Positions 1 to 60,890 of a stretch of DNA of 60,890 nucleotides are shown here, piece after piece. The notes under the pieces are model-generated. The model had not been told where the DNA came from, searched no databases, and worked only from the letters and a program-made list of their open reading frames with translations. This DNA is from Petrachloros mirabilis ULC683. GTDB lineage: Bacteria > Cyanobacteriota > Cyanobacteriia > Thermosynechococcales > Thermosynechococcaceae. A program made the translations under genes and the position numbers. The DNA is taken from assembly GCF_009939295.1 (NCBI RefSeq), contig NZ_WVIC01000013.1, positions 32,001 to 92,890 of the forward strand. The letters are read 5' to 3'. Positions within the stretch are counted from its first letter, which is position 1. Every line of letters begins with the position of its first letter.

Positions 1-203
1 TGAATGTCATCGTTGTGGGAGGTGCGATCGCCTCTCAATACCAACTGCGCCACCTCGCCGCCCACCGCCTTGGCCCCCCACTGCGCTACAGCGGGTTGAC
101 TGGTCTGGGCGGACTCCTCATGGCCGCCATTGCCATCGCTTCCATCATCAAAACCGAAACCGGCTGGGGTTGGACCTGGCGCGGGCGTTCTCTGAAAGCC
201 TAA
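1..203 (+). CDS. C-terminal end of a membrane protein (partial, runs off the left edge)
   Basis: The frame is open from the first bases of the window and ends with TAA at 201-203, so only the last ~67 residues are present. They contain two hydrophobic stretches, one around VIVVGGAIAS and one around LGGLLMAAIAIASII. The protein ends in a basic tail with GWTWRGR. A tail of the type WRGR after membrane helices is common in integral-membrane family 2 glycosyltransferases, so that is the best guess, but the fragment is too short to prove it. The next gene starts 2 bases after the stop, so the two are probably co-transcribed. Confidence 0.45.
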   Translation, partial: NVIVVGGAIASQYQLRHLAAHRLGPPLRYSGLTGLGGLLMAAIAIASIIKTETGWGWTWRGRSLKA

Positions 204-205
204 AC

Positions 206-1066
206 ATGTCATCTCCTGCTCTCAAAACCCTCGATTTATCCCCTTACCCCGCCGCCTACCGGGAGGTGGGCAAAGGGCCAGTCCTGCTGTTTCTCCACGG
301 CTTTTTAGGCAGCAGTCACAACTGGCTGCCCCTAATCGCTCACCTACAACCCCACTACCACTGTATTGCCCTCGATCTACTGGGCTTTGGTGACTCCGCC
401 AAACCCGAGCTGCGCTACACCATTTGGCATCAAGTCGAGTTTCTGCACCAGGTCATTCAAGCCCTGAACCTCAAACAGTTCACCCTAGTCGGCCACTCCT
501 ACGGCGGCTGGACTGCCGCCGCCTATGCCATCGCTGGCTCAACACCCCGCCCAGCATTGGTTCCCCCCCATCTGCCCCCCATCACGCCATCCCCGCAGAA
601 ACTCGTACTTCTAGCACCCGCTGGCATTCGAGATGACACCTTTGTCGGACGCTACACCCACCTCAAACCCCTTCTCTGGGACACCACTTGGATCGATGCA
701 GCTCTGCGGCTGGTCACCCCCCTGGCTTCCCTCATCGGGAAAAGGCAAGTCTTTACAAAAATTCAACAGATTCGACAAACTCTCGTCGAGCAACCCGTGG
801 CCAAATCCTTTCTACGAGACCGTTTGCGCCCCGAGGATGCCACCGACACACTAGATATAGCGTTGCCCCAAATTACCTGTCCGACACTGATTATTGCCGG
901 TGCTCAAGACACCACCATCCCCCTTTGGCACGCTCAGGCTTACGCCCAGGGGATTTCAGGCGCTCAGCTCCAGATCCTACCAGAAGCAGGGCATGACCTC
1001 CCCAAGGCTTATCAAGAAAAGATTTCAGCCTTTATTAATTTTTTTGTAAACTTTGATGAACCCTGA
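206..1066 (+). CDS. alpha/beta hydrolase
   Basis: Cytoplasmic alpha/beta-hydrolase fold protein of 286 residues; substrate unknown. The oxyanion-hole motif HGFLGS is at ~31-36, the nucleophile elbow GHSYGG has Ser at ~98, a candidate acid lies in AGAQDTT, and the catalytic His is in AGHDLP near the C-terminus, so the triad looks complete. The family includes esterases, lipases and haloperoxidase-like enzymes, and the sequence does not say which. I chose the ATG at 206, just after the upstream stop; an in-frame start at 170 would add 12 residues overlapping the previous gene. The gene ends only a few bases before the DnaA-box cluster of the probable origin. Confidence 0.85.
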   Translation: MSSPALKTLDLSPYPAAYREVGKGPVLLFLHGFLGSSHNWLPLIAHLQPHYHCIALDLLGFGDSAKPELRYTIWHQVEFLHQVIQALNLKQFTLVGHSYGGWTAAAYAIAGSTPRPALVPPHLPPITPSPQKLVLLAPAGIRDDTFVGRYTHLKPLLWDTTWIDAALRLVTPLASLIGKRQVFTKIQQIRQTLVEQPVAKSFLRDRLRPEDATDTLDIALPQITCPTLIIAGAQDTTIPLWHAQAYAQGISGAQLQILPEAGHDLPKAYQEKISAFINFFVNFDEP

Positions 1067-1074
1067 TTTCAGCC

Positions 1075-1269
1075 TGTGGAAAACTCCCATTTTTCTGTGG
1101 AAAACCCTGTGGAAAGCTTGTGGATAACTCCAAAAAACTGTGGATAATTTTTTCGTTTTACACAGCCTGTGGAAAACTCGCCCACTTTTTCCACATTTTT
1201 TCCACAGGCTAAGATCGGGTTAAAGCCAGATAGAGAAAGGATTCTAAAACTTTTTCCACATTTTCCACA
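1075..1269. other. oriC: oriC: cluster of eleven DnaA boxes
   Basis: Eleven 9-mers matching the DnaA box consensus TTWTNCACA, or one base off it, are packed into 195 bp. Boxes reading on the minus strand are at 1075, 1096, 1108 (TGTGGAAAG, one mismatch), 1119 and 1139 (both TGTGGATAA) and 1168. Boxes reading on the plus strand are at 1156 (TTTTACACA), 1187, 1198, 1252 and 1261 (TTTTCCACA). The orientation therefore flips mid-cluster, with most minus-strand boxes to the left and plus-strand boxes to the right. The cluster sits directly upstream of dnaN, a known origin location in cyanobacteria. DnaA itself is not in the window. This is very probably the chromosomal replication origin. Confidence 0.9.
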
Positions 1270-1317
1270 GCCCCTACTATCTACTACTATTTATATATTT
1301 TTATAAGAGTAGTAGTA
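1270..1317. other. DnaA-trio repeats and AT-rich DNA unwinding element
   Basis: After the last DnaA box (1261-1269) come a short GC-rich spacer (GCCC), then CTACTAT (1274-1280) and CTACTACTAT (1281-1290). Read on the other strand these are repeated 3'-GAT-5' triplets. They are followed by an A/T-only tract (1289-1306). This box / GC / trio / AT-rich order is the basal unwinding system described for Bacillus subtilis oriC, where DnaA spreads from the box onto single-stranded trios. A mirrored set, AGTAGTAG (1308-1315), lies on the far side and gives a perfect 8-bp inverted repeat with 1281-1288. Confidence 0.8.
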
Positions 1318-1430
1318 AGAATCTTTTCTTTTGATGGGTTGCAAACTCACCGGTCGATTTTTTCGAGGGATTGGTGTAGGATGAGGCTCCGAAGGTTGAG
1401 AATGCAAGCAGACAAGGGTTTTGAGGCGGT

Positions 1431-2549
1431 ATGAAGTTGGTTTGTCGCCAAGATGAATTGAGTACAAAGCTCTCCTTGCTCAGTCGAGTTGTGCCCGCCA
1501 ATCCCACCCATCCTGTTTTAGCCAATGTTCTACTGGTTGCTGAGGGGCACAGCCTTGCACTTTCGGTCTTTGATTTGAATTTAGGGATGCAGGTCAGCAT
1601 TCCAGCCGAAATTGAAACCCCAGGTACATTGACACTTCCAGCCCGATTTTTGAATGAAATTGTCTCGCGGTTGCCCAATAGTGACATCACCCTTGAAGCA
1701 GAAGAGACATCGGTAACCCTGCACTGTGGCTCTGGACGCTACCAAATGCAGGGATTATCTGCGGATGAATTTCCTGAGTTACCCACCTTGTCTGATGTTG
1801 AGCCCCTTGCTCTAAGCGTAGAGTTGGTGCTTCAGGGATTGCAATCAACCCTATTTTCAGCCAGCACCGATGAGAGTAAACAAATTCTGACTGGGCTACA
1901 CCTCAAGGGTGCAGACACAGGCCTAGAGTTTGCTGCTACAGATGGTCATCGATTGGCCATTGCCCAGTTCCCCGAGTCTCAACTTGAAAACCCCCTCAGT
2001 GTGACCATTCCGGCTAAAGCACTCCGAGAACTAGAACGGATGTTGTCCCGCAGTCCTGCGGAAGTGGTTTGTCGATTTGATACCGCCCAAGTGGCTTTTG
2101 AAATGACTACAGAGCAAGGGCAAGAGCGGGTTTTGTGTCGCCTGCTCGAAGGTCAATATCCCAACTATGGTCAGTTGATGCCCAATACCTTTTCTCGCCA
2201 GATTACCCTGGATCGGCAGCAGTTTTTGAGCGGTGTAGAGCGAATTGCGGTTCTGTCTGCCCGTAAGAACAATATTATTCGCATGAAGATTGATCCGGAG
2301 CAGCAGCAACTTGACCTTTCTGCCGAAGCTCCCGAGTTTGGGAGCGGTGAAGAATCTCTCTGTGCCCAAATTTCTGGTGATCCACTAGAGATTGCCTTTA
2401 ACGTTAAGTACCTTAGCGAGGGGCTTAAGGCCATGGATAGCCAGGATATCCAGATTCAACTCAATGCTGAGACGACACCTGCCGTTCTGTCACCGTTATC
2501 AGGTCGCAAGAGTACATATTTGATTATGCCAATTCAAATTCGGGGCTAA
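1431..2549 (+). CDS. dnaN: DNA polymerase III beta sliding clamp
   Basis: Beta subunit of the replicase. It forms the ring-shaped clamp that tethers DNA polymerase III to DNA and serves as a docking platform for other replication and repair proteins. The 372-residue length and the start MKLVCRQDELSTKLSLLSRV are typical of bacterial DnaN. Three clamp domains of ~120 residues can be followed, and the end (TYLIMPIQIRG) carries the conserved C-terminal region that helps form the protein-binding cleft. It lies alone next to the DnaA-box cluster. The start is an ATG at 1431 in a poor ribosome-site context. CCCAAG (2569-2574) and CTTGGG (2590-2595) downstream could form a weak terminator stem. Confidence 0.97.
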   Translation: MKLVCRQDELSTKLSLLSRVVPANPTHPVLANVLLVAEGHSLALSVFDLNLGMQVSIPAEIETPGTLTLPARFLNEIVSRLPNSDITLEAEETSVTLHCGSGRYQMQGLSADEFPELPTLSDVEPLALSVELVLQGLQSTLFSASTDESKQILTGLHLKGADTGLEFAATDGHRLAIAQFPESQLENPLSVTIPAKALRELERMLSRSPAEVVCRFDTAQVAFEMTTEQGQERVLCRLLEGQYPNYGQLMPNTFSRQITLDRQQFLSGVERIAVLSARKNNIIRMKIDPEQQQLDLSAEAPEFGSGEESLCAQISGDPLEIAFNVKYLSEGLKAMDSQDIQIQLNAETTPAVLSPLSGRKSTYLIMPIQIRG

Positions 2550-2658
2550 ATTAATCTCCTCAAAACCGCCCAAGATTTCAGTGTGCTAGCTTGGGTCGGC
2601 CTTGAGGCGTTGTGTGAGTTGCACCTGTCATGCTTCAGGTTGTAACTGTTTTATGCTG

Positions 2659-2681
2659 GTTTTCCACAGCCTGTGGAAAAC
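2659..2681. other. palindromic pair of DnaA boxes downstream of dnaN
   Basis: A perfect inverted repeat: GTTTTCCACAG (2659-2669), one central C, CTGTGGAAAAC (2671-2681). Each arm is an exact DnaA box in opposite orientation. It lies between the convergent ends of dnaN and the FKBP gene. It could be an outlying DnaA-binding site of the origin, or it could fold as an 11-bp RNA hairpin and end transcription from either side. There is no long U tract, which argues somewhat for the DnaA role. Confidence 0.65.
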
Positions 2682-2682
2682 T

Positions 2683-3204
2683 TTACTGAAGCAACAGTAA
2701 CTCAACATCAAACTTGAGGGTGGAATTGGGGGGAATGACACCCGGAACTCCACGGGAACCATAGGCCAAATCTGGAGGAATAATCAATTCTCGTTGGCCA
2801 CCGACTTGCATGGTGCTGACGCCTTCGTCCCAACCCTTGATCACCCGGCCTGCTCCTACTGGAAAGGTGAAGGGTTCGCCGCGATCGCGAGAGCTGTCAA
2901 ATTTTTTTCCATTCATCAAAGTGCCGGTGTAATGAACCGAAGCGAGCTGTCCCTTGCTAGGGGATTCACCCGTGCCCACTTTAATGTCTCGATATTGAAG
3001 ACCCGAAGGGGTTGTGATGTAATCTGTGTCAGCAGTCATTGCAATTTGAGAGCTTATATCTATAGGGTTTTCAGCCGCCACCGCTGGCATCGGAGTTTCA
3101 GCGGAATCTGCAAGAACCTCAGCCGGTTTAGCCAAGACTTGTGAGATCACCAGTACTAAAACACAGAGGATGACAACGGCTGCACTCATTAAAATGCCGC
3201 GCAA
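2683..3204 (-). CDS. FKBP-type peptidyl-prolyl cis-trans isomerase, membrane-anchored
   Basis: Protein-folding enzyme of 173 residues that isomerises prolyl bonds. A hydrophobic segment at residues ~7-25 acts as a signal anchor. A low-complexity linker follows, then a single FKBP domain from ~65 to the end, with [22 protein letters not shown] and [17 protein letters not shown]. It probably works on the periplasmic or lumenal side. The start is a TTG at 3204, chosen because an AGGAGA site lies 7 bases upstream. The next in-frame ATG (3189) would put that site too far away, and the ATG at 3209 is in another frame and closes at once. Confidence 0.9.
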
Positions 3205-3232
3205 AACATTTTCTCCTAAATGGGGTTGGGGT

Positions 3233-3389
3233 TAAGAGGCTGTCCTTAAAGTCTTCCCATGCTTTACATTTGCCCCCCAACCCCCCACTCTGGAGGGCTT
3301 TGATCACTCTTAAGTCCCCCAGAATGGGGGATTTAGGGGGCAGGTGCAAGGCGTTAGAAACTCTTCAAACCGCCTTTAAAGGCTCTTAG
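3233..3389. repeat. MITE-like repeat family R2, copy A
   Basis: Non-coding repeat of ~155 bp upstream of the FKBP gene. Its interior has G/C-run palindromes (GTCCCCCAGAATGGGGGATT and similar) and the ends form an imperfect inverted repeat (AAGAGGCTGTCCTTAAAG at the left, CCTTTAAAGGCTCTTA at the right). A second copy lies in opposite orientation at 40218-40375; the two share long exact blocks such as TTTGATCACTCTTAAG and GCAAGGCGTTAGAAAC. No coding capacity is seen. I recognise no RNA gene in the rest of the 3205-3519 gap. Confidence 0.7.
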
Positions 3390-3519
3390 GTGCTAGAACT
3401 AAGCCACTTTCATTGTATCAGGGGGACGATTGCCCTCGGAGGGTGTGCTCCCTGCCGCACCAAGAAGATAAGAACAGACTGAAGCCAAGATGGTATAGTT
3501 CAAGCTAGGCTTTCGTGAG

Positions 3520-4254
3520 ATGCATCCTTGGCTAAAGTCAGTGATTTTACGTAAATTTCGCAGATTTGAGTCTCCTCGTCTGCACCAACCCCATTCATCA
3601 TTGCGTTTGACTTTAACCTTAATGGGGTTAATGGCGATCATTGGAGTGCTTAGTGGAGCTGGTGGCTACATTTTTGGGCGGGAATCCTTAAAAGGGGTCA
3701 CTCAGCCCTTGTTGAATCCTTTTTTAAACAGCTCACAGGATCCAGACCAGGCTCCACGCCAAGGATCTGACTTTTTGAACGAAGGTGAGATTATCGCTCG
3801 CATTCGAGCTCAAACCAGCGGCGTTGAGCAGCAAAATACCGACTCTACGCCCTCTAAGTCACCCTCATCTAACAACAGCAGCGAAGCCAAGTCCACAGAG
3901 CCTACTACAGTGACCTTGCCCACCACGGTTGAAGATCAAGGCATCCGCCTAGAAATTCGTTCAGTAACGCAAAACCAATCTGATTTAACACTTAACGTGG
4001 CGCTTCAAAACACCAGCGAAAACCCGACTCAGTTTCTCTATTCTTTTATCGATGTCGTTGATGATCAAGGTCGTGACCTCCCGACGGAAACCTTGGGGTT
4101 ACCCGCTGAGCTAGCACCTAAAAGTGATGTGTACATCGGCACGATTAAGGTAGAGGCACTGGGCTCAGGTGTGAAGTCTTTGTCTTTAACCCTGGCTGAC
4201 TATCCCCAACAGTCTGTCAAGCTCGAGGTTGCCGATATTCCGGTTAAAGAGTAG
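3520..4254 (+). CDS. membrane-anchored hypothetical protein, DUF4352-like fold
   Basis: 244 residues, function unknown. A basic N-terminus (to ~25) is followed by one transmembrane helix at ~27-48 (LTLMGLMAIIGVLSGAGGYIFG), a Ser/Thr/Asn-rich linker (~85-127), and a beta-rich C-terminal domain of ~110 residues. That domain contains the pattern LNVALQNTSENPTQFLYSF...VDDQGR, which resembles the immunoglobulin-like DUF4352 domain of surface proteins. The soluble part should face the periplasm. The gene starts 72 bases before the DUF21/CBS membrane protein and may share its transcript. Confidence 0.7.
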   Translation: MHPWLKSVILRKFRRFESPRLHQPHSSLRLTLTLMGLMAIIGVLSGAGGYIFGRESLKGVTQPLLNPFLNSSQDPDQAPRQGSDFLNEGEIIARIRAQTSGVEQQNTDSTPSKSPSSNNSSEAKSTEPTTVTLPTTVEDQGIRLEIRSVTQNQSDLTLNVALQNTSENPTQFLYSFIDVVDDQGRDLPTETLGLPAELAPKSDVYIGTIKVEALGSGVKSLSLTLADYPQQSVKLEVADIPVKE

Positions 4255-4326
4255 CCTTGTCAATTTCCTGCTAACAGTTGTATTTGTCTTGATAGGCTTT
4301 TCCGACCTCAGCTTGAGGTTCTACAG

Positions 4327-5784
4327 ATGATCCCCTTTGCTGCCTTTGTGTTAGCTCAGATCTCCGGTTCCTCCCTTGGGGACGGGGGGTTAGATCCCGC
4401 TGAGGCTGTCTCTCGGGTGCTGGCGATTATGGCGCTGATTGCGATCAATGCTTTTTTTGTCACGGCTGAGTTTTCGATTGTGGCGGTGCGGCGATCGCGC
4501 ATCAATCAGCTTGCAGAAGAAGGAGACGATCCGGCCAAAGCGGTGCAAGGGCTACAGCGAGAAATTGATCGTCTTTTGTCCACCACCCAGCTCGGAATTA
4601 CCCTATCGAGTTTAGCTCTGGGATGGATTGGGGAAAAGACCATGGCCACCTTGGTTGCATTTTGGTTGCGACAATTGCCTCTGTCAAACACGGCGGCGCG
4701 GTGGATGGCTCATTCCCTGTCTGTTCCCATCGCATTTTTGGCCATCGCTTATCTGCAAATTGTGCTGGGCGAGCTATGTCCTAAGTCTCTGGCGCTAATT
4801 TATTCTGAAGAACTGTCCCGGTTGCTAGGGCCACCGAGTCTTGCCATCGCCCGCTTTTTTAAACCCTTAATCTGGATCTTGAATCAATCTACCCGATGGC
4901 TGCTGCGCTTAGTGGGTATTCGCTATAGCGATCAAAGTTGGTCAAATCGGGTGACTTCAGAAGAGCTGCAACTGATTATTAGCACAGCCACTGAGTCTAG
5001 TGGCTTACAGGCTGATGAACGAGAATTGCTCACTAATGTCTTTGAGTTTGGAGATGTCTTGGTTGAGGAGGTGATGGTGCCCCGTACCCAGATTAATGCC
5101 ATTGACAGCACAGCCACCTTTCAAGCATTTCTGGAAGAAATTAGCCAGTCTAACCACAATTACTATCCGGTCATTGGTGAGTCGCTAGATGATATTCGCG
5201 GCATCTTGCACTTCAAAGATCTATCTGCTTCCTTGGCCAAAGGCAAGCTGAAACCTAACACCCCGATCAAAGAATGGGTGCAAGCGGCCTGGTTTGTCAC
5301 TGAAGGCACCCCCATTCGGGAAGTGCTGCACCTCATGAAAAAGTACAAGCTCGGCATTGTTATGGTGCGAGAAGAGGAGGTAAATGGCACCGCTGGCTTG
5401 GTTACCCCTCAAGATCTCATTAGTGAAATTATTGGCACTTTTGATGAGCCTGGGAATCATCATCAAGATGCCGAAATTCAGGAGCTTGATAATCACACGT
5501 TCCTGATTCAGGCTCAAACAGACTTGGAAACTGTGAACGACCAGCTTGCCCTCGATCTTCCAGCAACGGACGAATACCAAACCTTGGGCGGTTTTTTAAT
5601 TTACCAGATGCAAAAAATTCCCGATGTCGGTGAAAGCCATCGGGAAGGCGCTCTGGAGTTAACGGTGATGTCTACTGATGGCCCCCGGCTGGTGAAAATT
5701 CAATTGCAAATCCTCGCAGATACGGAAGGGGTGAACGAGAATATAGAAGACGGTGCTGTATTGGGAGATCCCCATGACCGCTAA
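4327..5784 (+). CDS. hemolysin-family (CNNM/CorB-type) membrane protein, DUF21-CBS-CorC
   Basis: 485 residues. The N-terminal DUF21 membrane domain (~30-220) has the typical NAFFVTAEFSIVAVRRSRI helix start and the QLGITLSSLALGWIGE segment. It is followed by two CBS modules (~225-365) and a C-terminal CorC_HlyC transporter-associated domain (~390-475, with LPATDEYQTLGGFLI). Members of this family are linked to Mg2+ or other divalent-metal transport; the older name 'hemolysin' is misleading. All domains are present and the length is usual. The next gene overlaps its end by 11 bases, suggesting translational coupling. Confidence 0.9.
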   Translation: MIPFAAFVLAQISGSSLGDGGLDPAEAVSRVLAIMALIAINAFFVTAEFSIVAVRRSRINQLAEEGDDPAKAVQGLQREIDRLLSTTQLGITLSSLALGWIGEKTMATLVAFWLRQLPLSNTAARWMAHSLSVPIAFLAIAYLQIVLGELCPKSLALIYSEELSRLLGPPSLAIARFFKPLIWILNQSTRWLLRLVGIRYSDQSWSNRVTSEELQLIISTATESSGLQADERELLTNVFEFGDVLVEEVMVPRTQINAIDSTATFQAFLEEISQSNHNYYPVIGESLDDIRGILHFKDLSASLAKGKLKPNTPIKEWVQAAWFVTEGTPIREVLHLMKKYKLGIVMVREEEVNGTAGLVTPQDLISEIIGTFDEPGNHHQDAEIQELDNHTFLIQAQTDLETVNDQLALDLPATDEYQTLGGFLIYQMQKIPDVGESHREGALELTVMSTDGPRLVKIQLQILADTEGVNENIEDGAVLGDPHDR

Positions 5785-6100
5785 CCTCAGTAACGAAGAT
5801 TTTCAAACCCAGGTTTTAAGCCAGTTGGGTCAGATCAATTCCCGATTAGATCGGTTGGAGACTGATTTTGAGCGCCTAGACGATCGGGTCAGCCGTTTGG
5901 ACGATCGAGTCAGCCGCTTGGACGATCGGGTCGAACGCCTAGATTATAAATTTGAAACCTATGAGAAGGCTTCCGACAAAGTGATTCGCATGGCTACAAC
6001 CATCATCATTGCGGCGGCTACGGTGGCGGTATTGCCCTCAGCCTTGCAGTCTCTAGAGCCAGTTTTTCAGGCTCTTTTTTCTCCGTTGGCAGGGGGTTAG
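5774..6100 (+). CDS. small coiled-coil protein with C-terminal membrane helix
   Basis: 108 residues, function unknown. Residues ~15-58 form an ideal heptad coiled coil in which the 7-residue unit RLDDRVS is repeated. At DNA level this is a tandem 21-bp repeat at ~5877-5940, with units differing by one or two bases. A hydrophobic segment (~77-95, TTIIIAAATVAVLPSAL) near the C-terminus suggests a tail anchor. I chose the ATG at 5774, preceded by a GGGAGA site; this start overlaps the transporter gene's end by 11 bases. Proteins of this shape often oligomerise through the coil; any partner is unknown. Confidence 0.75.
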   Translation: MTANLSNEDFQTQVLSQLGQINSRLDRLETDFERLDDRVSRLDDRVSRLDDRVERLDYKFETYEKASDKVIRMATTIIIAAATVAVLPSALQSLEPVFQALFSPLAGG

Positions 6101-6132
6101 GTTTGCTCCGGCTTCGCTTCAGCGAATTCAGG

Positions 6133-7581
6133 CTACCTGTCAGTACTTAGCACTGCTGTTGCTGCGCGCTTAAAGGCTTCGTCTAGCACCTCAGAGAGGG
6201 TGGGATGGGTATGCACCAAATGAGCCAGAGATTGTACTGAATTGCCCTGAGCCATGGCATTAGAGACTTCATGAATCAGATCCGCTGCGTGTAACCCAAT
6301 CAGGTGTCCGCCCAAGATTTCCCCCGTGTCTTCTCGATAGATGAGCTTGGCAAGCCCATCGCTTTCGGTTTCGGCGAGGGCTTTGGAGTTAGCTTTGAAG
6401 TAAGAGCGTACCGCGTTGATTTTGAAGCCTTCTTCCTTAGCTAGCGCCTTGGCCTGGGGTTCTGTAAGCCCTACAAAACTAATTTCGGGGTGGGTAAAGG
6501 CCGCAGCAGGAATGCTGCGATAGTCAGCAGTGCGCGGACGACCACACATGTTTTCTACGGCGACAATGCCCTGGGCGGAGGCAGCGTGAGCCAGCATCAT
6601 TTTGCCGGTGGCATCACCAATGGCGTAGAGGTGGGGCACGGGTTCACCCTGGCTCAACACTTCTAGGCGGTCATTAACCGGAATAAAGCCACGCTTATCG
6701 GTTTCGACACTCATCGATTCCAAGCCCAGATTTTCAGTGGCGGGAATGCGACCTGTGGCGACCAGGCAGGCATCAACTTCTAATACCTCCACCACTTCTT
6801 TGGTTTTGGTATCAGCCAGTTCAATCACTACGGGGGAACCCGGAATCACACGCTTGGCGAGGCGGCTTGCATAGGTTTCAATGTCGCGGGGTTCAATCAA
6901 AAGGCGCTGGGCAATTTTGGCAATATCGGGGTCAAAGGTGGGCATTAATTGGTCTAGGGCTTCGATAATGGTGACTTCGCTGCCTAGGGCGGTGTACACA
7001 TCTGAAAACTCTAGGCCAATATAGCCGCTGCCAATAATGGCTACCCAATTTGGCAGCCAAGACAGTTTGATGGCGTCATCGCTGGTGAAGACTGTCTGAC
7101 CATCGACTTCAATGCCGGGGGGCACCCAAGGCACAGAGCCACTGGCGACGATCACGTCCCGCGCTGTAATGACCTGAGTGCCAGTCTTAGACTGGACTTC
7201 GACCTTTTGGGAACCAGCGACTTTGCCCCAGCCTTGAATCATATCGACGTTGAGGCGCTTGAGGCTATTGGTGAGGTTACCACGAATTTTGCTGACCAGA
7301 TCGTCGGCGTGGGCTGCGATCGCACCCCGGTCAAAGGCCACCTGACCCAGTTGAATTCCCAGCGCCTTGAGGTGATGTTCGTTGCGCAGTTCTCGAACCC
7401 GACCCGAAGCTGCCAAGAGTGCCTTAGAAGGAATACAGCCTCGGTTGACGCAAGTGCCGCCCATGTCTGCTGCTTCTACAATGGCAGTTTTGAGACCACA
7501 GTCTACCCCATGGAGGGCGGCACCATGCCCACCAACCCCCGCCCCAATAATCACCAAATCATAGTCAAACTGTTGCGTCAC
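6133..7581 (-). CDS. lpdA: dihydrolipoyl dehydrogenase
   Basis: E3 component of pyruvate and related 2-oxoacid dehydrogenase complexes and of the glycine cleavage system. It reoxidises dihydrolipoamide, passing electrons through FAD to NAD+. Length is 482 residues. The FAD-binding [10 protein letters not shown] is at the N-terminus and the redox disulfide is in [13 protein letters not shown] (Cys44, Cys49). The NAD-binding GSGYIGLEF is mid-protein, and the C-terminal interface has the catalytic His in HTHPTLSEV. It matches the cyanobacterial LpdA subtype. The gene stands alone, convergent with the coiled-coil gene and divergent from the PP2C gene. Confidence 0.95.
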
Positions 7582-7825
7582 GTTATTCTCCTGTCAGCCC
7601 ACCTAAATGCTTAGAACTCCATTGTTGACTGGAGACCTCAATTAAGCAAGCGAGGGGGCAATGAAGCGAGACTCGGGTAATCTCCCTGGGCAATTGCTGA
7701 AACTCCCTGGAACAGAACGGGTAAACTAGCAGAAGTTAAACTTTAAAATGTGCTCTAAGAACAGGACTAAAATCTCTGCTGTTGACTGCCCCTGGTCTTC
7801 AATTCTGGTTAGACCGTAAAACTGC

Positions 7826-10147
7826 ATGAAAAAAGACTTGCCCACTGTCTATTGCCCAAACTTGAGGTGTCGGGCTGCCAACTCAGAAGAAGACCGTTTC
7901 TGTCATCAGTGCGGGGAAGCACTGCCTGTTCGCTACCTGTGGGCCACAGGCAAACAAGCTGGCAAACTGCCCGTGGGAACCCTTGTGGCCAATCGTTTTT
8001 TGGTGCGGGCTCCCCGAGTCCTCCTTGAAACTCAACCCGGACTCCCAGCCAATGGCAATGTTGAAGTTACCGACCAGTACTTACCCTACCTCCGACTGTT
8101 CGGTTACCGCCTGCATCTTCCAGAGCTATATTGTCTAGTGCCCTACGGGGAAGATAACGAATTGATTGCCCTGCTAGAAGGGGCACCCCTTTGTGCCTCT
8201 GATTTACTGCTACCGGGAGATCCACCCACTGAAGCTATATTATCTTCTAGCGTTGAGCTGGCCACACCGTTACAGGGGGCTTGGCCCCAGGCTCCCTTCA
8301 TCAGCCAATTGCACTGGTTATGGCAAATTGCCCAGCTTTGGCAACCCCTCAACAGCCAGCGAGTGGTTTCTAGCTTGCTTGACCTCAGGCTATTACGGGT
8401 GGAAACATCCGTCCTGCGTTTGTTAGAACTCACACCCGACATCGATCAAGATTTGACCCTGGTTGACTTGGGGCAAACCTGGCAGCAAGGACTGATGGGA
8501 ACCTCAGTAGAGATGGCTGCCTATCTCGATCAGCTCTGTACTCAGATGATTGAGGGCACCATTGGCACTGCCGAGCAGTTGATTGCCCAGATCGAGGTTC
8601 GCCTCACCCAATTTCAGCAAACACGCCCCATTAAGATTGATGTGGCGACTCGAACCGATACTGGGCCAGGGCGCAGCCACAATGAAGATGCCTGCTATCC
8701 CCACCACGGCACGGTTACTCAAAATACTCAAACAACTCATGAATCCTTAGTGATTGTCTGTGATGGGGTTGGTGGACATGCAGGGGGTGAAGTCGCCTCT
8801 CAAATTGCGATCGCAGCCACTCAAGAAGCACTGAGCCAAACAGAGCTAGACCAAGCAACCCCAGAAAAAATTGTGGCACTGCTGGAATCTGCCATTCTCA
8901 GCGCCAACGAACAAATCTACAAACAGAATGACTCTGAGCGGCGTCTCGATCGCCAGCGTATGGGAACAACCCTCGTGATGGCGTTAGTGCATCAAAACCA
9001 ACTCTATCTGGCTCACGTCGGCGATAGCCGTGCCTACCTCATTACCCGCTCTCACTGCTATCAAATCACCGTAGACGACGACATTGCTTCCCGCGAGGTG
9101 CGCCTGGGGTATTTGCCATACCGAGATGCCCTCCGCTATCCTGGCTCTGGCTCTCTGATTCAAGCTTTAGGGATGGCACCGGGTTCGATGCTGCGCCCCA
9201 CCGTCCAGCGCTTCTGGTTAGACGAAGACTGCATCTTCTTGCTGTGTTCCGATGGCCTGAGCGACTATGAGCGGATAGATACCCTTTGGCTCTCTGAAAT
9301 TCAACCCCTGCTAGATCAAAAGACAGATTTAGTCACCGTCAGCAAGCGCTTAATCGATCAGGCTAACCAACTCAATGGCCACGATAATGTCACCGTCGGC
9401 CTCCTGCACTGTACCGTAGGGCCTAGCCTGAGCGCCCCAACCCTACAACTGGGACAAGGCTTGCCAATGCCCCCCACGATGATGCCCACGACCCTCGTTC
9501 AGCCCGCTCAGAAAAAACAGTCTTGGCTGGGGCCAGGGCTGGTGCTATTTTTTTTGATGGGGGGGGCTCTAGCCTACCTTTCCTGGAATTGGATGCAGCA
9601 TAACACTGGAGCTGACCCTACCCCATCGATTCAAGAGCCCCTCCAGCAGCCTGATGCATCAGAATCCACACTATTGCCCCCGCCAATGGTTGTTGGCACC
9701 TTTTTAGAAGTATTAGCGCCTGCCGGAATAGATGGAGTTCAGATGCAACTGAGATCTGGTCCCAGCTTTAACAGTCCCCGCAAACCGGTTAGGGTGCCAG
9801 TCGGAAGCGTGCTTCAGGTTATCCAATCTGAGCCTGAATTAACCTCCGATTCGGCAACAACCGATCTGTCAGCAACTTGGTTGGAGATTCAGGTTTGTAG
9901 TTTATCTAATCTCGGAGCCACCTCTCAACCCTCCGCCACCGCAGATTCCTCTGCCGCTTCGCCAAGGACTGAGATTCGTCGCTCGAATCAACCCAGTACG
10001 GCTCAGACTCCGGTTCCGTCCCCTCCCCAGATCGGCTGGATTCCTGAGGCTGACTTAAGGCGTCAAGTTGTTCTTCTTAACCCAGCTGATCTGGATGTCA
10101 ACGCTCAGGGAACTTGCTCAACTCAACCCTCACCATCAAGGGGCTAA
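7826..10147 (+). CDS. PP2C-type Ser/Thr phosphatase with N-terminal zinc ribbon and C-terminal membrane anchor
   Basis: 773-residue modular protein. Residues 10-29 form a zinc ribbon (Cys10, Cys15, Cys26, Cys29). A region of ~240 residues without recognised motifs follows. The PP2C phosphatase domain (~272-530) has all metal-binding motifs: SHNEDA, VCDGVGGHAGG, GTTLV, HVGDSRAYL, CSDGLSDYE and GHDNVTV. A transmembrane helix is at ~567-588, and the C-terminal part contains an SH3b-like stretch (MQLRSGPSFNSPRKPV). It should dephosphorylate proteins at the inner face of the membrane, with the SH3-like tail outside. The SIS gene follows after 3 bases, so the two form an operon. Confidence 0.9.
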   Translation: MKKDLPTVYCPNLRCRAANSEEDRFCHQCGEALPVRYLWATGKQAGKLPVGTLVANRFLVRAPRVLLETQPGLPANGNVEVTDQYLPYLRLFGYRLHLPELYCLVPYGEDNELIALLEGAPLCASDLLLPGDPPTEAILSSSVELATPLQGAWPQAPFISQLHWLWQIAQLWQPLNSQRVVSSLLDLRLLRVETSVLRLLELTPDIDQDLTLVDLGQTWQQGLMGTSVEMAAYLDQLCTQMIEGTIGTAEQLIAQIEVRLTQFQQTRPIKIDVATRTDTGPGRSHNEDACYPHHGTVTQNTQTTHESLVIVCDGVGGHAGGEVASQIAIAATQEALSQTELDQATPEKIVALLESAILSANEQIYKQNDSERRLDRQRMGTTLVMALVHQNQLYLAHVGDSRAYLITRSHCYQITVDDDIASREVRLGYLPYRDALRYPGSGSLIQALGMAPGSMLRPTVQRFWLDEDCIFLLCSDGLSDYERIDTLWLSEIQPLLDQKTDLVTVSKRLIDQANQLNGHDNVTVGLLHCTVGPSLSAPTLQLGQGLPMPPTMMPTTLVQPAQKKQSWLGPGLVLFFLMGGALAYLSWNWMQHNTGADPTPSIQEPLQQPDASESTLLPPPMVVGTFLEVLAPAGIDGVQMQLRSGPSFNSPRKPVRVPVGSVLQVIQSEPELTSDSATTDLSATWLEIQVCSLSNLGATSQPSATADSSAASPRTEIRRSNQPSTAQTPVPSPPQIGWIPEADLRRQVVLLNPADLDVNAQGTCSTQPSPSRG

Positions 10148-10150
10148 CCA

Positions 10151-11221
10151 ATGGGTACCGAGGAAAGTGCTCCGATGAACTATCTGGCCAACATTTTGGA
10201 GCAGCCTCAGGTTCTGCGCGCCATCTTGAAAACCTATCACGAGTCACCCCTATGGGATGAGCTTCGCCAGCAATGTCGGCAGCAACTTGATCCCACCATT
10301 GTGTTGACGGGGATGGGGGCATCTTACAATGCCCTGCTGCCCACTTACCTATCCTTGCTACAGGCTGGATTTCCTGCCCTTCGAGTCGAAACCTCGGAAC
10401 TGCTCTACTACGTGCCAGCTTTGTGGCAGCGTCCCTGTTGTTTAGTGGTGGTGTCTCAGTCTGGGGAAAGCATTGAAATTCGGCGCTTACTAGAGCAGAT
10501 TCAAGACCAGGCAGAACAAGGACTGCCTACCCCCCTGCTGATTTCTGTCACGAACCAAGCTGATAATCATTTGGCTCGACACAGCACAGTGAATCTCTGC
10601 ACCCAAGCAGGTGCAGAGGTGGGGGTTGCCACTAAAACCTATACCAGCACGCTCTTGCTGTTAAACCTAATGCGCCGCACGATCCTCGGCGATTTGCAGG
10701 ATAAGCACTATCAGCAATGGTATGAAATTGCCGATGCCCAAGCCGCCTTTTGTGCTGATTGGGAAGCGCAATTGGCTCCTATCCAAGATCAGCTTCGGGT
10801 CAAAACTCATTGGGCTTTGGTCGGCAGAGGGCCTGCGATCGCATCCGCCCACAGTGGCGCTTTAATTTTCAAAGAAGCGACCCGAGTTCCCGCTGAAGGG
10901 TTCTCAGGCGGACAATTTCGCCACGGGCCCTTTGAGTTACTTTCCCCCAATCTGGGGGTGATTCTGTTCACCACAGGCAAGACCGCCGAACTTAGCCAGC
11001 GCCTAGCTCAAGACATCTTAAAGGCAGGCACCGTTCCCATTTGTATTGGCAACACCACCATCCCTGATGCCATTCAGGTGCCTCTGCCAGTTGTTGAAGA
11101 ATGTTTACAACCCTGTTTAGAAATTCTCGTGATTCAGTTGCTAGCAGCCCAACTGGCCGCATTAAAAGGAGTGACGCCAGGGATATTTCGCTGGGGTACA
11201 AAAGTTGTGCAGCAGGAGTAA
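10151..11221 (+). CDS. SIS-domain sugar-phosphate isomerase/deaminase-like protein
   Basis: 356 residues with two SIS (sugar isomerase) domains, as in the isomerase half of GlmS, but without the glutaminase domain. The sugar-phosphate loops SQSGESIE and VATKTYTST are visible, as is the GlmS-like active-site segment PAEGFSGGQFRHGP. It is likely an AgaS/FrlB/GlmS-related enzyme acting on an amino- or keto-sugar phosphate; the true substrate is unknown. The ATG at 10151 is 3 bases after the PP2C stop. An alternative in-frame ATG at 10184 (MNYLAN) is also possible, because neither has a strong ribosome site. Confidence 0.85.
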   Translation: MGTEESAPMNYLANILEQPQVLRAILKTYHESPLWDELRQQCRQQLDPTIVLTGMGASYNALLPTYLSLLQAGFPALRVETSELLYYVPALWQRPCCLVVVSQSGESIEIRRLLEQIQDQAEQGLPTPLLISVTNQADNHLARHSTVNLCTQAGAEVGVATKTYTSTLLLLNLMRRTILGDLQDKHYQQWYEIADAQAAFCADWEAQLAPIQDQLRVKTHWALVGRGPAIASAHSGALIFKEATRVPAEGFSGGQFRHGPFELLSPNLGVILFTTGKTAELSQRLAQDILKAGTVPICIGNTTIPDAIQVPLPVVEECLQPCLEILVIQLLAAQLAALKGVTPGIFRWGTKVVQQE

Positions 11222-11303
11222 AACCTAATACCACGCTTAATATCAGATCCCCTACACTGTGAATGAATGATTCCATAGTCGTTGCATCAAATAGGACATT
11301 ATC

Positions 11304-12248
11304 ATGACAGTGGATACCCCCACAGAGAAAGGCTTTGCCAACAATCATCTAGCTGATGATTCGGCTCTCACAGAAAAATCTGCCAAGAAAAAGAAGAAGA
11401 AAAAAAAAGCAAAGCTCCAATTCTCAGATAAAAAAGCGACTTTCCATGCCTCTGAAGCAGAGGGATACTCCAAGCTTTCTGGAAAACAATATGAAAAAGA
11501 GCTAGCCCGCCTCCAGCTAGAGTTGGTGAAGATGCAGTATTGGGTGAAGCATACCGGAGCCCGGATAGTCATTATCTTTGAAGGTCGAGATGCAGCCGGC
11601 AAAGGGGGCACCATCAAGCGCATCACCGAACCCCTCAACCCCCGAGGATGCCGCGTGGTCGCCCTAGGCACCCCCAGCGATCGCGAAAAAACCGAATGGT
11701 ATTTTCAGCGCTATGTTACCCATCTACCTGCCGCTGGAGAAATTGTCTGCTTTGATCGCAGTTGGTATAACCGCGCGGGTGTTGAGCGCGTCATGAACTT
11801 TTGTACCGATGAGCAATATCGGGAATTTCTGCAAACCTGTCCGGAGTTTGAGCGAATGCTGGTGCGATCGGGAATCATTTTGCTGAAATACTGGTTCTCG
11901 GTCAGTGACGAGGAACAAGAACGTCGCTTCCAGGCTCGCACCACCGATCCAGCTCGCCGCTGGAAGCTCAGCCCCATGGATTTAGAGTCCCGCGATCGCT
12001 GGGTGGAATATTCCCAAGCCAAAGACAAGATGTTTGCCCATACCAACATCCCGGAAGCCCCCTGGTTCACTGTGGAAGCCGATGACAAAAAACGGGCTCG
12101 TCTCAACTGCATCTGCCATATTTTGACTAAAATTCCCTATGTGGACATGACCCCAGAACCGCTAGAGCTGGCACCCCGCACAATTGCCCCCCACAGCTAT
12201 GTGCGGCCCCCCCGCAATGAACAATTCTTTGTGCCCCACGTTTATTAA
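11304..12248 (+). CDS. ppk2: polyphosphate kinase 2
   Basis: Transfers phosphate between polyphosphate and nucleoside diphosphates (PPK2 family). Length is 314 residues. Walker A is FEGRDAAGKGGTIKR. The lid/Walker B region is CFDRSWYNRAGVERVM. The family motif EPLNPRGCRVVALG...TEWYFQRYV is complete. An unusual Lys-rich N-terminus, including a run of eight Lys codons in an A-rich stretch at ~11389-11408, precedes the catalytic domain and is not part of the conserved fold. Such an A run may be prone to polymerase or ribosome slippage. Whether it favours ADP or AMP as acceptor cannot be read safely. Confidence 0.93.
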   Translation: MTVDTPTEKGFANNHLADDSALTEKSAKKKKKKKKAKLQFSDKKATFHASEAEGYSKLSGKQYEKELARLQLELVKMQYWVKHTGARIVIIFEGRDAAGKGGTIKRITEPLNPRGCRVVALGTPSDREKTEWYFQRYVTHLPAAGEIVCFDRSWYNRAGVERVMNFCTDEQYREFLQTCPEFERMLVRSGIILLKYWFSVSDEEQERRFQARTTDPARRWKLSPMDLESRDRWVEYSQAKDKMFAHTNIPEAPWFTVEADDKKRARLNCICHILTKIPYVDMTPEPLELAPRTIAPHSYVRPPRNEQFFVPHVY

Positions 12249-12254
12249 GATCCT

Positions 12255-12935
12255 TTGCGCTCAACCTGTATTCTCCTTTTTGTCAAAGTGCCACAACCGG
12301 GTCGAGTCAAGACCCGATTGGCCGCCACCATTGGCTCGGAACACGCGGTTGCTCTGTATCAATGTTTTGTACAGGACATCCTAACAACCCTGCACCTTGA
12401 GCCTACCTGGGATCTGCTAATTTTTTATGCGCCTGCTGAAGCAGAGCCGGTGCGTTGGTTGGGCGATCAATACCACTATGTGGCGCAGCAGGGACAAGAC
12501 TTGGGTGAGCGTATGGCACATGGGTTTCGCTACACCTTTGGCTTGGGCTACCGGAATGCTCTGATTTTAGGGAGCGATAGCCCCGATTTGCCCTGGACTC
12601 ATTTACAGCAGGCAAAGCAAGCCTTGACTGCCGAGCAGATTGTGATTGGCCCCAGCCAAGATGGGGGGTATTACACCCTGGGGTTTACCCACCGCAACTT
12701 TACCCCGGCGGTTTTCGCTAACATTCCCTGGAGTACAGCAGCCGTTTTTGCCGAGACCTGGGATCGTCTGGCTGCCCAATCCTGTCCGGTTTTGGTACTC
12801 CCTCCTTGGTTTGATATTGACACCCTGGCTGATCTACGCCAGTTTTATCACAGAGTTCAACGTGCTCCAAACCTGACCCATAGCCAGACTTGCCGCTATC
12901 TAGACCAATGTCCCCATGTCCTCACAGGTGCCTGA
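12255..12935 (+). CDS. TIGR04282/DUF2064 family glycosyltransferase-like protein
   Basis: 226 residues with a nucleotidyl/glycosyl-transferase fold: KVPQPGRVKTRLAATIG near the start, LGSDSPDLPWTHL (the family's metal-binding DSPD) and GPSQDGGYYTLG. The family is known as 'rSAM/selenodomain-associated transferase 1' or arsenosugar biosynthesis transferase; its biochemical role is not settled. The only available start is the TTG at 12255, because a stop lies in frame 9 bases upstream, and this start is 6 bases after the ppk2 stop. It overlaps the next gene by 20 bases, a layout usual for this pair. Confidence 0.88.
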   Translation: MRSTCILLFVKVPQPGRVKTRLAATIGSEHAVALYQCFVQDILTTLHLEPTWDLLIFYAPAEAEPVRWLGDQYHYVAQQGQDLGERMAHGFRYTFGLGYRNALILGSDSPDLPWTHLQQAKQALTAEQIVIGPSQDGGYYTLGFTHRNFTPAVFANIPWSTAAVFAETWDRLAAQSCPVLVLPPWFDIDTLADLRQFYHRVQRAPNLTHSQTCRYLDQCPHVLTGA

Positions 12936-13608
12936 GTTGTCCGTGATTGTGCCAGTTTGGCAGGAAGGCGCACAGCTTCAGATCCTCATTGATCATCTAG
13001 CCAGTCAAGCTTATCCCTATGAACTGATCGTGGTGGATGGGGATGCTGACCAGGCCACCCTTCAGCACTTGTCTCCCTATCCATTGCATTTCCGGGGTAT
13101 CACAGCGCCTCGGGGACGGGGAACCCAGATGAATGCTGGAGTCAGCGTCGCCCAGGGGAAATATTTATTATTTCTCCATGCTGATGCGCACTTACCCTCG
13201 AATGGACTCTCGGATCTAGTCCAGGTTCTGAGAGCGGGAGCCGCAGCCGGTGCTTTTGATCTTGGTATTCGTTCCTCTAGATGGGAACTGAAGCTGATTG
13301 CAAGGGTGGCTTCGCTGCGATCGCGCCTCACCCGCATTCCCTACGGCGATCAAGCCATTTTTATGCGCCGGGAAGTCTTTGAAGCAGTAGGTGGGTATCC
13401 CGAAACCCCCATTATGGAAGATGTGGGCTTGATGCAGCGGCTCAAACGACAGGGCTATGCCATCCAAATTTTGCGCGATCGCGTTCAAGTCTCGCCCCGT
13501 CGGTGGGAACAAGAAGGCATTCTCTACTGCACCCTCCGTAACTGGGGACTCATCACCCTCTATTTCTTGGGTGTAAGCCCCCATCAGTTGGCTGCCTGGT
13601 ATAAATAA
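12916..13608 (+). CDS. TIGR04283 family glycosyltransferase
   Basis: 230-residue GT-A fold glycosyltransferase: SVIVPVWQEG at the N-terminus, VVDGDADQAT, the metal-binding LHADAHLP (DxD) and GDQAIFMRREVFEAVGGYPE with the acceptor loop MEDVGLMQRLK. It belongs to 'rSAM/selenodomain-associated transferase 2', the regular partner of the preceding family. The pair is found in many cyanobacteria and has been linked to arsenosugar synthesis, but no radical SAM or ArsM gene is next to it here. The ATG at 12916 lies inside the end of the upstream gene, so translation is probably coupled. Confidence 0.88.
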   Translation: MSSQVPELSVIVPVWQEGAQLQILIDHLASQAYPYELIVVDGDADQATLQHLSPYPLHFRGITAPRGRGTQMNAGVSVAQGKYLLFLHADAHLPSNGLSDLVQVLRAGAAAGAFDLGIRSSRWELKLIARVASLRSRLTRIPYGDQAIFMRREVFEAVGGYPETPIMEDVGLMQRLKRQGYAIQILRDRVQVSPRRWEQEGILYCTLRNWGLITLYFLGVSPHQLAAWYK

Positions 13609-13661
13609 CTGAACATTCAACTCCAGTCATTCACCCTCAAAGCCTGTGTCCCTTTCAGGAA

Positions 13662-13771
13662 TATAGCGATTCTCACCTGAGTGAGGTGCGGGGTGTGGGG
13701 GTGGAACCCCCACGCAGGGGGCACTGCCCCCTGCACCCCATGTACTCCATTGATCTGTAAACCGCTGTATT
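13662..13771. repeat. MITE-like repeat family R3, copy 1
   Basis: About 110 bp filling the gap between the transferase pair and the Uma2 gene. It starts TATAGCGATTCTCACCTGAG and ends in GTAAACCGCTGTAT, an imperfect terminal inverted repeat. The interior is a G/C palindrome (GGGGGTGGAACCCCCACG and GGGGGCACTGCCCCCTG). A second copy in opposite orientation lies at 52121-52208, where the ends TATAGCGGTT are exact. It has no coding capacity. Confidence 0.7.
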
Positions 13772-13828
13772 AGCCTAAGATGGAATTGCTTTAGCCTTAA
13801 TTAATGCTGTTGAATCGCAGGTGTCAAC

Positions 13829-14593
13829 ATGCTTCTCGATACAGATCTCATCCTCCCCCCCACCCAAGATGAACTTCCCTGTGATGATGGCGTTCCCATG
13901 GAAACCCAGCGCCACAAATGGCAAATGGATTTGTTGATTGACGGACTCTCGACCTGGCTAGATGCTCGCGAAGAGGGTTACGTCAACGGCAATATGTTTA
14001 TCTACTTCAGCTTGGCTCAGGTGAAGAACCAAGACTTCAAGGGGCCAGACTTTTTTGCAGTGTTAGGGGTTCCCAAAGGCGAGCGCAAAAGCTGGGTCGT
14101 CTGGGAAGAAGAAAAAGCGCCAGACGTGGTGATTGAGTTGTTGTCTCGCAGCACCGCTCAACAGGATAAAGCCGAGAAGAAACAGATCTACCAGGACAAA
14201 CTCCGCGTCAGCGAATACTTTTGGTACGACCCCTTTAACCCAGAAGATTTTGCTGGGTTTACCCTCCAAGATGGACACTATGCAGCAATTCCGCCCAATT
14301 CTCAAGGCTGGCTCCTGAGCGATCGCTTGCAACTAGCACTCGTACGCTGGTCAGGGGACTATCGCGGCATTGAGACGGTCTGGTTGCGCTGGGCTACCCT
14401 GGAGGGTGACCTGTTGCCCACAGCCCAGGAATTGGCCATGGCGGCACAGCAGCAAGCAGAGACAGCACAGCAGCAAGCAGAAGCGGCACAACAACAAGCA
14501 GAAGCGGCACAGCAGCAACTAGAAGCGACTCAGCAACGAGCTGATCGGCTAGCTCAAAGGCTCAGGGAATTGGGTATCGATCCGGAACTCTAG
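13829..14593 (+). CDS. Uma2 family (DUF820) restriction-endonuclease-fold protein with Gln/Ala coiled-coil tail
   Basis: 254 residues. The Uma2 core (~1-190) has the PD-(D/E)XK-like signature GPDFFAVLG...WEEEKAPDVVIELLS and KKQIYQDKLRVSEYFWYDP. A repetitive tail (~200-240) is built from AAQQQAE/AAQQQLE units forming a coiled coil, seen at DNA level as near-identical 21-bp repeats around 14440-14520. Uma2 proteins are numerous in cyanobacteria, often near mobile DNA; their function is not established. The 3' end overlaps by 4 bases the convergent cellulose-synthase-like gene. Confidence 0.88.
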   Translation: MLLDTDLILPPTQDELPCDDGVPMETQRHKWQMDLLIDGLSTWLDAREEGYVNGNMFIYFSLAQVKNQDFKGPDFFAVLGVPKGERKSWVVWEEEKAPDVVIELLSRSTAQQDKAEKKQIYQDKLRVSEYFWYDPFNPEDFAGFTLQDGHYAAIPPNSQGWLLSDRLQLALVRWSGDYRGIETVWLRWATLEGDLLPTAQELAMAAQQQAETAQQQAEAAQQQAEAAQQQLEATQQRADRLAQRLRELGIDPEL

Positions 14594-16845
14594 TGTTGGG
14601 CAACTGTGATGGTGCGAACCGATCCAAGCCAGCGCTGGAACAGAATTCGAGGTTTGATCAACACACCCAAAAGCAACCCCAAAGAGTGAAGCTCTCCTGG
14701 CGTACAACGACTCTTCCACTGTCCAGGGCGGCAAAACAGAAGCGCAATCAATTCTCGCTGCCGATCTAAGGACAACGGTTCAAATGTAAGCTGCACTTGC
14801 GCGAAGTCCCCTGGCCATGAGTGATCAATGACCCGTCCTGGCAGCATCAATCCTGCTTCCATGAGTGTGATCTGAACCCACTGGTCCTCAGTCAAGCTAG
14901 ATCCGGCGGCTTGGGTGAGTGAGATCTCTACACCTACTTCTGACAGCAGTGTGGTAAAGCCCCAAAATGTCTGACCTTGAGCTTGCAGGCAGACGGTTCG
15001 TCGGAGCCTAAACCACTCGTAGGCAGAGGGGCGGGGGGCATCTAGCAGTATCAATAGGGCAATACTCAGCATGAGCAGGTTATAGAGACTCCAGAATACC
15101 CCTAATCCCAACCCCTTGAGTGAACTGGTCAATGGTGCCGCAGCCGACATTTCCTGGAGTGCATAGTGCCCCACATTTAACCAGAGGCTGAGGGCATTGA
15201 AGCCAAAGAGTACTAGCAGGGGAGCAGCAAGCACACGGTTGAAGGTAAATCGATCTCGGGTTTCACCTTTGGGGGTAACCTGAAAGCCTTGGGCGAAGGG
15301 ATTTAATAGCACCTGAAACACAGTGAGCGCCAAGGGAACGCACAAGACTAGCCCATAGAGGTCGGACAGAAGGGCAGAGCGAGATCGATGATTCAGCCAG
15401 GAGAAGGTCACCAGTTGCACTGAGTAGTAGGGAACGAAGTAATGGAGAATATCCACAGCAGTGGCTTGAATCAGAATGACCCCTAACGCTGCGTAGACAA
15501 CGGGAACCAACAAAAATCCTACCCGGGAAATGCTGGTAAACCAGTGTAAAAGTCCCTCTAGGTGAGCCAAGCGTTGCAGGGGATTCAGCCCGGGAATGGT
15601 GAGTGGGTTGGCTTGAATAAAAAAGGCTTGCAATGTTCCCCGGGCCCACCGAATGCGCTGCTGGGCATAGGCGGCCATGTTTTCGGGAGCTAGTCCGGCA
15701 CTCAGTTTTTCATTCAAGTAGACCAAACGATACCCTTGGGCAGACAGGCGGATGCCGGTAAAGTAATCTTCACTGAGCGATTCTGTCACAAAGCAGCCCA
15801 CCTCTAGCAGTGCCGAGCGTCGTGCGACAAAAGAAGTACCGGAACAGACAACGCTGTCCGCAGCATCTCGAAAGGGCTGAATTTGGCGATAGAAGACTTC
15901 TTCTTCTGGAGTCAGGATTTCGTCTAGTCCCAAATTGTAGGCGATGGGGTCTGGGTTGTAGAAGGTCTGAGGGGTTTGAACCAGTGCCACTTGAGGATCT
16001 TGGAAAAATCCCACGGTGCGACTGAGAAAGTTGCGGGTAGGGATAAAGTCAGCGTCAAAGACGACTACTAGTTCTCCCTGGGTGCGAGGAATGGCTGCGT
16101 TGAGATTGCCCGCTTTGGCGTGGTGATTGTCCGCACGGGTTAAATACTCACACCCCAGCTCGGCAGCAAGTGCCTGGATCTGGGGACGACGGGTGTCATC
16201 TAGGACATAGATCTGTTTATGGGGATAGTCCAGAGCCTGACAGCCAATCAGGGTGCGCTTCAAAATCCACGGTGCTTCGTCGTAGGTGGGAATCAAAATA
16301 TCGACGGATGGGGTATAGGTGCCAGCAAGAACGCTCTGCGATCGCAGATCCGCTTCAGGGGTACGCTCTCGCACCCGCAACAACAGTGTCAGTTGAATCA
16401 AGGCACTGATCAAAGTCAACCCCTCCAGACCAAATAGCCCCATACTCAACAGACCCGTCAGCGGCGCTGCTAAATTTAAGGTCGAGAAGATTCGCCAAGC
16501 CAGATACCGCAGTGTCAGCACCAGCAAAATTCCAACAACCAGCCAGCGAGACCAGACCTGGGGCTGTGGAGAAACCTTGGTAATGGCGATGACGCCCAAC
16601 CAGAGCAGCACCGTCCAAAACCACAGGTTGTAGACCATTTCAGTGGCAGCAGTCCATCTAGGGAGCGGGGTCTGCCAATGTTCCAGATCTGCCCACATCG
16701 TCTGCAAGCTCCCCTGGCTGGCAAACCAAATAACCGCGATCACTGCTGTTCCCACAGCTAGAGCCATCAGCAGTCTCAGCGGTTGCTGGAGGGGATAACA
16801 ATGCTGAGCTTTGGAGGGAGACTTGGGTTGCATGGGGGGTTCCAT
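14590..16845 (-). CDS. cellulose-synthase-like family 2 glycosyltransferase with PilZ-like C-terminus
   Basis: Membrane polysaccharide synthase of ~751 residues. Four or more N-terminal helices precede the catalytic domain, with VLDDTRRP, FDADFIP (DxD), SLSEDYFTG (the TED-like acceptor motif) and QQRIRWARG (QxxRW). More helices and a PilZ-like beta domain (RLRRTVCLQ...LSEVGVEISL) follow. This is the BcsA layout, but no BcsB, BcsC or endoglucanase is nearby, so the polymer could be cellulose or another beta-glucan. The ATG at 16845 has a GGAAG site. A TTG at 16866 overlapping the upstream stop (TTGA) is an alternative start that adds 7 residues. Confidence 0.9.
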   Translation of the reverse strand: MEPPMQPKSPSKAQHCYPLQQPLRLLMALAVGTAVIAVIWFASQGSLQTMWADLEHWQTPLPRWTAATEMVYNLWFWTVLLWLGVIAITKVSPQPQVWSRWLVVGILLVLTLRYLAWRIFSTLNLAAPLTGLLSMGLFGLEGLTLISALIQLTLLLRVRERTPEADLRSQSVLAGTYTPSVDILIPTYDEAPWILKRTLIGCQALDYPHKQIYVLDDTRRPQIQALAAELGCEYLTRADNHHAKAGNLNAAIPRTQGELVVVFDADFIPTRNFLSRTVGFFQDPQVALVQTPQTFYNPDPIAYNLGLDEILTPEEEVFYRQIQPFRDAADSVVCSGTSFVARRSALLEVGCFVTESLSEDYFTGIRLSAQGYRLVYLNEKLSAGLAPENMAAYAQQRIRWARGTLQAFFIQANPLTIPGLNPLQRLAHLEGLLHWFTSISRVGFLLVPVVYAALGVILIQATAVDILHYFVPYYSVQLVTFSWLNHRSRSALLSDLYGLVLCVPLALTVFQVLLNPFAQGFQVTPKGETRDRFTFNRVLAAPLLVLFGFNALSLWLNVGHYALQEMSAAAPLTSSLKGLGLGVFWSLYNLLMLSIALLILLDAPRPSAYEWFRLRRTVCLQAQGQTFWGFTTLLSEVGVEISLTQAAGSSLTEDQWVQITLMEAGLMLPGRVIDHSWPGDFAQVQLTFEPLSLDRQRELIALLFCRPGQWKSRCTPGELHSLGLLLGVLIKPRILFQRWLGSVRTITVAQH

Positions 16846-16862
16846 GGGTTTGATCTTCCGGC

Positions 16863-17558
16863 TCAAGGACAGACCTGGTTGGCAAAATCACACTGATATA
16901 AATGGGATTCTTGCCAACTGAGGGGAATTTCTAGCAAATCTCGGGTTCCCGTCAACGCCTGTCCCACAAAAAAGAGCAGAGCTACCGTATTAAGGACGAT
17001 ATGGAGTCGTCGCCAGCGGTGCTGCCGATCCTGATAAATTTCCTGAATTGTTGCTAGGGAAACAATCATGAGCAGTGCCGCCGCAACACCGTAATAGTAG
17101 TGAGAGGCATACCACTGATCGTCTCGACGAAAAATCTCGGGTTGAGCACCCAAGACCACAATTCCCATCCCGGTCAGGAGGGCAAAGACCGCCCGCCATG
17201 TTTTCTCTCTAGCTCGGTACAAGCAAAATAGGGCAGCGGCAGTGGCGACAAACATGGCCACCACAAAGCTCACTCGCAGGGGTTCTTGGTGCCAGGCTTG
17301 ATTGGCCTGCATCTTGAAAAATAGGGGATGTGCTAGCCCCACCAACGCCAGCCCAACTACAGAACCACTGAGCCAGCGCCCCAGTTGAACATGATCTGCC
17401 CCCACCGTCGGCGGAATCTTGCTCTGAGTTCCCGATGGAATTGCCAGTCTCCGCTGTCGCACTTGAAGTGCGCGGTTCAGGACAATACCCAAGAGAGGAT
17501 AGACGACAACAATCACCAGAGCCGGATGAACCAAGGCCAAAATATCTTTGAGTGCCAT
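16863..17558 (-). CDS. DUF4079 family membrane protein
   Basis: 231 residues with about five or six hydrophobic helices. The N-terminus, MALKDILALVHPALVIVVVY, and conserved His residues (HPAL, HPLF, SHYYYG) are consistent with the cyanobacterial/plastid DUF4079 family, which resembles cytochrome b561-type four-helix membrane proteins. No function is proven. The ATG at 17558 is preferred over a GTG at 17570. It lies immediately upstream of the cellulose-synthase-like gene with a gap of 17 bases or a 4-base overlap depending on the start used, so both are probably one operon. Confidence 0.75.
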   Translation of the reverse strand: MALKDILALVHPALVIVVVYPLLGIVLNRALQVRQRRLAIPSGTQSKIPPTVGADHVQLGRWLSGSVVGLALVGLAHPLFFKMQANQAWHQEPLRVSFVVAMFVATAAALFCLYRAREKTWRAVFALLTGMGIVVLGAQPEIFRRDDQWYASHYYYGVAAALLMIVSLATIQEIYQDRQHRWRRLHIVLNTVALLFFVGQALTGTRDLLEIPLSWQESHLYQCDFANQVCP

Positions 17559-17637
17559 CTTGCAACTCACTCCAAATCAGATCGGCAATGCATGATGCTT
17601 TTATACGCATGAGCCGTTGACCTGGATTAAACCCCGC

Positions 17638-18927
17638 TCATGGAGCGTGACACCGCTTCCAGACAAGCCCCACACCGATCAACACCAGACCCAGTCCCCA
17701 GGTTTGCACATCCACCCAGAAGGCTAGAAAGAGGCAACTGAGCAACCCCACCCAGGCCAAAGCCTTGGGGTAGAGACGTTCGGCATCTGGCAGGTACAAC
17801 GCTGCCAGGTTAGTGATGGCGTAGTAGATCAAGACAGTAAAGGCACTAAAAGACCAGGTCGCTTTAATATTGCCGAGGGTGACCAAGGCCATAACCAGGC
17901 CACCCATCACCAGCACGGCAGTGCTAGGGGTGGTGCCGTTTTGATTCAGTGCCGCCACCAGAGCGGGCATATCGCGGCGACGCCCCATGGCGAGTAAGAC
18001 CCGCGACAGCCCCAAGATCAGGTTCAACAGCACCCCCAACATGGCGGTTAGGGCTCCCAGGGTCAAAAGTGCTGCCCCTCCGGGAAGGCCAAACTGCTGG
18101 GCAGCGATGGCCAGAGGTGCTCCTTGGAAGCGTGTGGCCATGCCCAAAACCTCTGCCCCCACCGAGCCCACCCCAGCTACGGCAACTCCCATATAAATCG
18201 CCATTGTCAAACTTAGGGTCACAATCATGGCGCGGGGAATGGTTTGCTGGGGCGATCGCACCTCTTCACCCAAGGTAGCAATGCGGCCATAGCCGGTATA
18301 GGCCACAAACATCAGGGCACTCGCTTGCAAGACACCCCTCAGCGGCGGCACATCGCTGACGCCAAAGAATGGCCATAAATTGGCAAAACCGGTGCTTGCC
18401 CCCCTGAACAGGCCAACGCTGATAAAAAAGACCAGCGCCAACAGGGTCAGTGACACAATTACGGTATTGACGGTATTGGAGCGGCGAATTCCTTTGTATA
18501 CCGTCAAGGTCATCCCTAGCACAGCCAACAAAGCCACACCAACCTGAACCTCATCATTGATGATGCCCAGTGGGCTGAGCAGGTACCCCGCAAATCCCAA
18601 GGCTGCCGTTGCGGCTGAGGCGGATTTTGCCAGCAAAAACAGCCAGCCAGCCGTAAAGCCTAGCCAAGGGTTGAGGTAGCGATAGCCATATTCGTAGGTG
18701 CCGCCGCTAATGGGATGATTCGCCGCTAGTTGGGCACTATTGAGGCCATTACAAGTGGCAACGAGAGCCGCTAACCCCAAGGCTAGCAATACAGCTGGCC
18801 CGGCCAGCTCTGCCCCTAACCCAATACTGACAAAAACACCTGTACCGAGAATGGAGCCCAGACCCATCAAAGTCGAAGCCCAAAGTCCAAGTTCTCGTTT
18901 GAGTTTTGGAGGGGGTGTGGGTTGCAC
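17638..18927 (-). CDS. APC family amino acid/polyamine permease
   Basis: 429 residues and about 12 transmembrane helices, the usual layout of amino acid-polyamine-organocation transporters. The first helix has the substrate-binding GLGSILGTGVFVSIG motif and helix 6 follows the GYGRIATLGEEVRSP segment typical of the family. The protein exchanges or imports an amino acid or amine with protons; specificity cannot be read. The start is a GTG at 18927; no better start lies upstream. It is a single gene divergent from the flavin reductase gene. Confidence 0.88.
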   Translation of the reverse strand: MQPTPPPKLKRELGLWASTLMGLGSILGTGVFVSIGLGAELAGPAVLLALGLAALVATCNGLNSAQLAANHPISGGTYEYGYRYLNPWLGFTAGWLFLLAKSASAATAALGFAGYLLSPLGIINDEVQVGVALLAVLGMTLTVYKGIRRSNTVNTVIVSLTLLALVFFISVGLFRGASTGFANLWPFFGVSDVPPLRGVLQASALMFVAYTGYGRIATLGEEVRSPQQTIPRAMIVTLSLTMAIYMGVAVAGVGSVGAEVLGMATRFQGAPLAIAAQQFGLPGGAALLTLGALTAMLGVLLNLILGLSRVLLAMGRRRDMPALVAALNQNGTTPSTAVLVMGGLVMALVTLGNIKATWSFSAFTVLIYYAITNLAALYLPDAERLYPKALAWVGLLSCLFLAFWVDVQTWGLGLVLIGVGLVWKRCHAP

Positions 18928-19042
18928 AGCAAAACCTTGACCGGTATACCCTCACTAAAGCGCAGGTTAATCCTGCCGTCAATTCACAGCCCCTTGCTAC
19001 AGTAAGGACAACAGAGCGCGCCTGCATAAAGGAGAAGCAACC

Positions 19043-19525
19043 TTGCTAGACGAAAAAGCTAAAAAAGCCTTACTACTAAAGATTCCCCATCCCCTCAACA
19101 TCTGTGGGGTGAGCCATGATGGGGTGATCAATGGGTTCACGCTGAGTTGGATGACCCAAGCCTCGTTTAAGCCCCCTCTCATTGTAATTGGTGTCCGCCA
19201 AGACTCTCGCTCCCATGCACTCCTGAAAGCCAGTCAGCAGTTTGCCGTCAGCTTTCTGGAAAAAGGACAGCAAGACCTGGCAAAAACCTTTTTCCAACCC
19301 CAAGAAAAAGTGGGGGACAAGTTGGGCACTGTAGACTACACCCTTGGAGAAGCTACGGGCTGTCCCATTCTCACCGATGCCTTGGGCTATGTGGAATGCC
19401 AGGTTCAAGGCAGCCTCGAAAAAGGGGATCACTCCGTGTTTCTCGCAGAAGTGATCGCGGCTGGGGTATACCGCGAAGGAGAGCCGCTCTGGCTAGCAGA
19501 TACTAAATGGCAGTACGGTGGCTAA
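19043..19525 (+). CDS. flavin reductase family (DIM6/NTAB-type) flavoprotein
   Basis: 160-residue FMN-binding split-barrel protein; the family reduces flavin with NAD(P)H or uses bound FMN for another reduction. It has GVSHDGVINGFTLSWMTQASFKPPLIVIGV (cofactor-binding start of the fold), HALLKASQQFAVSFL and the C-terminal GDHSVFLAEVIAAGV. It is a stand-alone single-domain version rather than part of the long diflavin proteins. The start is a TTG at 19043, supported by a strong AAAGGAG ribosome site 8 bases before it. Confidence 0.88.
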   Translation: MLDEKAKKALLLKIPHPLNICGVSHDGVINGFTLSWMTQASFKPPLIVIGVRQDSRSHALLKASQQFAVSFLEKGQQDLAKTFFQPQEKVGDKLGTVDYTLGEATGCPILTDALGYVECQVQGSLEKGDHSVFLAEVIAAGVYREGEPLWLADTKWQYGG

Positions 19526-19686
19526 AACAAAACTGTTTATTCTCTCAATGAAATGGGGAATAATGGCGGCAGGCTCGTGTTCTAGGAGAGGGGCAACGAT
19601 AGTCGGTTGAGGGTTGACCAGGTTGACCACTGTCTAGAATAGATTCATTTTTCGGTCTGTTAATGCACGCATAGAGAGGGTTTGAC

Positions 19687-20310
19687 ATGGGTCGTTCAAT
19701 ACTGTTTGGGAAGCATCATGCCAAATTGGGGTTGTTGGGGGTTGCCATCATGGGGGCTGCGATCGCAGCCATCCCCAGCCAAGCTCAGTCCCCTGGCGAC
19801 ATTGTTGTCGTCGGAAACTCTCCTGCAGAATGGGCACAGTTCCAGTCTTACTGGAACCAACTGCTGCGCCTTAGCCAGCCCGTCCCCCCTGGGCCTCCCC
19901 TGAATCAGCCAGGGACAGCCCCTCCTCCGGGTAGCTTTAGCCCCAGTTCCCTTGACCCCAATGCCGCCCTCCCGGAACTTGATCCCCAGGTCAAACAAGA
20001 AGAACTCATGCGGAACTTGCGGGTTAACAACCTGAGACTGGTTCCCATCATCAAGCTCAATGGCTCCTCTGAGGTACTGGGCAACCTCACCAACAATAAT
20101 CGAGAAGCCGTCACCATTTCCTCAGTGAACTTTGAAGTTGTCGATCGCAGTGGCCAGCTAGTCCAAACCGGCAGTGCCATTCCCCAGCCAGCCACCGTTG
20201 CCCCTGGCCAAACCGTGACCTTCACAGCCACCCTGAACACCATTCCGCCTGACGGGGGATTCCAAGTCCGCCTAGCCTCCGCACCGTACTTGATCCAAGG
20301 GGGCATTTAA
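19687..20310 (+). CDS. secreted protein with FxLYD-like beta domain
   Basis: 207 residues, function unknown. A signal peptide spans ~1-37 (LGLLGVAIMGAAIAAIPSQAQS, cleavage likely after QAQ). A Pro-rich linker (~65-95) follows, then an Ig-like domain (~115-200) with VLGNLTNNNREAVTISSVNFEVVDRSGQLV...IPQPATVAPGQTVTFTATLN. That pattern fits FxLYD/DUF3426-type domains of secreted proteins. It is a single gene ahead of the Ctp protease. Confidence 0.72.
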   Translation: MGRSILFGKHHAKLGLLGVAIMGAAIAAIPSQAQSPGDIVVVGNSPAEWAQFQSYWNQLLRLSQPVPPGPPLNQPGTAPPPGSFSPSSLDPNAALPELDPQVKQEELMRNLRVNNLRLVPIIKLNGSSEVLGNLTNNNREAVTISSVNFEVVDRSGQLVQTGSAIPQPATVAPGQTVTFTATLNTIPPDGGFQVRLASAPYLIQGGI

Positions 20311-20614
20311 CTCGTACTAAGGGAGCAGGTGGGTCACCTCATCCGATATTTATAGCCCCTAGCTGGTTCTGAGATCGGGATTCTGGCAAACAGGCCCTGG
20401 AGCTAGCCCCATCCGCTTCAACAACTGTCACAAATAATGCATCCAGTTCTTAAAAAAGCTGTCTATTCTAAGACTAGATACCAAGCCTCATGCTAAATCT
20501 CTCTTGAACCTCTAGCCAAACCTCTTCTTTAACCTCAGCTCCTAATTTCTGACGTTTCTTCAACCGTTTGGCTTGCTAATTCACACCCCCAATCTTTTCC
20601 CGTCACGGTGCCCA

Positions 20615-21964
20615 ATGAAGCAAACCTCTCTGCCGGTCACAATCCTTCAAACCACGTTTGTTGCAGGCTTCGTCACCGCTACTGCTGTGATCCATGTGCC
20701 CACCAGTTACAGCCAAAATAAACCCCAACCCCTGCACGACAACCCCAAGCAAGTCTTGGATGAAGCCTGGCAACTGGTCAATCGTCACTACGTAGACGAA
20801 AACTTTAATGCGGTTGATTGGCAAGCAGTCAGACAACAGCTTCTGGCTCAGAACTATACATCTAAGACCCAGGCTTATAACGCCCTGCGTCAGGCTCTCA
20901 GCCAGCTTCAAGATCCCTACACACGCTTCATGGATCCAGAGCAGTTTTCATCCCTTACGAGCCAAACCGCTGGGCAACTCTCGGGTATTGGCATTCGCCT
21001 GGAAAAAGATACCGTAACCCAGGTTCTAACTATTGTGGAGCCGCTTCCCAATTCTCCAGCGTTGAAAGCAGGGCTCAAACCCGGCGATCGCATTCTGGCC
21101 ATTGACGGTCGGCCAACTCAGCCAATGGATGTTGAGACAGCCTCAGCGATGATTCGGGGGCGGGTCGGCAGTTCAGTGAAGTTGCAGGTGGGGCGAGACA
21201 ACAACTCCAGCTTTGACATTTCGATTCAACGCGCCATGATTGCCCTGTCCACGGTTTCTTCTCAGGTTCACCAAGAAGGCGACTATCGCATCGGCTACAT
21301 TCACCTCAGAGAATTCACGGCTCACGCTACGGAACAAACCCGCGAGGCCATTGAGGCGCTCAAAGCTGATCATGTTGATGCCTTTGTCCTCGATCTACGG
21401 GGGAACCCAGGGGGCTTAATGGGCGCTAGCATCGACATTGCTCAGATGTGGCTCAACCAGGGGCTGATTGTGCAGACCGTAGATCGCCAAGGCAATAACA
21501 AAGCCATTCGGGCTCAGCCCCTGGCTTTGACCGATTTACCCCTGGCGATTTTGGTTGACAATGAATCGGCAAGCTCCAGTGAAATCTTGGCAGGTGCCCT
21601 CAAAGACAATCACCGGGCTCAAGTCATTGGTAGCCCCACCTTTGGTAAAGCCCTAGTTCAGGGGGTACATGAGCTATCCGATGAATCAGGACTGACCATT
21701 ACCATTGCCCGCTATTACACCCCCAACGGCACAGATATTAACCACAAAGGGATTGTTCCAGATGTTTCAGTGGCGCTCACCCCGGAGCAACTCGAAAACC
21801 TAGCGCGCAATCCCCGATTGCGGGGCACCGCCAATGATCCCTATTACATGCGGGCATTGCAGAGCCTACAACCTCATCTTCAGTCCCAGGCTAATCCATC
21901 GTCAGCTCATCGGCCATCCATAGGTACGCTGTTGCCCACCCCGGAAAAGGCCAGCCAGCGATAA
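20615..21964 (+). CDS. ctp: carboxyl-terminal processing protease (S41 family)
   Basis: Periplasmic/lumenal serine protease of 449 residues that trims C-termini of proteins. The family includes CtpA, which matures photosystem II D1, as well as CtpB and CtpC; which paralogue this is cannot be decided here. It has an N-terminal signal segment, a PDZ domain (~120-200, SGIGIRLEKD...GLKPGDRILAIDG), and the catalytic core with DLRGNPGGL, NESASSSEILAGAL (nucleophile Ser ~320) and TFGKALVQ (Lys345). The ATG at 20615 is preferred; an in-frame TTG at 20573 would add 14 residues. Confidence 0.92.
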   Translation: MKQTSLPVTILQTTFVAGFVTATAVIHVPTSYSQNKPQPLHDNPKQVLDEAWQLVNRHYVDENFNAVDWQAVRQQLLAQNYTSKTQAYNALRQALSQLQDPYTRFMDPEQFSSLTSQTAGQLSGIGIRLEKDTVTQVLTIVEPLPNSPALKAGLKPGDRILAIDGRPTQPMDVETASAMIRGRVGSSVKLQVGRDNNSSFDISIQRAMIALSTVSSQVHQEGDYRIGYIHLREFTAHATEQTREAIEALKADHVDAFVLDLRGNPGGLMGASIDIAQMWLNQGLIVQTVDRQGNNKAIRAQPLALTDLPLAILVDNESASSSEILAGALKDNHRAQVIGSPTFGKALVQGVHELSDESGLTITIARYYTPNGTDINHKGIVPDVSVALTPEQLENLARNPRLRGTANDPYYMRALQSLQPHLQSQANPSSAHRPSIGTLLPTPEKASQR

Positions 21965-21991
21965 GTTTCCTGAGAATAGCAAATAATTTTG

Positions 21992-22105
21992 TATTGGGGG
22001 GTTCTGACTATCTCACAGTCCCCCAGAATGGGGGATGTAGGGGGCGAATGCAGGGTGAAATCGTTTTTCTCAGACTTGTGTTTACACCGAAGCCCCTTGG
22101 GAGAG
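21992..22105. repeat. degenerate MITE-like repeat (R1/R2 type)
   Basis: Intergenic block downstream of ctp with the same building blocks as the better-preserved elements elsewhere in the window: TCCCCCAGAATGGGGGATG, TAGGGGGCGAATGCAGGGTG and CAGACTTGTGTTTACACCG. The last matches the end of family R1 and the middle resembles R2. The ends do not form a clean inverted repeat, so it is probably an old or composite copy. Confidence 0.5.
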
Positions 22106-22146
22106 AGGCTCGGGGTGTGGGCGTACAACTTTTGTCAGTTAATCAG

Positions 22147-22178
22147 CCCCCTGCTATAGCTAAAAGCTTGGCAGGGGG
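22147..22178 (-). terminator. terminator hairpin between ctp and petA
   Basis: CCCCCTGC (22147-22154) and GCAGGGGG (22171-22178) form a perfect 8-bp G/C-rich stem with a 16-base loop, placed 30 bases after the petA stop codon. No long U run follows, but position and stability fit transcription termination or mRNA 3' protection for the petCA operon, and possibly for ctp on the other strand. Confidence 0.6.
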
Positions 22179-22208
22179 TCTTGATCGGCTTCTACTAGGC
22201 GACTAGAT

Positions 22209-23171
22209 CTAGAAGTTCATTTCGGCAGCCTGCACTTTTTCGAATTGCTTCTTCTTCAGCACTAACAAAGTCTGTGACAGCATAATGGCGGCAAAGAAGG
22301 CAATCAGCCATTTAATGCGGGTGGGGTTTTGCAACACCACTTCAGCATCGATTTGGCCAAAGCCACCCACATTAGGATTATTGGTGAGGAGGGCACCAGC
22401 TTGAATCTTTTCACCCTTAGAAATCAACAACTCTGGGCCAGCAGGAATCGTTTGGGTGACTTTTTCTGCACCAGGGGGGGCAATCGTGATCTCATATCCA
22501 CCTGCTTCAGCCGCAACAATGTCTGTGACAATACCGCTGACACTGGCCGCAAACGCACTGTTGTTGCTGGGGTCACCCGTGGGGTAGACCTGACCCCGTC
22601 CCCGGTTGCCCCCAACATGCACAGAATACTTGCCAAAGTGAAGATTCTTATCCGTGCCAGGATCTGGGGAGAGCACCGGGAAGACAATTTCCTGATATTG
22701 CTCACCAGGCAGTGGGCCGACCACGACCCAATTGTCTTTTTCTGGGCTGTAGGGCTGGAAATAAACGCCGCCCACTTCTTCTTTGAGATCTTCAGGAATC
22801 CGATCTTGGGGGGCAATCTTAAACCCTTCAGGGAGCATCAACAGGGCTCCAACATTCAGAGGTCCTTTCTCGCCATTGCCTAACACCTGTTGCACATTGG
22901 TGTCGTAGGGAATCTTAACCACGGCCTTGAAGACGGTATCGGGCAGCACCGACTGAGGCACTTCGACTTCCGTTGGTTTGGCACCGAGGTGACAGTTGGC
23001 ACACACAATTCGCCCGGTGGGTTCACGGGGATTTTCGTAGGCTTGTTGGGCATAGACGGGATAGGCTTGGGCAGGCTGCGGCAGGGCGAAGCTCACGCCT
23101 AAAAACAGGAGCAACGCGGCCAGCCAGGACAAGCCCTGGCGGGGAAAGACTGACAAAAGACTTCGCTTCAT
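22209..23171 (-). CDS. petA: cytochrome f
   Basis: Subunit of the cytochrome b6f complex that passes electrons from the Rieske cluster to plastocyanin or cytochrome c6 on the thylakoid lumen side. The precursor is 320 residues. The signal peptide ends at PAQA, so the mature protein starts with Tyr37 (YPVYAQQ), whose amino group is the axial haem ligand. The haem-binding CANCH is at 57-61. A single C-terminal anchor helix is [21 protein letters not shown]. The ATG at 23171 is the true start; the frame stays open further upstream without coding meaning. It follows petC by 52 bases. Confidence 0.97.
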
Positions 23172-23223
23172 TGTGATCAAAATAAATCCTAGAACAATTA
23201 CCAAGATTGGGTTTCTCAATGCA

Positions 23224-23766
23224 TTAGACCCACCAGGGATCTTTGCCCGTGCGGAAATCGGTTTCTGTCCACTGCGAAAAGACGAGTTTGTCACCTTCGG
23301 TAACTGTGGCATGGGCGAGGGCGAGAGAGAGCGGTGCAGGGCCGCGTACCACTTTGCCGGTGCTGTCGTACTGAGATCCGTGGCAAGGGCAAATAAATTT
23401 GTTTTCCCCAGCATTCCAAGGCACTACGCAGCCTAAATGAGTGCACACGGCGCTTAACCCGTAGTCAGCCAAGGTTTGATCTTCGGTAACGATCACATAG
23501 GTTGGATCCCCCTTTAACCCTTGAGCTAAGGTGCGTTCGCCTGCGGGATGGGTGGCGATGAAGTCACTCACCACCAGGTCATTGCCGAGGGCATCTTTGG
23601 CCGTCACACCACTGCCACTGCTACCGCTAGAGGGGGGAATGAAGTATTTGACGATGGGATACAGTGCACCCAGTGCTGTGCCTGTGATCGTGCCAAATGC
23701 GAGGAAGTTCATAAATTGACGACGCCCCATATCGGGGACATCGGGAGATCCAGAGACTTGAGCCAT
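23224..23766 (-). CDS. petC: cytochrome b6f complex Rieske iron-sulfur protein
   Basis: 180 residues. It carries the 2Fe-2S cluster that takes electrons from plastoquinol. The N-terminal [20 protein letters not shown] contains a twin-arginine pair and the membrane anchor. Cluster-binding boxes are CTHLGC (Cys108, His110, Cys113) and CPCHGS (Cys126, Cys128, His129), complete with the disulfide Cys pair. It is the first gene of the petC-petA operon, the standard cyanobacterial arrangement. The 432-base gap to the divergent symporter gene must hold promoters for both; I see no distinct operator in it. Confidence 0.97.
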
Positions 23767-24198
23767 GATGTATGTCGATCTATTAACAAATGGACTATTA
23801 ACAAATGGATTGCTGTGCCGTTAACTGCTCAGCCCTAGGCACTCAGCCCAATACACCTTCAGCGTAATGTCCACAATTACAGCGTACCGCGAAGTGCAGC
23901 GCCATAACTAGGGAACTGCTTTTGGATGAGGCACAGAGTTTAATGAGCGGAAAATATTACATTTCTTGACGTTATTATCACAGTTTGTTGAGTCCTGTTT
24001 TCCTACGAAATGTAAAGGTTGACGCTACAAGGGATGCCATCTGCTCCTTAATATGAGTCAGCTTTGGTCATGGGACTGGCACGGGCGACTCTACTGGGTG
24101 AATGGGGTGGCAATATCAAGGGAAGCTAGCACAAAGCTTGGGGGGATAAATGCTAAGAGGCCAAACGTAATGCTCTGCTGTGAGGGGTAGAAAAGTCG

Positions 24199-25644
24199 AT
24201 GTTTAATTTAAGTGCAGTTCTATTTGCTTTTGTGCTGCTGGCGTTGCTCTTGCTGGGGGGGCGCTATCTGAAAGAAAAAATTCGTTTGTTTCAGCGGTTA
24301 TACCTGCCTGCTTCGGTGGTGGCTGGGGTGCTGGGGTTGCTGTTGGGGCCAGAGGTGTTGGGTGCGATCGCAACCTCCCTAACCGGAGAAGACTCCTGGC
24401 TAGCTGGGGGCTTGTTTACAGAAGACATTCGCACGGTCTGGTCTCAGTCGCCGGGGGTATTCATCAATATTGTCTTTGCGGCGTTGTTTCTGGGGGAAAC
24501 GATTCCACCCCCCCGAGACATCTGGCGTAAGGCTGCCCCTCAGGTTGTTTTCGGTCAAACCCTGGCCTGGGGGCAATATGTAGTGGGCATTTTGGCTACC
24601 TTGCTAGTGTTAGCGCCCCTATTTGGAACAAATCCCATTGCTGCTTGTCTGATTGAAATTGGCTTTGAAGGGGGACATGGCACGGCTGGGGGGATGGCCG
24701 ACACCTTAAATGAACTGGGATATGCCGATGGAGCAGATCTAGCTATCGGTCTGGCCACAGTGGGAATTGTGTCAGGGATTGTGCTGGGTACTGCCCTGGC
24801 CGATTGGGGACGGCGCAAGGGCCATGTCAGCTCTGTGAATCGCCATGTCACCGAACCGGATGAAATTCCAGACTTAAATGTGATTGCTGAAACCCCAGAG
24901 GTGCGACGCCGTCGGGCACGGCTGCTGCAAAATTTGCTCATCGATCCCCTGTCAATCAACTTTGCCATCGTCGGTATGGCTATTGCCATTGGCTGGCTGA
25001 TTCTGGAGGGGTTGAAATGGGTGGAGTCCGTTACCTGGGGCGGCGAAGATGGGTTTGTGGTGCTCCAGTTTGTGCCCTTGTTTCCGGTGGCGTTGATTGG
25101 CGGCATCATCACTCAGGTCATCCTCAATCGCTTGGGATTAAGTGCTTTAGTGATCCGCCCCATGATTCAAAATATTGCTGGGGTGGCACTGGATGTGGTG
25201 ATTGTGGCTGCGATCGCATCCATTTCTCTGCGCGTGATTGGCGGCAACCTGAGTGTATTTTTGATCCTCAGCGTGGTCGGCGTGCTGTGGAACGTGCTGA
25301 TTTTCCTCTGGTGGGCACCTCGAATCTTCCCCAATTACTGGTTTGAGAAAGGCATTGGAGATATGGGGCAGTCCATGGGCGTGACGGCTACCGGCATTTT
25401 GCTGTTACGCATGGTCGATCCAGACAACAGTACAGGAGCCTTTGAAGGTTTTGCTTACAAGCAACTGTTCTTTGAACCCATTGTCGGCGGGGGGCTATTT
25501 ACCGCCGCATCCCCCGTCCTAGTAAGTCAATTTGGGTTGCTACCCGTCTTGGCTCTAACGGGCGGACTGCTAGCATTTTGGCTCCTCGTGGGCTACTTTC
25601 TGATTCGCCAATCCCGGCACCGCCCGTCGGCAACTCAGGTTTAG
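24199..25644 (+). CDS. gltS: sodium/glutamate symporter (GltS/ESS family)
   Basis: Inner-membrane carrier of 481 residues with ~11-12 hydrophobic helices. It imports glutamate with Na+. The family's inverted-repeat re-entrant loops are visible as FEGGHGTAGGMADTL and the related second-half segment GDMGQSMGVTATGILLLRMVDP. The length is longer than E. coli GltS (401) because of a cytoplasmic loop (~205-250) rich in Arg and Glu. It is a single gene with promoter room in front (24060-24198). Confidence 0.88.
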   Translation: MFNLSAVLFAFVLLALLLLGGRYLKEKIRLFQRLYLPASVVAGVLGLLLGPEVLGAIATSLTGEDSWLAGGLFTEDIRTVWSQSPGVFINIVFAALFLGETIPPPRDIWRKAAPQVVFGQTLAWGQYVVGILATLLVLAPLFGTNPIAACLIEIGFEGGHGTAGGMADTLNELGYADGADLAIGLATVGIVSGIVLGTALADWGRRKGHVSSVNRHVTEPDEIPDLNVIAETPEVRRRRARLLQNLLIDPLSINFAIVGMAIAIGWLILEGLKWVESVTWGGEDGFVVLQFVPLFPVALIGGIITQVILNRLGLSALVIRPMIQNIAGVALDVVIVAAIASISLRVIGGNLSVFLILSVVGVLWNVLIFLWWAPRIFPNYWFEKGIGDMGQSMGVTATGILLLRMVDPDNSTGAFEGFAYKQLFFEPIVGGGLFTAASPVLVSQFGLLPVLALTGGLLAFWLLVGYFLIRQSRHRPSATQV

Positions 25645-25746
25645 ACCCAGCCCCATGGGCATCAGAAACCGCTCGAACCTAGGGCGAAGCCCAAACCCAA
25701 TCACGATTATCGCCTGAGCTTCGCCCATCAACCTATCAACAAGGCT

Positions 25747-26409
25747 TTAAGTTCCAGCCCCTCTTGATCCTAGTAACTGAAAACTAGAGAACTGAAACAC
25801 CTGGGTTGAAGTTTGCCCTGATTCCTCAGTCTGGATCTGACGCTCACTGAGGATTTGGTAGTGACCTACTTTTTCGTAGCTGTCCTCAAACACGCTCTGG
25901 CCACCCTTTTGCTCACCCGTTTTGGGGTCATGGTACACCGAGTCATAGCGATGCGAGAGATACCCTTCCCCAGTGTCGTGGCTGCTAAAGGTGTGAATCG
26001 TCACCACCACCCCATGGATATGACGATGTACCAGACACACTTCGTTATCGCGCACTTGATAGTAATCACCCTCTGCCTTGCCGCCCATCAAAATCGTGGT
26101 CGCTCCGGTTTGATCAGAGTCACCGTAGGCAAAAGTATTTTTGCTATGGGTGTCAGCAAAGCTGCGTCGCACCCGGTGGATGGCAATTTCAAAGAGCTGG
26201 CCTTGAATAGCATGGGTCGCTGTTTCATCGGCAATCTCAAAAACTTGCGCCTTTAGATCAGGGTTGACCCTGACCCTACCTGTGAACACTTCGCCATCTC
26301 GCCGGTAGGTAACATCAGCGGTATAGCCCGGAAAATCTGAGTCCCAAGTGTAGCGGTTCTCATAAGCAGCCTGAAACAGCTCTTGTGCAGAAACTTGAGT
26401 AACAGTCAT
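25747..26409 (-). CDS. DUF3386 domain protein
   Basis: 220 residues, conserved in cyanobacteria, function unknown. The start MTVTQVSAQELFQAAYENRYTW followed by FPGYTADV is characteristic of DUF3386. The rest is beta-rich (KAQVFEIADETATHAIQGQLFEIAIHRVRR...), with no signal peptide or membrane segment. The ATG at 26409 is the family's usual start; the frame stays open to 26481. The unidentified gene upstream ends 91 bases before it on the same strand. Confidence 0.85.
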   Translation of the reverse strand: MTVTQVSAQELFQAAYENRYTWDSDFPGYTADVTYRRDGEVFTGRVRVNPDLKAQVFEIADETATHAIQGQLFEIAIHRVRRSFADTHSKNTFAYGDSDQTGATTILMGGKAEGDYYQVRDNEVCLVHRHIHGVVVTIHTFSSHDTGEGYLSHRYDSVYHDPKTGEQKGGQSVFEDSYEKVGHYQILSERQIQTEESGQTSTQVFQFSSFQLLGSRGAGT

Positions 26410-26500
26410 GAAAAATTCCCCATGGTATGCAGTCAATCCGACTTCTCTACCATTACAGCGCGAGGACGACTCAAGCAACAACGCTACACGCTACCGCTGA

Positions 26501-27388
26501 CTAAATTTCAGCAACGGCTCGCTCAATTAAGCGGCGTGCCAAAGTCTGAGTTCCCGTGTGGGAGTAATATTTGACCGTCATATCCAAGAAGGCGCCCAGA
26601 TAGTCCAGCTTGTCCTTAGAAATTTCCACAAACTTGGTGAGATTGTCAACAACCTCCTCCTGGGTCAGACTGCGGGAAGAGACAAAATTGCCCATCCAGC
26701 CCGCCACCGAGTCAAAACTTTTAATAATAAAAGCCAGTTGCCCCTTGGGGTCGCCACCCGGAATCAAAGAGCGCACCCCCTTAAAGGTGGCGTTTTTCTC
26801 AAGCTCAGCCGGAGACAGCGACTGTACGGTCGAGAGTCCCTTGAGAATAAAATCTGGGCCCAAAGGAATCAAGCCATCAAAACAGACCAGTGCTGCCATG
26901 CGCATCAGCGACTCACCGCTGTAGTCACCCAAAGAAGCCAGAAAGTCGCCGATGCTGTCACCCGGAATCCCGTTGATTTGGCAGAAGGCCACCAATTCCA
27001 CCACCAGCTTGATGCAGAGGTCAATACTTTGGGCTTTTTCTGGTTTGGGGGTGAGTTTGCCAATAAACCCCAGAAAAGAAACATCTTGACTGACCTTGTT
27101 GGCAAACGCCGCCGAGCCCAGAGCTCCAGAGGCACTATCAACCGTGTCGTAGAGCCACTGCGCTCGCTGATAGCCCTGGGATTTGTCGTTGTAAAGATAA
27201 ACAGCCCGCTCTCCAATTTGCTGAATCATCGCGGAGTCTGTTTCACCCGTGACCGCTTTAATCGTATTGTCAAAGCCCACAAGATTCTGCCACTGACCCG
27301 GCACCACAAAGTCAAGGGAGCGGAGGGCGGAGACAGTAATGCCCCCTTTAGGCAGTTGATCGACCAGATCGTAAATGGTTTTGCTCAT
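26501..27388 (-). CDS. conserved-looking soluble protein, not recognised
   Basis: 295 residues. I do not recognise a domain. The protein looks mostly alpha-helical, with mixed charge, no signal peptide and only short hydrophobic runs (IKLVVELVAFCQI, AALVCFDGLIPLG). Composition and codon use match the neighbours, so it is a real gene. It starts at ATG 27388 (MSKTIYDLVDQLPKGG); an upstream in-frame start adds only three residues. It is on the same strand as, and just upstream of, the DUF3386 gene, so the two may be co-transcribed. Confidence 0.7.
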   Translation of the reverse strand: MSKTIYDLVDQLPKGGITVSALRSLDFVVPGQWQNLVGFDNTIKAVTGETDSAMIQQIGERAVYLYNDKSQGYQRAQWLYDTVDSASGALGSAAFANKVSQDVSFLGFIGKLTPKPEKAQSIDLCIKLVVELVAFCQINGIPGDSIGDFLASLGDYSGESLMRMAALVCFDGLIPLGPDFILKGLSTVQSLSPAELEKNATFKGVRSLIPGGDPKGQLAFIIKSFDSVAGWMGNFVSSRSLTQEEVVDNLTKFVEISKDKLDYLGAFLDMTVKYYSHTGTQTLARRLIERAVAEI

Positions 27389-27651
27389 AGGACACACTGC
27401 AACGGGGCGAGGTTAAATAAAAGTGAAGTTCATGCTTTGGTCGGAGCGAATCACGCGTGAGGCAGCTTATACAAGGCTTTGATCAATAGAATAAGGCTGC
27501 TTGCACTCTACCATTTATTTTTTGCGACCGTGCTGTCGCCTGCCAAGCACCCAAAGGGAGAGATGTTCACCCGAGGCCATCAAACTCTAGACTAAGAGTG
27601 ACCCGCTGGGTTCACCCCCCAGCAACAACAATTGTGGGGTTAGAAACTGAT

Positions 27652-28020
27652 ATGGGGCAAGCAACAAATGTTCTCGGCGCAGAACTCCAGGTCTGCTGTA
27701 ACTCACCCATGACCGGATTTTACCGAGATGGATTTTGTCGCACCGGCGCTGGGGATTTAGGTGCACATGTGGTGTGTGCTCAAATGACAGCCGAGTTTCT
27801 GGCATTTACCCAAGCCCAGGGAAACGACTTAAGTACCCCGGTGCCAGCCTATCAATTCCCTGGCCTCCAGCCAGGAGACTGTTGGTGTTTATGTGCTGCT
27901 CGTTGGAAAGAAGCGATGGATGCTGGGGTTGCGCCCCCAGTGCAATTGGCGGCAACCCATGCCTCGGCACTTGAGTATGTGTCTCTGAGCGAGTTGCAGT
28001 TGTATGCACTCGACACCTGA
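27652..28020 (+). CDS. DUF2237 family protein
   Basis: 122-residue soluble protein. It matches the DUF2237 family: NVLGAELQVCCNSPMTGFYRDGFCRTGAGDLGAHVVCAQMT, then PGDCWCLCAARWKEA and a C-terminal HASALEYVSL. Several conserved Cys (CC, FC, VC, CWCLC) could bind metal or form disulfides, but no function is known. I chose the ATG at 27652; an in-frame upstream extension to 27598 has no ribosome site. Confidence 0.88.
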   Translation: MGQATNVLGAELQVCCNSPMTGFYRDGFCRTGAGDLGAHVVCAQMTAEFLAFTQAQGNDLSTPVPAYQFPGLQPGDCWCLCAARWKEAMDAGVAPPVQLAATHASALEYVSLSELQLYALDT

Positions 28021-28079
28021 GAATTGGGCCAATTCACGGGCACCTGATACCTCAAGTTCATGGCGGTTAACCCCCTAAC

Positions 28080-28253
28080 CTAAGGTGTACACACATCTCT
28101 GGATAAAACCATTCCACCCTGCATTAGCCCCCCTGACCCCCCAATTCTGGGGGGAGATAAACCAAAACTGGGACTATTTCCCCCCAGAATTGGGGGGCTA
28201 GGGGGGCAAGCGCAAAGATTTTGAATGTTTCAAGACTTGTGTGTAAACGGTAG
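28080..28253. repeat. MITE-like repeat family R1, copy 1
   Basis: A 174-bp non-coding element with terminal inverted repeats: CTAAGGTGTACACACA at the left and TGTGTGTAAACGGTAG at the right. The interior has two opposed blocks, CCCCCCAATTCTGGGGGG and CCCCCCAGAATTGGGGGG. It is flanked by near-identical CCCCCTAAC and CCCCCTACC, an 8/9 match expected of a decayed target duplication. It lies between the DUF2237 gene and the convergent gene ending at 28295. Related copies are at 34802-35002 and 49188-49360. Confidence 0.8.
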
Positions 28254-28294
28254 CCCCCTACCAGGAGTAAGATCCGACTCGTACAACTGCCCGT

Positions 28295-29776
28295 CTAGGG
28301 TTGCAGATTTCGCAGCTCTCGCCGCAGTTCCTGGGGATTTTGGGGCATCCAGGCTTCTCCCCGTAGGCGTCTGAGCATCTCCAATGCTTCTTCCCGAGAT
28401 TGGCCGGTGTTTTGCTCATGGCGCTGCCAGAAGTCTGCCCACCATCCTGGAGGCTCTTGCTTCGAGCCGTCATATTCAGTGGGTCGCCCCGTATCACCGC
28501 TGACTACTAAACTTCCTGTGTAGTCTGCGTCTGCATAAACTCGGGCAATTTGTTGGTGAATCTCCTCCATGTCCTGATTAGAGACAACCCCATTGCTGGT
28601 GGCTTTGTAAAACTGCACCGTGACCCGAATCGGAAACCTGGGATCACGCTCAATCCCTAGGTTGTCGATTTCGGTGAAGGGGCCTTCTACTGCACCATGA
28701 CCAATCACGGCTGCTTCCACATCACTGCGTTGCTTGGCAGCAGGTGCGGCCATCGTCGGCATGGCATCGGTCATTTCGTAGCTAAGGGATCGGGGCAATT
28801 CCTTTTGCTTGAGGGGCACCTGAATCAGTAAGACCATATTTAAGCCTTCGTCGGCGGAGGTCTCGCCTCCGGGGCGGTCTCCTGTCGGGGCTTGTCCCCC
28901 TTGAAAATCACTCAGCCGTTGGCCGGTGAGACTGGCTCGTTGGCCATTTTTATTGAAGAAGAGTCGCTGTCCCCAAGTTTGCCCTGCTTCAAAACCATCG
29001 CGCTGGTTGTCGATCACGGTAACGCTGGTGCCCTCACGGGTTGCCAAGATCGTCAATACGGCTGGGTTGTCTTTGTAAGACTGGTAGTTAAATAACACCG
29101 GATTGAAGTCAGCTTTTCCCTGTTGGGGAATGGGCAAAAAGCAGGCTTGGGCACTGACTAGGGCATGGGTGTCTCGCTGAGCTAGCAAGGAGGTCTGGCG
29201 ACCTGACCAGGATCCTGGGCTATGCAGGTAGCGGCGCAGATCCCCTAAAAAGTCCCGGAGGGTGACCCGCTGTAGGGGCTGCCCTTTTTCATTGCCAACC
29301 AGCAGAAAAAATTGATCTAGGGGAATATCTGCGGATTCGTCGGCAAAGTTGGGATGGCGGATGACTGGCATCAGACTCAGCTCATAGCGCTGATTGACGG
29401 GGTTGCGCTGCTGAACTTGAATGGTCATGTCGCTAATATTGGGGCCGACAGCGGATCCTTTATAACGACCGGTATCTTCCCAGGTGATGTTGAGGATATT
29501 GAGACCCAATCGTTGCGCTAGATTTTGGGCGATGGGATCACGCACCATATTGACGGTCTGGGCAATGACGCTTTGGTAGTTCTGATAGTTGGCGATTAGC
29601 CGGGGGGAGGCGGGGTTACTATTCATGGGCAGCATATTTTGAGACAGAGTAGAGGCTTGAACCGGGGGGGGTGGGTCATCCTCAGACAGTGTGGAAATTT
29701 GGGCGGTGGGAGATGTCCCCAAAATTAAGGCGAAAGCAGGCGCTAAGAGACCTAAATGCCAGGGAAAGCTTTGCAT
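28295..29776 (-). CDS. large secreted protein of unknown function
   Basis: 493 residues from the ATG at 29776. The N-terminus MQSFPWHLGLLAPAFALILGTSPTAQ looks like a signal peptide. The body has no domain I recognise. A central region (~95-330) has mixed alpha/beta character with a GNEKGQPLQRVTLRDFLGDLRRYL segment, and the C-terminal ~45 residues are charged and rich in Arg, Glu and Trp (WWADFWQRHEQN, REEALEMLRRLRGEAW). The frame continues 52 codons upstream, but that part is not protein-like. It is divergent from glpX. Confidence 0.7.
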   Translation of the reverse strand: MQSFPWHLGLLAPAFALILGTSPTAQISTLSEDDPPPPVQASTLSQNMLPMNSNPASPRLIANYQNYQSVIAQTVNMVRDPIAQNLAQRLGLNILNITWEDTGRYKGSAVGPNISDMTIQVQQRNPVNQRYELSLMPVIRHPNFADESADIPLDQFFLLVGNEKGQPLQRVTLRDFLGDLRRYLHSPGSWSGRQTSLLAQRDTHALVSAQACFLPIPQQGKADFNPVLFNYQSYKDNPAVLTILATREGTSVTVIDNQRDGFEAGQTWGQRLFFNKNGQRASLTGQRLSDFQGGQAPTGDRPGGETSADEGLNMVLLIQVPLKQKELPRSLSYEMTDAMPTMAAPAAKQRSDVEAAVIGHGAVEGPFTEIDNLGIERDPRFPIRVTVQFYKATSNGVVSNQDMEEIHQQIARVYADADYTGSLVVSGDTGRPTEYDGSKQEPPGWWADFWQRHEQNTGQSREEALEMLRRLRGEAWMPQNPQELRRELRNLQP

Positions 29777-30053
29777 GGGGAGTTCAAAGAACTTAAAGTG
29801 GGTATCTCCATCAATAGCTAAGATTTCAGCGATTTTTCTGGTAGTTTCGCTTTTGGTAACGCGGGGCAGCGCTACCTTGGCTCGGATCAATGGCCACCCG
29901 GCTCTAAGGCTTACCTGCTGCGGGGGAAGCAAAACTTAACACAAGATCTCTTGGGAATTCCTTGAAGTACATGTCAAAGGGTTCTGATAGGCTTGTAGAC
30001 TGATAATTGAGATACAAAACGACGCAAAATCGGCATCTGGGAGGACTATCTGC

Positions 30054-31100
30054 GTGGATAACGTCATCGGTCTAGAGATTATTGAGGTGGTTGAGCAAGC
30101 CGCGATCGCGTCAGCCCGATGGATGGGGAAAGGAGAAAAAGACATTGCCGACCAAGTAGCAGTCGAAGCCATGCGCGAGCGCATGAATAAGATCCACATG
30201 CGGGGTCGGATCGTCATTGGCGAAGGCGAACGAGATGATGCTCCCATGCTCTACATTGGTGAACATGTCGGAATTTGCACCCAAGAAGACGCCCACTTGG
30301 TGTGCAACCCCGAAGAGCTGGTAGAAATTGATATTGCCGTGGATCCCTGTGAAGGCACCAACTTGGTGGCCTATGGACAGAATGGATCAATGGCAGTGCT
30401 AGCCATTTCTGAAAAGGGTGGATTATTTGCCGCACCTGACTTTTATATGAAAAAATTGGCCGCCCCCCCGGCAGCCAAAGGCAAGGTAGACATTAATAAA
30501 TCTGCCACCGAAAACCTGAAAATCTTAGCCGAGTGTCTCGATCGCTCCATTGCCGAGTTAGTGGTGGTGGTCATGAAGCGAGATCGCCACACCGAGTTGA
30601 TCCAAGAAATTCGTGATGCAGGGGCGCGGGTGAGTTTAATTTCCGATGGGGATGTCTCTGCGGCTATTTCCTGTGCGTTCTCTGGAACCAATGTCCACGC
30701 CCTCATGGGCATTGGCGCAGCACCTGAAGGAGTGATTTCTGCCGCTGCCATGCGAGCGCTCGGAGGTCATTTCCAAGGTCAGTTAATCTACGACCCAGCC
30801 GTCGTCAAAACCGGCCTGATTGGCGAAAGTAAAGAAGCCAACCTGGCTCGGCTCACTGAAATGGGGATTCATGACCCAGACCGGGTCTATAGCGCCGAAG
30901 AGCTAGCTGGTGGTGAAACGGTGCTGTTTGCGGCTTGCGGTATCACCCCTGGGTCCTTGATGAGAGGTGTTCGCTTCTTTTCAGGGGGGGCTCGCACTCA
31001 GTCTTTGGTCATCTCAACCCAATCTAAAACGGCTCGTTTTGTGGATACCATTCACATGTTTGAGACGCCGAAACGACCGAAAGCCCTTCAGTTGGTCTAG
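30054..31100 (+). CDS. glpX: class II fructose-1,6-/sedoheptulose-1,7-bisphosphatase
   Basis: Calvin-cycle phosphatase of 348 residues. In cyanobacteria the GlpX-type enzyme removes the 1-phosphate from both fructose-1,6- and sedoheptulose-1,7-bisphosphate. It has NTD helix [20 protein letters not shown], metal-binding [17 protein letters not shown] and [11 protein letters not shown], plus the sugar-phosphate-binding [11 protein letters not shown] and [14 protein letters not shown]. The start is a GTG at 30054 behind a good GGGAGGA site; the N-terminus agrees with that of cyanobacterial homologues. It is followed by a hairpin at 31117 and then hemA on the same strand. Confidence 0.95.
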
Positions 31101-31116
31101 ATAAAATCTAGTCAGA

Positions 31117-31158
31117 CAGGTGCAAGGGTTTAGGATTCATCTCTAACCCTTACACCTG
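31117..31158 (+). terminator. terminator-like hairpin after glpX
   Basis: CAGGTG-C-AAGGGTTTAG (31117-31133) pairs with CTAACCCTT-A-CACCTG (31143-31158), leaving one mismatch and one bulged base, so the stem is about 16 bp. It begins 17 bases after the glpX stop. A U-rich run is lacking, but the size makes it the likely end of the glpX transcript and separates it from hemA. Confidence 0.65.
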
Positions 31159-31304
31159 CCCGTCTTAAGTCAAAACTTGTGGGAGCTGCGATCTAGCCTA
31201 ACGATCTGCCGATAAAACTTCAGAGATTTTTAGTAAATTTGCGCGTCACCATGCTTTAAAACTCACGCGCCATAAAAAAAGAGGAGAATTGCTAGGGAGG
31301 ATCC

Positions 31305-32600
31305 ATGAACATAGTCGTAGTTGGGTTGAGTCACAAAACAGCCCCCGTTGAAATCCGTGAACAACTCAGCGTCCCTGACGATGCCAAAGAAAAGGCTCTC
31401 AATCAACTACGAAGTTACCCCCACATTGAAGAAGCAGCAGTTCTCAGCACTTGCAACCGACTTGAGGTCTATATTGTCACCCCCGAAACCGAAAGTGGCA
31501 TTCGTGAACTGACCCAGTTTCTATGCGACTGGAGTCATCTTTCTCCCGGTGAACTCCGCCCTCACTTGTTTATTTTGTTGCACCAAGATGCCGTTATGCA
31601 TCTGATGCGGGTGTCTGCTGGCCTAGATAGCCTGGTATTGGGAGAAGGTCAAATCCTCGCTCAGGTCAAAGAAACTCATCGATTGGCACAACAATACAAC
31701 GGCTCTGGGCCGCTCTTGAATCGCCTGTTCAAGCAAGCCATTTCAGCGGGCAAGCGGGTTCGAACCGAAACCAGCATTGGCACAGGAGCTGTCTCTATTA
31801 GCTCTGCTGCGGTGGAGCTGGCTCAGGTCAAAATTGACAACTTGATGAACTGTCGTGTTGCGATTATTGGTGCAGGTAAAATGTCCCGGCTGCTGGTTAA
31901 GCATTTGCTCAGCAAAGGGGCAAGCCAGATCACGATCCTGAATCGATCGCTCAAGCGAGCCGAAGACCTGGCAAGGCAGTTTCAAGAGGCAACTTTGCAA
32001 CTGCAACATCTCTCGGAGATGGAACTCGTTCTAGCAGAGGTTGATCTGGTGTTTACCAGCACTGCTGCGACAGAGCCTTTATTAGATCGCAGGTGTTTGG
32101 AGCCCATTCTCACCCATAGCCGCAATTTGATGATTGTGGATATTTCTGTGCCTCGAAATGTTCATGCTAATGTCAACGAGCTAGATAGGGTACATGTCTT
32201 TAACGTGGATGATCTCAAAGCTGTGGTCGCCCAAAACCAAGAAAGTCGTCGGCAGATGGCTATGGAAGCTGAGGCGCTGCTAGAAGAGGAGCTGGATGCT
32301 TTTGATGTCTGGTGGCGTTCTTTAGAAACGGTGCCCACCATCAGCAGCCTGCGTGCCAAGATTGAACAAATTCGAGAACAGGAGTTGGAAAAAGCCCTGT
32401 CGCGCTTGGGAACTGAATTTGCTGAAAAACATCAAGAGGTCATCGAAGCCTTGACCCGAGGGATTGTCAACAAAATTCTGCATGATCCGATGGTGCAGCT
32501 CCGCGCCCAACAAGATATTGAGGCCAGACGCAAAGCCATGCAGTCTTTACAAATGCTGTTTAACCTCAGCTCACCGGCTCAATCTCCCCAGAAGTTCTAG
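31305..32600 (+). CDS. hemA: glutamyl-tRNA reductase
   Basis: First committed enzyme of tetrapyrrole (chlorophyll, haem, bilin) synthesis. It reduces glutamyl-tRNA to glutamate-1-semialdehyde with NADPH. Length is 431 residues. [15 protein letters not shown] starts the catalytic domain, with nucleophile Cys50 in [26 protein letters not shown] follows. The NADPH-binding [18 protein letters not shown] and the C-terminal dimerisation helices are complete. A strong GGAGG site precedes the ATG at 31305. A dus gene begins 11 bases after its stop. Confidence 0.97.
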
Positions 32601-32611
32601 ATCATACGCCC

Positions 32612-33655
32612 ATGGTTCGACCCGTTCTCTGCCCCACTAATACGGAGAGACAGGGTACTTCAGGTTCATTTCCTGTCTTAAGTGTTGCGCCGATGATGGA
32701 TCGCACCGATCGTCACTGTCGCTACTTTCTGCGGCAAATCAGTCGGCGGACGTTACTCTATACCGAGATGGTTACGAGTGCAGCTATTTTGCATGGCGAT
32801 CGCCAGCGACTCTTGGGGTTTTCAATAGCGGAAAAACCCCTGGTATTACAAGTGGGGGGTGATCATCCCCGCGATTTGGCGCTCTGTGCCCGAATTGCTG
32901 CGGACATGGGCTATGACGCCATCAACTTAAATGTGGGATGTCCGAGCAGTCGGGTTCAAGACGGTAACTTTGGAGCTTGTCTGATGGCACAGCCCCAGCG
33001 GGTCGCAGATTGTGTCGCCGCAATGAGGGCAGCCACCCAGATTCCGGTATCGGTGAAGCATCGGATTGGTATTGATTGGTGCGATCGCTACGAAGATCTG
33101 GTAAAGTTTGTGGAAATTGTAGCAGCAGCCGGCTGTCGCCACTTCACCGTCCATGCCCGCAAAGCTTGGCTTCAGGGACTAAGCCCCAAAGAAAATCGGG
33201 AAATTCCCCCCCTTCGCCATGGAGACGTACACCGTCTTAAGCAGCAGTTTCCCCATTTATGGATTGAAATCAACGGTGGGTTTACCCAGTTGACCCAAGT
33301 TCAAGACCAATTAAAGCAAGTCGATGCGGTCATGATAGGTCGAGCAGCTTACGACAATCCCTATCTGTTGGCAGAGGCTGACCACACCCTTTTTGGCGAA
33401 GACTTCGTTCCCCCTAGTCGGGCACAGGTGGTGAGAGCCATGCTTCCCTATATTGACACCTGGACAGCTCAAGGACTCAAGCTGCACAAAATTACACGAC
33501 ACATGCTGCAACTGTTTGCCGGGCAGCCGGGCAGTCGGGCGTGGAAACGCTATCTCACCGAACATTCTAGTCAAATCGATGCTGGCGCGGCAGTTGTCAA
33601 AGCAGCTTTGACCCAAATCCAACCGGACTCTTTGGCAGTGTTGCCGACTTCATAA
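32612..33655 (+). CDS. dusA: tRNA-dihydrouridine synthase (DusA type)
   Basis: FMN enzyme of 347 residues that reduces specific uridines in tRNA. The TIM-barrel landmarks are VAPMMDRTDRHCRYF, LQVGGDHPRDLA, INLNVGCPSSRVQDGNFGACLM (catalytic Cys), VSVKHRIGID, FTVHARKAWLQGLSPKENRE and MIGRAAYDNPYLL. The HARKAWLQGLSPKENR segment is diagnostic of the DusA subgroup. It is probably in one transcript with hemA. The start is ATG 32612; the first ~20 residues are not conserved and the true start could be slightly later. Confidence 0.92.
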   Translation: MVRPVLCPTNTERQGTSGSFPVLSVAPMMDRTDRHCRYFLRQISRRTLLYTEMVTSAAILHGDRQRLLGFSIAEKPLVLQVGGDHPRDLALCARIAADMGYDAINLNVGCPSSRVQDGNFGACLMAQPQRVADCVAAMRAATQIPVSVKHRIGIDWCDRYEDLVKFVEIVAAAGCRHFTVHARKAWLQGLSPKENREIPPLRHGDVHRLKQQFPHLWIEINGGFTQLTQVQDQLKQVDAVMIGRAAYDNPYLLAEADHTLFGEDFVPPSRAQVVRAMLPYIDTWTAQGLKLHKITRHMLQLFAGQPGSRAWKRYLTEHSSQIDAGAAVVKAALTQIQPDSLAVLPTS

Positions 33656-33690
33656 TTGCTCATAGTCCATCGGTACTGATTTACTCCAGT

Positions 33691-34428
33691 TCACCAGTTG
33701 ACCTGGTACATCTGAAACAGAGGGGAAGTTTGTGACTGGATGCGGGTGACGCCTGCCTGCTTAAAACTAGCTTGCCAAGTCTCTAGCGGCTCCAGAAAAA
33801 CTTCTGCCCCCAGATAAGTCTCTAAGATCGCCCAGTTTTCGGCCAGGGGTGCGTCTAGATTAATGACATCAAAGATAAAAGTTCCCCCAGGCTTGAGTAC
33901 TCGCCGTACCTGGGCTAATACAGTCTGCCAGTAGTCCACCGGATAATAACAACTCACACCAGTGGCGACAACATGGTCAAAAGTCTGTGGGTCATACTCT
34001 AGTCGATGGGCTGGTGCCAGCTTCACGCCTTTAAAAATTTTGGAGTTGAGTTGGGGGCCACGCTGATTGAGGGCTTCTTGAGCAATGCGGCTAATCTCTT
34101 GCCCGTGGAAAAATGCATCCCAGTCTCGCCAAGGGTAAATCAGGAGACTAATGCCACAGCCGAGATCTAACCAGTGTTGATGTTTGCGGGGCTGCACCAT
34201 CTGCCAAAATGGAGAAGCAATCTTGGCCTGCAATTCCCCCGAGGCCCATTCCCGAAAGATGGGCATGGCTTCGACCTCAGTTGGCAAATCAAAGGGCTGG
34301 CGTTCATATTCGCGGTTAAACCGGTGGGCGACAGCACCCAGAAGCGGTTGCCACGAATCAGGCTGTTCGCCTAATGCCGAGGCTTGGGGCGAAGAAACAT
34401 GAGCCTGGTGCGGTTGTTTTTTGGACAT
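33691..34428 (-). CDS. class I SAM-dependent methyltransferase
   Basis: 245 residues with a Rossmann-fold methyltransferase core: the SAM-binding motif I HWLDLGCGISLLIYP, acidic residue after strand 2, HVVATGVSCYYP and the VRRVLKPGGTFIFDVINLD segment. It is soluble with no signal. The substrate is unknown; family members in cyanobacteria methylate lipids, quinones or small molecules. The ~50 N-terminal residues are variable. The small membrane protein gene lies just downstream on the same strand. Confidence 0.85.
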   Translation of the reverse strand: MSKKQPHQAHVSSPQASALGEQPDSWQPLLGAVAHRFNREYERQPFDLPTEVEAMPIFREWASGELQAKIASPFWQMVQPRKHQHWLDLGCGISLLIYPWRDWDAFFHGQEISRIAQEALNQRGPQLNSKIFKGVKLAPAHRLEYDPQTFDHVVATGVSCYYPVDYWQTVLAQVRRVLKPGGTFIFDVINLDAPLAENWAILETYLGAEVFLEPLETWQASFKQAGVTRIQSQTSPLFQMYQVNW

Positions 34429-34464
34429 TCCGTTGCCTATGAGTGAGTCTGGCTTGGTGTCAAC

Positions 34465-34644
34465 CTAGCCTTTCAGCGCTTTGCGAAAATTTTGGCGATA
34501 GGGCTTGTTGACGATCAAGAAGGGCCACAACAGGGTGAGAATCAGACGGCTTTGACTAAAGTTGGTGCGGTTAAACCCAGTCCAAAACTTCCAACCACCA
34601 CCGATGTAAACGATAAGCAACACCAAAACTAACAGGGGAGGCAT
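34465..34644 (-). CDS. small membrane protein, unknown
   Basis: 59 residues starting MPPLLVLVLLIVYIGGGWKFW. One clear N-terminal transmembrane helix, a short hydrophilic turn (TGFNRTNFSQSR), a second weaker hydrophobic stretch (LILTLLWPFLIV) and a basic C-terminus (NKPYRQNFRKALKG). This kind of short protein is common in cyanobacterial genomes. I chose the ATG at 34644; 6 further residues are open upstream. No function can be given. Confidence 0.6.
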   Translation of the reverse strand: MPPLLVLVLLIVYIGGGWKFWTGFNRTNFSQSRLILTLLWPFLIVNKPYRQNFRKALKG

Positions 34645-34801
34645 GGTTAATCTCTCCAACATCCAAGATAGAGTCTAGGATTATCTTATCGAATTGATCT
34701 CTCGAACGACTCTGAACGGGTCAAGACTTGCGAAGGAGTTCCCTTGGTACGATAGAGGCAACCTACCCGTTTTACGGCAGGAACTAGATCTGCAGACAGA
34801 G

Positions 34802-35002
34802 CTACCGTGTACGCACAAGTCTTGAAAAGATTCAAAATCTTTGCGCTCGCCCCCCTAGCCCCCCAATTCTGGGGGGAAATAGTCCCAGTTTTTCGTTGAT
34901 CTCCCCCCAGAATTACGCCCTTCGGGCACGCTGCGCGAGGGGGGGTTGGGGGGGCTAATGCAGGGTGGAATGGGGTTATCCAGAGATATGTGTACACCGT
35001 AG
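34802..35002. repeat. MITE-like repeat family R1, copy 2, carrying a nested small repeat
   Basis: About 200 bp in the opposite orientation to the other copies. The ends CTACCGTGTACGCACA and ATGTGTACACCGTAG form the terminal inverted repeat. Flanks AGACAGAG (34794-34801) and AGACAGGG (35005-35012) match at 7 of 8 positions, consistent with an aged target duplication. It is ~25 bp longer than the other copies because a 24-bp GCCCTTCGGGCACGCTGCGC-type sequence (34915-34938) interrupts the G/C palindrome. Its right end lies 24 bases upstream of the sppA start. Confidence 0.8.
34915..34938. repeat. small dispersed repeat inserted in the R1 element
   Basis: The 24-base block between AGAATT and GGGGGG starts ACGCCCTTCGGGCACG and ends CTGCGCGA. 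It is absent from the R1 copies at 28080 and 49188, so it is an insertion into this one. It resembles the 21-27 nt small dispersed repeats known from cyanobacterial genomes, which are found inserted in other repeats. Confidence 0.65.
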
Positions 35003-35025
35003 GTAGACAGGGAGAGTAACGGTTG

Positions 35026-35964
35026 ATGCGATTGGATCGTATTTTGGCTTTAATGTTAGTTGTAGTTTGCCTGGTGGCAGCACTAGGTAATTGGCTGAGT
35101 GGTACTACCCCCAGTCGAAGTGCTGGGTTTGGCTCAGGGCTACAACAGGCAGATGTCGCTCTCATTGATGTCTATGGGATCATTAGCGACACAGCGGCTG
35201 GAGGGTTTGGGGCAGATGATGCAGGTGCCAACAATCTGATTCGGGCTGTACGACGCGCCCGTGAGGATGAGGTGAAGGCGATTTTGCTGCGCATTAACAG
35301 CCCTGGTGGGACGGCTTCGGCGTCCCAAGCCGTGTATGAGGAGTTGATGCGTACCCGTCAGGAAACCGACATCAAAATTGTGGCAAGCCTGGGAGATGTG
35401 GCGGCGTCTGGGGGGTATTACGTGGCCAGTGCCGCTGAGCATATTGTGGCCAACCCCGCGACTGTGACGGGTTCGATTGGGGTGATTGTGCGCACCCAAA
35501 ATGTGTCATCGCTCTTGGATAAGATTGGTGTCACAACTAGTACGGTTCAAAGTGGCCAGTATAAGGATATTTTGTCTCCGTTCCGGGATCCTACTGCTGA
35601 TGAACGAGCCTTGGTTCAAGGGATTGTCAGTGAGTCTTATCAACAGTTTTTAGATGCGATCGCAGCCGGACGTGACCTCTCTATTGATACCCTGAGACCT
35701 CTTGCCGATGGGCGCATCTTTACTGGCTCACAGGCAGTCACCTTGGAACTGGTAGACTCTCTAGGAAACAGTACAGACGCGCTCAATAAGGCTACAGAGC
35801 TGGCCGGAATTGACGGAGAACCCGTTGTTCGCAATTATTCCTCAACATTTTGGCCCGGATCTCTCGGGGCATTCCTCTCTACGACTCTTTCGGAGTGGCT
35901 ACCGGGTTACCAAAATCTCAAAACCGCTCAGTGGAACTGGATTCCTCTCACCCTTATGGAGTGA
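35026..35964 (+). CDS. sppA: signal peptide peptidase SppA, short form
   Basis: 312-residue membrane-bound serine protease that clears cleaved signal peptides. The N-terminal helix ILALMLVVVCLVAALGNWL anchors it. The single S49 domain has ILLRINSPGGTASASQAVYEE, LGDVAASGGYYVA (nucleophile Ser128) and VQSGQYKDILSPFR (general base Lys180). This matches the 36-kDa type rather than the double-length E. coli enzyme or cyanobacterial SppA1. The ATG at 35026 follows a GGTTG context; the preceding TTG is a less likely start. An R1 element ends just upstream and may supply or disturb its leader. Confidence 0.92.
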   Translation: MRLDRILALMLVVVCLVAALGNWLSGTTPSRSAGFGSGLQQADVALIDVYGIISDTAAGGFGADDAGANNLIRAVRRAREDEVKAILLRINSPGGTASASQAVYEELMRTRQETDIKIVASLGDVAASGGYYVASAAEHIVANPATVTGSIGVIVRTQNVSSLLDKIGVTTSTVQSGQYKDILSPFRDPTADERALVQGIVSESYQQFLDAIAAGRDLSIDTLRPLADGRIFTGSQAVTLELVDSLGNSTDALNKATELAGIDGEPVVRNYSSTFWPGSLGAFLSTTLSEWLPGYQNLKTAQWNWIPLTLME

Positions 35965-35968
35965 GGGC

Positions 35969-36676
35969 TTACAGTTGAGTTGCACTAAGCCAGAACAGTC
36001 CATCAACCAGCAGGGTGCTTACCACAGCCCCTGAAAATACCCACCAGTGGAAGTGGGAGCTAGCCCCGATCAGCACACCCCTTTGCACCAAGGGGGCACA
36101 GCTCAAAAACAACAAGACCAAAATCAAAATCAGCGCCCAAGCCTGTCCCCAAGGGGTTTGCATCACCCCCAAAGCATCCTGGAGGATTGGCAGTGCCAGG
36201 TCAGGCTCAACCTGCATCAACTGTCGCCAATAGGGGATTAACCCCACAATATAAAAGTACAAATCGGTAATCGCCGTTCCCAACAGAGAACCCAAATAAA
36301 AGAAAATGCCCAGTCGGGCAGCCCGGATTCGCAAAAGAAGCGGAACCAATGGCACTGCCAAAGCTTCAACCGGCAGATGCAATAGGGGTTCCCACCGTAG
36401 CCATCCCCAATAAAGCGACCCAGCTATCCAGGTCAATGTAAATCCCAAAATCAGAGATCCCCAATTTGCAGAAGCCGGACGCTTCTGCAAAACCCAGCCA
36501 GTCCCCAGCCATAGCCCGGTGCTCAATAATCCGATCCACGGCCAAGCACGCACTAGGGGCGCTTGGATAAAGACAGGAACAGAGACCAAAAAGATGGCTG
36601 CACTAAAGAAACGCCAGCTTCGTAGGGTACCTATTTTTCCCACTAGGACAGGAACGGAAGACTTGGCGACTTGCAT
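35969..36676 (-). CDS. DUF3120 family membrane protein
   Basis: 235 residues with six or seven hydrophobic helices and the cyanobacterial DUF3120 pattern: FFSAAIFLVSVPVFIQAPLVRAWPW, GSLYWGWLRWEPLLHLPVEALAVP, FYLGSLLGTAITDLYFYIVGLIPYWRQLM. Function unknown; members are found in cyanobacteria and algal plastid lineages. The gene is convergent with sppA, with only 4 bases between the stops. Confidence 0.85.
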   Translation of the reverse strand: MQVAKSSVPVLVGKIGTLRSWRFFSAAIFLVSVPVFIQAPLVRAWPWIGLLSTGLWLGTGWVLQKRPASANWGSLILGFTLTWIAGSLYWGWLRWEPLLHLPVEALAVPLVPLLLRIRAARLGIFFYLGSLLGTAITDLYFYIVGLIPYWRQLMQVEPDLALPILQDALGVMQTPWGQAWALILILVLLFLSCAPLVQRGVLIGASSHFHWWVFSGAVVSTLLVDGLFWLSATQL

Positions 36677-36809
36677 AATGGGGGAGGTTGAAAAGTAAAG
36701 TTAACTCAGTTATGAAAAGAACTGTTGGATATTATTAATTTTTGTAATATCTTTTCTTAATGTATCACGCTTCTGATGCCCCTGGGGGGGATTGAGGATA
36801 AATTTATGC

Positions 36810-37100
36810 TCAGGTGGGTGGCACAATGTTCACCTTGAGGATCCTAGAGACATCTTTAGGGGCGACGGAGAGAATAAGCTGTTGCGCATCTAAACGACAG
36901 CCAGTTGCAGGATCAGCAGCTTGTTTGAATCGTGACCTGTCACCATTACCGCCGCGGTATGGCCATCTCTCAGTCACCATGCAATTCTAACGGCGGAACG
37001 CCAGCCTGTTACCTCACCAGCGGTCAGAGTTTCGACAATCGATGCGCATAGTGCGTTCTAATTGCGCGCAACCCAGAACGGCATCCCCTCGGGCTGAAGC
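36810..37100 (-). pseudogene. decayed gene or short uncharacterised ORF downstream of cmpD
   Basis: The 510-bp gap between DUF3120 and cmpD is not blank. On the minus strand one frame reads VDVLQPEGMPFWVARN, then a stop, then ASIVETLTAGEVTGWRSAV and another stop. A shifted frame then runs from an ATG at 36980 for 56 residues (QAADPATGCRLDAQQLILSV...) to a stop at 36810. The pieces look protein-like and could be one gene broken by a nonsense change and a frameshift. I do not recognise the family. Alternatively only the 56-residue ORF is real. The rest of the gap (36680-36800) holds a GATATTA/TAATATC hairpin and little else. Confidence 0.35.
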
Positions 37101-37188
37101 ACATCGACGGGATACACCGCCCCACCCTCCTCAGATGCACCTCAAAAGTTGCCTGGGGATGTTTCCCTGTCAGTGGCAGGGCAGCTCT

Positions 37189-38046
37189 CTATTCGTCGTG
37201 GGCAAAGCGGTTATAGAGAAAATCCAGGGCGTGGTTGCGGAGTTGGTAGTAGAGAGGATCTTCCATGATCTGGTCGCGATCGCGGGGTCGCTCAAAGGGA
37301 ATCTCCATCACCTCGCCAATGGTGGCGGCGGGGCCATTGGTCATCATCACGAGGCGATCGGCTAAAAACAGGGCCTCGTCGATGTCGTGGGTGATCATCA
37401 ACACCGTGCAGCGATGCTCGTTCCAGATTTTGAGCAGCTCTTCTTGAAGTTCTTCCTTGGTGATCGCATCCAGCGCCCCAAAGGGTTCGTCGAGAATCAG
37501 CACCTCGGGGCGAATAGCCAGGGCACGGGCAATAGACACCCGCTGTCGCATCCCGCCGGAAATCTGATCAGGGCATTTGTCAGCGGCTTCGGTCAGCCCC
37601 ACCATGGCCAGGTGATCTCGGACGATCGCCCGCTTTTGAGCCTCGGGCTTGTTGGGCCATACGGCCTTCACTGCCAGGTAGACGTTCTCAAACACCGTGC
37701 GCCAGGGCAGCAGCGCGTAGTTTTGGAACACCACCATCCGATCGGGCCCTGGCGTTAGAATGGGTTGCCCTTTGAGGGTGACAGCCCCCCCAGTGGCCTG
37801 CTGAAACCCCGACACCAAACTTAGTAGGGTCGATTTACCACAGCCAGAGTGGCCAATGAAGCAGACAAATTCTCCTTCCTGAACCGTCAAGTTGACATTC
37901 TCCAGTACAGGGAATATGCCTTTGGGGGTGGGAAAGCCTTTAGAAACCTGATCGAACACCAGGAAACCAGATGTATTCGCTCCCTGGGCATGGTTTAGTC
38001 GGTCGGGATGGCTAGGACGGCGGGATTGGAGGTGGGTGGGTTGCAT
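37189..38046 (-). CDS. cmpD: bicarbonate ABC transporter ATP-binding protein CmpD
   Basis: 285-residue ATPase of the NrtD/CmpD/SsuB family. Walker A GHSGCGKSTLL, Q-loop VVFQNYALLPW, signature ISGGMRQRVSIARAL, Walker B LILDEPFGALDA and switch His in MITHDIDEAL are complete. The N-terminal ~30 residues are extra and not part of the fold. Specificity is taken from the binding protein in the operon (see cmpA). It is the last gene of the four; the 113-base gap to cmpC contains two small hairpins. The ATG at 38046 has an AAGGAT site. Confidence 0.85.
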   Translation of the reverse strand: MQPTHLQSRRPSHPDRLNHAQGANTSGFLVFDQVSKGFPTPKGIFPVLENVNLTVQEGEFVCFIGHSGCGKSTLLSLVSGFQQATGGAVTLKGQPILTPGPDRMVVFQNYALLPWRTVFENVYLAVKAVWPNKPEAQKRAIVRDHLAMVGLTEAADKCPDQISGGMRQRVSIARALAIRPEVLILDEPFGALDAITKEELQEELLKIWNEHRCTVLMITHDIDEALFLADRLVMMTNGPAATIGEVMEIPFERPRDRDQIMEDPLYYQLRNHALDFLYNRFAHDE

Positions 38047-38089
38047 TGAGTAATCCTTATGATGATGAAGATGATGATGAAGTTTGAAA

Positions 38090-38147
38090 TCCCCTGGCTG
38101 GGGAATAGCTCTGAAATCCGGGGATTCATCCCCTCTTGGCAGGGGAT
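38090..38147 (-). other. tandem hairpins between cmpC and cmpD
   Basis: Two small perfect stems lie in the intercistronic gap: TCCCC/GGGGA (38090-38104) and ATCCCCT/AGGGGAT (38128-38147). Next to them, towards cmpD, is an ATG/ATGATGAAG trinucleotide tract (~38058-38081). Such stems can protect mRNA ends or tune the relative output of the two genes. Confidence 0.45.
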
Positions 38148-38159
38148 TAGGCCGATTTG

Positions 38160-40166
38160 CTACGCAGCAAAGGCTGCGATCGCTCCATCGAGCACCACCT
38201 CAGCGATGGTAATATCACGCTTGATGGCAAGGCTGTTCAGGTAGCCGATGGGGTCTTCGGCGTCGAAGTCGGTGCCGTCGAATAGGTGAATGCTGCCCCG
38301 AGTAAACTTGGCGTCGAGCAGACCCAGTTCGCGGGCTGCGGTACTGTAGACATCGACCCGGATGATGCGCTCCAGAATTTCCAGCCAGTTGCGGGGAAAG
38401 GGAACATCGCCCCAGCGGGCCAGTTGGGTCATGTGCCAGAGGTGCTCGGTGCGGCTGGGTCGATTCGCGCCGTTGCCAAAGAAGAGGTGGTGGGCGTACT
38501 CACGCATCGGCTGCTGAAGTTCGCATACTTTGGTGTGGGGATTGCCTAGGTGGATATATTCCATTGGGGTGCCCAGATAGGCCCGCGGGGAGAGAATCTG
38601 GCGGATCTCTGGCTCGTTTTCGGGATCGGCGCAGTAGCGGCAGGCATCCAGCAGCGCCTTGGTGAGGGCGATGTGGGTGTTGGGGTGGGCGCTGGCCCAG
38701 GCTTCGCGCACCCCTAGCACCTTGCCGGGATGGCCGTCGTAGATTTCGCGATCGGTGGCGATGGTAAAGCCCACCTCATCCATGGCGGCCCGTAGATTCC
38801 AGGGTTCGCCTACACAGAACCCGTCAATGGCGTTATTTTTTAAATCCACCACCATCTGGGCTGGGGGAATGGTTTGCAGTGCCAGATCCCGGTCAGGATC
38901 GATGCCCCCGACGGCCAGCCAGTAGCGCAGCAGCAGATTGTGCATTGATGAGGGGTGTACCATGCCCATGCGGTGCTGAATTTCGGGGGTGCGGTGCAGC
39001 ATCTCCCGGAAGCTCTCCAGGCTATAAACCCCCTGCTCATAAAAGCGACGGGCCAGGGTGATGGCGTTGCCATTGCGGGTCATGGTCAGGGTGGTAACCA
39101 CGGGTAGGGGCTGGTTTTTATGGCCCCCAAGGGTAAACCACAGGGGCATGCCTGAGGGCATTTGAGCAGCATCCAGGTAGCCTCCGGCAATGCCATCCAC
39201 AATGCCCCGCCAACTGGTCTCACGCACCAGGTTGACTTCATCAAGGCCGTGCTTGGTGAAAAAGCCTTTTTCTTTGGCGATGGCCACGGGGGCGCAGGCG
39301 ATCAGGGGCACAAAGCCAATATCCAGGTTCACCTTCTCTAACCCATGGCGGGCGACGGCCTGGGTCTTTCTAGCCCGCAGCTTTTTGATCCGTTTTTGCT
39401 GGTTGAGGAAGTAGATGATCTCGCTGCGCAGGCTGTAGTAGCTAGGGTGCTCCACCACCACCATGCGCTCTCGCGGGCGGGGAATATCCACCTCAAGGAT
39501 GTTTCCGATTTCGGCACCGGGGCCGTTAGTGAGCATGACGATGCGATCGCTGAGCAGCACTGCCTCATCCACGTCGTGGGTGACCATTACGGCGGTGACG
39601 TTGTTCTCGTCGCAGATGCGCATCAGTTGGGTTTGCAGATTGCCCCGCGTCAGGGCATCTAGGGCTCCAAAGGGTTCATCTAGCAGCAGCAGCTTGGGTC
39701 GAATGGCCAAGGCGCGGGCGATGGCCACCCGCTGCTTCATCCCTCCCGAAAGCTGATCAGGCATTTTGTCGGCGGCCTGCTGCAATCCCACCAGGTTGAT
39801 GTGCTCTTGCACAATGCTCCGTCGCTCCCCCTTGGGGCGATCGCCGTAGACTCGATTCACCGCTAGGGCTATGTTTTCCCGGACGCTGCGCCAGGGTAAG
39901 AGGGAATAGTTTTGGAAAACAACCATGCGATCGGGGCCAGGTTCAGTGATCTTTTTGCCCTCCAGGGTGAGCACTCCAGAACTGGGCAGCGATAGGCCCG
40001 CAATCATATTTAAAAGAGTCGATTTTCCACAACCCGAGTGGCCAATAAACGAGACAAATTCTCCCTGTTTAATCGTCAAATCAATTCCCTTAAGGGCAAT
40101 ATACTCGCCGCCATCTGCCAGGGAAAACACCTTGTCCACCTGGTCTACTGCAACTAATAAACTCAT
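38160..40166 (-). CDS. cmpC: bicarbonate ABC transporter ATPase with fused binding-protein-like domain, CmpC
   Basis: 668 residues, two parts. The N-terminal ATPase (~1-260) has Walker A GHSGCGKSTLL, signature LSGGMKQRVAIARAL and LLLDEPFGALDAL. The C-terminal ~380 residues (from about LDIGFVPLIACAPVAIAKEKGFF) are a CmpA/NrtA-like solute-binding domain kept in the cytoplasm. In the paralogue NrtC this domain senses the internal substrate level and shuts down transport. Such a fused subunit occurs only in the Nrt and Cmp systems. I chose the ATG at 40166 because of its CGGAGGA ribosome site; the open frame to 40298 runs into the R2 repeat. Confidence 0.87.
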   Translation of the reverse strand: MSLLVAVDQVDKVFSLADGGEYIALKGIDLTIKQGEFVSFIGHSGCGKSTLLNMIAGLSLPSSGVLTLEGKKITEPGPDRMVVFQNYSLLPWRSVRENIALAVNRVYGDRPKGERRSIVQEHINLVGLQQAADKMPDQLSGGMKQRVAIARALAIRPKLLLLDEPFGALDALTRGNLQTQLMRICDENNVTAVMVTHDVDEAVLLSDRIVMLTNGPGAEIGNILEVDIPRPRERMVVVEHPSYYSLRSEIIYFLNQQKRIKKLRARKTQAVARHGLEKVNLDIGFVPLIACAPVAIAKEKGFFTKHGLDEVNLVRETSWRGIVDGIAGGYLDAAQMPSGMPLWFTLGGHKNQPLPVVTTLTMTRNGNAITLARRFYEQGVYSLESFREMLHRTPEIQHRMGMVHPSSMHNLLLRYWLAVGGIDPDRDLALQTIPPAQMVVDLKNNAIDGFCVGEPWNLRAAMDEVGFTIATDREIYDGHPGKVLGVREAWASAHPNTHIALTKALLDACRYCADPENEPEIRQILSPRAYLGTPMEYIHLGNPHTKVCELQQPMREYAHHLFFGNGANRPSRTEHLWHMTQLARWGDVPFPRNWLEILERIIRVDVYSTAARELGLLDAKFTRGSIHLFDGTDFDAEDPIGYLNSLAIKRDITIAEVVLDGAIAAFAA

Positions 40167-40217
40167 GATTTCCTCCGTGGAACTTTTGCGTGATGACATA
40201 TCATGGGGTGGGCACCG

Positions 40218-40375
40218 CTCAGAGGCAGTTTGAAACGTTTCTAACGCCTTGCACCCGCCCCCTAAATCCCCCATTCTGGGGGACTTAAGAGTGATCAAAG
40301 CCCCTAGAATCGGGGGTTGGGGGGCAAATGTAGAGCATGGGAATACTGTAAAGACAGCCTCTCACAGTATCGAGA
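40218..40375. repeat. MITE-like repeat family R2, copy B, inside the cmp operon
   Basis: About 155 bp, reverse-oriented relative to the copy at 3233, with shared blocks GTTTCTAACGCCTTGC, CTTAAGAGTGATCAAAG and AAGACAGCCTCTCA. It fills half of the 305-base gap between cmpB and cmpC, so it is transcribed as part of the operon. Its G/C palindromes would fold into strong RNA stems. Confidence 0.72.
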
Positions 40376-40471
40376 AGTGGTGCTGAGGTGAGCAGTGCGC
40401 CTGGGCGGTGGGTTAACCGGGAAGATCAGGCCATGACGCACCCTAGAGACTCCCATTGGAAGGGGAAGCCG

Positions 40472-41323
40472 CTATTTTCTGGCAGGGGCGATTTTCATCT
40501 GCAAAAAGGCAATCAGGCGATCGAGCAGCAGCCCCACCAGACCGATGTAAAACACCGCCAGAATAATTTCACTGATGTAGTTCTGCTGGTAGGCATCCCA
40601 GATAAAAAAGCCGATACCTACAATCCCCGACATCACAATCTCGGCGGCAATAATGGCCAGCCAGGCTAGTCCGATTGCAATGCGCAAGCCAGTAAAAATG
40701 TAGGGCAATGCCGAAGGAAACAGAATGTTGAAGTAATAGTCCTTGCGTGATAGTTTCAGCACCTTAGCCACATTGTCATAGTCTTCGGGAATTTGCCGTA
40801 CTCCCTCAATGGTGTTGATCAAAATCGGCCACACCGCCGTAATAAAAATCACGAAGATGGCAGCAGGCTGGTTTTGTTGCAGAGCCACTAAGGCAATGGG
40901 TACCCAGGCCAGCGGGGCTACCATCCGCAAAAACTGAAAGATCGGGTAGGTCGCCTTATTCAACCAGGGACTCGTACCCACCAATACCCCCAGAGCAATT
41001 CCCACCACTGCGGCTGCCGTGTAGCCCTTCGCCACCCGACCCAGGCTAGCTAGAGTTTGCCAAAACAGCCCCTTATCTAACCCACCCAGGTCGTAAAAGG
41101 GATACAGCAGCAGCTCTCGGGTGCGCGTATCAGTCCAGAGACTGAGTGGCCCCGGCAGCCGGGTCACCCCGGACCACGAGAACAACTGCCACATCCCTAA
41201 AAACACGGCAATGCCAAAGATCGGGGGAATTAAATCATCTCTACGCTTCTGCCAAAATTGCTGAATGGATGAGAGAACTGAGCTAGAACGGGTCTGCCTG
41301 CGAGAGGGTGCTTGAGTAATCAT
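40472..41323 (-). CDS. cmpB: bicarbonate ABC transporter permease CmpB
   Basis: 283 residues with six predicted membrane helices. The ABC importer coupling segment is in LRIAIGLAWLAIIAAEIVMSG (EAA-type loop). The protein matches the NrtB/CmpB/SsuC permease family: DLGGLDKGLFWQTLASLGRVAKGYTAAAVVGIALGVLVG and FIWDAYQQNYISEIILAVFYIGLVG. It would form the homodimeric channel driven by the CmpC/CmpD ATPases. A 300-base gap with a long hairpin separates it from cmpA upstream. Confidence 0.86.
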   Translation of the reverse strand: MITQAPSRRQTRSSSVLSSIQQFWQKRRDDLIPPIFGIAVFLGMWQLFSWSGVTRLPGPLSLWTDTRTRELLLYPFYDLGGLDKGLFWQTLASLGRVAKGYTAAAVVGIALGVLVGTSPWLNKATYPIFQFLRMVAPLAWVPIALVALQQNQPAAIFVIFITAVWPILINTIEGVRQIPEDYDNVAKVLKLSRKDYYFNILFPSALPYIFTGLRIAIGLAWLAIIAAEIVMSGIVGIGFFIWDAYQQNYISEIILAVFYIGLVGLLLDRLIAFLQMKIAPARK

Positions 41324-41472
41324 GATGTGTTTTCTTCTATGAGGGTTGACTGTGCTGATGTATGCTGAGTGACGTTGTTAGCCCTCACCGTTCGGGTTGC
41401 TTAATCCACAACACCTGTGAGGGATGAGGAAACCCACCCCGGCCACGCAGTTGGAACAATGGCCGAGGCAGG

Positions 41473-41553
41473 CTGGTTCAGAACCCAGTCGAGACAGTTG
41501 ACGCGGTTGACGATGGAAACCACACTGTCTACGGCTGGCTCTCTCTGAACCAG
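41473..41553 (-). promoter_or_regulatory. long hairpin between cmpA and cmpB
   Basis: CTGGTTCAGA (41473-41482) is the exact reverse complement of TCTGAACCAG (41544-41553). Inside it AGACAGT (41492-41498) pairs with ACTGTCT (41524-41530), giving an extended imperfect stem of ~80 bases in the transcript. It lies ~70-150 bases after cmpA. A stem here would let the abundant binding protein be made in excess over the membrane subunits by partial termination or mRNA stabilisation, a common pattern in ABC importer operons. Confidence 0.6.
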
Positions 41554-41623
41554 AACTAGGGGAGGAAAAGGAGTGGATGGGCTTCGGAGAGAGACTTCGC
41601 ATCTACCCATTACCCTTTGCCTC

Positions 41624-42979
41624 CTAGACCCGCTTGATCGTGAGGCTCTTCAGGTACGCCTCGGGGTTAGCGGGGTCAAACTTAATGCCATCGAAAAAGG
41701 TCTCGATGCCCCGCGAGGTGTTGGCGGGAATATCGGCGGTCAAGCCTGCTTCGGTGGCCGCTTCGCGCCAGAGATCTTCGCGGTTGACGGCATCAACAAG
41801 GCGCTGAACAGTGTCAAAGTCGGTGAGCTGATCTTTGTGAAAGCCCCAGCGCATGCTTTCGGTGAGAAACCAGGTGTCGTGGCTCTTGTAGGGGTACGAC
41901 ACGCTACCCTTGGGGTCTTTCCAGTAAAGGGGGCCAGCGTTGAAGTCATCGAAGGCGGCTTTGCCATCTCCCATGGTGTATTTGCCCTCGTAGGGAGGCG
42001 TCAAAATCTCAGGCGCAATGTTGAAGTAATTGCGGCCGGAGCAGATTTTGACTACCTCAGCCCGGTTGGCAGGGTTGTCGATCCACTGCTGAGCTTCCAT
42101 GATGGCCTTCAGCAGTGCCTTGGTAGCCTTGGGGTTGGCATCCACCCAGTCGGCCCGAATGGCCAGGTACTCTTCCGGATGGAAGGGCCAAATTTCGTGG
42201 GTAAGGGTGGCCATGAAGCCAATGTTGTCGGCGACGATACGGTAGGGCCAGGGGTCGCCAGTGCTGAAGGCGTCCATGGTGCCATTGCGCATACCCTGCA
42301 CCGTTTCGGCGGGGGGCACCGCCAGCAGGTCGATGTCGGTGTCGGGGTCAATGCCGCCTGCGGCAAACCAGTAGCGAATCCAAAAGTCCTGATTGACGTT
42401 GGGAAAGGTGTGAGCAGCTTTGAACTTGCGGCCCTGATTGGCCTGAAAGCCCTTAATGTAATCTGCGGCACTGGAGATATCCTTGCCTAAGCCCTTGCCT
42501 GCATGGAGGCCAGAGATGGCAATGCCGTTGCCCTGGGTATTGAGCTGGGCCAGCACGTACATGGGTACTTTTTGCCCGTTGGTAATAATGCCTTCGCTGA
42601 TCAAGTGGGGCATGGGCATCTGCCACTGACCGCCGTCGATGCCACCCCCGCCGGAGCCAATGGTGACGTTGTCGCGGGCCGAGGCCCAGTTCGCCTGCTT
42701 GGAGAGTTCGACTCCGGTCATGCCATATTTGGCGAACAACCCTTTCTCCTGGGCAATGATCATCGCTGCTGACTCAACGATGGGGATGTAGCCCAGCTTG
42801 ATCGTGGGGGTCTCGGGGGTATCGCCTGCGGCCACAGGTCCGGGGACAGGAGCAGTCGTGGCCTCGGGGGTCGCCGAGGGGGGATTCCCGACACAGCCTT
42901 TGAGCAAAACGGCCACCGCCGCCGAGGCTCCGGCGGTGGCCAAAAACTTGCGGCGGGTGATGTGAGCAAAATCGGACAT
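41624..42979 (-). CDS. cmpA: bicarbonate-binding lipoprotein CmpA
   Basis: 451-residue substrate-binding protein of the NrtA/CmpA family. The twin Arg (TRRKFL) and lipobox LLKGC (Cys29) mark a periplasmic lipoprotein. The nitrate protein NrtA uses Trp102, Gln155, His196 and Lys269. Here the aligned segments are ANWASARD (Trp kept), GNGIAI (Asn at the Gln position), [10 protein letters not shown] (no His) and HPEEY with Glu270 in place of Lys269. Glu at this site is what the bicarbonate protein CmpA has. No narB, nirA or other nitrate gene is near. The ATG at 42979 follows a strong AAGGAGA site. First gene of cmpABCD. Confidence 0.83.
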
Positions 42980-43235
42980 AAGATCTCCTTGCAACGCTGC
43001 CAGATTAGGCGCGCTGTAAACGATATGGGCATGGTGGAAAAGCTTTGGGGCGATCGCCTCAACTCAGACAACTGTCCCCTTGGGTCAATCGTCGGCTAAC
43101 CCCGGGGCGGACTAGCCAACAAGAGAGATTTAGTTTTATAAATCCTCTTCGGTTTTTCTATGTCACTGAGTCTATACGAAATTTTCGAGCTGGGGAACAC
43201 CTAAAACCCCAAAACCCGACTGCAATTTTCGATGC

Positions 43236-43253
43236 AAGTTATAGGTTGAACTT
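43236..43253 (-). promoter_or_regulatory. possible LysR-type (CmpR) operator upstream of cmpA
   Basis: AAGTT-ATAGGTTG-AACTT is a perfect 5-bp inverted repeat with an 8-base centre, ~257 bases before the cmpA start in an AT-rich promoter region (43130-43295). LysR-type regulators bind interrupted dyads of this size, and cmp operons are controlled by CmpR. No cmpR gene is in the window, so this is only a candidate site. Confidence 0.4.
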
Positions 43254-43295
43254 ATTTATAGATTTTTTATAATAGTTTTAATTAATCTTTTAACT

Positions 43296-43441
43296 ACGTG
43301 AGTTCGACGACTTATCCGCCCTAGCCCCCTCTCCCAATGTTGGGAGAGGGGGAACAGAGCAGAAATTCAACGTTTTAGCCCCTCTCCCAATCCTGGGAGA
43401 GGGGTTGGGGTGAGGGCAGACGAGAGCTGTCGAACTCACGT
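43296..43441. repeat. intact MITE (family R4) with 13-bp inverted ends and exact 8-bp target duplication
   Basis: The 146-bp element begins ACGTGAGTTCGAC (43296-43308) and ends GTCGAACTCACGT (43429-43441), a perfect 13-bp terminal inverted repeat. It is flanked on both sides by TTTTAACT (43288-43295 and 43442-43449). The interior carries two hairpin blocks of the CCTCTCCCAAT...GGGAGAGG type. It has no coding capacity, so it must have been moved by a transposase encoded elsewhere. It sits between the cmpA promoter and the end of the RND pump gene. Confidence 0.9.
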
Positions 43442-43546
43442 TTTTAACTATTCACTCAGCATGGATAAACCCCCTTGCGAGGAATGCGGGCTCGTGAAAC
43501 TTGGTATGGGTCGGCCAACCCTCACCAACACCTGAAACCTTGGAAT

Positions 43547-46500
43547 TCAATGAATTTTGGCTGCTGAAGCCGGGGGTTGCGGGGGAGCCAGGGGGGTGAC
43601 ATCTTTCGGCATTAACCATCTTCCTCCAACCACATACAGTGCCGGTAAAACCACTAACGTGAGGGCGGTCGAGCTAAACAGGCCACCCAGAACCACAATG
43701 GCTAGGGGTTGCAGAATCTCTTGACCGGCGGCGTTACCCAAGGCCAGGGGAATCATCCCCAGGGCTGAGGTGAGGGCGGTCATTAAAATGGCGATCAACC
43801 GTTCACTCGTCCCTTGGCGGATCACCTGGGTGAGGGGCATTCCCTGGCGCAATTTCTGGTTGTAGTTATCAACTAACAGCAGGCCATTGCGAGTGGCCAC
43901 TCCAAACAAGGTGATAAATCCGACCATGGAGGCAACGGAGAGAATACCGCCTGTCAACACAATTGAAACAATGCCACCCACCAAGGCCAGGGGCAGGTTG
44001 ACCAAAATCATCACCATAGCGGGGACAGATTTCACGGCAAAATACATGAGGACTGCGATCGCGCCCAGGGCCAGGGCACCAAAAATGAGGAGATTGCGAC
44101 TGGCACTTTGCTCGGCTTCAAATTGTCCCCCATACCCAATGAAATAGCCCTGGGGCAGGGTGACGGCCTCTGGAATCCGAGTTTGAATATCCTGCACCAC
44201 AGAGCCAAGGTCGCGGCCTGCTACATTGGCTGACACCGTAATCAAGCGAGAGACATTTTCCCGATTAATGGTGTTGGGGCCGGTGCCAAACTCAAGGTTC
44301 GCCACTTGGCCGAGGGGAATCTTTTGGCCGCTGGGGGTATCCACCCCCAAATTGCGGAGGGTCTCTAAGGTATTGCGGCTCTCAGGCTGAAGCCACACCA
44401 GCAGATCAAATAATTGCTGGTCTTGGAGGACTTGGGACACCACACGACCGTTGAGCGCCGTTTCGATCATTTCCGCCAGATGGCCAACAGAAAGACCATA
44501 GCGAGCCGCAGCGGCGCGGTCAAACTGGATTTGCAGTTGCCGAATCGGCACCTGAGGCTCAAGCTGGAGATCAACCACACCTGGGATCGTTTGCATTGTG
44601 GCCTCAACCTCCTGGCCGATGTGACGCAGTTCCGCGAGATCGGGGCCAAAAATTTTAACGGCAATGGCACTGCGCACACCCGATAGCACCTCATCCATGC
44701 GATGGGTAATAAACCCACCCACACTGGCAGCCACCCCTGGCAAGCGATTAAATTCTTGGCGGACTTTCTCAACACTGGCAGCGCGATCGCGCAATCCTAC
44801 CGCACTCAGCTCCACATCCAGGTGACCCAGATTCACCCCCCCGGCATCGGCATCGCCCAAGGCCCGCCCTGCCCGCAGTTGCACGGTATCAAAGCGAGGA
44901 TCCTCCATCAGGGCTTCCTGCATGGCAAATCCCGCCCGATTGGTGGCTTCCAGGGACATACCGGGGTATAGCAACATGGCATTTACCAAAGACGGCTCTC
45001 GAAATTCCGGTAGAAACACCCGTCCCAACGAAGGCAAGATCACGACGGTAGCCACCAAAATAGCCAAGGTCACCGCCAGCACCGCCCGAGCATGGGACAA
45101 GACCCAGCGCAATACCGGACGATACAGCTTTTGGCTGAGGGCGGTCATCCAGGTTTCCTCGCTGGGCAGTGGACATCGAGCCAGCAAAATCGCACACAAG
45201 GCTGGCGACAGGGTCATGGCCACCAGGGTAGAAGACAAAATCGAGACCAAATAGGCCACCCCCATAGGGGCAAAAATCCGCCCCTCGACCCCAGACAGGG
45301 CAAAGATGGGCGCAAAGACCACCGCAATAATGACCGTAGAGAAAATGACGCTGACTCGCACCTCAACCGAGGTGTCATAGACCACCTGCAAGGGGTGGCG
45401 GGGTGAGCCAGCCTGTTGATTGTGGCGCAGACCCCGATAGGCATTCTCCATATCCACAATCGAATCATCAACTACCGAGCCGATGGCGACCGCCAATCCT
45501 CCCAGGGTCATGGTATTGATGCCCTGGCCTAAGAGGTTCAGCACCATCATCCCCACCAACAGGGACAGGGGAATAGCACTGAGCGTAATGATCGCCGTAC
45601 GCCAGTTCATCAAAAACAGCACCAGTACAATGGATACAATCACCGTGCCGTCGCGCAAGGCCGCTAGCACATTCGCCACAGAAGCCTCAATAAAGTTCTC
45701 CTGGCGAAACGTCACCGTGACCCTCACATCCCCAGGCAAGCTGGCTTGACTCTGCGCCATCACCCCCTCAATGGCTTGGGTGACGGTCGGGGTATCAACC
45801 TGGGGCTGCTTGTTGACCACCATGACCACAGCTCGCTCCCCATGGAGGCTGCCATCGCCTCGCTGGAGGGCGGCTCCCCATTGCACGGTGGCCACATCCT
45901 GCAACAGCACAGGCGTTCCCTGGCGAGCGGTGACCACGGCATGGGCTAAATCCGATTGATCTTCAATCCGTCCCAACCCTCGGATCACAAACTCTTGATC
46001 GGGCGTCCTTAAAAAACCGCCAGCGGCATTGCGATTGGCGGCGGCGGCGGCTTCAGTGACCTCAGAGAGTGAGACATTAAACGCCACTAGCCGCTCCGGA
46101 TCGACTAACACTTGATACTGCTGGACATCACCACCATAGACAATCACCTGAGAGACCCCCGGCACGGCCAGCACCGGATTGCGAATATTGCGCTCCACCA
46201 ACTGACGCAGAGCCATCAGAGAAGTCGCCGTCTGCTCATCGGCAGCAGGATCCAGGTTGAAGGCATACATGAGCACCGTTCCCACTGGTGACGTAATCGG
46301 GGAAATGTGCGGCTGTCTCACGCCTTCGGGCAAACTGGCTTGAATTTGCTGCAATCGCTCTGTGACCAGTTGGCGAGCCTGATAAATATCGGTTCCCCAT
46401 CCAAAAATGACTTTCACCAAAGAGATGCTGACGGCTGAAGACGAGCGCACGGTTTCAACCCCAGGTGTCCCGTTCATGGCACTTTCAATGGGGAGGGTAA

Positions 46501-46693
46501 TTAAGGCTTCGACCTCCTCTGGGGCCAGACCGGGAGCTTCCGTTTGAATCTCAACCTGAGGGGGGGCAAAGTCTGGGAAAACATCCAGGGGCATCTGCGT
46601 CAAGTTGTAGACTCCTAGCACCGTGACCAGGATGGCTCCCAGCACCACCAGCCAGCGCTTTACAATTGATTCTTTCAGAATTGCATTGAGCAT
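43547..46693 (-). CDS. heavy-metal RND efflux pump (CusA/CzcA family), probably copper
   Basis: 1048-residue inner-membrane RND transporter, full length, with 12 helices and two large periplasmic loops. The N-terminus (QMPLDVFPDFAPPQVEIQTEAPGLAPEEVE), the charged helix-4 motif GSVVDDSIVDMENAYR and the C-terminal PLALGNAAGQEILQPLAIVVLGGLFSST are typical of the heavy-metal efflux (HME) branch. It should form a tripartite pump with the adaptor encoded 11 bases upstream and an outer membrane channel not present here. The neighbouring DUF305 and CopRS-like genes favour copper over Ni/Co/Zn. It corresponds to CopA of the Synechocystis copBAC set. Confidence 0.88.
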   Translation of the reverse strand: MLNAILKESIVKRWLVVLGAILVTVLGVYNLTQMPLDVFPDFAPPQVEIQTEAPGLAPEEVEALITLPIESAMNGTPGVETVRSSSAVSISLVKVIFGWGTDIYQARQLVTERLQQIQASLPEGVRQPHISPITSPVGTVLMYAFNLDPAADEQTATSLMALRQLVERNIRNPVLAVPGVSQVIVYGGDVQQYQVLVDPERLVAFNVSLSEVTEAAAAANRNAAGGFLRTPDQEFVIRGLGRIEDQSDLAHAVVTARQGTPVLLQDVATVQWGAALQRGDGSLHGERAVVMVVNKQPQVDTPTVTQAIEGVMAQSQASLPGDVRVTVTFRQENFIEASVANVLAALRDGTVIVSIVLVLFLMNWRTAIITLSAIPLSLLVGMMVLNLLGQGINTMTLGGLAVAIGSVVDDSIVDMENAYRGLRHNQQAGSPRHPLQVVYDTSVEVRVSVIFSTVIIAVVFAPIFALSGVEGRIFAPMGVAYLVSILSSTLVAMTLSPALCAILLARCPLPSEETWMTALSQKLYRPVLRWVLSHARAVLAVTLAILVATVVILPSLGRVFLPEFREPSLVNAMLLYPGMSLEATNRAGFAMQEALMEDPRFDTVQLRAGRALGDADAGGVNLGHLDVELSAVGLRDRAASVEKVRQEFNRLPGVAASVGGFITHRMDEVLSGVRSAIAVKIFGPDLAELRHIGQEVEATMQTIPGVVDLQLEPQVPIRQLQIQFDRAAAARYGLSVGHLAEMIETALNGRVVSQVLQDQQLFDLLVWLQPESRNTLETLRNLGVDTPSGQKIPLGQVANLEFGTGPNTINRENVSRLITVSANVAGRDLGSVVQDIQTRIPEAVTLPQGYFIGYGGQFEAEQSASRNLLIFGALALGAIAVLMYFAVKSVPAMVMILVNLPLALVGGIVSIVLTGGILSVASMVGFITLFGVATRNGLLLVDNYNQKLRQGMPLTQVIRQGTSERLIAILMTALTSALGMIPLALGNAAGQEILQPLAIVVLGGLFSSTALTLVVLPALYVVGGRWLMPKDVTPLAPPQPPASAAKIH

Positions 46694-46704
46694 AGGGCAG
46701 TCCT

Positions 46705-48306
46705 TTAGGGCAGCTCCGAAGGCACCTGATGCTCAACTTCGGAACCAGAAGTTGGCGAACCTTCGGATGTGCCCCTGGCGGTCTCTTCTAGGGGGTCAGG
46801 TCGCTCCCGATCTGACCCAAGCATTAGCCCAGAACCACGGCGGCGGCGACGCCCCCAGGCCAGACCTAACCCAAATGTCCCCAGGGCAACACTACTGCTG
46901 ATCGCCAGCCAGTGCCAGCTGCGATCGCTCTCACTGTCCTGGGGCGCTGGGGGGTCTACCTGATCGGACGAGTTGGGGGCAGATCCACCGCGTAAGGACT
47001 GAGCATAGAGCAGTGCCGCCCCCTGGGTAACTACCTGATCCCCCTCAAATAGGCCCTGCTCAATCTCCACTTGATCGCCAGCCACTCGACCCACTTGCAC
47101 CTCCACTGGCTCAAAGGTCTGACCATTTTGCACATAGACCAGCGACTGTCCCTGCTGCTCCACAAGAGCCGATTGCGGGACAGCCAAAACCGCCTGCGGG
47201 GTCTGCTCAGTGAGAATTTCCAGGGTAGCAAACCGACCGGGTTGGAGTTGCTCATCCAGGGGATCGAGGCCAACTTGCACAGGGATCACTCGCTGCTCCC
47301 GCTCAACAGCGGCACCAATCACCTGCACCCGCCCTGAGAAAATGCGGTTGGGGAGTCCGGCCACAGTGATGCGAACAGCTTGGCCAACGGCAACTTGGTC
47401 TAGGTCTTTTTCATAAAGGTCAGCGGTGACCATGACCGATTGCGGGTCAATCAAGGTCATCAAAGTTGCCCCTGCGTCCTGGGCAGACTGACCTAGGGTG
47501 ACTGAGCGCTCGGCCACGACACCCGCAATGGGTGCTAGAACGGTAACCGTGCCATCAGGGTTGGCCGTGGTGTCCAATTGCCGCAGACGCGCTTGGTAGG
47601 CTTGATCACTCATTTCCAGGCGCGATTGGGCAGCATCCAAGGCTGTGTGCGCCCGCCGAAGCTGATTTTCAGCCTCTAGAACTGCCAGACGGCTGCGCGC
47701 TTGTTCGAGGTCAGTCTGAGCCGTCGCCAGTTGCGATTCTGATTCCAATACCTGTCGTCGGGGGATGGCTCCGTTGTCCAGCAGCTCGCGATCGCGCTCA
47801 TAGCGCTCTTGAGCCACATCAAAGGCGGTTTGAGCCTGCCCAATGGCAGCAGTGGCAATCGCTTGCTGCTGTCGAAAATTGGCTTGCGCCAGAGACAAGT
47901 CTGCCTGCGCCTGTTTCAATCCAGCCTCAGCTGCAATTTGCCGCTCAGTTGCATCGGCTCTCAGCGTCACCAATTCCGGGCTGGTCAGTAGCGCCAAGGG
48001 TTGACCCACCTCAACTCGATCCCCTGGCTGCACATACAGGTTTAGAACAGTTCCCCCCGTTGGGTTGGTGACCACAACCTGATGGTTAGGACTCGCTTCA
48101 ACTCGCCCATTAGTCTTGATCCCAAAGGCAAGACGCTGTCGCCGCACTGGCTCAACGCGCATGTCAAGACGGCGGGTTGTCTCTGCATCAACCTCAATGG
48201 ATGTGGTCGATGGTATGAGCGTCCCAGGATCATGAAACTCATCACCATGCCCAGGGTGTGCATTCACCAGACTGGTCGTAGCCAGGAGTAAAGCACCCGT
48301 GAGCAT
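46705..48306 (-). CDS. RND efflux periplasmic adaptor (CusB/CzcB/CopB-like)
   Basis: About 533 residues. The signal peptide MLTGALLLATTSLVNA is followed by a His-rich start HPGHGDEFHD, a likely metal site. Then come the barrel-sandwich half (GGTVLNLYVQPGDRVEVGQPLALL), a long coiled-coil hairpin rich in Ala, Gln and Arg (~100-210), the second half (GTVTVLAPIAGVVAERSVTLGQ), beta-barrel and membrane-proximal domains. A C-terminal hydrophobic segment (WLAISSSVALGTFGLGLAWG) with a basic flank is unusual for the family. I prefer the ATG at 48306, since the open frame upstream (ATG 48450) would place the signal peptide 48 residues in. Confidence 0.86.
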   Translation of the reverse strand: MLTGALLLATTSLVNAHPGHGDEFHDPGTLIPSTTSIEVDAETTRRLDMRVEPVRRQRLAFGIKTNGRVEASPNHQVVVTNPTGGTVLNLYVQPGDRVEVGQPLALLTSPELVTLRADATERQIAAEAGLKQAQADLSLAQANFRQQQAIATAAIGQAQTAFDVAQERYERDRELLDNGAIPRRQVLESESQLATAQTDLEQARSRLAVLEAENQLRRAHTALDAAQSRLEMSDQAYQARLRQLDTTANPDGTVTVLAPIAGVVAERSVTLGQSAQDAGATLMTLIDPQSVMVTADLYEKDLDQVAVGQAVRITVAGLPNRIFSGRVQVIGAAVEREQRVIPVQVGLDPLDEQLQPGRFATLEILTEQTPQAVLAVPQSALVEQQGQSLVYVQNGQTFEPVEVQVGRVAGDQVEIEQGLFEGDQVVTQGAALLYAQSLRGGSAPNSSDQVDPPAPQDSESDRSWHWLAISSSVALGTFGLGLAWGRRRRRGSGLMLGSDRERPDPLEETARGTSEGSPTSGSEVEHQVPSELP

Positions 48307-48430
48307 GACGATTCTTTGACACTGGCAGAGACCTAGCTGAGGAGAAGATCGCAGCTCAGATACTTCAGGCCGATCACTGGCTCCCCCACACCCCTGAGCG
48401 CCCCTCGGCAGAGCCAAGGTAGGCGAGGCT

Positions 48431-49153
48431 CTAAAGTGAAGCTGTTCCATACCAGGCTCGCTGCCACTGCTGCATTTGGGCAATTTCCTGTTCCTGGGCA
48501 GCCATAATTTCCTGGGCTAGAGCCTGAATCTCTGGTCGCTGGGACTTCTCTAGAGCATCCTCAGCCATCACCACAGCACCTTCATGATGGGGAATCATGG
48601 CCTCAATAAAGCGCAAGTCATACTCGTCATCCGCTGGCCCTAGATCCATGGCCATCATCATTGCCTGCCGTTGTTCCTCGGTCATTGGCATCATGTGATC
48701 GCCCTGGGCATGCCAGGCCATCGGTGTTTCAGGCATGTCAGGGTACCATTCCCTGCGCCACTGCTGCATTTGAGCAATTTCTTGTGCCTGGGCGGTGATG
48801 ATCTCTTGAGCCAACTGCTGAATTTCAGGCCGCTGGGACTTTGCCAGGGCATCCTCAGCCATCACCACAGCGCCTTCATGGTGAGGAATCATAGCGTCAA
48901 TAAATCGCAGGTCGTAGGTCTCATCCGCCGGCCCTAGATCCATGGCATGATCCCCATGGTTCATGCCAGAGTGCATGTCACCCATCTGCTCAGACACTTC
49001 CTCTGTGACTGGGGCAGGGGAATTGGGGTCGCTCCCTGCCATTTGAGGAGGGGACGTACAAGCGCTGATCCCCAAACTGAGCCATAGCATGACAAAACCT
49101 GTCGGTCGAGACAGTTTTAGGGGAAATCGATATTCTGGATTCAAGATCATCAC
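48431..49153 (-). CDS. lipoprotein with two tandem DUF305 domains (CopM-like copper-binding protein)
   Basis: 240 residues. A signal with lipobox (LSLGISAC) leads to a Met/His-rich linker (MGDMHSGMNHGDHAM). Two copies of the DUF305 unit follow, nearly identical: DLGPADETYDLRFIDAMIPH and DLGPADDEYDLRFIEAMIPH, each continuing HHEGAVVMAEDAL.KSQRPEI. A second Met-rich linker (DHMMPMTEEQRQAMMMAM) joins them. Synechocystis CopM, a periplasmic copper-binding protein next to copRS, belongs to this family. The Met, His and Asp/Glu clusters fit Cu(I)/Cu(II) binding. A CopR-type operator copy and an R1 element lie upstream. Confidence 0.88.
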   Translation of the reverse strand: MMILNPEYRFPLKLSRPTGFVMLWLSLGISACTSPPQMAGSDPNSPAPVTEEVSEQMGDMHSGMNHGDHAMDLGPADETYDLRFIDAMIPHHEGAVVMAEDALAKSQRPEIQQLAQEIITAQAQEIAQMQQWRREWYPDMPETPMAWHAQGDHMMPMTEEQRQAMMMAMDLGPADDEYDLRFIEAMIPHHEGAVVMAEDALEKSQRPEIQALAQEIMAAQEQEIAQMQQWQRAWYGTASL

Positions 49154-49187
49154 TGAATTTTTGAAAACGTCTATCTATGCCAAAGAC

Positions 49188-49360
49188 CTACGGTGTACAC
49201 ACATCTCTAGTTCTCCGTGTTCCATACTGCATTAGCCCCCCAACCCCCCAAAATTGGGGGGAGAAATCCGAAAGTTAGGACTAGTTCCCCCCAGAATTGG
49301 GGGGCTAGGGGGGCGAGTGCAAAGATTTTGAATTTTTCAAGACTTGTTTGTACACGGTAG
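49188..49360. repeat. MITE-like repeat family R1, copy 3, with 8-bp target duplication
   Basis: A 173-bp element starting CTACGGTGTACACACA and ending TTGTTTGTACACGGTAG, flanked by exact direct repeats CCAAAGAC (49180-49187 and 49363-49370). It shares CAAAGATTTTGAAT, CAAGACTTGT and the paired CCCCCCAGAATTGGGGGG blocks with the copies at 28080 and 34802. It separates the operator repeat at 49400 from the DUF305 gene start at 49153. Confidence 0.88.
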
Positions 49361-49399
49361 ATCCAAAGACTCTTACTCCCAACACCCTGGCATAGAAAT

Positions 49400-49417
49400 A
49401 TGAAATCAGGATGAAAT
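49400..49417 (-). promoter_or_regulatory. candidate CopR operator in front of the DUF305 gene
   Basis: Direct repeat ATGAAAT-CAGG-ATGAAAT with an 11-bp (one helical turn) period. The left unit overlaps the last codon of the sensor kinase gene. The same repeat with the same spacing, within AATATGAAAT-N4-ATGAAAT, occurs at 52104-52121 ahead of the response regulator operon. OmpR-family regulators bind direct repeats of this geometry. Confidence 0.65.
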
Positions 49418-50839
49418 GGCAGAATTAACCGATGACCCTCTAATGGAGCCACCTGGAGAGGGGCAAACCGGACAGGGCAGCCGTAGGGTAAAGGTGCTGC
49501 CCCGATCTATGGCACTGGCAACGGTAAGAGTGCCCTGGTGGGCATGAACAATGGCCTGAGCAATAGCCAGACCCAAACCCGTTCCCGGAGATGCTGCCGG
49601 ATTGGCGCAAGGCTGATTTCGGTTCACCTGATAGAAGCGATCAAAAATCCGTTCTTGATCAACCGGAGCAATACCAATGCCGGTATCTCGAACTTGAACC
49701 ATGGCCTGGTGAGCGGCTTGGGCGAGAACAACCTGCACAGCCCCTCCCGGTGGCGTGTATTTTAGGGCGTTGAGGATTAAATTGCTCAACGCACAACCCA
49801 GTTGGCGTTCATTGCCGATGACGTATAGGGGAGAGGCCACTTCAAGGTGCAGGGTGAGTTTGAGCGCAGCGGCTATTTCTAAAACTGATATTCCCTCAAC
49901 CACATCGCTGAGCAACTCGTTTAAGCAACAGGGTTCGGCTTCCTGAAGCTGTTGTTGCTGATCCATGCGAGCCAGCAACAATAGATCCTGAACCAGGGCT
50001 GCCAGGCGTCGACTCTGGCGTTCCACAGTGGACAGAATGGTCTGAATTTCGGAGGTAAAGCTAGATTGCTGATCACTCACCGACTCAACGGTTGCCAAGA
50101 GTGCTGCTGTAGGAGTTCTGAGTTCATGGGCCGCATCACTGGTAAACTGCTGCATGAGTTGATAAGACCGATAAATGGGTCCCATGGCTCGACCTGCCAA
50201 ACCCCAACCCGCCGTACCAATCAAGAACATGGCCGTTGGCAGTCCCAACCCCAAGACCCATTGCAACATCCGTAGCTCTGTGTCGTAGTGTTGCAAAGAT
50301 TTGCCCACCTGCATCACCCCCCAAGGCCGTCCATCAACGGTTTTTAGAATCAGCGAATGCTGACGATAGCGCAGACGTTGGGTGTTGTTAGAGGTGCTGG
50401 CATGGTTCCAGGAAGACCAGGTTTGCCACCCTTCCAAGGGAGCAATTGGATGCTCTCCAGGAGAGAGACCTAGAAAGGCCAGCCTCCGACCCTGCAAGTC
50501 GAAGAAGTGGAGATAATATTGCCCCTGTTGCGCCAGACCCAGAATATGGCGCGGGCTGGCCTCTGCTACCCAGGCACAGGGCCGATCAACGAGACAAAGA
50601 CCCGGCAGGGTCTCTGGCACCGCTGGGGGAAGCTGGCCTGGTTCGGTGAGCTTGGTCTCCAACTGGTCATGAAGCGTGCCAGCCACTGAAGTTAATTCTT
50701 GTTCAACCGATCGCCAGGCGTTTTGGGTCAGCAGATGCCACACCCCCAATCCACAGAGACCCAGGATGATGCCCATGACCCCGGCATACCACCCCGCTAG
50801 GTGGATGCGTGTATGGCGAAAGAGACGATTAACCTCCAT
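49406..50839 (-). CDS. copS: sensor histidine kinase (CopS-like)
   Basis: 477 residues. Two membrane helices (WYAGVMGIILGLCGLGVWHLL and VLGLGLPTAMFLIGTAGWGL) enclose a ~150-residue periplasmic sensor region. The kinase core is complete: phospho-acceptor box SDAAHELRTPTAALL, N box LSNLILNALKYTPPGG, G1 VRDTGIGIAP, F box IFDRFYQVNR and G2 GTGLGLAIAQAIVH. The ATG at 50839 lies 3 bases after the regulator's stop, so the two are coupled. Position in the locus suggests it senses periplasmic copper; the related NrsS senses nickel, which remains an alternative. Confidence 0.85.
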   Translation of the reverse strand: MEVNRLFRHTRIHLAGWYAGVMGIILGLCGLGVWHLLTQNAWRSVEQELTSVAGTLHDQLETKLTEPGQLPPAVPETLPGLCLVDRPCAWVAEASPRHILGLAQQGQYYLHFFDLQGRRLAFLGLSPGEHPIAPLEGWQTWSSWNHASTSNNTQRLRYRQHSLILKTVDGRPWGVMQVGKSLQHYDTELRMLQWVLGLGLPTAMFLIGTAGWGLAGRAMGPIYRSYQLMQQFTSDAAHELRTPTAALLATVESVSDQQSSFTSEIQTILSTVERQSRRLAALVQDLLLLARMDQQQQLQEAEPCCLNELLSDVVEGISVLEIAAALKLTLHLEVASPLYVIGNERQLGCALSNLILNALKYTPPGGAVQVVLAQAAHQAMVQVRDTGIGIAPVDQERIFDRFYQVNRNQPCANPAASPGTGLGLAIAQAIVHAHQGTLTVASAIDRGSTFTLRLPCPVCPSPGGSIRGSSVNSAISS

Positions 50840-50842
50840 CAA

Positions 50843-51526
50843 TCAGTGAAAGCGGTAGCCCATACCGTAAACTGTTTCAAGGCGATGCTCATGGCCAAGT
50901 TCTGCCAGTTTACGGCGCAACAGACGAATCTGGGCTGCGACCACGTTACTAGTGGGTTCAGCTCCCAAATCCCAAAGTTGAGCCAGCAGTTGTTGGCTGG
51001 TGACGATATGGCCAATGTGAGTCATAAAATATTCCAAAATTTGAAATTCCTTAGAGGTTAGCTCCACGTGCTCAATCCTGCCTGCTGCGACTGTTGAGAG
51101 GATATGCGTTCCGTAGTCCAGCGTTAGGGTATCAACCTGAAGTTGAGCGGGTTGAAACTGGGGGGCACGACGCTGTAAGGCTCTCAGCCTGGCCAGGAGT
51201 TCCTCCATCCCAAAGGGCTTAACCAGATAGTCATCCGCCCCGGCATCTAGTCCTGCCACTTTATCCGCCTGGCTATCCCGAGCAGTCAGGATCAGAATGG
51301 GCAATGAATATTGGTGGACTCGCAGTCTTTGGCACAATTCTAGTCCAGATAGACCTGGCAACATCCAGTCCACCACGGCCAGCGTGTAGGACACATCTGC
51401 CAGAGTTAAGTAATGCCAAGCCTCGGTGCCATCTTGTACCCAGTCAACCACATACTTGTGTTGATGCAGGATCCGGCGAATGGCAGTGCCAAGGTCGGGT
51501 TCGTCTTCAACCAGGAGAATTCTCAT
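50843..51526 (-). CDS. copR: OmpR/PhoB-family response regulator (CopR-like)
   Basis: 227 residues. Receiver domain: acidic pocket LVEDEPD, phospho-acceptor Asp53 in VVDWMLPGLSG, Thr in LTARDS and Lys103 in LVKPFG. A C-terminal winged-helix DNA-binding domain has VELTSKEFQILEYFMTHIGHIVT and VVAAQIRLLRRKLAELGHEHRLETVYGMGYRFH. It is closest in style to the metal-responsive CopR/NrsR/RppA group. The ATG at 51526 is the family start. It should bind the ATGAAAT direct repeats at 52104 and 49400. Confidence 0.9.
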   Translation of the reverse strand: MRILLVEDEPDLGTAIRRILHQHKYVVDWVQDGTEAWHYLTLADVSYTLAVVDWMLPGLSGLELCQRLRVHQYSLPILILTARDSQADKVAGLDAGADDYLVKPFGMEELLARLRALQRRAPQFQPAQLQVDTLTLDYGTHILSTVAAGRIEHVELTSKEFQILEYFMTHIGHIVTSQQLLAQLWDLGAEPTSNVVAAQIRLLRRKLAELGHEHRLETVYGMGYRFH

Positions 51527-51542
51527 TGCCCACTTGATGTAG

Positions 51543-52055
51543 CTAGTCGAACGTCCGAATATAGGCAGTGCCCACCGGAATATCAAAGTCAATTCCCTGA
51601 TGGCGAATCGAAACCGGAAGCATCCAGGTATTACTGTATCGTGGCGATCGCACCCCTTGCAGCGATATTCGGACTATTTGCTCTGACTCAAGGGCTTGTT
51701 CAAAATTCACCTTAATCTGCCGATCTTCTATTTGATAGCTTGAATCAATCAGCTCACCAGATCTATTTTGCACATTAACTCCATTTCGCACTTTGACTCG
51801 ACTTGGAATTGTAATCACCATAGCCTTGATAGGTTTATTTCCCACATGCAGCTTTATACTATAAGTATGATTTAGTGCTTGTGCTACAGCAGGTGAAGCA
51901 AAAGCATCAACTAGGTGTGTAGCTTGACTTTCTGACGGCCTGCCACTTGCAAGACTAGGTTGAGTAACTACACCATGACTCACAATGAAAATCATTAAAT
52001 ACCATAAAATCTTTTTTGGAAATCCGAAGCCATTGCGGAGATATGAAACTTCCAC
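51543..52055 (-). CDS. DUF2808 secreted protein, first gene of the copRS operon
   Basis: 170 residues. The signal peptide is at ~1-37 (KKILWYLMIFIVSHGVVTQPSLASG). A beta-rich domain has YSIKLHVGNKPIKAMVITIPSRVKV, IKVNFEQALESEQIVRISLQGVRSPRYSNTWMLPVSI. The QIVRISLQGVRSPR region is typical of the cyanobacterial DUF2808 family, whose function is unproven. Its stop is 16 bases before copR, so it may report on or modulate the sensor. The start is a GTG at 52055 with AGGAG 11 bases upstream; there is no better ATG. Confidence 0.75.
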   Translation of the reverse strand: MEVSYLRNGFGFPKKILWYLMIFIVSHGVVTQPSLASGRPSESQATHLVDAFASPAVAQALNHTYSIKLHVGNKPIKAMVITIPSRVKVRNGVNVQNRSGELIDSSYQIEDRQIKVNFEQALESEQIVRISLQGVRSPRYSNTWMLPVSIRHQGIDFDIPVGTAYIRTFD

Positions 52056-52103
52056 AAACTTTTCACTCCTATTGATTCAGTATTCTTAGGATAGAGAGTG
52101 AAT

Positions 52104-52121
52104 ATGAAATAAAGATGAAAT
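52104..52121 (-). promoter_or_regulatory. candidate CopR operator in front of the DUF2808-copRS operon
   Basis: Direct repeat ATGAAAT-AAAG-ATGAAAT, 11-bp period, 49 bases upstream of the GTG start at 52055. Identical in unit sequence and spacing to the repeat at 49400-49417; both are preceded by AAT. This suggests autoregulation of copRS and coordinate control of the DUF305-efflux genes. Confidence 0.68.
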
Positions 52122-52208
52122 ATAGCGGTTTACAGATCAATAGAGTACATGGGGTGCGGGGGGCACTGCCCCCACACCCCGTACCTCACTCAGGTGAGAA
52201 CCGCTATA
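52121..52208. repeat. MITE-like repeat family R3, copy 2
   Basis: An 88-bp element with exact 10-bp inverted ends TATAGCGGTT (52121-52130) and AACCGCTATA (52199-52208). The G/C core GGGGTGCGGGGGGCACTG...CCCCCACACCCC is shared with the copy at 13662. It abuts the regulator operator at 52104-52121 and lies between the copRS promoter and the cmr3 remnant. Confidence 0.75.
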
Positions 52209-52261
52209 AATTAAGGTTAAAAACAGCGATCGCACTTAGAATTTCAAGGAAGGGGCAAGCT

Positions 52262-52467
<206 letters not shown>

Positions 52468-52471
<4 letters not shown>

Positions 52472-53112
52472 GATTCCTTTTCCCTTGTCATGAGACTTTC
52501 CTGCACCCAGGCTCGAAAACGACGAATTAGGGTCGTTTGATCCGTTTGATCGGCTAGAGCAATAAATGGTTCTAAATCCGTCGCAGAGAGTTGCGCAAAC
52601 GTGGCGCTAGTTTGCACCTGCTGATACTGCTGCTGTCTCAACACCCAAAATTGAAGAATCCCATTATCCCAACGCCACAGTTCCGGTACACCCAGGGCTG
52701 CATAAATCTCCGCGCGATCGATGGCACTGTGGGTAATATCGACTTCTATAACCAAATCGGGGGGTGGGTCTTCGTTTAAGTCGATCGATCGCTTCCCCCG
52801 AACCAAGGCTTGATTTTGGATATAGAAGCATTCATCGGGTTCCAGACCTCGTTCCAAGTTTTGGCGTTTAAAGGTGGTGGATCCTCCTGCTTCCATGGGA
52901 AGATTCAATTCTTCCGTCAGGGTTTCTACTAAACGAGCTAACAATTTTTTGTAGCGCTCGTGGCCATAGGACAAAATCATCAGTTCTAGCAGCCCTCGGT
53001 TATAGGTCACCCGCACTGGGCGATCGCCCAACAGGTTCAGAATAGTTTCATAGCCCTCCCAGGAAATTTCGGTCAAGGTGATGTGTTGAGTGGGGGCAAG
53101 TAGGTCGGGCAT
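52468..53112 (-). CDS. Uma2 family (DUF820) protein
   Basis: 214 residues from the ATG at 53112 (MPDLLAPTQHITLTEISWEGYETIL). Core motifs are LMILSYGHERYKKLLARLVETL, ERGLEPDECFYIQNQALV, PPPDLVIEVDITHSAIDRAEIYAALGVPELWRWD, giving the PD-(D/E)XK-like site. This is the Uma2 subgroup without a coiled-coil tail. The function of the family is not established. Its stop overlaps the ATG of the cmr3 remnant, and a broken Uma2 copy lies upstream, so the region looks like a site of repeated insertion. Confidence 0.88.
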
Positions 53113-53144
53113 CGCAGTCCTCCTAGTTGGGGTGTTTGATAGTA

Positions 53145-53512
53145 ATGTCAGTGCTGAACTAGCAGGGAATCCGGTATCGCCAAGTGCTTTACACCCCAAT
53201 GGTAGTGCTGGGGAGTTGGATCTCCCCAGTGCTCGATGTCGATGGCACAGGTAAAGTCTAGACTGGCAAACTCCACGGTGTTGCCGGAGCTGTAGGGGGT
53301 GAACTCCCACTTGTGGCGATCATTGAGACCAAAGCGCTCGACGTTGATCCGTCCGAGCTGATCAGCATTTACTCTCCCAGGCTTTCGAGGCGGTGGTATT
53401 GGGCAAAGTTAGCGCCTCGGTTTTGGCTTTCGGTGGCGGCGGACAGCACTTCGACAATTACGGTGAGATGGGGTACAAATTTGAGAGCCATGAGGTCTTG
53501 GAGATGACCAGG
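53145..53512 (-). pseudogene. broken second Uma2 gene
   Basis: Minus strand. A segment reading VPHLTVIVEVLSAATESQNR...ANFAQYHRLESLGE ends in TAA at 53379-53381. In another frame, starting around 53383, VNADQLGRINVERFGLNDRH continues as KWEFTPYSSGNTVEFASLDFTCAI to a stop at 53145. Joined, they give the C-terminal half of a Uma2 protein, broken by a small deletion or frameshift right after SLGE. Further upstream (to ~53610) the frame reads DPAPITGIDSWTMINQFV, a stop, and QLIKFYPDILVPGHLQDL, perhaps another decayed gene. This accounts for the 520-bp gap before uppP. Confidence 0.7.
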
Positions 53513-53634
53513 CACGAGTATGTCAGGGTAAAACTTGATAAGCTGCTACACGAACTGATTGATCATTGTCCAGCTATCTATGCCTGTAATGGGGGCAGGA
53601 TCTACAAATTTGTTGTGATGGGAGACCCAAATTT

Positions 53635-54588
53635 ATGTTGCAGCCAGTGCTAGAGACGATACTCGTCCAGAGTTTGGGACATTCCCTAACTCCACTGCTG
53701 GCCCAAGTTGGGATAGAGGCACCTGAAGTGTCACAAAGTCTGACCAGCTCCATGAACCTCTTTCAGGCCATCATCCTCGGGATTGTGCAGGGGCTAACGG
53801 AGTTCTTGCCCATTAGCAGTACGGCTCACCTCAAAATTGTGCCTGTTGCTTTGGGATGGGGCGATCCGGGGGTTACCTTTACAGCCGTGATTCAACTGGG
53901 CAGTATTGTTGCGATTTTGTGGTATTTCTGGGAGGATTTGTCCACTATTGTGGGGGGGGCATACAAGGCGCTTCTGGCTCAGAAATGGCGCGATCGCAAC
54001 TTTCTCCTGGCTTGCTGGATTATGCTGGGCACCATACCGATCATTGTTTTTGGGCTACTTGTCAAGACCTTTATCCCAGATTTTGACAGTTCGCCGTTGC
54101 GAAGTAGCGCTGCCATCGCTTTGGCCTCCATCTTTATGTCTTTGCTATTGGCTTGGGCAGAACTAAGCAGCCGCCACCTACGTAAGTTTCAGAGCGTTAC
54201 ACTAAGGGATGGGCTATTTATGGGCTTTGCCCAGGCACTGGCCATTATTCCAGGGGTGTCTCGTTCCGGAGCCACCCTGACTGCGGGTCTATTTACTGGA
54301 CTTCAACGAGCTGCTGCTGCACGGTTCTCCTTTTTATTAGGACTGCCAGCGATTACCCTAGCTGGGGTCGTAGAGCTCAAAGATGCCGTAGAAGCTGGCC
54401 CCGATGGCACTAGCCCCTTTAACTTATTGATTGGCACCCTGGTGGCCGTTGTGGCCTCCTATGTATCCATTGTGTGGCTGCTGCGGTATCTGCAAAATCG
54501 AGACACCTGGATCTTTGTTTGGTATCGCCTCCTGTTTGGGGTCGTAATTTTGGGAGCCATTGGCCTGCGCCTCTTACCCAATTTCTAG
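53635..54588 (+). CDS. uppP: undecaprenyl-diphosphatase
   Basis: Membrane phosphatase that recycles the undecaprenyl carrier for peptidoglycan and other wall polymers (BacA family; also gives bacitracin resistance). Active-site motifs are QGLTEFLPISSTAHL and PGVSRSGATLTAGL, with about eight helices. Total 317 residues from the ATG at 53635, which has a GGGAGA site. The first ~38 residues are an extra hydrophobic N-terminus seen in cyanobacterial homologues; the core family start would be the ATG at 53752 (MNLFQAIILG). Confidence 0.94.
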   Translation: MLQPVLETILVQSLGHSLTPLLAQVGIEAPEVSQSLTSSMNLFQAIILGIVQGLTEFLPISSTAHLKIVPVALGWGDPGVTFTAVIQLGSIVAILWYFWEDLSTIVGGAYKALLAQKWRDRNFLLACWIMLGTIPIIVFGLLVKTFIPDFDSSPLRSSAAIALASIFMSLLLAWAELSSRHLRKFQSVTLRDGLFMGFAQALAIIPGVSRSGATLTAGLFTGLQRAAAARFSFLLGLPAITLAGVVELKDAVEAGPDGTSPFNLLIGTLVAVVASYVSIVWLLRYLQNRDTWIFVWYRLLFGVVILGAIGLRLLPNF

Positions 54589-54607
54589 GCTAACTAAGAG
54601 CATCGGC

Positions 54608-55957
54608 ATGAGTGAATCTGCGATTCGTCCGGCATTGATTACTGGGGTGCGATCCAACTCCATTGCCGCCGAGCTGGGATTTGAGCCAGGAGATTCTCTG
54701 GTGGCCATTAACGGTGAGCGCCCCAGGGATCTCATCGACTACCAGTTTCTCTGTGCCGATGAAGTTCTCGAACTCGAAGTGCTCGATGCCCAAAACCAAA
54801 CCCACTGTCTTGAAATTGAAAAAGACTACGACGATGAATTGGGTCTGGAGTTTGAATCAGCGCTCTTTGATGGCTTGATCCAGTGTAATAACCGCTGTCC
54901 CTTTTGTTTTATTGACCAAAAGCCCCCCGGTCTGCGCGCCAGCCTCTACCTCAAAGACGACGATTATCGTCTCAGCTTTCTCTACGGCAGTTACCTCACC
55001 CTCACCAACCTCACTGCCCCGGAATGGCAACGCATTGAGCAAATGCGACTGTCGCCGTTGTACGTTTCTGTTCATGCTACTGAGCCAGAGGTGCGCATCC
55101 GCCTGCTCAAAAACCCACGGGCAGGGCTGATTAAAGACCAACTGCATTGGTTTCAAGAGCGCCGCTTGCAGATTCATGCCCAGGTGGTGTTATGTCCCGG
55201 CATCAACGATGGGGCTCACCTCACCCAAACCCTGCGGGATCTGGCTGAGTTTCGCCACGGGGAGGTGCCAGCCGTGACATCGGTGGCCGTGGTGCCAGTT
55301 GGATTGACCCGCTTTCGCCCCGAAGAAGATGCCCTGGTGCCCGTTACCCCGGCAAAAGCAGCAGAGGTGATTAAGCAAGTTCAGTCTATGCAAACAGAGT
55401 TTCTCGGGATCTTTGGCTCACAGTTTGCTTGGTTAGCCGATGAGTGGTTTCTGATAGCCGGGCAGGAGTTACCCTCTGTTTCCCACTACGAAGACTATCC
55501 CCAGATTGATAATGGGGTCGGCTCCATTCGTCAATTTTTGCAGCAGTTTCAGCAGGCGGCTTGTCAGTTGCCCCCAGCCGTGACCCCAGCTCGACGACTT
55601 TCTTGGGTGGTGGGTAATACCGTTGAGCAAGCCTTTCAGCCCATTGTGACCCGGCTCAATCAGGTTCTAGGGCTACAGATAAACCTGGTGGCGCTCTGTA
55701 GCCACTATTGGGGTCAAACCCTCACGGTGACTGGATTGCTCACCGGACAGGATCTTTTGCAGGGACTTCAGAACCGGGATTTAGGCGATGCCTTGCTGTT
55801 GCCCACGGTGATGCTGCGCCATGGTACCACTCAATTTTTAGATGATTTGACCGTAGCTGACTTGCAAGCCGCTCTTCAAGTTCCGATTGTGCTTGTGGGT
55901 GGGGGGGCAGCCGATTTGATTCAGGTGTGTTTGCAGGTCTTTCATGAATCATGCTAG
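54608..55957 (+). CDS. TIGR03279 family radical SAM protein (cyanobacterial FeS oxidoreductase)
   Basis: 449 residues. The N-terminus is PDZ-like (ITGVRSNSIAAELGFEPGDSLVAINGERP). The radical SAM cluster motif is in IQCNNRCPFCFIDQKPPGLR (CX3CX2C), followed by YLKDDDYRLSFLYGSYLTLTN and, in the C-terminal half, a DUF512 domain (VVGNTVEQAFQPI, LLPTVMLRHGTTQFLDDLTV). The family is universal in cyanobacteria with no proven reaction. The ATG at 54608 starts 20 bases after uppP ends and is preferred over a start inside uppP. Confidence 0.92.
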   Translation: MSESAIRPALITGVRSNSIAAELGFEPGDSLVAINGERPRDLIDYQFLCADEVLELEVLDAQNQTHCLEIEKDYDDELGLEFESALFDGLIQCNNRCPFCFIDQKPPGLRASLYLKDDDYRLSFLYGSYLTLTNLTAPEWQRIEQMRLSPLYVSVHATEPEVRIRLLKNPRAGLIKDQLHWFQERRLQIHAQVVLCPGINDGAHLTQTLRDLAEFRHGEVPAVTSVAVVPVGLTRFRPEEDALVPVTPAKAAEVIKQVQSMQTEFLGIFGSQFAWLADEWFLIAGQELPSVSHYEDYPQIDNGVGSIRQFLQQFQQAACQLPPAVTPARRLSWVVGNTVEQAFQPIVTRLNQVLGLQINLVALCSHYWGQTLTVTGLLTGQDLLQGLQNRDLGDALLLPTVMLRHGTTQFLDDLTVADLQAALQVPIVLVGGGAADLIQVCLQVFHESC

Positions 55958-55989
55958 CGTCAAGAAAACTCTAGTTACTGAGGCTGCCA

Positions 55990-56439
55990 ATGGGTCAAAC
56001 CCTTTATGAGCAGGACTTCTATACCTGGGCGATTGAACAATCCCAACTACTGCGACAAGGGCAATTCTCTCAGTTAGATTTACCCCATCTCATTGAGGAA
56101 GTCGCGGACTTGGGCAATCGTCACTACGATCAACTGGAATCTCGTCTGACTCAGTTAACGGCGCACCTCCTGAAGTGGCAAGTTCAACATTGGAAGCGAA
56201 CCAACAGTTGGCGTGCCACCATTCGGGTGCAGCGGAGCGCGATCGCAAAGCTACTCCGTCGCAATCCAGGCTTAAAGTCACGACTTGACGAAGCTATGAT
56301 TGAAAGCTGGTCAGAAGCCCGAGATCTGGCCATCGCCGAAACCGATTTGCCGGACTCCCTGTTTCCAGAGGTCTGTCCTTTTTCCGTGACGGACGCCATG
56401 AACCCAGATTTTTGGCCTGATCTGCCGCCATCCTCCTAA
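55990..56439 (+). CDS. DUF29 family protein
   Basis: 149 residues. It shows the standard DUF29 pattern: LYEQDFYTWAIEQSQLLRQGQFSQLDLPHLIEEVADLGNRH, LTAHLLKWQVQHWKR.NSWRATIRVQR, and SLFPEVCPFSVTDAMNPDFWP at the end. It is all-helical and soluble. These proteins are abundant in filamentous cyanobacteria and functionally unknown; some lie in possible toxin-antitoxin or mobile contexts. It begins 33 bases after the radical SAM gene. Confidence 0.9.
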   Translation: MGQTLYEQDFYTWAIEQSQLLRQGQFSQLDLPHLIEEVADLGNRHYDQLESRLTQLTAHLLKWQVQHWKRTNSWRATIRVQRSAIAKLLRRNPGLKSRLDEAMIESWSEARDLAIAETDLPDSLFPEVCPFSVTDAMNPDFWPDLPPSS

Positions 56440-56513
56440 ATTTCTGCATGGCTCTCCAAGAAAATGAGAAAATAAGTGTCTTAAGACTGTTTGGTGGATG
56501 GCTGTTCTTGGAT

Positions 56514-56690
56514 ATGAAAACTCGCAGCTTCGCGGTAGTTGTCCACAAAGAGGAAGATCTTTACGTGGCAGAGTGTCCAGAAATTGGCACCGTAGATCAA
56601 GGAGAAACGATTGAACAAGCCATTGCAGGCTTAAGAGAGGCAACGCGATTGTACTTAGAAGAATTTCCCCTGCCCAAAGAAACGATATGA
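56514..56690 (+). CDS. HicB-like antitoxin domain protein, without a HicA partner
   Basis: 58 residues starting MKTRSFAVVVHKEEDLYVAECPEIG, with the HicB ferredoxin-like fold signature (VAECPEIGTVDQGETIEQAIAGLREATRLYLEEF). HicB normally neutralises the small RNase HicA encoded beside it; no HicA-like gene is found on either side. It lacks the DNA-binding tail of full HicB. The ATG at 56514 is chosen from the family start; the open frame to 56448 adds 22 residues that do not fit. It overlaps the next gene by 4 bases (ATGA). Confidence 0.82.
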   Translation: MKTRSFAVVVHKEEDLYVAECPEIGTVDQGETIEQAIAGLREATRLYLEEFPLPKETI

Positions 56691-56950
56691 GTAATAATCC
56701 TTGGCAATATAAACCCTGGTGGTGCCAGCCCTGGTCTATTGTGTTGACGGGCACCAGTTTGATTTTGGGGGCCTGGTGGCTGAGCCATCACCTCTGGCTC
56801 ACAGCTCTGGTGGCTGCTCCGGTGTTGGTATGGATGGGTTTCTTTGTGCTGGTGTGGCCAACCCTAATGCGCAAAAGTGGCTTCCTAGAGCAACTGGCCG
56901 CCGAAAAGGCTACTGCCGGTGTACCAACATCGCCCCCGCCTGAGCCGTAG
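56687..56950 (+). CDS. small cyanobacterial membrane protein (DUF6737-like)
   Basis: 87 residues starting MSNNPWQYKPWWCQPWSIVLTG with two membrane helices (WSIVLTGTSLILGAWWLSH and WLTALVAAPVLVWMGFFVLVW) and a short cytoplasmic tail. The WxYKPWWCQPWSI opening is typical of a conserved cyanobacterial family, which I believe is DUF6737. Function unknown. It overlaps HicB by 4 bases upstream and the convergent SDR gene by 41 bases downstream. Confidence 0.75.
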   Translation: MSNNPWQYKPWWCQPWSIVLTGTSLILGAWWLSHHLWLTALVAAPVLVWMGFFVLVWPTLMRKSGFLEQLAAEKATAGVPTSPPPEP

Positions 56951-57680
56951 GCAACACCAGCACTTCGCTGAGATTAACGTGGGGGGGACGGGTGGCGCAG
57001 AATAACACCACCTCTGCTACGTCTGCTGCTGTCAGGGGTATGGTGTCGGCGTAAACGGCCTGAGCGCGCGCCTGATCGCCGTGAAAACGCACCTCACTAA
57101 ACTCGGTTTCTACCAGCCCCGGATCGACGGAACTGACCCGCACTGAAGTCCCCAAAAGATCTTGCTTAAGTCCTTCGGAAATGGCGCGTACTGCGGCTTT
57201 GGTGCCACAGTACACATTGCCTTTCGGATAGGTCTGGTGTCCGGCCACTGAGCCAATGTTAATCACATGGCCTTGCCCCCGAGCGACCATTCTAGGCACC
57301 CAAAAACGAGTCAGGTAGAGCAGCCCTTTAATATTGGTGTCGATCATTTCTTCCCAGTCTTGGATGTTGCCCTCGTAAAGCTTATCCAAGCCCCGGCTCA
57401 GTCCAGCATTGTTGACCAAAATGTCAACTTGTTGCCAGGGGGCTGGGAGTGCATTGAGTTGGGCTTCGATTTGGGTGCGATCGCGCACATCCACACCCAC
57501 CCCATAAGTTTCCACCCCAAACTCAGCGGTCAGCTCCCGAGCCAGCGTATTTAGACGCTCCTGTCGTCGAGCCAGTAAGAGCAGCTTGGTGCCGAGGGCA
57601 GCAAATGCCTGGGCGCAGGCTCGACCAATGCCGCTGCTGGCTCCAGTGATCACCACTACCTGATTGTGGAGTGAGGTCAT
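56910..57680 (-). CDS. short-chain dehydrogenase/reductase (SDR)
   Basis: 256 residues, NAD(P)-dependent. Cofactor-binding TGASSGIGRACAQAF, NNAGLSRG, catalytic Ser in INIGSVAGHQ and the YCGTK active-site Tyr/Lys (YxxxK) are all present. It resembles the YdfG-like classical SDRs that act on 3-hydroxy acids such as serine or on small carbonyls; the substrate is not certain. I chose the ATG at 57680 (MTSLHNQVVVITG); upstream extension is open but unlike the family. It overlaps the small membrane protein gene tail to tail. Confidence 0.9.
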   Translation of the reverse strand: MTSLHNQVVVITGASSGIGRACAQAFAALGTKLLLLARRQERLNTLARELTAEFGVETYGVGVDVRDRTQIEAQLNALPAPWQQVDILVNNAGLSRGLDKLYEGNIQDWEEMIDTNIKGLLYLTRFWVPRMVARGQGHVINIGSVAGHQTYPKGNVYCGTKAAVRAISEGLKQDLLGTSVRVSSVDPGLVETEFSEVRFHGDQARAQAVYADTIPLTAADVAEVVLFCATRPPHVNLSEVLVLPTAQAGAMLVHRQ

Positions 57681-57752
57681 GACGGTTCTCCTGGACTGGA
57701 TGGACGTGGGGCGGCATGGATACACCCCACGGTGTCAAGCTACTTTAGCGGT

Positions 57753-58265
57753 CTACTTTTGACCCGCCTTGACGCATTGCTCCACCAGGCCACTTACCTT
57801 GTGGACATCTTGCCACCCCAGAATTTCAGTGACTTTTTTCTCCAGATTTTTGTAGGTGCGGAAGAACTCAGCAATTTCATCCAGACGATGTTGAGCAATA
57901 TCCAGAAGGGATTTCACCCCAGCATAGCGAGGATCTTTGTCCGGCACGCAGAGAATTTTTTCGTCGCGATCGCCGCCATCAATCATTTCGAGCATGCCAA
58001 TAGGTCGTGCCGTAATCACACAACCTGGGAACGTAGGCTGATCCATAATCACCATGCCGTCCAGGGGGTCGCCGTCATCCGCGAGGGTGTTGGGGATAAA
58101 GCCATAGTCAAAGGGATACTGCACCGAGGCATAGAGCACCCGATCCAGGGCAAAGGCATTTAAGTCTTTGTCAAATTCGTACTTGTTTTTGCTGCCACCC
58201 GGAATTTCAATCAGGACATTAATTAAGCCTGGTTTTGGCTGCGCAGGAATTCGCGATAAATCCAC
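57753..58265 (-). CDS. ppa: inorganic pyrophosphatase
   Basis: Soluble family I pyrophosphatase of 170 residues that drives biosynthesis by hydrolysing PPi. [39 protein letters not shown], and the metal-binding [10 protein letters not shown] with its three Asp are present. The start is the GTG at 58265 ([11 protein letters not shown]): GGAG lies 8 bases upstream, and cyanobacterial PPases begin with this sequence. The ATG at 58286 would add 7 residues covering the ribosome site. Confidence 0.95.
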
Positions 58266-58443
58266 TATGATTCTCCAGCTTTCCATTGTGTTACCACTGC
58301 ATCACCCCATATCGGGCAGTCTTTGTGGTTTTGGCAGTTGGCGCTAGGCTGAGTTTTGAACTAAACCCACCCCAGGACCCTGAAGCGATGCACTTAGAGC
58401 CAGAGATACTTGCCAACTGCCAAACACAACTATTTTACGGGAA

Positions 58444-59187
58444 TCAGTTGCCATTCCCCGCATTGCTTGCCGGTGGTGAGCCTGCTGGAGCCTCAGGAGC
58501 TGACTCGGTTGTGGGTGGGGGTAGTGGCTCATCTTCCGGCGGCCGACGCACTTCCGGAACTGGGAGCCAGAAGAAGGCCGCCGCTGCTACGGCCAATGTC
58601 ACCGTTCCGAGAGCCAGGGAAGCCGACTTAGAGCCGACGCCACTTCCTGAGTGAGCTTCTCGACGGGCGAGGGGATGCACTTTTAGCGCTAAATCTGGCA
58701 AGGTTTGGGTATCGGTGAGCACCTGATCTACGGCTTCCATCAGATCAAACAACTGAACGGTGGACAGATTGAGTGTCACCCAGCCCGGATCATCAGAAGA
58801 GGTATCAGAATCTTTGGCAGCAGTATTTGCACCGACAGTCATCGTGTGTTCATGGAGCAGTTGGGTAGGCACTTGCAGACAAAACTGTCCCCCTGCCTGG
58901 GGATGCAGTTGTACAGTCGGATCGCCCTTATTTTTTCTGGATGCAGATTTGGAGGCAATGCCACTCATCCAAGTTTGGGCACAGGTATGGGTCGCTTTCA
59001 TCAAGGCTTCAAAGAAATCGCGGCCTCCAATTAAGGACTGAGGTTGGTTGGCAAAGTGGCATTCGCAGCGGGTCAAAATTGACAGCGATTGACGCGCTAG
59101 GTCTGAACTGGTGTTTTCCAGGTCGTCTAAGCCTTCGAGGATGAGAACGCAGTTGGGCAGGCTGTATTGACGTTGAATCGTGCTCAT
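58444..59187 (-). CDS. DUF4335 family protein
   Basis: 247 residues, function unknown. The N-terminal domain (~1-165) starts IQRQYSLPNCVLILEGLDD, the cyanobacterial DUF4335 pattern, and includes LMEAVDQVLTDTQTLPDLALKVHPL. A linker follows, then one membrane helix (SLALGTVTLAVAAAAFFWLPV, ~190-210) and a Pro/Glu-rich tail. The N-terminal domain therefore lies in the cytoplasm at a membrane. Its start overlaps the DUF3038 stop by 4 bases; the two families regularly occur as a pair. Confidence 0.85.
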   Translation of the reverse strand: MSTIQRQYSLPNCVLILEGLDDLENTSSDLARQSLSILTRCECHFANQPQSLIGGRDFFEALMKATHTCAQTWMSGIASKSASRKNKGDPTVQLHPQAGGQFCLQVPTQLLHEHTMTVGANTAAKDSDTSSDDPGWVTLNLSTVQLFDLMEAVDQVLTDTQTLPDLALKVHPLARREAHSGSGVGSKSASLALGTVTLAVAAAAFFWLPVPEVRRPPEDEPLPPPTTESAPEAPAGSPPASNAGNGN

Positions 59188-59792
59188 GAGGCTACCTCTC
59201 CATCAAAGAGACTCGACCAAAATCGTTCCATGCCAGCCGTGCCTGTACAAAATAGAGCTTGACCGAGGAGGTGCAGAGCGAGTTCATTGAGGGCTTGTGG
59301 AGTCTGGTAAGCAGCAATTGCGGTGCGGTTGGGGTTCATGCGACTGCGGAAGTGTCCCCGAAAGCGCTCTAGATATTGGGCTAGGGGGCCATACTGTTCC
59401 GGTGCCAGGTGTTGGGCTTTCAGTTGCTCTTGAGCATTGAGTAAGTCCCGAATCTGGGCTGTTTGGCGTCGTGCCAAACAGCAGGCAATCGCCACCAAGG
59501 CTTTAGCCTGAGTCAAGGTGAGGGACTGTCGTTTGCTGAAACGACGTAAAGGATTGGTATTGCGCAAGCGCCACAGTGCCACCCGATTGGGCACCACAGC
59601 CGCCAAGTTAAGCGTTGGAATGCTGGCCATCATCGTATCTGAGGCATTGAGATCGAGGGCTTCGAGTGCCAGCAGAATAAAATCAATCTGAATGCAGGCA
59701 CGTCGGGGGCAGATCTGCTTAGGCACAGACAGATCCGGTAAATTTACCAGCAGTGGCGAATCCGTTTGAGTCTCGGAGCTGTTTACTTGCAT
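59184..59792 (-). CDS. DUF3038 family protein
   Basis: 202 residues, soluble and mostly helical, found only in cyanobacteria. The pattern LVNLPDLSVPKQICPRRACIQIDFILLALEALDLNASD and the C-terminal LNELALHLLGQALFCTGTAGMERFWSSLFDGEV match the family. Function unknown; it is always near DUF4335, so the two probably act together. The ATG at 59792 (MQVNSSETQ) follows GGAAAGG; a GTG at 59813 is the alternative. Confidence 0.87.
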   Translation of the reverse strand: MQVNSSETQTDSPLLVNLPDLSVPKQICPRRACIQIDFILLALEALDLNASDTMMASIPTLNLAAVVPNRVALWRLRNTNPLRRFSKRQSLTLTQAKALVAIACCLARRQTAQIRDLLNAQEQLKAQHLAPEQYGPLAQYLERFRGHFRSRMNPNRTAIAAYQTPQALNELALHLLGQALFCTGTAGMERFWSSLFDGEVAS

Positions 59793-60055
59793 TACCTTTC
59801 CAGAAGGGTTCACGAACGAGAAGGCGGTTATCTTTTAGGGTGAGCAAATCTAGCTTAGCGGCTCACCAAGGGGTTAACCCAGCTTGGGGCTGATTCAGGT
59901 AGACCTGAGAGAGGAGAGTTAGGGTTTTCTGATCAAAAGACGAATGCCCCTATTGAATGATTCCCACCCACTTAGTGTACGATTTCTGTCGTAACTTCTC
60001 ATCTTCGGCCTCACGTTTGAAGAGAGATCGGTGATCACCTTGTATAGGCAAAACC

Positions 60056-60568
60056 ATGGACTTAAAGTCGCTGATTCGAGAGATTCCTGATTTTCCCAAG
60101 CCTGGGATTTTGTTTCGTGACATTACCACCCTGCTGCAAAAGCCGGAGGGGCTCTCCTATGTGATTGATGTTTTTGCTGAGGAATTTGCCGATCAGTCTA
60201 TTGACTATGTGGCCGGGATTGAGTCACGAGGGTTTATTTTTGGGGCTCCCCTTGCCTATAAGCTGGGGGCGGGCTTTGTGCCGGTGCGCAAACCTGGAAA
60301 GTTGCCAGCCGCCGTTCATTCCATGGAGTATGACCTGGAGTACGGCACAGATCGCTTGGAAATGCACCAGGATGCTTTACATCCCGGCAGTCGAGTGTTG
60401 ATTGTGGATGACTTGATTGCGACAGGGGGCACGGCTGCGGCAACGGCCAAGCTGGTGGAGCAGTGTGACTCTACTCTGGTGAGCTTTGCTTTTATTATTG
60501 AGTTGACGGCTCTAGAGGGGCGGCAGCAGTTGCCAGATGTGCCGATCAGTTGCTTGCTGCAATATTAG
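60056..60568 (+). CDS. apt: adenine phosphoribosyltransferase
   Basis: Purine salvage enzyme of 170 residues: adenine + PRPP gives AMP. The N-terminus is [58 protein letters not shown] is the base-binding and flexible loop. [16 protein letters not shown] is the PRPP site. Length and motifs are standard. The 240-base gap in front contains the promoter; no regulatory motif is evident. Confidence 0.96.
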
Positions 60569-60890
60569 GGGTCTGTCAAGTTTAATCTCTTCGGGGTGAA
60601 TTCCCCCCCTTGGGTCGTGATAAAATAGCGCTCGTGCCGCCCACCATAGGGCTTTGCCCCGTCGCAAGCGTATGTGATTCAGGCGAAGATTGATGAGCTT
60701 GTAAAAATTCTCCACTTCTGTTGTTATCGCGTGTGATGGCGCATCGGGTAGCTTTCAGCAGGCTTTACCTCCTACCATCCATTCCGCATCAAGGTATCAA
60801 TACTCCTCCGCTAGAGCACTCTGGCGCAATTACCATTCATAAAGACCTCCGGGAAACCGCATCCCCTTGTGGGTGCGGAGGGATAGGAGC
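60569..60890. other. gene-poor right edge with a possible minus-strand remnant
   Basis: No confident gene. On the minus strand, from ~60757 down to ~60575, one frame reads LPDAPSHAITTEVENFYKLI followed by NLRLNHIRLRRGKALWWAAR and LFYHDPRG..IHPEEIKLDRP, then runs into the antisense of apt. It looks protein-like but has no start with a ribosome site and a stop lies just upstream, so it is probably the tail of a decayed gene. CCGCATCC/GGGTGCGG (60857-60880) forms a hairpin close to the edge. Confidence 0.3.

Follow-up and report, generated by a model that had tools for sequence, protein, structure and literature searches.

Organization of the locus

The window analysed, a stretch of 60,890 nucleotides (G000:C23:32001-92890; the assembly comprises 4.12 Mb in 79 contigs), contains an array of DnaA boxes followed by a short GC spacer, DnaA-trios, an A/T-only tract, a reversed set of trio-like triplets and an ORF for the beta subunit of DNA polymerase III (Table 1). 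We take this ORF to be dnaN, from its sequence and the literature on dnaN-linked origins; in tblastn comparisons it shared 50-69% identity with cyanobacterial loci. The original prediction had described eleven DnaA boxes in 195 bp upstream of dnaN, a 4-base GC spacer after the last box and an A/T-only tract after the trios, and all three were borne out.

Table 1. Features of the predicted origin region (window coordinates), with the mirror block of Thermosynechococcus for comparison
Feature	Position	Strand	Detail or basis
DnaA-box array, outer half	1075..1176	-	Six boxes: 1075-1083, 1096-1104, 1108-1116, 1119-1127, 1139-1147, 1168-1176
Weaker box TTTTACACA, among the outer six	1156-1164	+	Box-match scan
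DnaA-box array, inner half	1187..1269	+	Four exact TTTTCCACA: 1187-1195, 1198-1206, 1252-1260, 1261-1269
GC spacer GCCC, 4 nt	1270..1273	.	Sequence; equal length in relatives
DnaA-trios (3'-GAT-5' on minus, CTA on plus)	1274..1289	-	1274-1279, two trios; 1280, extra T; 1281-1289, three trios
A/T-only tract TTTATATATTTTTATAA, putative first-melting region	1290..1306	.	Sequence
Mirror trio array GAG TAG TAG TAA	1307..1318	+	Trio-like triplets; no adjoining DnaA box
dnaN, DNA polymerase III beta subunit, 372 aa	1431..2549	+	ORF
Mirror block in Thermosynechococcus, TAGTAGTAGTAG

The 11 box matches, each with at most one mismatch to TTTTCCACA, occupy exactly 195 bp (1075-1269). Shuffling led us to expect about 20 boxes of such quality per 60.9-kb window and about 0.06 per 195 bp, and the observed density is far beyond this chance expectation. 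Exact copies of TTTTCCACA occur 44 times in the 4.12-Mb genome, with seven in the array and two just past dnaN, and the array is the largest cluster of this sequence in the genome. The tandem pair adjacent to the trios, formed by the last two boxes, is kept in relatives.

DnaA boxes were also observed at two other places. Two exact boxes lie head to head (TTTTCCACAGCCTGTGGAAAA, 2660-2680) right after the dnaN stop codon and could serve in dnaN regulation, as a terminator-like hairpin or as a DnaA titration site. In addition, a second, smaller cluster of four exact boxes on one strand is located on contig C55 (L144 1454-1515, equivalent to G000:C55 34453-34514), where it is apparently intergenic and adjoins an ORF resembling NAD-dependent epimerases; a search for a trio module at this four-box cluster found none.

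Spacer, trios and A/T tract

Downstream of the last box come, in order, GCCC, CTACTA, a single T, CTACTACTA, 17 nt consisting of A and T only, and GAGTAGTAGTAAG. The five 3'-GAT-5' triplets of the original prediction are present as five CTA on the plus strand, but not in one register, as the extra T splits them into groups of two and three and just two are in register when counted from the box. The regularity attributed to these trios was therefore overstated. Specifically, all 12 same-family relatives with dnaN-linked trios have slip-free runs of 12-15 nt, mostly 15 (CTACTATTACTACTA, CTACTATAACTACTA, CTACTACTACTACTA or close forms), and the window's run is less regular than that of its kin. 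The 1-nt slip might weaken the trios; it may also be an assembly error, the genus being represented by one genome among those searched.

The published rule for the basal unwinding system (BUS) asks for a good DnaA box no more than 16 bp away from a run of three or more 3'-NAN-5' trios (PMC8287927). This rule still holds for the window, because the block of three trios begins 11 nt past the exact box at 1261-1269, the first trio beginning 4 nt past it. Thus, a box no more than 16 bp from trios, at least three consecutive trios and an A/T-rich region beside them are all found here. Exact TCCACA-N4-CTACTA occurs at two places in the window, with 0.14 matches expected when up to one mismatch is allowed; the other copy, at 3892-3907 inside an ORF, is a lone match and probably due to chance.

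Conservation of the module in cyanobacteria

Comparison of dnaN upstream regions, which had been proposed as a check, revealed boxes, the 4-nt GC spacer, trios and the A/T tract in this order beside dnaN in 83 of 109 dnaN-linked loci (two sets, overlapping in a few genomes). The spacing was nearly invariant, and the spacer in relatives was almost always 4 nt long. A looser box-trio pattern was dropped, its matches across the class being mostly coding noise.

In Thermosynechococcus, which belongs to the same family, the box-trio module was looked for beside dnaN and not found there; it was observed elsewhere on the chromosome, with 7-11 boxes (L246-L256). Linkage to dnaN is therefore not an absolute marker of the origin. 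In several family f2 genomes of 1.6-1.7 Mb, the module is found no more than 150 bases from the start of the contig as deposited (L132-L135, L137-L141), consistent with records having been cut at the predicted origin.

Probable identity of the region as a chromosomal origin

Cyanobacterial oriC typically adjoins dnaN and contains TTTTCCACA boxes (PMC4674748), and unwinding by the DnaA of Synechococcus elongatus in vitro requires both cognate boxes and trios (PMC8287927). Besides the elements described above, with their order, spacing and conservation, we observed genes for both DnaA and DciA (E=5e-19) in the host genome. The DnaA, encoded on another contig, can be aligned along its entire length with DnaA chain 8btg (E=1e-133), and the residues at the positions of B. 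subtilis I190, K222, E223 and R264, counted by hand in this alignment, are the same. The recurrence of the module beside dnaN and the conservation of these ssDNA-contact residues support the original prediction of an origin with a Bacillus-type order of box, GC spacer, trios and A/T tract. We consider it very probable that this is where a cyanobacterium of the Thermosynechococcus family has its chromosomal oriC, opened by DnaA via the BUS. This assessment leaves aside the mirror trios, whose role is the least certain step.

By homology with characterized origins, DnaA binding, strand opening, helicase loading and use of this origin by the cell would be expected here. DnaA would occupy the box array, and DnaA on the box pair 1252-1269 would guide an oligomer onto the minus-strand trios at 1274-1289. 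The oligomer on the trios would melt the duplex into the A/T tract at 1290-1306, and helicase loading would come next, probably with DciA.

GC skew, suggested in the original prediction as a test of the origin's position, proved uninformative: no clear switch was seen on contig C23, nor near the homologous site in two relatives (G019 and G027; 20 places sampled each), and skew was rejected as proof of position. A flat, irregular skew is what might be seen if the site were a relic, in a polyploid chromosome that starts at several places without DnaA, as in Synechocystis, with the array mainly titrating DnaA or regulating dnaN. DnaA-independent replication from multiple origins is indeed known in several cyanobacteria with irregular skew (PMC7198777). 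However, the boxes, the 4-nt spacer and the trios are kept across families, the host DnaA retains its ssDNA-contact residues, and a promoter or titration site would have no need of trios, so that we regard a relic as quite unlikely and prefer a working, DnaA-opened oriC.

A mirror trio array downstream of the A/T tract

Downstream of the A/T tract lies a further element, absent from the original prediction. GAGTAGTAGTAAG (1307-1319) forms an inverted repeat with the trios, so that trios are present on each strand, and the mirror array begins exactly where the A/T tract ends, as in the origins of Thermosynechococcus and of members of families f19, f24, f30 and f36. The probability of such a 10-mer somewhere in the window by chance is not negligible; what gives the array weight is where it lies, together with the comparative data.

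Trios, A/T tract and reversed trios follow the DnaA boxes in all 11 sampled genomes of Thermosynechococcus (genus g6, named via locus L005, which is G016). The same layout was found in three f36 genomes (genus g206), in G334 (f19, g90), in G065 (f24) and in G098, which is Kastovskya (f30). An unanchored mirror pattern was rejected as evidence since its reversed control also matched many genomes, and matches were counted only where a DnaA box precedes. Of six sampled g90 genomes, five carried the box-anchored pattern, as did Kastovskya and two genomes of g206; its reversed control matched none of 331 genomes. With the window included, mirror arrays at oriC-like sites occur in six genera and five families (f1, f19, f24, f30 and f36), a minority of cyanobacteria; rough arithmetic that treats genera as independent gives about 0.4 genera by chance (28 allowed positions, at most 160 genera), versus five seen. 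Among the 83 loci with the module, a strict AGTAGTA downstream of the trios was found in two (0.37 expected by shuffling of 60-nt stretches) and a relaxed form in seven (0.8 by shuffling), four of the seven being from Pseudanabaena. The strict form being confined to these two loci, mirror trios were rejected as a general cyanobacterial feature. In the dnaN tree, the window's clade is supported at 97/96 and its other ten members are without the arm, apart from Thermosynechococcus; this scattered occurrence suggests that the arm was gained more than once or often lost.

In the 11 aligned Thermosynechococcus sequences, boxes and trios were almost invariant (mean pairwise identity 0.98 and 0.99, respectively), and the mirror arm came close to them with 0.92, a value partly lowered by gaps where the repeat number varies. 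By contrast, identity was 0.59 in the A/T tract and 0.64-0.68 in the flanks. The A/T tract in these sequences ranges from 18 to 28 nt, and the arm remains composed of TAG repeats. Across several genera, departures within the arm (GAG, CAG, TAA and AAG) preserve the central A of a trio at the cost of pairing with the other arm; in these few cases, a site for protein on ssDNA appears to fit better than a hairpin.

We rejected the arm as a second full BUS: in 16 loci, the 34 nt that follow the arm core contained no DnaA box at up to two mismatches, and the window likewise showed none beside its arm. Judged by its sequence, the plus strand at 1307-1318 may instead offer DnaA a second ssDNA site, on the strand opposite the main trios, perhaps aiding the loading of a second helicase. 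After melting, the TAG block of this strand would capture DnaA, possibly supplied by the outer box array, and the second strand would thereby be marked. As a tentative proposal, which we ourselves rate as doubtful, some cyanobacterial origins may carry trios on both strands, head to head around an A/T tract, with DnaA engaging one strand at each end of the bubble and two helicases being set up symmetrically. If this is true, bacteria that lack DnaD would have, in two-strand trios, a means of bidirectional loading written into the sequence itself.

For the window taken by itself, the mirror array could be due to chance; it is Thermosynechococcus, g90 and g206 that carry the argument. The nearest relatives lack the array, AGTAGTA is as rare downstream of trios as noted above, and chance alone should yield 0.9 copies of AGTAGTAGTA per window if one mismatch is tolerated, all of which would fit a chance or neutral duplicate. 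Yet the array directly adjoins the A/T tract, just as it does in the other origins with this layout, and the reversed control of the box-anchored pattern was empty; we consider chance or neutral duplication less likely than not. The arm might also act as a hairpin or cruciform of CTACTACTA and TAGTAGTAG and not as trios. Single-strand folding does pair the two arms, with -5.6 and -6.3 kcal/mol for the window strands (z -1.6 and -2.1) and -7.3 for one Thermosynechococcus sequence (z -2.8). However, the arm changes listed above are uncompensated in the other arm, an observation that is only suggestive given the small numbers, and two sequences with such changes fold less distinctly (z -1.7 and -1.0), so that a hairpin role seems unlikely to us.

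Comparison with known origins

Modules of box, spacer and trios are known across bacteria, and a cyanobacterial trio system of the Bacillus type is not new either (PMC8287927). The strand-opening module itself is thus known; for the mirror-image trios on the other strand, patchy among related origins, we found no description in the open-licence papers searched. To our knowledge, no mirror array has been reported for the oriC of S. elongatus. Origins with mirror trios, those of Thermosynechococcus foremost, offer a short block that can be mutated apart from the main boxes and trios, and the slipped trios of the window raise the question of how much change of register a DnaA filament tolerates.

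The oriC and BUS of S. elongatus resemble those of the window in being dnaN-linked and in needing boxes and trios for opening by DnaA in vitro (PMC8287927, PMC7198777). The BUS of B. subtilis likewise has tandem boxes, a short GC spacer, 3'-GAT-5' trios on one strand and an A/T tract (PMC6669920, PMC8287927, PMC10721633), whereas the trios of the window are split into two and three by one base and are accompanied by a mirror array on the other strand. The expected helicase loader also differs, being DciA, the gene for which was found in the host, versus DnaD/DnaB/DnaI in B. subtilis. Thermotoga maritima oriC has an eTrio, three TAG repeats of the melted strand that are required for DnaA binding; there, a DnaA oligomer seated on the box cluster takes hold of the TAG repeats, and the trios next to the boxes have only an assisting part (PMC10316083). 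The three TAG that follow one another without interruption on the minus strand of the window resemble this eTrio; the description consulted mentions no mirror block in T. maritima (PMC10316083). In B. subtilis, an ssDNA element specific to one strand, the DnaD recognition element (DRE), has been proposed to recruit the second helicase via DnaD, in a study that also raised the question of how the second helicase is placed in bacteria without DnaD (PMC10201434). The DRE, however, is the complement of the trios and binds DnaD, whereas the mirror array of the window is a separate block past the A/T tract that looks like a DnaA site.
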